From a virus, in the IMG/VR virus record IMGVR_UViG_3300044638_007138, positions 1-22,778 of that record: a stretch of 22,778 nt of DNA. One strand, given 5' to 3'. Below, piece by piece: positions 1 through 22,778 of this stretch. The notes beneath the pieces are model-generated. The model was given only the letters and a program-made list of their open reading frames with translations, ran no database searches and was not told the DNA's origin. A program made the translations under genes and the position numbers. Position 1 is the stretch's first letter. The number at the start of each line of letters is the position of its first letter.

Positions 1-1685
1 ACATTCGTAGTAAAGAGAGTCGTATTAATTCATCAGGTGGATTTGCTGGTGGTTTACTAAAATACTTAAAAATTGTTAATGAAGGATTAAGGTTCTTTAA
101 TCAACAAGGAAGAAGACCGGGTAGTGCAGCTATCTACATTGAACCTTGGCATAAAGACATCATTGATTTACTTGAAATTAAAAAGAACACAGGTGCTGAA
201 GAATTAAGAGCAAAAGATTTATTTACCTCAATTTGGTTACCGGACAACTTTATGAATGCGGTTAAGAACAACGATGATTGGTATTTGTTCTGTCCTAATG
301 ATATTAAAAAGGCGGGGATTAAACCATTACAAGAAACTTATGGTGATGAGTATGAATCAAATTATAATAAAGCCGTTGAACTTGGTTTAGGTAAAAAAGT
401 TAAAGCTCAAACAATTTGGAACAAAATTATTGAATCTCAAGTTGAAACAGGGGTTCCTTATTTATGTTCTAAGGATAGTGCTAACAGAAAAACAAATCAT
501 CAAAACATTGGGGTGATTAAACAATCTAACCTATGTAATGAGATTTACCAATATACTGATGAGAACACCACAGCAATCTGTACATTATCATCAATGGTAT
601 TAAAAAACTTTATCATTAAAGGTGAGTTTGATTTTAAATTACTTTATAGTGAAGTTAGAAAAGTTGTTAGAGCACTTAACAAAGTTGTTGATATTAATAG
701 TTACTCAACTGAACAAGGTAGAAAAGGTGGGTTGGAACAAAGAGCAATTGCGATTGGAACACAAGGACTTGCTGACGTATTCTTTTTAATGGACTATATC
801 TTCACAACTGAAGAGGCAAAAAAACTTAATAAACAAATCTTTGAAACTATCTACTTTGCGGCAATTACGGAAAGTATGGAATTATGTAAATCAGGTGAAT
901 ACAGACCATACGAATTCTTTAAAGGTTCGCCAATGTCAAAAGGAGAATTCCAATTTGATATGTGGGGATTAGATTACGAAGGGTTAAGTAGAATGTGGGA
1001 TTGGGATTCACTTAAATTAGAAGTGTCTAACCACGGGGTTTGTAACTCGTTATTCACGGCTCAGATGCCAGTTGCGTCTTCAGCTAAAATTACAGGTTCA
1101 TTTGAAATGACTGAACCGGCTCACTCGGCTTTATTTAATCGTCGTGTAGTTGGTGGGGAAATTTTAATTGTTAACAAATACTTGATTAATGATTTTGAAA
1201 AAATTGGTATTTGGTCTGAAGATTTAAAAAATGAAATCATTATGAATGAAGGTTCGGTTCAAAATATCAACTTTAATAATTATCTTGACCAAGAAGATAA
1301 AAATTACAATAAAAAAGTTAAAAGAATTGAGCATTTAATTCCAAAATACAAAACAATTTGGGAGATATCTCAAAGAGAACTTATTGATATGGCGGCAGAC
1401 AGAGCACCATTTATTGACCAATCACAATCAATGAATATCTATATGTCAGAACCAACATTATCAAAAATTTCATCATCTCACTTTCATTCATGGGGTAAAG
1501 GACTGAAAACTCTTTGTTATTATGTTAGGACTAAAGCGATATCAACCGGAGCAAAACACTTAGCGGTGGATATTTCAAAAGTTAATCAATCAACAGTTAA
1601 ACAAGAGAAACCAAAAGTGAATCTTGTTGAACCTACAACAAAACCAACAGATTCAGAATTTGAATGTTTTGGATGTGGTTCATAA
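1..1685 (+). CDS. nrdA: Ribonucleoside-diphosphate reductase large subunit, class Ia (5'-partial)
   Basis: This is the catalytic subunit that reduces ribonucleoside diphosphates to deoxyribonucleotides with a radical-generating small subunit (NrdB, not in the window). The frame is open from base 3, so the true start lies upstream; the first internal ATG (252) is not the start. Visible hallmarks are the RPGSAAIYIEPWH and KKNTG region near 115-195, SNLCNEI with the active-site N, C and E (C at 534-536), the partner cysteine in AICTLSS (579-581), the FIDQSQSMNIYMSEP block, the tyrosine pair for radical transfer in CYYVRT (1518-1523) and a C-terminal CFGCGS with the thiol-exchange CxxC (1665-1676). 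The 15-residue spacing of the two active-site cysteines and the CxxCGS end match the eukaryote-like branch of class Ia (human RRM1 ends CLMCGS) more than E. coli NrdA. About 20 extra residues lie near 1270-1335. The first redox cysteine must be upstream of the window. It supplies dNTPs for phage DNA synthesis. Confidence 0.96.
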   Translation, partial: IRSKESRINSSGGFAGGLLKYLKIVNEGLRFFNQQGRRPGSAAIYIEPWHKDIIDLLEIKKNTGAEELRAKDLFTSIWLPDNFMNAVKNNDDWYLFCPNDIKKAGIKPLQETYGDEYESNYNKAVELGLGKKVKAQTIWNKIIESQVETGVPYLCSKDSANRKTNHQNIGVIKQSNLCNEIYQYTDENTTAICTLSSMVLKNFIIKGEFDFKLLYSEVRKVVRALNKVVDINSYSTEQGRKGGLEQRAIAIGTQGLADVFFLMDYIFTTEEAKKLNKQIFETIYFAAITESMELCKSGEYRPYEFFKGSPMSKGEFQFDMWGLDYEGLSRMWDWDSLKLEVSNHGVCNSLFTAQMPVASSAKITGSFEMTEPAHSALFNRRVVGGEILIVNKYLINDFEKIGIWSEDLKNEIIMNEGSVQNINFNNYLDQEDKNYNKKVKRIEHLIPKYKTIWEISQRELIDMAADRAPFIDQSQSMNIYMSEPTLSKISSSHFHSWGKGLKTLCYYVRTKAISTGAKHLAVDISKVNQSTVKQEKPKVNLVEPTTKPTDSEFECFGCGS

Positions 1686-1706
1686 TAAAATACCAATAAT
1701 TATATT

Positions 1707-1737
1707 AATCCCGGCAATGTCGGGATTTTTTATTTTT
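1707..1737 (+). terminator. Rho-independent terminator after nrdA
   Basis: A 7-bp perfect stem, AATCCCG (1707-1713) paired with CGGGATT (1721-1727), has a 7-base loop and runs straight into a T-rich tract (TTTTTTATTTTT). It begins 21 bases after the nrdA stop codon. Four G-C pairs in such AT-rich DNA make this the clearest terminator in the window. It separates the nucleotide-metabolism unit from the virion genes. Confidence 0.88.
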
Positions 1738-1740
1738 AGG

Positions 1741-1748
1741 TATTTATA
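1741..1748 (+). promoter_or_regulatory. Candidate late-promoter element TATTTATA before the baseplate genes
   Basis: TATTTATA lies just after the nrdA terminator, 38 bases before the ATG of the gp25-like gene. TATTTAT followed by A or T recurs in each larger gap between virion genes (see 4101, 4167, 12790 and 19214). It resembles a T4-type late promoter in being a short A/T box near the start of late units. The T4 consensus TATAAATA is its reverse complement, so orientation is uncertain. The role is inferred from position and recurrence only. Confidence 0.35.
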
Positions 1749-1764
1749 AGAAATAATCATAAGA

Positions 1765-1776
1765 CTATAATTATAG
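1765..1776. promoter_or_regulatory. 12-bp perfect palindrome next to the gp25-like start codon
   Basis: CTATAATTATAG is a perfect palindrome ending two bases before the ATG at 1779. It also contains TATAAT (1766-1771), which is too close to the start codon for an ordinary promoter unless the message is leaderless. It could be a protein-binding site, a small hairpin over the start region, or chance in A/T-rich DNA. Confidence 0.2.
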
Positions 1777-1778
1777 AT

Positions 1779-2249
1779 ATGGCAGACGGAACAACATATG
1801 GACTTAATTTCCCTTTCAGGGATTCATTAAAGGGTGACTATTTACAGTTAACTGAATTTGAAGCTCAAGAAATTAAGGCGGATTTAATTCACTTACTTTT
1901 GACTCGAAAAGGTTCAAGATATTATTTACCGACATTTGGAACAAGACTTTATGAGTTTTTGTTTGAACCATTTGATGGGTTAACATTTGATGCTATTGAA
2001 TCTGATATTCGAGATGCTGTAGGTACTTTTATGCCAAATTTATTATTAAACCAAATTACAATAAGTCCTGCTGACCCTCAAGAAGAAGTTGATTTAGCAA
2101 CAGGAATGGCGACAATAGGAACAAGTGAGTCATCTGTTTATCGGTTTCCGGGTAAAGGGACTTCAGAATATACCGCAAAAATAAAAATAGATTACTCGAC
2201 AAACAATTCAACTTTTGGACCGAGTGATTTCGTTATCATTAATATTTAA
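1779..2249 (+). CDS. gp25: gp25-like baseplate wedge protein
   Basis: This 156-residue protein belongs to the GPW/gp25 family, small proteins that join the baseplate wedge to the tube/sheath assembly in contractile tails. T4 gp25 has 132 residues. The family pattern is visible: an N-terminal FPF segment, an amphipathic helix (FEAQEIKADLIHLLLTRKGSR, residues about 27-46), the conserved TRKGSRYYLPTFGTRLYEFLFEP run and a following helix (IESDIRDAV). The EPR-type motif usually found after that helix is replaced by FMPNLLL. The next gene is gp6-like, 6 bases downstream, which is the same order as 25-6 in T4 and supports both calls. No Shine-Dalgarno sequence precedes the ATG. The family call is firm; detailed contacts are inferred from T4. 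Confidence 0.9.
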   Translation: MADGTTYGLNFPFRDSLKGDYLQLTEFEAQEIKADLIHLLLTRKGSRYYLPTFGTRLYEFLFEPFDGLTFDAIESDIRDAVGTFMPNLLLNQITISPADPQEEVDLATGMATIGTSESSVYRFPGKGTSEYTAKIKIDYSTNNSTFGPSDFVIINI

Positions 2250-2255
2250 TATCAT

Positions 2256-4094
2256 ATGGCAAATCGTAATATATCATATACTACAAGAGATTTTCAAGGA
2301 ATAAGAACTGAATTATTAAACTATGTAAGAACTTATTACCCTGAATTAATACAGGATTTCAATGACGCTTCGGTATTCTCGGTGTTTTTAGATTTGAACG
2401 CAGCGGTTGCAGATAATTTACATTATCATATTGATAGAAGTATACAGGAGACGGTACTACAATACGCTCAACAGAGGTCTTCAATTTATAATATTGCAAG
2501 AACATATGGATTGAAATTACCGGGTCAAAGACCATCGGTATCTTTAGTAGATTTTTCAATTACGGTTCCGGCCTTTGGAGATAAAGAGGATGAAAGATAC
2601 TTAGGAACATTAACAAGAGGGTCTCAAGTTGTTGGAGCGGGAATTGTTTTTGAAAACATATATGATATTGATTTTACATCACCATATAATGCTCAAGGGT
2701 TTCCAAATAGATTAAAAATACCAAATTTTAATGCTAATAACGTTTTAATTAATTATACCATTACTAAACGAGAATTGGTTGTTAATGGTATTACTAAAGT
2801 GTTTAAAAGAGTAATTACACCTAATGATGTAAAACCATTCTTTGAATTATTTTTACCTGAAAAAAATGTGTTAGGTATTACAAGTGTATTACTTAAGAGT
2901 GGAACTGAATATACTAATATTCCTTCGACCGCAGAATTTTTAGGTGTTGAAAATAAATGGTATGAAGTTGATTCATTAGCTGAAGATAGAGTTTTTATTG
3001 AAGACCCAACTAAAGTATCGGACCAACCAGGTATTAAAGTTGGTAGATATATTCAAACACAAAATAGATTTATAAGTGAATATACCTCCGAAGGGTTTAA
3101 AAAGATGACTTTTGGTGGTGGAACAAACACAGCTCAAGATGCGTTAGACCAATTTACAACAGTTGGTGCGACAATTGACTTACAAAGATATTCAAACAAC
3201 TTTTCATTGGGTTCTGCGTTAATACCTAATTCCACATTATTCGTTCAGTATCGAGTTGGTGGTGGTTTGGCGACAAACTTAGGTACAAATGTGATTAATC
3301 AAGTTGGTACTGTTAATTTCTTTGTAAACGGACCATCTGAGTCAACTAACTCATCTGTTGTTAATTCACTAAGATGTAATAACGTTACTGCCGCGATTGG
3401 TGGTGCGGGGACTCCTTCATTAGAGGAGATTAGAAATTATGTTTCATTTAATTTCTCAGCTCAAAAAAGAGCAGTAACGGTACAAGATTACGAATCAATT
3501 ATTAGAAATATGCCATCAGAGTTTGGTGCACCTGCAAAAGTATCCATAACCGAGAATAATAATAAGATATTAATTCAGTTATTATCGTATGATACTTCAG
3601 GTAAATTAACAAGTATTGTGTCTGATACTTTAAGACAAAATGTTGCAAATTACCTATCCAATTATAGAATGATGAACGATTATATTTCAATATTAACGGC
3701 TGATGTTATTGACTTAAGTATTGATGTTCAGATTGTGTTAGATTCCGCTCAAAATTCAGGACAAGTTATTTCTGATGTAGTTGATAGAATTTCGACTTAT
3801 CTTAATCCACAAACAAGGGAATTAGGTCAAAATGTTTATTTATCTGAAATAAGAAGTATTGTTCAAAATCAAAATGGAGTTTTAACTGTTGCTGGTTTAA
3901 ATGTTTATAATAATGTTGGAGGACAATATTCTTCTTCCGAAACATCTATGGAATATAGTAATTTGGAAACAAAAGAAATCGCACCGGTTGATGATACAAT
4001 TTTCGCTCAACCATCTCAAGTTTATCAAATTAGATATCCTAATAAGGACATTAGGGTGTCGGTTAAAAATTTCCAATCAGTTACCTTTTCATAA
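2256..4094 (+). CDS. gp6: gp6-like baseplate wedge protein (Baseplate_J family)
   Basis: This 612-residue protein is close in length to T4 gp6 (660 residues), which dimerises to form the inner ring of the baseplate and carries the sheath-contraction signal. The N-terminus has the typical opening: YTTRDFQGIRTELLNYV, then a D-x-S-V-F-x-x-F/LDL-x-A-x-x-D-x-x-x-Y stretch (residues about 36-58) and LPGQRPS near residue 90. The C-terminal half shows the Baseplate_J-like pattern: EEIRNYVSFNFSAQKRAVTVQDYESII (about 396-420), then beta-rich segments and NYLSNYRMMNDYISI. It follows the gp25-like gene and is followed by a 95-base gap. No membrane segments or signal peptide were seen. The fold and role come from the family; no residue-level function can be assigned. 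Confidence 0.88.
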   Translation: MANRNISYTTRDFQGIRTELLNYVRTYYPELIQDFNDASVFSVFLDLNAAVADNLHYHIDRSIQETVLQYAQQRSSIYNIARTYGLKLPGQRPSVSLVDFSITVPAFGDKEDERYLGTLTRGSQVVGAGIVFENIYDIDFTSPYNAQGFPNRLKIPNFNANNVLINYTITKRELVVNGITKVFKRVITPNDVKPFFELFLPEKNVLGITSVLLKSGTEYTNIPSTAEFLGVENKWYEVDSLAEDRVFIEDPTKVSDQPGIKVGRYIQTQNRFISEYTSEGFKKMTFGGGTNTAQDALDQFTTVGATIDLQRYSNNFSLGSALIPNSTLFVQYRVGGGLATNLGTNVINQVGTVNFFVNGPSESTNSSVVNSLRCNNVTAAIGGAGTPSLEEIRNYVSFNFSAQKRAVTVQDYESIIRNMPSEFGAPAKVSITENNNKILIQLLSYDTSGKLTSIVSDTLRQNVANYLSNYRMMNDYISILTADVIDLSIDVQIVLDSAQNSGQVISDVVDRISTYLNPQTRELGQNVYLSEIRSIVQNQNGVLTVAGLNVYNNVGGQYSSSETSMEYSNLETKEIAPVDDTIFAQPSQVYQIRYPNKDIRVSVKNFQSVTFS

Positions 4095-4100
4095 CAGGTT

Positions 4101-4108
4101 TATTTATT
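4101..4108 (+). promoter_or_regulatory. Candidate late-promoter element TATTTATT, first copy in the 4095-4189 gap
   Basis: TATTTATT begins six bases after the gp6-like stop codon and 89 bases before the next ATG. A TATAAT box follows at 4121-4126. It matches the recurrent gap motif. A second, better placed copy lies at 4167, so this one may be decorative or drive a longer leader. Confidence 0.25.
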
Positions 4109-4161
4109 ACCCAACTATCTTATAATTAAAAGTAAGGTGTGTGAATTTTAAAAATAACACA

Positions 4162-4181
4162 TAAACTATTTATTAATTAAA
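4162..4181 (+). promoter_or_regulatory. Candidate late promoter upstream of the 1660-residue gene
   Basis: The core TATTTATT (4167-4174) is flanked by TAAAC on the left and AATTAAA on the right. The whole 20-base block matches the block at 12785-12804 in 19 positions. The core begins 23 bases before the ATG at 4190, against 24 in the other case. Shared sequence, shared spacing and placement at the head of a gene block make this the best promoter candidate here, although no experiment or known consensus backs it. Confidence 0.45.
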
Positions 4182-4189
4182 AGAATTGC

Positions 4190-7100
4190 ATGGGTCAGTC
4201 TTATAGAATTAAAACCGAATTAGGTATCAACAAAACTATTAACGTTGAGTTGGACCAAGACTTTGAGTTTTTAGAAATATTATCACTAAAAATACAACAA
4301 GCTGATGTGTACACAAGAAGTTGTGCGGACTATGGAGTAATTGTTGGTAGGGTTACTGCTAATAACGGATTTGGTATTCCAAATGCTCGAGTTTCGATTT
4401 TTATACCAATTACTGATGTAGATGAATCTAACCCAATAATTTCAAGTATATATCCTTACAAATCACCAACAGATAAGAATGAGGATGGTTATCGTTACAA
4501 TTTATTACCTTACGAAAAATCTTATTCTGTTCATGCCGCAACAGGAACATTACCAACAAGAGATGATGTCTTAACGGATAGTGTTGCAGTACAAATTTAC
4601 GACAAATATTATCGTTATACCACTAAGACTAATGAAAGTGGTGATTATATGATAATGGGTGTTCCATTAGGGTCTCAGACTTTAGTTATGGATGTTGACT
4701 TATCTGACATTGGTGAATTTTCTTTAACGCCTCAAGATTTAATTAGAATGGGACTTGCAACTGAAAGTCAAGTTGCTGGTAATACTTTCAGAAGTTCAAA
4801 CGATTTGACATCTTTACCTCAAATTATTTCATTAACCAAAACATTATCGGTTTCACCATTATGGGGTGACCCTGAAATATGTCAAATTGCTGTAAATCGT
4901 GTTGACTTTGATTTAAGGGATGAGGCTAATATTGATATACAACCAACATCGGTTTTCATGGGGTCTATTTTCTCTACTACTGATAGAATGAGATTGAGAA
5001 GTAATTGTAGACCAAGAGACAACATGGGTAACCTTTGTTCAATGATTGCGGGTCCTGGTCAAATATTGGCTATACGACAAACAATACAACAAGATAGTGG
5101 AGGTAATCCTATATTAGAGCAGTACTTATTAGAACAATCAGGGAATGTTATAGATGGTAGTGGAGCTTGGTTAGTTGAATTACCAATGAATTTAGATTAT
5201 TTCACAACTAATGAGTTTGGTGAAAAGGTTATATCTAATGACCCTACAATAGGTATACCGACAAAAGGTAAGTATCGATTTAAAGTTAAGTGGCAGCAAT
5301 CACCGAGTCTTAGTCAACAAAATAGAAGAGCTAATTTTTTAATTCCAAATGTTAGAGAATATGGTTGGTCAACTTCCGATAATGACCCAAATTATTCGGG
5401 AAATATTACGGTACAAAACAAATTAAAAAGTTCTTATTATTTTGGTTTAGATTGGAATGGTTATGCTCCGGGTGGTACGACAGGGTTTACCTCAACAGAA
5501 AGAATTCAAAAATTAGATGAAATAATTGATTGTCAAGATACATTTTATGAATTTAAATATAACCGAGTTTATACGGTTTCAAATTTAATTGATGAGTATA
5601 AAAAAGGTGGAAGGGCAAATTTTATTGGAATAAAAGAAGTGGACGATTCTTCTTGTGAATCAACAATCAATAAATTTCCAGTAAATGATGGTTTTAAAAA
5701 TTTTAATTTGTTTTTCTTTATATTTTCGATTTTGATGCAAGTACTTCAAATTATTTCGATTCCGTTATTAATTGTTATTCATGTTCTTGCATTTGTTTGG
5801 AATACATTAGTTAAGTTTAAAGATTGGTTTATTGTGTTCATGGGAATATTGATAGGATATTATGGATATATGGCTATTAAAAGACTTATTGAAGCTGGCA
5901 AGGCGACAAAAGATGGTGGTATCTTGGCAGCGGCTTCAGCAGCGGCGTATGCAGGTATTTATACTTCGGGATTAGGTTCTTTCTTTGCTAAGTTGTCAAC
6001 TACTGCATTTTTAGAAGCAAAGAATTTAACTGCACAGGCAACAGAATACGGTATTATTGCTGGTAAATTGGCTCTTTTACTTACTGCATTTATTATTATT
6101 TTTAATTTATTTAAAGGACAACCTATTAGAGGATTTCAATTACCCGTAATTACATATCCTGATTGTATAAGTTGTGAATGTGGTACATCATCTGTTGACG
6201 CAGAGACATCAAGTGCACCATTAGGTACTTTAATGACTCAATTTTCAAACAACTTTAATTATTATAATAATTTTGTAACACCAATAAATCAATTAAATAT
6301 TACTACAGACCCAGCAACGGTGCAAACTTCTTTTTCAATTGCCATGGGTGGTAATAGTGATGTTAACAATGACAATCAAGTATATAAAGTAATGGAATCA
6401 CCTGTAACAATTATTACTAGTGGAAGTGTTACAAATGATTTTTTTGCTTATTCAAATTATTATCCTTTTGGTGAGAGAATTAACAATTTTAATCTTAGAC
6501 AAAAATATTTCGCCGGTGTTAATCGTATTAGAGTGTCATTTGACAATAGCGTTAATAGTCACTACGATAATACTTTAGTTATTATTTATGATACTCCAAT
6601 ACAATCCGGAACCCTTTTAACCTTTGTAGACCCATTAACAACGAAAGATGTTAATGCAACGTATACGGGTAATACTGGTTCGTATAATAGAGGTATTAGT
6701 GGTACATCATTAAATAGTGGAGCGTCAACTTACACTGTAAATTATTGTGACCCAAATAATCAATTAAATAATTTATCGGTAAATTATCAATTAAATACCG
6801 GTTCTACTCAACAAAATTATAAATATCCTTCAGATGTTGAGTATTTTCAAGTAATAACGGGTATGACTGTCCAAGAAGCGTCTACTATGTGGGACACAAC
6901 TACTGATGGATTATTACCAAATATAATGGAATCCGGTACTGTCATATTATATAGTAAGTTAATCGAAGTACCACCAGTATTGTTTAATAATAACCCAGCT
7001 ATCGTATTACAACCGGGGTATTCTTATTGGGAACAAGATTCTACACCTTCATATAAAACATCTGATTTATTCGAGGATTTTTCTCAAAGACATATTTTAA

Positions 7101-9172
7101 TACTACAAAGAGGTGTTGACCCATATTCGCCAATTTATACTAACACCTATGGTTTGGGTAAATTATTTGGGTTACCAAATGAAGACTCATTAATTATGAC
7201 TGCAAATACAAGATTAAATATTCCAATACAAAAATTACCGGATAATTCTATTTCAGTTCAAAAATTTAATTCACAAAGTGATATATTTTATCCATCTCAT
7301 TTCTTTAGAGGGGGTATAAGCGGTTCAAATACTCCTGGTTTAACATTCTCATCATTCACGACTAGTATTGTTGGATATTATGGAAGTTATGATGCGTCTA
7401 ACGCACCTCCTTCTACTTCAGTTTCAAATGTGAATGGTGTTAATATTGTGTCTTCATTAAGTTCTAATGATACTTGGACTAGTGTTGCAAATGAACCGGG
7501 TAGATATAAAACATCTGAAGATTTATCAGGTGGTGCGTATTATTATACTCAGGGTGGTATTTCACCTACTGATACAACAATAACTTATTACACCAAAGTT
7601 TTATACCCTAGTTTACTTCAAAACCCAATGAGTATTACTTCTAATACCAACAATGTTATGAGAACAGATAGATTACCATCTTCAGATGTTTTGGATGGGT
7701 CTAGTTGGGATTATAATCCTTCTTTATTACAACAAAATTTAGGGTTTGCGGTTTATGTTATAGATGATGCAGGTATTGATATTCAAGCAACAAACTATTC
7801 ATTAGGTGCTGATATAACTACTGAGAATATTGAAGGACAATATGCATCAACTAATGTATTTAACACTTTTACTAAATGTAGTGAAGTTGTATCTATTGAG
7901 TGTTATGAAGGTATTGGTACTGATTTTCAAGTTAATCAAAATTGTGTAAATAGTGATGCTGTTATTGATGGTTGTTATCAATTTTTAAGGGAGCCCTTAA
8001 CTGATATTGGAAAAGACATCGATAATTTTAATGAATGGGCATTTCGATGGAGATTTTTTTATGGGTTGTGTCAAGGGGTTTTATCTCAATCTTTTGTTAA
8101 TAACTGGGTTAATGGAGGATTATATATGTACCCAATTCAAATTGATACAATATTTGATTCGCAAAACAGACCATTACCACCCAGTTTTTGTAGAGATACA
8201 ATTTATTTTGAAAAGGACACAAATAATTTTTATTATAGAAGTAGTCCATACAATGAATTTTTAAATAAATTTATTGGTAATGCAGCAACTCAAGTGGGTT
8301 CTTTGAATAAATTAAATCTTCAATCTCCAACAACAATTATTAATTTAGGTATGAAAGATAGTTTTTACGATGAAATTATTTTAGGGGAAGGTGATACTTC
8401 ATCTTATGTTATGAGACAAATGGAACCAACAACATACAGTGACCCATCAGATTTAGTTAATTTATTTGTTATATCGAGAATTACAAATGAAAGTTTTTTA
8501 CAACGTATGCTAGGTGGCGGTGACAGTGGTATTAATCAATTATTTTCTAGAGGAAATCTTAAAATAGATGGAGATTTAGCTCAGTTATTATCAATTAACT
8601 CTGAACTTGGTGTGATAAAATTTTCACCTGAATATTATCAATTAGTTCAGGGACAAGTTGGCCCGGTTGAGGTATTAGGTACACCTCAATATCCGGTAGT
8701 TGCGGTTTGGTTTTCATCGACAACTGAAGACCTACAAGTGAAAGATTACTTAACACCGGGACGAATAAATTTTAGAGTTAATAATAACGCCAATTATTAT
8801 CCTTATCCATATGGTATTAAATCTCAAGTTGTTCCATTTTATCAATGGAGTGCGTCAGGAACAACTATTTTTGGGACAGAAGATAATAATTGGGCGACAG
8901 ACTATGCGGATATAGTTCAAGGTAAACCATATCAATCTTTAGACAGAACAAGTTTGTCTAATCCAAATTATTTCAGACCTACAACTAGTAGTGTCAGTGA
9001 TTTATATGCGAGAGGATATATTTTTAGTGTAGATGCGAATGGTAATTATTCTACCACAGGGGCATCATCGAGCAGATTTATTGTGGGGGCTCCATTTCAT
9101 TTTTATTTTGGATTGATTAATGGTGAAACAGCATTGGATAAATTTAAAACAAAATATTCGATAGATGAATAA
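4190..9172 (+). CDS. Giant tail/baseplate protein with Ig-like N-terminus and central hydrophobic segments
   Basis: At 1660 residues this is the largest protein in the window. Its exact family is not recognised. Residues about 45-180 look like a carboxypeptidase-regulatory/CNA-B-type beta-sandwich: YGVIVGRVTANNGFGIPNARVSIFIP early, then TNESGDYMIMGVPLGS and a beta strand. The middle holds strongly hydrophobic stretches at about 507-537 and 545-566, an Ala/Gly-rich stretch near 575-600 and another hydrophobic stretch near 619-642. A CxxCxC cluster follows (C659, C662, C664). The rest (about 670-1660) is Asn/Ser/Thr/Tyr-rich and beta-like, as in secreted or virion proteins. Its place after gp25- and gp6-like genes corresponds to T4 gene 7, a large wedge protein, but no clear gp7 similarity was seen. 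The hydrophobic core could instead suggest a membrane-contacting or injected protein. It overlaps the next gene by 8 bases. Virion role likely, function open. Confidence 0.75.
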   Translation: MGQSYRIKTELGINKTINVELDQDFEFLEILSLKIQQADVYTRSCADYGVIVGRVTANNGFGIPNARVSIFIPITDVDESNPIISSIYPYKSPTDKNEDGYRYNLLPYEKSYSVHAATGTLPTRDDVLTDSVAVQIYDKYYRYTTKTNESGDYMIMGVPLGSQTLVMDVDLSDIGEFSLTPQDLIRMGLATESQVAGNTFRSSNDLTSLPQIISLTKTLSVSPLWGDPEICQIAVNRVDFDLRDEANIDIQPTSVFMGSIFSTTDRMRLRSNCRPRDNMGNLCSMIAGPGQILAIRQTIQQDSGGNPILEQYLLEQSGNVIDGSGAWLVELPMNLDYFTTNEFGEKVISNDPTIGIPTKGKYRFKVKWQQSPSLSQQNRRANFLIPNVREYGWSTSDNDPNYSGNITVQNKLKSSYYFGLDWNGYAPGGTTGFTSTERIQKLDEIIDCQDTFYEFKYNRVYTVSNLIDEYKKGGRANFIGIKEVDDSSCESTINKFPVNDGFKNFNLFFFIFSILMQVLQIISIPLLIVIHVLAFVWNTLVKFKDWFIVFMGILIGYYGYMAIKRLIEAGKATKDGGILAAASAAAYAGIYTSGLGSFFAKLSTTAFLEAKNLTAQATEYGIIAGKLALLLTAFIIIFNLFKGQPIRGFQLPVITYPDCISCECGTSSVDAETSSAPLGTLMTQFSNNFNYYNNFVTPINQLNITTDPATVQTSFSIAMGGNSDVNNDNQVYKVMESPVTIITSGSVTNDFFAYSNYYPFGERINNFNLRQKYFAGVNRIRVSFDNSVNSHYDNTLVIIYDTPIQSGTLLTFVDPLTTKDVNATYTGNTGSYNRGISGTSLNSGASTYTVNYCDPNNQLNNLSVNYQLNTGSTQQNYKYPSDVEYFQVITGMTVQEASTMWDTTTDGLLPNIMESGTVILYSKLIEVPPVLFNNNPAIVLQPGYSYWEQDSTPSYKTSDLFEDFSQRHILILQRGVDPYSPIYTNTYGLGKLFGLPNEDSLIMTANTRLNIPIQKLPDNSISVQKFNSQSDIFYPSHFFRGGISGSNTPGLTFSSFTTSIVGYYGSYDASNAPPSTSVSNVNGVNIVSSLSSNDTWTSVANEPGRYKTSEDLSGGAYYYTQGGISPTDTTITYYTKVLYPSLLQNPMSITSNTNNVMRTDRLPSSDVLDGSSWDYNPSLLQQNLGFAVYVIDDAGIDIQATNYSLGADITTENIEGQYASTNVFNTFTKCSEVVSIECYEGIGTDFQVNQNCVNSDAVIDGCYQFLREPLTDIGKDIDNFNEWAFRWRFFYGLCQGVLSQSFVNNWVNGGLYMYPIQIDTIFDSQNRPLPPSFCRDTIYFEKDTNNFYYRSSPYNEFLNKFIGNAATQVGSLNKLNLQSPTTIINLGMKDSFYDEIILGEGDTSSYVMRQMEPTTYSDPSDLVNLFVISRITNESFLQRMLGGGDSGINQLFSRGNLKIDGDLAQLLSINSELGVIKFSPEYYQLVQGQVGPVEVLGTPQYPVVAVWFSSTTEDLQVKDYLTPGRINFRVNNNANYYPYPYGIKSQVVPFYQWSASGTTIFGTEDNNWATDYADIVQGKPYQSLDRTSLSNPNYFRPTTSSVSDLYARGYIFSVDANGNYSTTGASSSRFIVGAPFHFYFGLINGETALDKFKTKYSIDE

Positions 9173-10862
9173 TTTCACAATAATACCTAGCGGATTAAAA
9201 TATAAAGGAGCACCATCAGTTGATGAAAGAGTAACTATATCTTTAAACCAACAAAGTCAACAAATTACTGAATACGATAGAAGTGTTACAATTAGTTTGG
9301 CTCAAGTTTATGATGATGAAAGACAGACATGTACTGTGTTTAGACCAACATTTAAAGTTAATTACATATATGATAACACTTATGTTGGTACTACTACTTA
9401 TTTACCGTTTCAGTATAACTTATATTATGTTAACGCAGAAAATTCAATGGTTACTGGAATTTGGAAGGGTTATCCACAATATTATGAATTTGATTTTTTT
9501 AGACCGGATGTTAATAACCAACATTTTAATTATAAGTCAAAAAGTGCTTACACATATAATTGGATGTATTATTTAACATATCCATTTGAAAATGATTACA
9601 CAAAAAAACTATATTATTATTCTAATACAACTAGAGATATTGATTGGGAGGCTCAAGAGGGTATTCCATTTACCATTGAAAATATTGAGATAAATGGAAA
9701 CGGTTTAATATCGTTTAAATGTATTGCACCTCACGGATTATCTGTTGACGAATATGTTGAATTATCATTAACTTATAGAAATTCTAATATTTTTCAAGTT
9801 TACTCATTAGGTAATGGGTTATTTGATAGTGACCCTTATGTATTTAATGTTTTCAATATTGGTTATACGGGAAATACATTTGCGGATAATGTTACTGGAT
9901 TATTTAAACGAGTAATTAATCCGGATAATTTGTTGGAGACTAAATCAAAGTATTATGTTCGAAAACATAAAGTAATTACTAATCTTGAAGATTTAATAGT
10001 AACAAAAAATGGGTTTGAAAAAAATGTCTTTAATGAAAAAAAACAATTTGAATATAGTTCAATAACACCAAATCAGGTTTCAAGAATATCTCAAAAAACT
10101 AGTAGTAACTCTTATAATATGACATCTGCTTATGATTTAGATTTTGCAGGATATAAAGATAATCAAATGAGACCGTTAAGTGAGATATATCTAACAATTA
10201 TTAATAAAGGATATGCAGGATACTTTAATGAACCTTCAGGTGGTTTTGGTCTAAAACAAGGGTGGGAGTTTAATTTAACAAAAGAGGTTAATCAATATTG
10301 GGATTTATTTAATAATGAATCGAGTTGTCAAATACCAGTATCATCATATACTTTAACAAGTGGTGCGACCAAAACATTCTATTATAATCAAAATTTAGTT
10401 AAAGATGATGTTTTATATGGGGATTTTTGTGAATGGAATGACTACGAACAACTTGAAAGAGTTATCTCACCATATTATCAAAAGATAAATTATAATCAAA
10501 CTGTTTTTCAAACTTCTGATTTTGTGGACACAAATTCTAAAGGTTTTTATTATGAACCACATAATAAAATGACTTTAAAAGTATTTTCAGATTATATTGA
10601 AACTGGAAATGTTGATTTTATTGAGCAATTACCTGAATATTCATACTATTCTGAGTCTGACCAACAATTTAGATGGAGGGATTTATACACTTATGGGTTT
10701 TTTGATAATTTAGACAGAGGTGTTGATTACCCATTTTTAAATACTTCACATTATCCTTTTGCTGAAGTTGTGTTTAGATTAATACCGGAAGGTAGTAATT
10801 ATAATGAGAGTTTAAACGGGGTTGATATACCAATAAAACCATTTATAGATGACTGTGAATAA
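9165..10862 (+). CDS. Unassigned tail-region structural protein (565 residues)
   Basis: No family is recognised. The protein is rich in Tyr, Asn and Phe, with alternating polar and aromatic residues that suggest a mainly beta structure. It has no signal peptide, membrane segment or coiled coil. It opens with MNNFTIIPSGLKYKGAPSVD, and residues about 165-215 contain IPFTIENIEINGNGLISFKCIAPHGLSVDEYVEL, which reads like a small beta domain. The start overlaps the previous gene by 8 bases (ATGAATAA) and the stop overlaps the next gene by 14 bases, so translation is probably coupled to the 1660-residue gene. It stands where T4 has wedge and pin genes (7-8-9-10). A baseplate or fibre-attachment role is inferred from this position only. 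Confidence 0.7.
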   Translation: MNNFTIIPSGLKYKGAPSVDERVTISLNQQSQQITEYDRSVTISLAQVYDDERQTCTVFRPTFKVNYIYDNTYVGTTTYLPFQYNLYYVNAENSMVTGIWKGYPQYYEFDFFRPDVNNQHFNYKSKSAYTYNWMYYLTYPFENDYTKKLYYYSNTTRDIDWEAQEGIPFTIENIEINGNGLISFKCIAPHGLSVDEYVELSLTYRNSNIFQVYSLGNGLFDSDPYVFNVFNIGYTGNTFADNVTGLFKRVINPDNLLETKSKYYVRKHKVITNLEDLIVTKNGFEKNVFNEKKQFEYSSITPNQVSRISQKTSSNSYNMTSAYDLDFAGYKDNQMRPLSEIYLTIINKGYAGYFNEPSGGFGLKQGWEFNLTKEVNQYWDLFNNESSCQIPVSSYTLTSGATKTFYYNQNLVKDDVLYGDFCEWNDYEQLERVISPYYQKINYNQTVFQTSDFVDTNSKGFYYEPHNKMTLKVFSDYIETGNVDFIEQLPEYSYYSESDQQFRWRDLYTYGFFDNLDRGVDYPFLNTSHYPFAEVVFRLIPEGSNYNESLNGVDIPIKPFIDDCE

Positions 10863-11679
10863 AGTAACGATAGTACCTGATGGTACTAATAAAGAAATTA
10901 ATATTCCAATAAAATTGACTTGGGATTATTTGGGGTTAGACTTGGCAATTGATGAGTATGAAACTCAAATGATAACTGAGGTTATTGGGGTTGGTCGAGA
11001 TTTTGAAGTGACCAGATTCGCACATGCTCCGGCAACCGGAACCACGGATAATACTGAGGTGAACTACGAATTTTATTTTTATTCAGGAGGTCCTTTGTCG
11101 AATATAACAAGTTGGAGTATTGATTATATGAATGAAGGATTTACCTCACAAGATTTATATTATTATAATAATAATTTTGCAAATTCATTTTTTAAATTAG
11201 ATTTTTATGATACTCCGGATGAGAAAAGACAAACAAATTACTTAACAGTTATCATTCCGACACAACAAGGATTAAAAATGGATACTCTAATGCAAAGAAC
11301 TTTAGTATCGGTTAAAAAACCTAAATTTATTTTAGATTATGTTGGGGATAAAGAGGGATTTTTTCTTTATTGGTTAAAGAAAAGAACTTTTTTAAATTTG
11401 GATACGTTTTATATGGCGGCTAAGTTTTATAACGCAAAAACAGGACAATTTACAAAAATGATGACAGGTAAGGGGTCAGACCCATTAGATGACACGAATG
11501 GTCCTCAATCTGACCTTTCAGATGGATTACGATATAATTTTGATAACACTCAATATTTCTATTATACGGTTAAGTTAGATTATCCGAGTCAAACTTATCA
11601 AGTATTAAACACTTATGGTCAGAGAATGGGAACTAATATTCCCATAAAATGGTATGAATATATTAACCCACCTGTATAA
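10849..11679 (+). CDS. Unassigned tail-region structural protein (276 residues)
   Basis: No family is recognised. The opening (VNKVTIVPDGTNKEINIPIKLTWDYLGLDLAIDEYE) resembles in style the IIPSGLKYKG opening of the preceding protein: a short beta strand, a Pro-Asp/Ser-Gly turn, then a strand. The centre has LTVIIPTQQGLKMDTLMQRTLVSVKKPKF, and the end is Tyr-rich and beta-like. There is no signal peptide or membrane segment. It starts inside the previous gene (14-base overlap) and its stop is shared with the next start (TAATG), so it sits inside a coupled four-gene block. T4 gp8 (334 residues) occupies a similar place, but no sequence likeness could be claimed by eye. A baseplate role is inferred from context. 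Confidence 0.68.
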   Translation: MTVNKVTIVPDGTNKEINIPIKLTWDYLGLDLAIDEYETQMITEVIGVGRDFEVTRFAHAPATGTTDNTEVNYEFYFYSGGPLSNITSWSIDYMNEGFTSQDLYYYNNNFANSFFKLDFYDTPDEKRQTNYLTVIIPTQQGLKMDTLMQRTLVSVKKPKFILDYVGDKEGFFLYWLKKRTFLNLDTFYMAAKFYNAKTGQFTKMMTGKGSDPLDDTNGPQSDLSDGLRYNFDNTQYFYYTVKLDYPSQTYQVLNTYGQRMGTNIPIKWYEYINPPV

Positions 11680-12770
11680 TGGAAGATTTTTATAATATTA
11701 AGATATCACCGGAAACGATATTAGGTGACTTGTCAGTTGTGGATTATGAGGGAACTCCTGTTGGGGTTTATTCTGCTATGACTCAAGTTGTGAGTTCAGG
11801 GGTAAACGGAAGTTCAATTTTAACAGGACTTACCATTCCTATTTTGATAAGACAAAGTGCGGTTGATGCGGGATATTATAGTCCTTTTGATGGTGCGGTT
11901 TTACAAAAAGATGTTGTGGCAAATTTTATATTTTCATCTACTACATCCTCAAGTTATACTTACAATGTTTATAATACTTCAAATGAATTTCAAAAGTTTT
12001 TGGATTTATCTGCTTATAGAATTGATTGGGGTGATGGTTCACCAAAACAAACAATAACGACTTACGCACCTAATTCAATTAATCATACATACCCTGTTGA
12101 GAATAAACAATATGTGATTACCTTAGAACAGATTAACCCTTGGGGAATTACAAAAGTTTCCAAAACTATTACAACACCATTTAGTGATGTGACAATTTAT
12201 AATCCTCAAGGAGAGGCATTTTTCGCACCATCATCAGGTAATTGGATTGGGACATCAGTGTCTTATGATTATATATTTTCAGGAGATGCAGTTAATGAAG
12301 TATCTGCTCAAACATCTAACAATTATGTTACGGTACCATTTACTATATCGGGTATTACTAAATCAAGACTAACCGAATTAGATACCTATGGGGATTTAAC
12401 AATTAACCAACGAATTGGTACTCCTGTAATTAGTAATGGTCAAATATGGGGAATGATTACCGATGTTACACCAATCTATACTGCATATACTATAACTCAG
12501 ATTAATTATTACGATTATTTTGATGGTACTACAATATATTTTGAACAATCATCAGGATTAACAGAGAATAATTTAACCTCAACACCAATAACTAAAGATG
12601 AGGTTTTATTAAAAGTTGTTGACCAAGCACAGATACAAACAAATGTGTTTGTTGAGAGAGGTAACAATAGTGCTTATGAAAGAGTTCAAAGAATTGGTGA
12701 GGTAGATAATCTTGGTGACATGATTAATTACGGATATGGATTTTTTAATGTTGTTAATAAAGAAAATTAA
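11679..12770 (+). CDS. PKD-domain virion protein (363 residues)
   Basis: Residues about 75-165 carry a recognisable PKD-type Ig-like domain: YRIDWGDGSPKQ (WGDGS at 117-121), NHTYP (135-139), then YVITLEQINPWGITKVSKTITTP, the usual W-G-D-G-S ... H-x-Y ... V-x-x-x-N-x-x-G order. The N-terminal part (about 1-70) and C-terminal part (about 190-363) are not recognised; the latter is Thr-rich and beta-like. PKD domains are common in extracellular adhesins and in phage tail proteins, where they act as spacers or carbohydrate contacts. The start shares one base with the previous stop (TAATG). The 43-base gap that follows ends the block. The domain call is fairly firm; the role as a tail decoration or fibre adaptor is inferred. 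Confidence 0.75.
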   Translation: MEDFYNIKISPETILGDLSVVDYEGTPVGVYSAMTQVVSSGVNGSSILTGLTIPILIRQSAVDAGYYSPFDGAVLQKDVVANFIFSSTTSSSYTYNVYNTSNEFQKFLDLSAYRIDWGDGSPKQTITTYAPNSINHTYPVENKQYVITLEQINPWGITKVSKTITTPFSDVTIYNPQGEAFFAPSSGNWIGTSVSYDYIFSGDAVNEVSAQTSNNYVTVPFTISGITKSRLTELDTYGDLTINQRIGTPVISNGQIWGMITDVTPIYTAYTITQINYYDYFDGTTIYFEQSSGLTENNLTSTPITKDEVLLKVVDQAQIQTNVFVERGNNSAYERVQRIGEVDNLGDMINYGYGFFNVVNKEN

Positions 12771-12784
12771 AGGAAAAAAATAAC

Positions 12785-12804
12785 TAAACTATTTATAAAT
12801 TAAA
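12785..12804 (+). promoter_or_regulatory. Candidate late promoter upstream of the 302-residue gene
   Basis: The core TATTTATA (12790-12797) has the same flanks as the 4162-4181 block (TAAAC before, AATTAAA after), with one difference in 20 bases. It begins 24 bases before the ATG at 12814. This 43-base gap is the only break between the genes running from 4190 to 18841, so an extra promoter here would make sense. The role is inferred. Confidence 0.45.
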
Positions 12805-12813
12805 TAACAAGAT

Positions 12814-13722
12814 ATGGCAATTGGAAGCTATGGAACAATAAGACCTTCTGATGTTTCACCAACAGATGTTGAAATCATCATGAATTATACACCGAGTAGA
12901 GATGTTACGGACGCATTTGTCTTAACAAAATTGGATGCTCAAACAATTTTACGACCTTATTTTGAAAATTCTGAAACCGGTGGAAACGCAGGTGTTGAAG
13001 TTTTAGGAGGGTTGTATAATCTAACATTACCTGCAAATCAGTTTAATGCTTTAGGATTTTATACTTTATATTTGAGACCTGCTCAAATCAGAACAGTAAT
13101 TACTGATTGTGGGGTTTTAAGTGCCCTTCCAAATGTTAAAGGTCTTGTGATTGATTTAACTAATGTACCAGCACAATATCAAAACAAATTTGTTCCTCAG
13201 GGGTTAGTTGGTTTTAGAGTGGAATATCTAAATCCGGATGGTTCAAAAATACCTAATTTTTTCAGAGTAATTACTTCAAGTTTTTATTGTGAACCTGTTG
13301 TGTCGAATGAGGTTAATACACAACAAAAGGCGATTAGATATAGATATGTTGATGGTTCTTCAAATTTAATATTTTTAACATTATCACCATCTTCATCTCC
13401 AACAAACAAACCAAATGCAACACCATTTATTGGACAACCAAGCCAAGATATCATTATAACCAATACTTTTTTTAATCCCATCACGGTTGAAATTGAGATG
13501 GTTGAATATGACATTTCATCTCTTGCAATAGCTCTTTATGGTAATCAAACCAAATCTATTGATGATGGAATTTACACAATTTATGATTCACAAAATAACA
13601 TCTATAGACAATACAACTTATACGAGGTTAGAGACCAATTTAATGCGTTGTTATATGAAGTTAGACAAGGTCGAGGTAATAATGTTGATTTTAGTAAAAA
13701 CTTTACAAATATAACAACTTAA
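12814..13722 (+). CDS. Unassigned tail-region protein (302 residues)
   Basis: No family is recognised. It starts MAIGSYGTIRPSDVSPTDVEIIMNYTPSRD and has a predicted beta-rich body: a GGLYNLTLPANQFNALGFYTLYLRP segment near residues 69-90, FRVEYLNPDGSKIPNFFRVITSSFYCEP, then a polar Ser/Thr/Pro loop (SPSSSPTNKPNATP, about 193-206). The C-terminus is helical and charged (YEVRDQFNALLYEVRQGRGN). No signal peptide or membrane segment was seen. It is the first gene after a candidate promoter and is coupled to the next gene by TAATG. The neighbour is a Tail_P2_I-like protein, so a baseplate-to-fibre connector role is possible, but this is positional inference only. Confidence 0.7.
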   Translation: MAIGSYGTIRPSDVSPTDVEIIMNYTPSRDVTDAFVLTKLDAQTILRPYFENSETGGNAGVEVLGGLYNLTLPANQFNALGFYTLYLRPAQIRTVITDCGVLSALPNVKGLVIDLTNVPAQYQNKFVPQGLVGFRVEYLNPDGSKIPNFFRVITSSFYCEPVVSNEVNTQQKAIRYRYVDGSSNLIFLTLSPSSSPTNKPNATPFIGQPSQDIIITNTFFNPITVEIEMVEYDISSLAIALYGNQTKSIDDGIYTIYDSQNNIYRQYNLYEVRDQFNALLYEVRQGRGNNVDFSKNFTNITT

Positions 13723-16709
13723 TGGCAGTAAATACGACAACAACAAAATATTTTTATCCGCCAAGACCTGGTAGTGGGGCTGCGACTTTTTCCGACAACA
13801 TTGTAGGTTTACAAACTGTTGAAGGGGGAGGTTTAACGCAAGGTAATTTTGAGTTTACAACTTCGGTTACAGAAAAAGTTAATAGAAATTTTAATGTTGG
13901 AGCATTTTCCGAACCGTTAAGTTTACAATCGTTAAACATTGAAGATGTTAATGAAAGTAGAAGAATTATTGCAACTCAGTTTAGGGTTTATCCTAATTAT
14001 GATGTTTCACAAGTTCTCAACTTTTCGATGTATGGTTCTTTACGTAAAAGATTCCAAGTATCCGCAACGAAAATTATTAATTATTTTCCTGCCTCTTTAG
14101 ACGTTCAATTTTCAAACTTAGTATTTGTTACAGGTGCAACTGCAGTTAATGTCAGTTATGACCCTATTGAAGACGAAACTTATTTTCAAATTAATGTTGA
14201 TAGGATTAATAATCCTTTTGATATTGATTATTCTATAAGTGCTGCAACCAATCTAAATTTAAGGGAAATCACAACTTCACCATATAGAAATTTATATAAC
14301 ACTTATTTAGACTATTGTGTTAGTATAAACGATAATATATTCAAAATAAATTCATTTCAACCATCGGATACATTAGGTACTGGTTATATTAGTTTTTATG
14401 TTTCAGGTGCTCCTTTTGGTGAATCGGCAACTACAGTTTTCGAAGAATACCAAATTAGACCGAATGATTTAATTACTGATAAGATATTTGCAGAAAATTT
14501 TGATGAAGTTGAAAAATTCTTATTAAATAGGTTAATAAGACCTGAATACACTGCGGTGTTTCAAATTCCTGCTCAAACTGAAAATGGGGAATTTTTTACA
14601 GATTACCAACAAGTTACTTGGCCTAAAGACGGCCCTTGGAACTTAGATATTAGGTCATTACAATTTGATGGTTATTTGGCTCAATTGGATGCAATTGCGG
14701 AAAATTTAGATTCGTTTAAAACAAATTTAATTTCAAGATTTTTGGTGACAGACTCGTTAAAAGAGTTTGATACTATGGGTCAAAAAGTTGAGAAGATATT
14801 TCAAATTTATGGTAGAAGTTTTGACCAAATAAAACAATTCATAGATGCATTGGCTTATATGAATTCGGTTAACTACAATCCATCTAATGATATACCATCA
14901 CAATTACTTGTTAATCTTGCTCAAACATTAGGGTGGTCATCAAATTTCTCACCAATTACGGATGAAGATTTTTTAGAATCGATATTTGGAAATACTTCAA
15001 CACCAACTTATCCTGGTTACACAAGAGCTTTAACACCTACTGAAATTAATTACGCATATTATCGTAATTTAATTATTAATGCCTCTTACTTATTTAAATC
15101 AAAAGGAACAAGAAGGTCAGTTGAATTTTTAATGAGGTTAATTGGGGCTCCGGATTCATTAGTTGAATATAATGAACATATCTATTTAGCCGACCAAAAG
15201 ATTAATTTAGACCAATTCTATACGCAATGGGCTACAATATCAGGAGGGACTTATGTTGATAATACTCCGGCTTATTTGCCTGGTGAAACATATAAAATTA
15301 GAGGTAATGTTTATTCTGCTTATACATCAATCGCAACATATGAAGATGTATCGATAAGGTTAGATGAATACCCTATTGATAGTTTAGGTTTTCCAAAAGC
15401 TCCTGTTAATACCGAAAGTTATTTTTTCCAAGTTGGTTCAGGATGGTATGAATCAACCCCACAACATAGAAGTCCGGATGAAGTGATTATTACCGGTGAT
15501 GTTTATACCGGTCAAAACTATAATATCCAAACTAGTTTAAGTCCATTTACTTATGGACAACCGTATTTAGATAGATTTAGACAATTCCCTTACATGACTG
15601 AAGGGTTTAAGTTAAAAAAAGTTGTTGATAATAAAAAGTCTTGGTTAGAAGAAGATAATAAAATTAGAGTATCGACTGAGGGTGATTATAATGCCTATTA
15701 TTATGTTGACGATGAAAAACTAGTATTAAATGTTAAAAATGTAGATTTATTTTTAAATCCTTCCCAAGGTCTTGTTTATGATGTTTGGAGACAATCGGTT
15801 AGTTATGATTACCCAATACCTGAATCCGGATTAACTGTTGGTTATCCTGTTCCGGGAGGTGTGGATTGGACTTATATTAATCCTGAACCTAAAAAGAAAA
15901 CATTCTTTGAATTCTCACAAACGTTTTGGGAGAATATGATTAATGTTAGAAATCGACAATACATTAGTGATGGTAAAACAGGAGGATATCCAACATTACA
16001 ATCTATATGGTGGAAATACATTGAATCTGAGGCGACAGTTGGATTACCAAATAGCAAATATACTTATCAAAAACTTATTGATTATGTTACAGGTATTGGT
16101 CCTTATTGGATGAAATTGGTGGAACAAATGTTTCCTGCCACAACAATTTGGAATACCGGTGTTAAATTGGAGAACTCAGTTTTACATAAACAAAAATTTG
16201 TTTATAGAAGACAAAGAGGATGTCAATTCGTTCCGGTTCCTGTTAATCCTTGTTTTATAATTAGTAATATCTTCGATTATAATTGTGCAACCGAATCAAC
16301 TGAATTTTTTGTATATCCATGGTTAAATGGGGACCCTAATGTTGGTAATTTTAATAGTATTTTGGCAAATCGAATTGATAATATGTTATCTCAAAATGGT
16401 TTAACATTAAATGATTGTGTACAAAATTCTGTGGAGACTCAATGGTATGTTGATTTAAGAATTGGTGGTGAATTATTAATTAAAGAACCATTTTATGTAG
16501 GTTATGGATATACAGATGTACCAACACTACAAATGTGGAGGATTGCATTATTCGATAATCTATCATTATTATACGATTATGGGTTTACATACGAAATTGA
16601 TGGAAATATATTAAAAATAGAAAGTTTAACTTGTACGGAAAGAAATATTGATGAATTGTTAACTTTAAATGTGGGAATACAAATAAATATAAATTGTAAT
16701 ACTAACTAA
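13722..16709 (+). CDS. Large tail protein with a gpI/Tail_P2_I-like segment (995 residues)
   Basis: The central part (about 345-490) reads like phage tail proteins of the P2 gpI kind and related large-baseplate proteins: helical KVEKIFQIYGRSFDQIKQFIDALAYM, LLVNLAQTLGW, then YYRNLIINASYLFKSKGTRRSVEFLMRLIGAP, where the L-x-K-S-K-G-T-R-x-S/A-I/V-E motif (KSKGTRR at 459-465) is the recognisable signature. The N-terminal 340 residues are beta-rich and unassigned. Residues after 500 are Tyr/Pro-rich and beta-like, and the C-terminus has several cysteines (CQFVPVPVNPCFIIS, NYNCA-like, LTCTERN, NINCNTN). In gpI-type proteins this region links the baseplate to tail fibres. One-base overlaps (TAATG) join it to both neighbours. 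The family call rests on a motif by eye. Confidence 0.72.
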   Translation: MAVNTTTTKYFYPPRPGSGAATFSDNIVGLQTVEGGGLTQGNFEFTTSVTEKVNRNFNVGAFSEPLSLQSLNIEDVNESRRIIATQFRVYPNYDVSQVLNFSMYGSLRKRFQVSATKIINYFPASLDVQFSNLVFVTGATAVNVSYDPIEDETYFQINVDRINNPFDIDYSISAATNLNLREITTSPYRNLYNTYLDYCVSINDNIFKINSFQPSDTLGTGYISFYVSGAPFGESATTVFEEYQIRPNDLITDKIFAENFDEVEKFLLNRLIRPEYTAVFQIPAQTENGEFFTDYQQVTWPKDGPWNLDIRSLQFDGYLAQLDAIAENLDSFKTNLISRFLVTDSLKEFDTMGQKVEKIFQIYGRSFDQIKQFIDALAYMNSVNYNPSNDIPSQLLVNLAQTLGWSSNFSPITDEDFLESIFGNTSTPTYPGYTRALTPTEINYAYYRNLIINASYLFKSKGTRRSVEFLMRLIGAPDSLVEYNEHIYLADQKINLDQFYTQWATISGGTYVDNTPAYLPGETYKIRGNVYSAYTSIATYEDVSIRLDEYPIDSLGFPKAPVNTESYFFQVGSGWYESTPQHRSPDEVIITGDVYTGQNYNIQTSLSPFTYGQPYLDRFRQFPYMTEGFKLKKVVDNKKSWLEEDNKIRVSTEGDYNAYYYVDDEKLVLNVKNVDLFLNPSQGLVYDVWRQSVSYDYPIPESGLTVGYPVPGGVDWTYINPEPKKKTFFEFSQTFWENMINVRNRQYISDGKTGGYPTLQSIWWKYIESEATVGLPNSKYTYQKLIDYVTGIGPYWMKLVEQMFPATTIWNTGVKLENSVLHKQKFVYRRQRGCQFVPVPVNPCFIISNIFDYNCATESTEFFVYPWLNGDPNVGNFNSILANRIDNMLSQNGLTLNDCVQNSVETQWYVDLRIGGELLIKEPFYVGYGYTDVPTLQMWRIALFDNLSLLYDYGFTYEIDGNILKIESLTCTERNIDELLTLNVGIQININCNTN

Positions 16710-18841
16710 TGGCTCTTAATTATAATATAAATGTAACGGGAGATTGTTTTAATACCTCAAATGGGGTGATTGATTTAACGATGTCTAATGGTACGTCGCC
16801 TTATACTGTTCAATGGATTGAGCCATCATTTCCAACAAACATAATATTATCTTCGATAACTAAAACTAATTTAGTCGGAGGGACATATAGTATTGAAGTA
16901 ACTGATAGTTCATTACCAACTAATCAAGTTATATATATTAATATCCCTGTTTCGAATGGGGTATGTTGTAGTATAACAAATGTTAATAATACAACTTGCT
17001 CACTTAATAATGGGTCTGTTACAGGTACTTCAACGACACAATACTCTTCAACAAATTATTATTTATATCAAAATAATAATGTTTATGTTCAATCCGCATC
17101 AACAAATCTTAATAATGTTGTCTTTGACAACTTAAGTGCTGGGACTTACTATATGACGGTTTTAGACCTTGGAGGTTGTACTGGAAGAAGTGAAAGTTTT
17201 ATAGTTGAAGAATCGGAAGTACTAAATTATGGTTTATACATGGTTCCAAATTCGTCTTGTGGAGGGACCCCAATTGGTAAAATTAGTGTAACAGGTATAA
17301 CAGGACAACCTCCGTTTAGTTATTTATGGAATAACGGACAAACAGGTTCTACCATAACAGGTTTAACTTCAGGTCAATATTCAGTTATAGTTACTGATGG
17401 TTATGGGTGTAATTTAGGTAAAAACGAAACAGTGACTGATGTTGACCCAATAGGGTTTGGTATTTTCACTGTTGTATCACCAACTTGTTTTAATTCTGAC
17501 GGTTCGGTTAGTTTAACAATTACCGGTGGTACTGCCCCATATTATTATTCTGCTTCAACAGGGGTGGTTGAAGTTTCATATTCAAAAACTTTTACAATTT
17601 CGGGGTTGTATTCAGGGACTTACGGGTTTTTAGTTACAGACGCAGGACTTTGTACTTTAAATGTTGAAACATCATTGATTCCACCAAACGGTATTAATTC
17701 GGTGTCTGTTCAAACAACTAATTCAACTTGTTCAAGTGTTGATGGTAAAATTTTAATTTCAGTTATTGGTGGAGAAACACCATATACATATACTTTAATT
17801 TCTCCTGGGGGTGACACTAACAATATTAGTAATAACCAAACCGCTCAATTATTTGAGAATTTATCTGAAGGAACTTATTCGATAGGGGTTAGTGATAGTT
17901 CAGGATGTTCTTATATTGAGGAGGTTTATATTATGACTGATAATCAGTATACTATATCAACATCAGTTACAGGTACTTCTTGTAATCAAGTGAATGGTTT
18001 CATAGGTGTTACGGTTAGTTCAGGAATTACATTTCCACTTAATTATTCTATTGATAATGGGATATATGATATCTTAAATACAAATTTAACTGCGGTAACC
18101 TTTAATAATATTTCTGCCGGAACACACACGGTTACAGTGACTGATGGGGCCGGATGTGTTCAATCTTCTAGTGTATTAGTTACCGGAAGTGAAAGATTGG
18201 ATTATTCACTGTATAGTATTTCTTGTGGCACGGGTAATAGTGGTAAAATAACTGCGTTTATAAATTCAGGTCTGCCTCCATTTACTTTCTATTGGTCTGA
18301 TAATGTGCCAAACAATCCTCAACAAATTCAAGTATCAGGTTTAACGGGTGGAACTTATAGTTTAACTATTGTAGATAGTGGTGGGTGTTCATTAGTTAGA
18401 AGTGCCTCAATTAGTTGTTTTGCTAGTTTAACATCATATCAAACTTATGTTATGGGTGAGGAAGTTTTCAATATTGAATCGCCAACTAAGTTTGGTTTAT
18501 TACAAATGTTGAATGAAGGTTTTTATGATTTAACATTGGATAATGAAGGGTGTGATTTAGTAAGTGCGACATTCACTGCAAAAGTGTCGGTAACACCGCT
18601 TGATTTAACAACTAGTGAACTATTTTTTACAACTACTTCGTTAAATGTCGGGCCAACGGATAATGAATATTATGATACCATTAAACAGTTATTATTGACG
18701 GTTCCGGGAATTGCGAATGTTACCATAAACGCTTTAACAAATCAAATTACGATTGAGACAACAAGAGGTGATGATACTTTAAATGGTCAAGAAATTATTA
18801 TTGATTTGATTATAGAGTATGATATAATGTGCTTAACATAA
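16709..18841 (+). CDS. SprB-repeat adhesin-like tail protein (710 residues)
   Basis: Residues about 9-570 form some seven repeats of 70-85 residues with the SprB-repeat pattern: an early cysteine, G-x-I/V plus a strand, PP/PY-x-F/Y-x-W, G-x-x-x-x-I/L-x-x-L-x-x-G-x-Y, ending V-x-D-x-x-G-C. Clearest is GQPPFSYLWNNGQTGS with SGQYSVIVTDGYGC (about 193-234). Approximate bounds are 9-86, 92-171, 178-246, 252-329, 332-412, 418-493 and 503-570. A different, cysteine-poorer C-terminal domain (about 571-710) follows. SprB repeats are known from the Flavobacterium johnsoniae gliding adhesin and many Bacteroidota surface proteins. There is no signal peptide or type IX secretion tail, which fits a virion component rather than a secreted cell protein. 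TAATG joins it to the preceding gene. A fibre or receptor-contact role is inferred. Confidence 0.8.
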   Translation: MALNYNINVTGDCFNTSNGVIDLTMSNGTSPYTVQWIEPSFPTNIILSSITKTNLVGGTYSIEVTDSSLPTNQVIYINIPVSNGVCCSITNVNNTTCSLNNGSVTGTSTTQYSSTNYYLYQNNNVYVQSASTNLNNVVFDNLSAGTYYMTVLDLGGCTGRSESFIVEESEVLNYGLYMVPNSSCGGTPIGKISVTGITGQPPFSYLWNNGQTGSTITGLTSGQYSVIVTDGYGCNLGKNETVTDVDPIGFGIFTVVSPTCFNSDGSVSLTITGGTAPYYYSASTGVVEVSYSKTFTISGLYSGTYGFLVTDAGLCTLNVETSLIPPNGINSVSVQTTNSTCSSVDGKILISVIGGETPYTYTLISPGGDTNNISNNQTAQLFENLSEGTYSIGVSDSSGCSYIEEVYIMTDNQYTISTSVTGTSCNQVNGFIGVTVSSGITFPLNYSIDNGIYDILNTNLTAVTFNNISAGTHTVTVTDGAGCVQSSSVLVTGSERLDYSLYSISCGTGNSGKITAFINSGLPPFTFYWSDNVPNNPQQIQVSGLTGGTYSLTIVDSGGCSLVRSASISCFASLTSYQTYVMGEEVFNIESPTKFGLLQMLNEGFYDLTLDNEGCDLVSATFTAKVSVTPLDLTTSELFFTTTSLNVGPTDNEYYDTIKQLLLTVPGIANVTINALTNQITIETTRGDDTLNGQEIIIDLIIEYDIMCLT

Positions 18842-18842
18842 C

Positions 18843-19148
18843 ATGACACAAATTACTATTACAGATATTTCAGGAGGAACATATCCAATTAGTGTATACA
18901 TTGCGGATGTATATGGTAATAATCGTTATTTATTAGGGACAATTAACTCTGGTCCTGTACCACCAACAGTTTATTATAATACTGTAATACCAACAATATT
19001 TAATACCGCTCCGGAAATTATGTTATTGTTAGTGGATGATAATGATTGTGAGATTTTTAAAATACTTGATTGTACGTTTGGTTGTACATTTAACATTACT
19101 ATTGAATTGGTATCTTGTACCGTTAATATCAATATTACTGAAGCATAG
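18843..19148 (+). CDS. Small unassigned tail-region protein (101 residues)
   Basis: This short beta-like protein begins one base after the stop of the SprB-repeat gene, so it is probably translated by coupling. It opens TQITITDISGGTYPISVYIADVYGNN. Its second half has three cysteines close together (CEIFKILDCTFGC) and one more near the end (SCTVNI). No family is recognised. A faintly similar layout (a Gly-x-Tyr/Phe-x-Ile-x-Val/Leu strand followed by an aromatic loop) occurs in residues 42-74 of the next gene, so the two may share a small domain. It is the only gene here that stops with TAG. Real coding is supported by its tight fit, frame length and composition. Confidence 0.68.
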   Translation: MTQITITDISGGTYPISVYIADVYGNNRYLLGTINSGPVPPTVYYNTVIPTIFNTAPEIMLLLVDDNDCEIFKILDCTFGCTFNITIELVSCTVNINITEA

Positions 19149-19198
19149 TTTATTTCTTAAAGAATAAACAACTCATTTTTTATTTTAATATTACTGAA
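19131..19198 (+). repeat. 12-bp direct repeat bracketing the end of the 101-residue gene
   Basis: AATATTACTGAA occurs at 19131-19142 (last codons of the 101-residue gene) and again at 19187-19198 in the following gap, 56 bases apart. The flanks are also alike (a TC or TT before it; AGCATAG or ATAGGATAG after). It may mark a small duplication or a recombination joint between neighbouring modules, or may be chance. Confidence 0.35.
19148..19182 (+). terminator. Possible weak terminator hairpin after the 101-residue gene
   Basis: GTTTATT (19148-19154) can pair with AATAAAC (19163-19169) across an 8-base loop. A T-rich run (ATTTTTTATTTT) begins about six bases further on. The stem has only one G-C pair and the T tract is not adjacent, so termination would be weak. 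Its place at the end of a gene block is the main support. Confidence 0.3.
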
Positions 19199-19213
19199 AT
19201 AGGATAGTCGTGG

Positions 19214-19221
19214 TATTTATT
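19214..19221 (+). promoter_or_regulatory. Candidate late-promoter element TATTTATT before the Pro/Thr-stalk gene
   Basis: TATTTATT, preceded by GG as at 1739, begins 23 bases before the ATG at 19237. This is the same spacing as at 4167 and 12790. The downstream flank is A-rich (TAATAAAAA). No such element was found in the 30-base gap before 20350. Confidence 0.4.
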
Positions 19222-19236
19222 TAATAAAAACATCGA

Positions 19237-20319
19237 ATGTCAATATATTCTATTCTTGTTACTAATAATGCGCCTGGATGTGTTTCCGAAATTGAACAAC
19301 AATTAACGGTAACAGCGTGTACTCAATACATTATTAGTCTCACTTCAAATTCAACATCATTAGGACCATTTAACATTTATTTAGATGATTTTATTTACTA
19401 CTCTGCAGTAACTCGAAATAATTTTTTAGATGGGGTTGTTGTGAATGTTGACTGTATAACACCAACGCCAACTAATACACCAACTAATACGCCAACACCA
19501 ACACAAACTCCGACAAATACTGAGACACCTACTAATACACCTACTAATACTCCAACCCCTACTCAAACAGGTACGTCAGGATTAACACCTACCCCAACAC
19601 CAACAAATACGGAAACTCCAACTCAAACGCCAACAAATACGGAAACTCCAACTAATACTCCAACTAATACACCTACAAATACGGGAACTCCAACTCCTAC
19701 ACCGACGCCTACTATGGCGGCGTTCTATGCTTATATCTTTGCTGAACCTCAAGACTCAACAGATGATACTGATTTACTTAATTTTGCGACAACAGGAGGA
19801 GCAATTGATTGGTATTCTTATTATTCTGCGACAGTCCCTAATGATAACTCAGGAAGTTACAGTAATGATTTAGATGTTTACGCTCATCAACCATCATTTA
19901 TTAATGGTACAGGTAATTTTGTTAAACCTGACGACTTAAAGGCTCCAATAGCTCAAGTTAATGGACAAATGATAAATGGTCTTAGTCAAAGTATTTATAC
20001 ATTTGGTTCAATAGAGGTTAATTCATCGATGGTTACACCATCTGAAGAGTATTTTTACACTATTTGGATACCATTAAACGGTGTTAATGGTTCTCTAACT
20101 GACATGACAATTGATGTTGGAACTAATCTTGGTGGTGATGAAATTTATAGTAATATTGGGACCATTGTTGGTACTACGGCACTTAATGTGAACGTTACAT
20201 CCGGAGCTGCAATACCTGCTGGGACTTATCGAGTATTATGGGTAAGTCCACAATTTATATTACCAATACTAACACCGTTATCAGGTTCACTATATTTTAG
20301 AGGTGACACTAAAAGTTAA
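19237..20319 (+). CDS. Fibre-like protein with Pro/Thr-rich stalk (360 residues)
   Basis: Three parts are visible. Residues 1-74 contain [15 protein letters not shown], which looks like the tail end of a SprB-type repeat, then a small beta segment ending NVDC. Residues 75-159 are a low-complexity stalk of Thr-Pro units ([24 protein letters not shown] and variants) broken once by GTSGL. Residues 160-360 form a polar beta-rich domain beginning [17 protein letters not shown] and ending LYFRGDTKS, possibly the host-contacting head. An in-frame TAA at 19225-19227 shows the ATG at 19237 is the earliest possible start, so the N-terminal repeat really is partial. No signal peptide is present. Pro/Thr stalks hold domains apart in surface proteins and fibres. 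The function in host contact is inferred. Confidence 0.75.
19459..19713 (+). repeat. Pro/Thr-coding tandem repeat
   Basis: About 85 codons alternate ACN, CCN and AAT, giving Thr-Pro-Thr and Thr-Asn-Thr units. Near-identical stretches built on ACAAATACGGAAACTCCAAC recur at 30-base spacing around 19605-19680. Short repeats like this change length easily by slippage, so stalk length may differ between relatives. Confidence 0.85.
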
Positions 20320-20349
20320 TAAATAATAATAAAATCAAACAAACATAAA

Positions 20350-22778
20350 ATGGCGTTTCCATATAAAAATCCTACATCATTAAGTCTTCTAAATTCACCT
20401 GAAGGTGTTACTTTAACTAATCCACAAGGGACTAATTTTTCAGTTTCACAAGTTGGGGGTTATCAAGAGGTGTATTACACAGATAATTTAAAATTGACTT
20501 TTAGTGGTACTGGCTCTCAAACACTTTCAGCTAATACTGTTCCAATACAGATTTCGGTACAACCAAATTCGGGATTACAATGGACTATCTTAACACTTAA
20601 TTCTGATAATATTTCATCAGGAAGAAGAAAACTTGGAATGCAAGTTTATGTTTATGAAACGGATACTGTTTATCAATACTACATACCTGATTACGATGTC
20701 TTATGGGGTAATCTTACAGGTTTAACAGGTAGTTCAGCAATAACACAACAATCAACATTTACAACAGTAAACGCTAGGTCTCAAGCGGGTAGGGATTTTA
20801 TTAGCGCTTGGACCGGTTCAACAATTGAGGGTATTGATGGTGTTACAAGAGATGATGCCAAATGGAGAATAGTTAGCTCCACTGACATTCAAATTACAGG
20901 TGGAACATATTATTCTGCGACAACAACTTTAGATTTATTCAATAACACCGGAGGTACTGTAACAATAACAGGATTTACAGGAACAATAACCGGTGGAACA
21001 TATAATAGTGGTACTGAAACGTTAACACTTAATAATAGTGATGGAAGTGAAGTAGAAATTTCAGGATTCACATCAGGTACAGGGTCAGCCCTTTCGGTTG
21101 GTGATGGTGTTACTACAGTGTTTCCTGTTTCAGGTATTACATTTGTTAACGCTACTGTAACTAATAATGGCAACGGTAATATTACCGTTACTACTTCTGC
21201 AGGAACAAGCGGGACTTCAGGTACAAGTGGAACTTCGGGTGTTAATGGAACATCGGGAACAAGTGGTACTTCAGGGACTAGTGGAACAACAGGGACAAGT
21301 GGTACTTCAGGGACTAGTGGAACAAGTGGGACCTCAGGAACTAGTGGGACTTCAGGCACATCAGGGATTAATGGTACTTCAGGTACAAGTGGAACTTCAG
21401 GAACATCAGGTACTTCAGGGACTACCGGAACATCAGGGACTAGTGGTATTGATGGAACATCAGGTACTAGCGGTATTGATGGAACATCGGGGACTTCAGG
21501 TATTGACGGAACATCAGGTACGAGTGGTATTGATGGAACATCAGGTACTAGCGGTATTGATGGAACATCGGGGACTTCAGGTATTGACGGAACATCAGGT
21601 ACGAGTGGTATTGATGGAACATCAGGTACGAGTGGTATTGACGGAACATCAGGTACAAGTGGTATTGATGGGACATCGGGAACTAGCGGTATTGACGGAA
21701 CGTCAGGGACTTCGGGTATTGACGGAACATCAGGGACTTCGGGTATTGACGGAACATCAGGTACAAGTGGTATTGATGGTACATCGGGGACAAGTGGTAC
21801 GGATGGAACTTCAGGAACTAGCGGAACTTCAGGAACAGATGGTACTTCAGGTACTAGTGGTATAGATGGTACTTCAGGAACAAGTGGTACGGATGGAACA
21901 TCAGGGACTTCGGGTATTGACGGAACATCAGGTACTAGTGGTACGGATGGAACTTCAGGGACTAGTGGAACAACAGGGACATCAGGTACAGATGGTACTT
22001 CAGGTACTAGTGGTACTTCAGGTCTTAGTGGTGTAAATGGTACTTCAGGTACAAGTGGAACAACCGGTACTAGTGGTACAAGTGGAATTGATGGTACATC
22101 AGGTACTTCAGGTACTTCAGGTACATCTGGAACTAGTGGTATTGACGGAACATCGGGGACTTCAGGTACGAGTGGAACTAGCGGTACTTCAGGTATTGAT
22201 GGAACTTCAGGCACTAGTGGTACATCAGGAATTGATGGTACTTCAGGAACAAGCGGAACTTCAGGTATTGATGGTACATCAGGAACTAGCGGTATTGACG
22301 GAACTTCAGGAACAAGTGGTACAACCGGAACTAGTGGAACATCAGGTATTGATGGTACTTCAGGTACAAGTGGAACATCAGGTATTGATGGAACTTCGGG
22401 TACCTCAGGTACAACAGGAACTTCAGGAACTAGTGGAACTACGGGTACTTCAGGCACGAGTGGTACTTCAGGTACGAGTGGTATTGATGGAACTTCGGGA
22501 ACTTCAGGTATTGACGGAACGTCAGGTACTAGTGGGACTGATGGTACTTCAGGAACTAGTGGAACTACAGGAACATCAGGTACTTCAGGGATAGATGGAA
22601 CATCAGGAACCTCGGGAACAAGTGGAATAGATGGTACTTCAGGAACTAGTGGAACTACAGGTACTTCAGGAACTAGTGGAACTACAGGTACTTCAGGAAC
22701 AAGTGGAACAGATGGTACATCAGGAACTAGCGGAACAGATGGTACTTCAGGTACAAGTGGAACAGATGGTACATCAGG
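20350..22778 (+). CDS. Collagen-like Gly-X-Y fibre protein (3'-partial, 809+ residues)
   Basis: The frame opens at the ATG at 20350 (MAFPYKNPTSLSLLNSP) and runs without a stop to the window end, so the C-terminus is missing. Residues 1-180 are a beta-like N-terminal region (VYYTDNLKLTFSGTG, WTILTLNSDNISSGRRKLG). Residues 182-242 hold two 31-residue repeats starting ITGGTY and ending SGFT/TGFT, a pattern I associate with phage fibre proteins. A short linker (VGDGVTTVFPVSG) leads to residue 285, after which every third residue is Gly to the end: 175 unbroken triplets, about 125 GTS, 27 GID, 10 GTT, 9 GTD and a few GVN, GIN and GLS. There is no proline and no basic residue in the rod. Thirty bases separate it from the stalk gene. 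It is most likely a long tail fibre or whisker rod; a receptor-binding tip would lie beyond the window. Confidence 0.85.
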   Translation, partial: MAFPYKNPTSLSLLNSPEGVTLTNPQGTNFSVSQVGGYQEVYYTDNLKLTFSGTGSQTLSANTVPIQISVQPNSGLQWTILTLNSDNISSGRRKLGMQVYVYETDTVYQYYIPDYDVLWGNLTGLTGSSAITQQSTFTTVNARSQAGRDFISAWTGSTIEGIDGVTRDDAKWRIVSSTDIQITGGTYYSATTTLDLFNNTGGTVTITGFTGTITGGTYNSGTETLTLNNSDGSEVEISGFTSGTGSALSVGDGVTTVFPVSGITFVNATVTNNGNGNITVTTSAGTSGTSGTSGTSGVNGTSGTSGTSGTSGTTGTSGTSGTSGTSGTSGTSGTSGTSGINGTSGTSGTSGTSGTSGTTGTSGTSGIDGTSGTSGIDGTSGTSGIDGTSGTSGIDGTSGTSGIDGTSGTSGIDGTSGTSGIDGTSGTSGIDGTSGTSGIDGTSGTSGIDGTSGTSGIDGTSGTSGIDGTSGTSGIDGTSGTSGTDGTSGTSGTSGTDGTSGTSGIDGTSGTSGTDGTSGTSGIDGTSGTSGTDGTSGTSGTTGTSGTDGTSGTSGTSGLSGVNGTSGTSGTTGTSGTSGIDGTSGTSGTSGTSGTSGIDGTSGTSGTSGTSGTSGIDGTSGTSGTSGIDGTSGTSGTSGIDGTSGTSGIDGTSGTSGTTGTSGTSGIDGTSGTSGTSGIDGTSGTSGTTGTSGTSGTTGTSGTSGTSGTSGIDGTSGTSGIDGTSGTSGTDGTSGTSGTTGTSGTSGIDGTSGTSGTSGIDGTSGTSGTTGTSGTSGTTGTSGTSGTDGTSGTSGTDGTSGTSGTDGTS
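20893..21075 (+). repeat. Two 31-residue ITGGTY repeats in the fibre N-terminal region
   Basis: The codons for ITGGTY recur at 20893 and 20986, 93 bases apart. Each unit continues with a Thr/Leu strand, an N-N-T/S turn and ends in a T-G-F-T or S-G-F-T strand. This suggests a small repeated beta element leading into the rod. Confidence 0.7.
21202..22778 (+). repeat. Gly-X-Y coding array (9-base period)
   Basis: From 21202 the sequence has a 9-base period (GGN ACN TCN/AGY) that stays in frame to the window end, 175 triplets. A 27-base higher-order unit (GTSGTSGID) is repeated 13 times in a row at 21427-21777. Synonymous codons vary widely (TCA, TCG, AGT, AGC for Ser; all Gly third bases), so most copies differ in DNA while keeping the protein. 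The G+C content is higher than in the rest of the window because of the Gly codons. The regularity keeps other phases and the minus strand open too, which creates false reading frames. Confidence 0.95.
21445..21606 (+). repeat. Exact 81-bp tandem duplication inside the Gly-X-Y array
   Basis: Bases 21445-21525 and 21526-21606 are identical, base for base, and each covers three GTSGTSGID units. Identity continues for about 23 bases into the next unit before synonymous differences appear. Against the varied codons of the other units, this points to a recent duplication by slippage or unequal recombination. Confidence 0.85.

Follow-up and report, generated by a model that had tools for sequence, protein, structure and literature searches.

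Background

Little is understood of the proteins by which phages adsorb to gliding Bacteroidota, and among the open-licence paper titles listed none concerns SprB repeats in a phage. PF13573, the repeat family of the phage protein described here, is also that of the Flavobacterium SprB gliding adhesin, which the gliding machinery moves over the cell surface. The closest described phage systems are tandem-domain proteins of the tail and head. PMC6949934 presents BACON, repeated in tandem in tail proteins of crAss-like phages, as a tail-associated, Bacteroidota-associated domain with a proposed host-binding role, and reports single-domain duplication or horizontal transfer. T4 Hoc, according to PMC10385173, combines a conserved C-terminal attachment domain with a string of variable Ig-like domains.

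The window analysed here, i.e. the whole 22,778-base stretch of DNA, is an IMG/VR-type virus record that is most likely a fragment, with a GC content near 32% along most of it. On its plus strand, as are all features given below as start..end, it encodes a 710-aa SprB-repeat tail-operon protein (16709..18841) made up of seven Ig-like SprB units, a linker and a C-terminal alpha/beta domain. The role that we favour, with moderate confidence, is that of a structural tail protein of large myovirus-like Bacteroidota phages, docked on the baseplate and carrying outward a string of seven domains that aids adsorption.

The SprB units and the domain family

A sequence-only reading of the window had proposed about seven SprB repeats in residues 9-570 and expected several matches to the Pfam SprB model. 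The latter are found as five stretches totalling 78.5 bits (E 2.8e-22) against a curated cut-off of 28 bits, and PF13573 is the sole Pfam family over its cut-off in the protein, with no better match to an unrelated Ig-like family; a generic Ig or PKD identity, which was also considered, is ruled out since SprB alone passes. The Pfam search gave no BACON match at E 1, and the protein has no PHROG match at E 0.1. A six-frame SprB search of the window yields five places, three of them above the per-match cut-off, and none in 14 control genomes. Whereas the stock Pfam model counts five units, a profile of 107 units, taken from bacterial SprB proteins and from the phage record LR756502 (see below), finds seven consecutive ones at residues 12-72, 93-170, 180-244, 257-325, 336-409, 421-494 and 504-569. 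Their scores, ranked, are 58.4, 47.8, 46.2, 41.9, 41.5, 39.6 and 18.8 bits, as compared with 11.0 bits for the top of 200 shuffled copies, and both the count of seven and the proposed limits therefore stand.

Unit U1 (16718..16960, aa 4-84; six-frame match 16745-16822) is the least conserved, with a mean pairwise identity of 0.554, and is followed by U2 (16964..17212, aa 86-168), which only the bacterial-unit or phage-unit profiles detect. U3 (17219..17446, aa 171-246; match 17249-17344), U4 (17450..17689, aa 248-327; match 17465-17566), which is the top Pfam stretch, and U5 (17693..17941, aa 329-411; match 17708-17806) precede U6 (17945..18193, aa 413-495), detected like U2 only by the bacterial-unit or phage-unit profiles. 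U7 (18194..18418, aa 496-570; match 18218-18304) is the most conserved unit at 0.716, U3 (0.674) and the C-terminal domain (0.669) being the other parts of highest identity. Both cysteines in each of U2-U7, six pairs in all, occur in 45 or all of the 46 alignment rows, and would presumably form bonds outside the cell. The linker (18419..18493, aa 571-595) is modelled with low confidence and leads to the C-terminal alpha/beta domain (18494..18838, aa 596-710), the proposed docking domain.

The absence of export features noted in the sequence-only reading was confirmed. The LR756502 SprB protein has a maximal hydropathy (10-residue, first 40 aa) of 2.65 and the window protein one of 0.51, which gives no sign of a signal peptide, and neither CHU_C nor Por_Secre_tail, the type IX tails, occurs in the protein or in any of 12 records of the phage family. 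Since both export features were looked for and neither was found, the protein is classed in the SprB-repeat domain family but not among the SprB gliding adhesins.

Predicted structure

The AlphaFold2 model was made from alignment A3, whose 46 rows, relatives including the window protein, come from 81 loci after near-copies (92% identity) were dropped, the window replacing locus L008. It consists of seven beta-sandwich domains and the C-terminal alpha/beta domain at 596-710, with a mean pLDDT of 82.7; the pTM is 0.35, and the mutual placement of the domains is therefore not given by the model. Among the matches listed, a Foldseek search of solved structures places three pieces of the Aureispira grappling-hook protein GhpA at the top (best E 6.7e-20), and a second structure comparison has GhpA 9flv first (Z 12.3, rmsd 12.9 over 366 residues), followed within a few Z units by many fibronectin-III and Ig strings. 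The fold by itself thus says "Ig-like string", and the SprB label comes from the sequence.

The tail operon

The operon opens with a gp25-like baseplate wedge protein (1779..2249) and a gpJ/gp6-like baseplate wedge protein (2256..4094), both recognised by family match. Five genes without family matches follow, then a 995-aa baseplate-operon protein (13722..16709), the SprB gene, a 101-aa protein adjoining it (18843..19148), a 360-aa protein with a PT-rich linker that is a probable fibre or tip protein (19237..20319), and a collagen-like tail fibre (20350..22776) that continues past the window end. The SprB start overlaps the stop of the 995-aa gene by 1 nt in the window, as it does in 67 of 78 relatives, bearing out the earlier claim of coupling to tail genes, and it is this gene order that points to a tail location of the protein. 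The 101-aa protein is weakly SprB/Ig-like, which is suggestive only; it was dropped as a candidate SprB unit, its alignments being short and weak.

In a six-gene tail comparison over 73 of the 81 loci the SprB gene is the least conserved, with a mean pairwise identity of 0.644 versus 0.704-0.893 for the others. The most conserved (0.893) encodes a 302-aa protein two genes upstream (window 12814-13722), which has no Pfam or PHROG match. The collagen-like fibre (window 20350-22778) is 3343 aa long in the related contig G004, and many related contigs end inside it, likely at an assembly break; a 622-aa minus-strand frame over this region of the window is probably a by-product of the repeat. Next to the collagen fibre of G004, and on the strand opposite to it (L023:13795-18815, minus strand), lie genes for a 221-aa FkbM protein and for one of 1451 aa that contains several glycosyltransferase and FkbM methyltransferase domains; both are possibly enzymes that modify the PT-rich or collagen-like fibres.

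Cultured phages carry counterparts of some of these genes. For the gpJ-like protein the matches are a protein annotated as baseplate wedge in Flavobacterium phage Immuto (27.0%, E 2e-49) and a protein of Microcystis phage Mel-JY01, and the 995-aa family has one match behind the gp25/gpJ-type genes of each (in a small database, Mel-JY01 at E 2.3e-9 and Immuto at E 5.1e-4), Immuto genes in the counterpart stretch being annotated as baseplate genes. In a search run, as was the whole comparison, without HMMER filters, no SprB units were found in the compared tail stretches of Immuto and Mel-JY01. Thus the SprB gene seems to have been added to a more widespread type of baseplate operon, and not all such tails need it.

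The C-terminal domain and the end of the 995-aa neighbour probably have a common fold. Both are predicted by AlphaFold2 to have the element order H-E-E-H-E-E-E, the 995-aa model having a pLDDT of 36.6, too poor for a fold search. Profile comparison with hhalign gives 24.6, a score equalled in none of 200 column shuffles (maximum 20.0), but hhalign's probability is only 10.7% and another 995-aa stretch (241-400) scores 20.4. Of the further alignments, A4 has 36 rows (43 listed, 8 not used, window added), and A5 and A6 have 21 rows each, chosen from A3/A4. Profile searches of solved structures with the 995-aa family and the C-terminal domain gave nothing convincing. The shared element order and the profile score favour C-terminal docking with an exposed N-terminal string, as in Hoc.

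Relatives, age of the array and host

IMG/VR scans gave 14 loci and then the best 80 of 258 relative-encoding stretches, and 81 distinct loci were studied, loci L025-L036 and L181-L184 being left out of the analysis. The SprB-repeat protein is a fixed gene of this phage lineage: the loci studied show 56-100% identity, and its length is 710-712 aa in 70 of the 81. In five it is clearly longer (742, 780, 863, 863 and 1087 aa) by extra PT-rich or further C-terminal segments; the 1087-aa homologue (L101:7995-11258) has a PT-rich linker and then a long region that is beta-propeller-like by eye. The largest contig with the gene, among the best 80 of the 258 stretches, has 326,291 bases, and at least some members are therefore very large phages.

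A tree of units comprised 117 rows and 82 columns, with 49 phage units from seven of the 46 phage proteins (7 phages), 56 bacterial units at no more than five per locus, 10 from LR756502 and two others. In it the units group by position, one group for each of the seven, with support of 70-100 (three of the seven starred), and none of 500 shuffles was as low; most LR756502 units cluster together and the bacterial rows need 11 changes. One group per position means that the array was complete before the compared phages diverged, and that it is old rather than recently captured; its units have been neither swapped nor homogenised among these phages since then. A single pattern scan, over 84,980 bacterial and archaeal genomes, gave 20 pattern stretches, of which none was confirmed as a relative. 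Recent host capture, taken up as a candidate, is rejected on the grounds of the tree and of this one scan. The tree having 82 columns for 117 rows, the deep origin may lie in one or in several captures.

Ribonucleotide reductase, of which the window has a partial large subunit (3..1685), serves as host indicator. Against bacterial genomes it matches 62 loci, most of them Bacteroidota by record title, with some lower hits in other phyla; the best have Crocinitomix, Flavobacteriales and Saprospiraceae titles at 43-47% identity, and the best phage matches are Tenacibaculum and Cellulophaga phages at 41-43%. SprB repeats occur in nine of ten genomes behind such loci, a biased sample since the ten were picked from these hits. 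By these matches the hosts of the lineage are probably Bacteroidota.

The sequence-only reading had also suggested that the phage may have taken adhesin modules from its host, to bind the same glycans or the host's own surface. What survives of this is that the units belong to the SprB-repeat family of Bacteroidota and that the ribonucleotide reductase is nearest to that of Bacteroidota. Capture from a present host finds no support in the one genome scan or in the seven old position groups, into which the phage units fall when set in a tree against bacterial SprB units. Nor is a gliding adhesin singled out as the source, since PF13573 also occurs in non-SprB proteins, among them a fucoidanase (PMC7698502) and T9SS cargo beside polymorphic toxins (PMC7073777).

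Other phage proteins that match the SprB model

SprB units are also encoded by LR756502.1, a 642-kb uncultured phage record, whose protein aligns to the window protein by tblastn at 29.2% identity over 77% of the query. Unlike the window protein, it has a signal-like N-terminus, 13 SprB stretches, PKD and a CHU_C type IX tail, and no tail genes were recognised among ten flanking ORFs scanned. In four ORFs of this record (L006:18933-23945, L186:1188-3884, L187:1508-1858 and L185:1583-2143) a signal-like N-terminus goes together with a type IX sorting domain, CHU_C in three of them and Por_Secre_tail in the fourth; one of them is the 1670-aa ORF with the 13 SprB stretches, whose signal-like N-terminus was assigned by hydropathy and those of the other three by eye. 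The record carries a terminase match, and a separate 634-kb record matches the C-terminal part of the 1670-aa protein. Phage cargo for a host type IX system would be unusual, and an assembly error may be involved. Because the LR756502 protein keeps both type IX export signals and the window protein neither, the comparison suggests two ways in which phages keep SprB modules, one built into the virion and the other apparently as cargo that the host exports.

A second SprB-bearing protein of G004 (L024:3518-5560; 43518-45560), of 680 aa with two units, lies beyond the collagen fibre on the same contig, and further SprB-bearing places are found in other members of the lineage (G015, G016, G018 and G019), in open frames of 829-958 aa. 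In the Wac protein of Buttiauxella phage GuL6 (L007:1423-3711) Ig-like repeats behind a fibritin C-terminal domain match the SprB model above cut-off. Such matches in Wac whiskers overlap Ig_3 and Ig_2 hits, so that the SprB label is doubtful there and PF13573 alone fails to separate SprB from other Ig-like phage repeats.

Proposed role and alternatives

If the favoured role is right, the protein would be made in the cytoplasm and then built into the tail, its C-terminal domain docking on the baseplate and its seven-domain string pointing outward with the N-terminus distal. The string would serve as an auxiliary adsorption device, making reversible contact with a glycan- or adhesin-coated host surface beside the collagen-like main fibres, and the invariant cysteine pairs in U2-U7 could close after lysis and stiffen it. 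By analogy with the BACON arrays, binding of a host glycan or adhesin would be the most likely use of the array. The array shows no sign of recent repeat turnover and has a fixed place between the last conserved baseplate-operon gene and the fibre genes. PT-rich or tip segments at the C-terminus of the five longer relatives suggest that this end can be exposed and weaken the proposed orientation.

The same segments fit the main rival to a binding role, a mechanical spacer or adaptor, in which the seven-domain rod would attach the 101-aa, the 360-aa and the collagen-like fibre protein to the baseplate without itself binding any molecule of the host. Fibre genes come directly after the SprB gene, the cysteine pairs are almost invariant, and a near-constant length is no less expected of a spacer than of a fast-evolving binder; yet that the SprB gene is the least conserved of the six and U1 its most variable unit is unexpected for a buried adaptor, and we regard the spacer as the less probable, if still substantial, alternative. 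It is more doubtful that the protein is a Hoc- or whisker-type decoration of the head or neck that is encoded in the tail operon and helps the particle stick to surfaces. The Ig-like repeats of pseudotevenvirus Wac whiskers do match the SprB model as well, weak profile matches link to a neck whisker at E 0.029 and to decoration proteins at E 0.045 and 0.18, and a Hoc-like PHROG is hit at E 1e-3 by the second G004 protein with SprB units. Against this, the window protein itself lacks any such PHROG match, its gene stands in a baseplate and tail fibre order, and family searches identified no capsid gene in the window.

A protein made during infection to modify the host, as a surface-exported adhesin or for superinfection exclusion, and not part of the virion, is very improbable here. 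The exportable SprB protein of the 642-kb record, with its signal-like N-terminus and CHU_C tail, gives a precedent, but the window protein has no hydrophobic N-terminal segment, the T9SS tail is missing from all 12 family records scanned, and the gene overlaps one of the tail operon. The farther-reaching proposal, that the lineage long ago made an adhesin module of its host phylum into a tail part with which the virion engages the surfaces of gliding Bacteroidota, their glycans or moving adhesin tracks, is improbable; were it true, the virion would ride or find its host through the host's own adhesion chemistry.

Comparison with known systems

The best viral-model match (BFVD/UniProt), among those listed, is A0A6J5LD72, a 714-aa protein named "SprB repeat [uncultured Caudovirales phage]", which matches structurally over the full length at 35% identity (E 6.6e-62). 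It is most likely of the same protein family, although more distant than any of the loci studied, and has a database name only with no function given; databases thus already list the family under that name. The tandem beta-sandwich fold is shared with GhpA (9flp, 9flv) of Aureispira, a member of the Bacteroidota; GhpA differs in being a giant bacterial protein, with 14-21% identity in the alignments. Unlike Flavobacterium SprB, the window protein is phage-encoded, only 710 aa long and devoid of signal peptide and T9SS sorting domain.

The plan resembles that of T4 Hoc, an Ig-like string with a C-terminal domain that is here a putative attachment domain with no PHROG match, with the differences that there are seven SprB-type units rather than three and that the linkage is to baseplate genes rather than to the head. 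Like the BACON arrays, the window protein consists of tandem beta-sandwich domains encoded among tail genes, but of a different domain family and with a seven-unit plan that is fixed across the lineage. It is thus a tail-associated tandem Ig-like array of the kind known from BACON proteins, built from another family of domains. A fixed and widespread tail gene for an adhesin module of the host phylum offers a concrete, testable adsorption candidate, and adds to the BACON precedent a further host-type domain and what are apparently large environmental phages.
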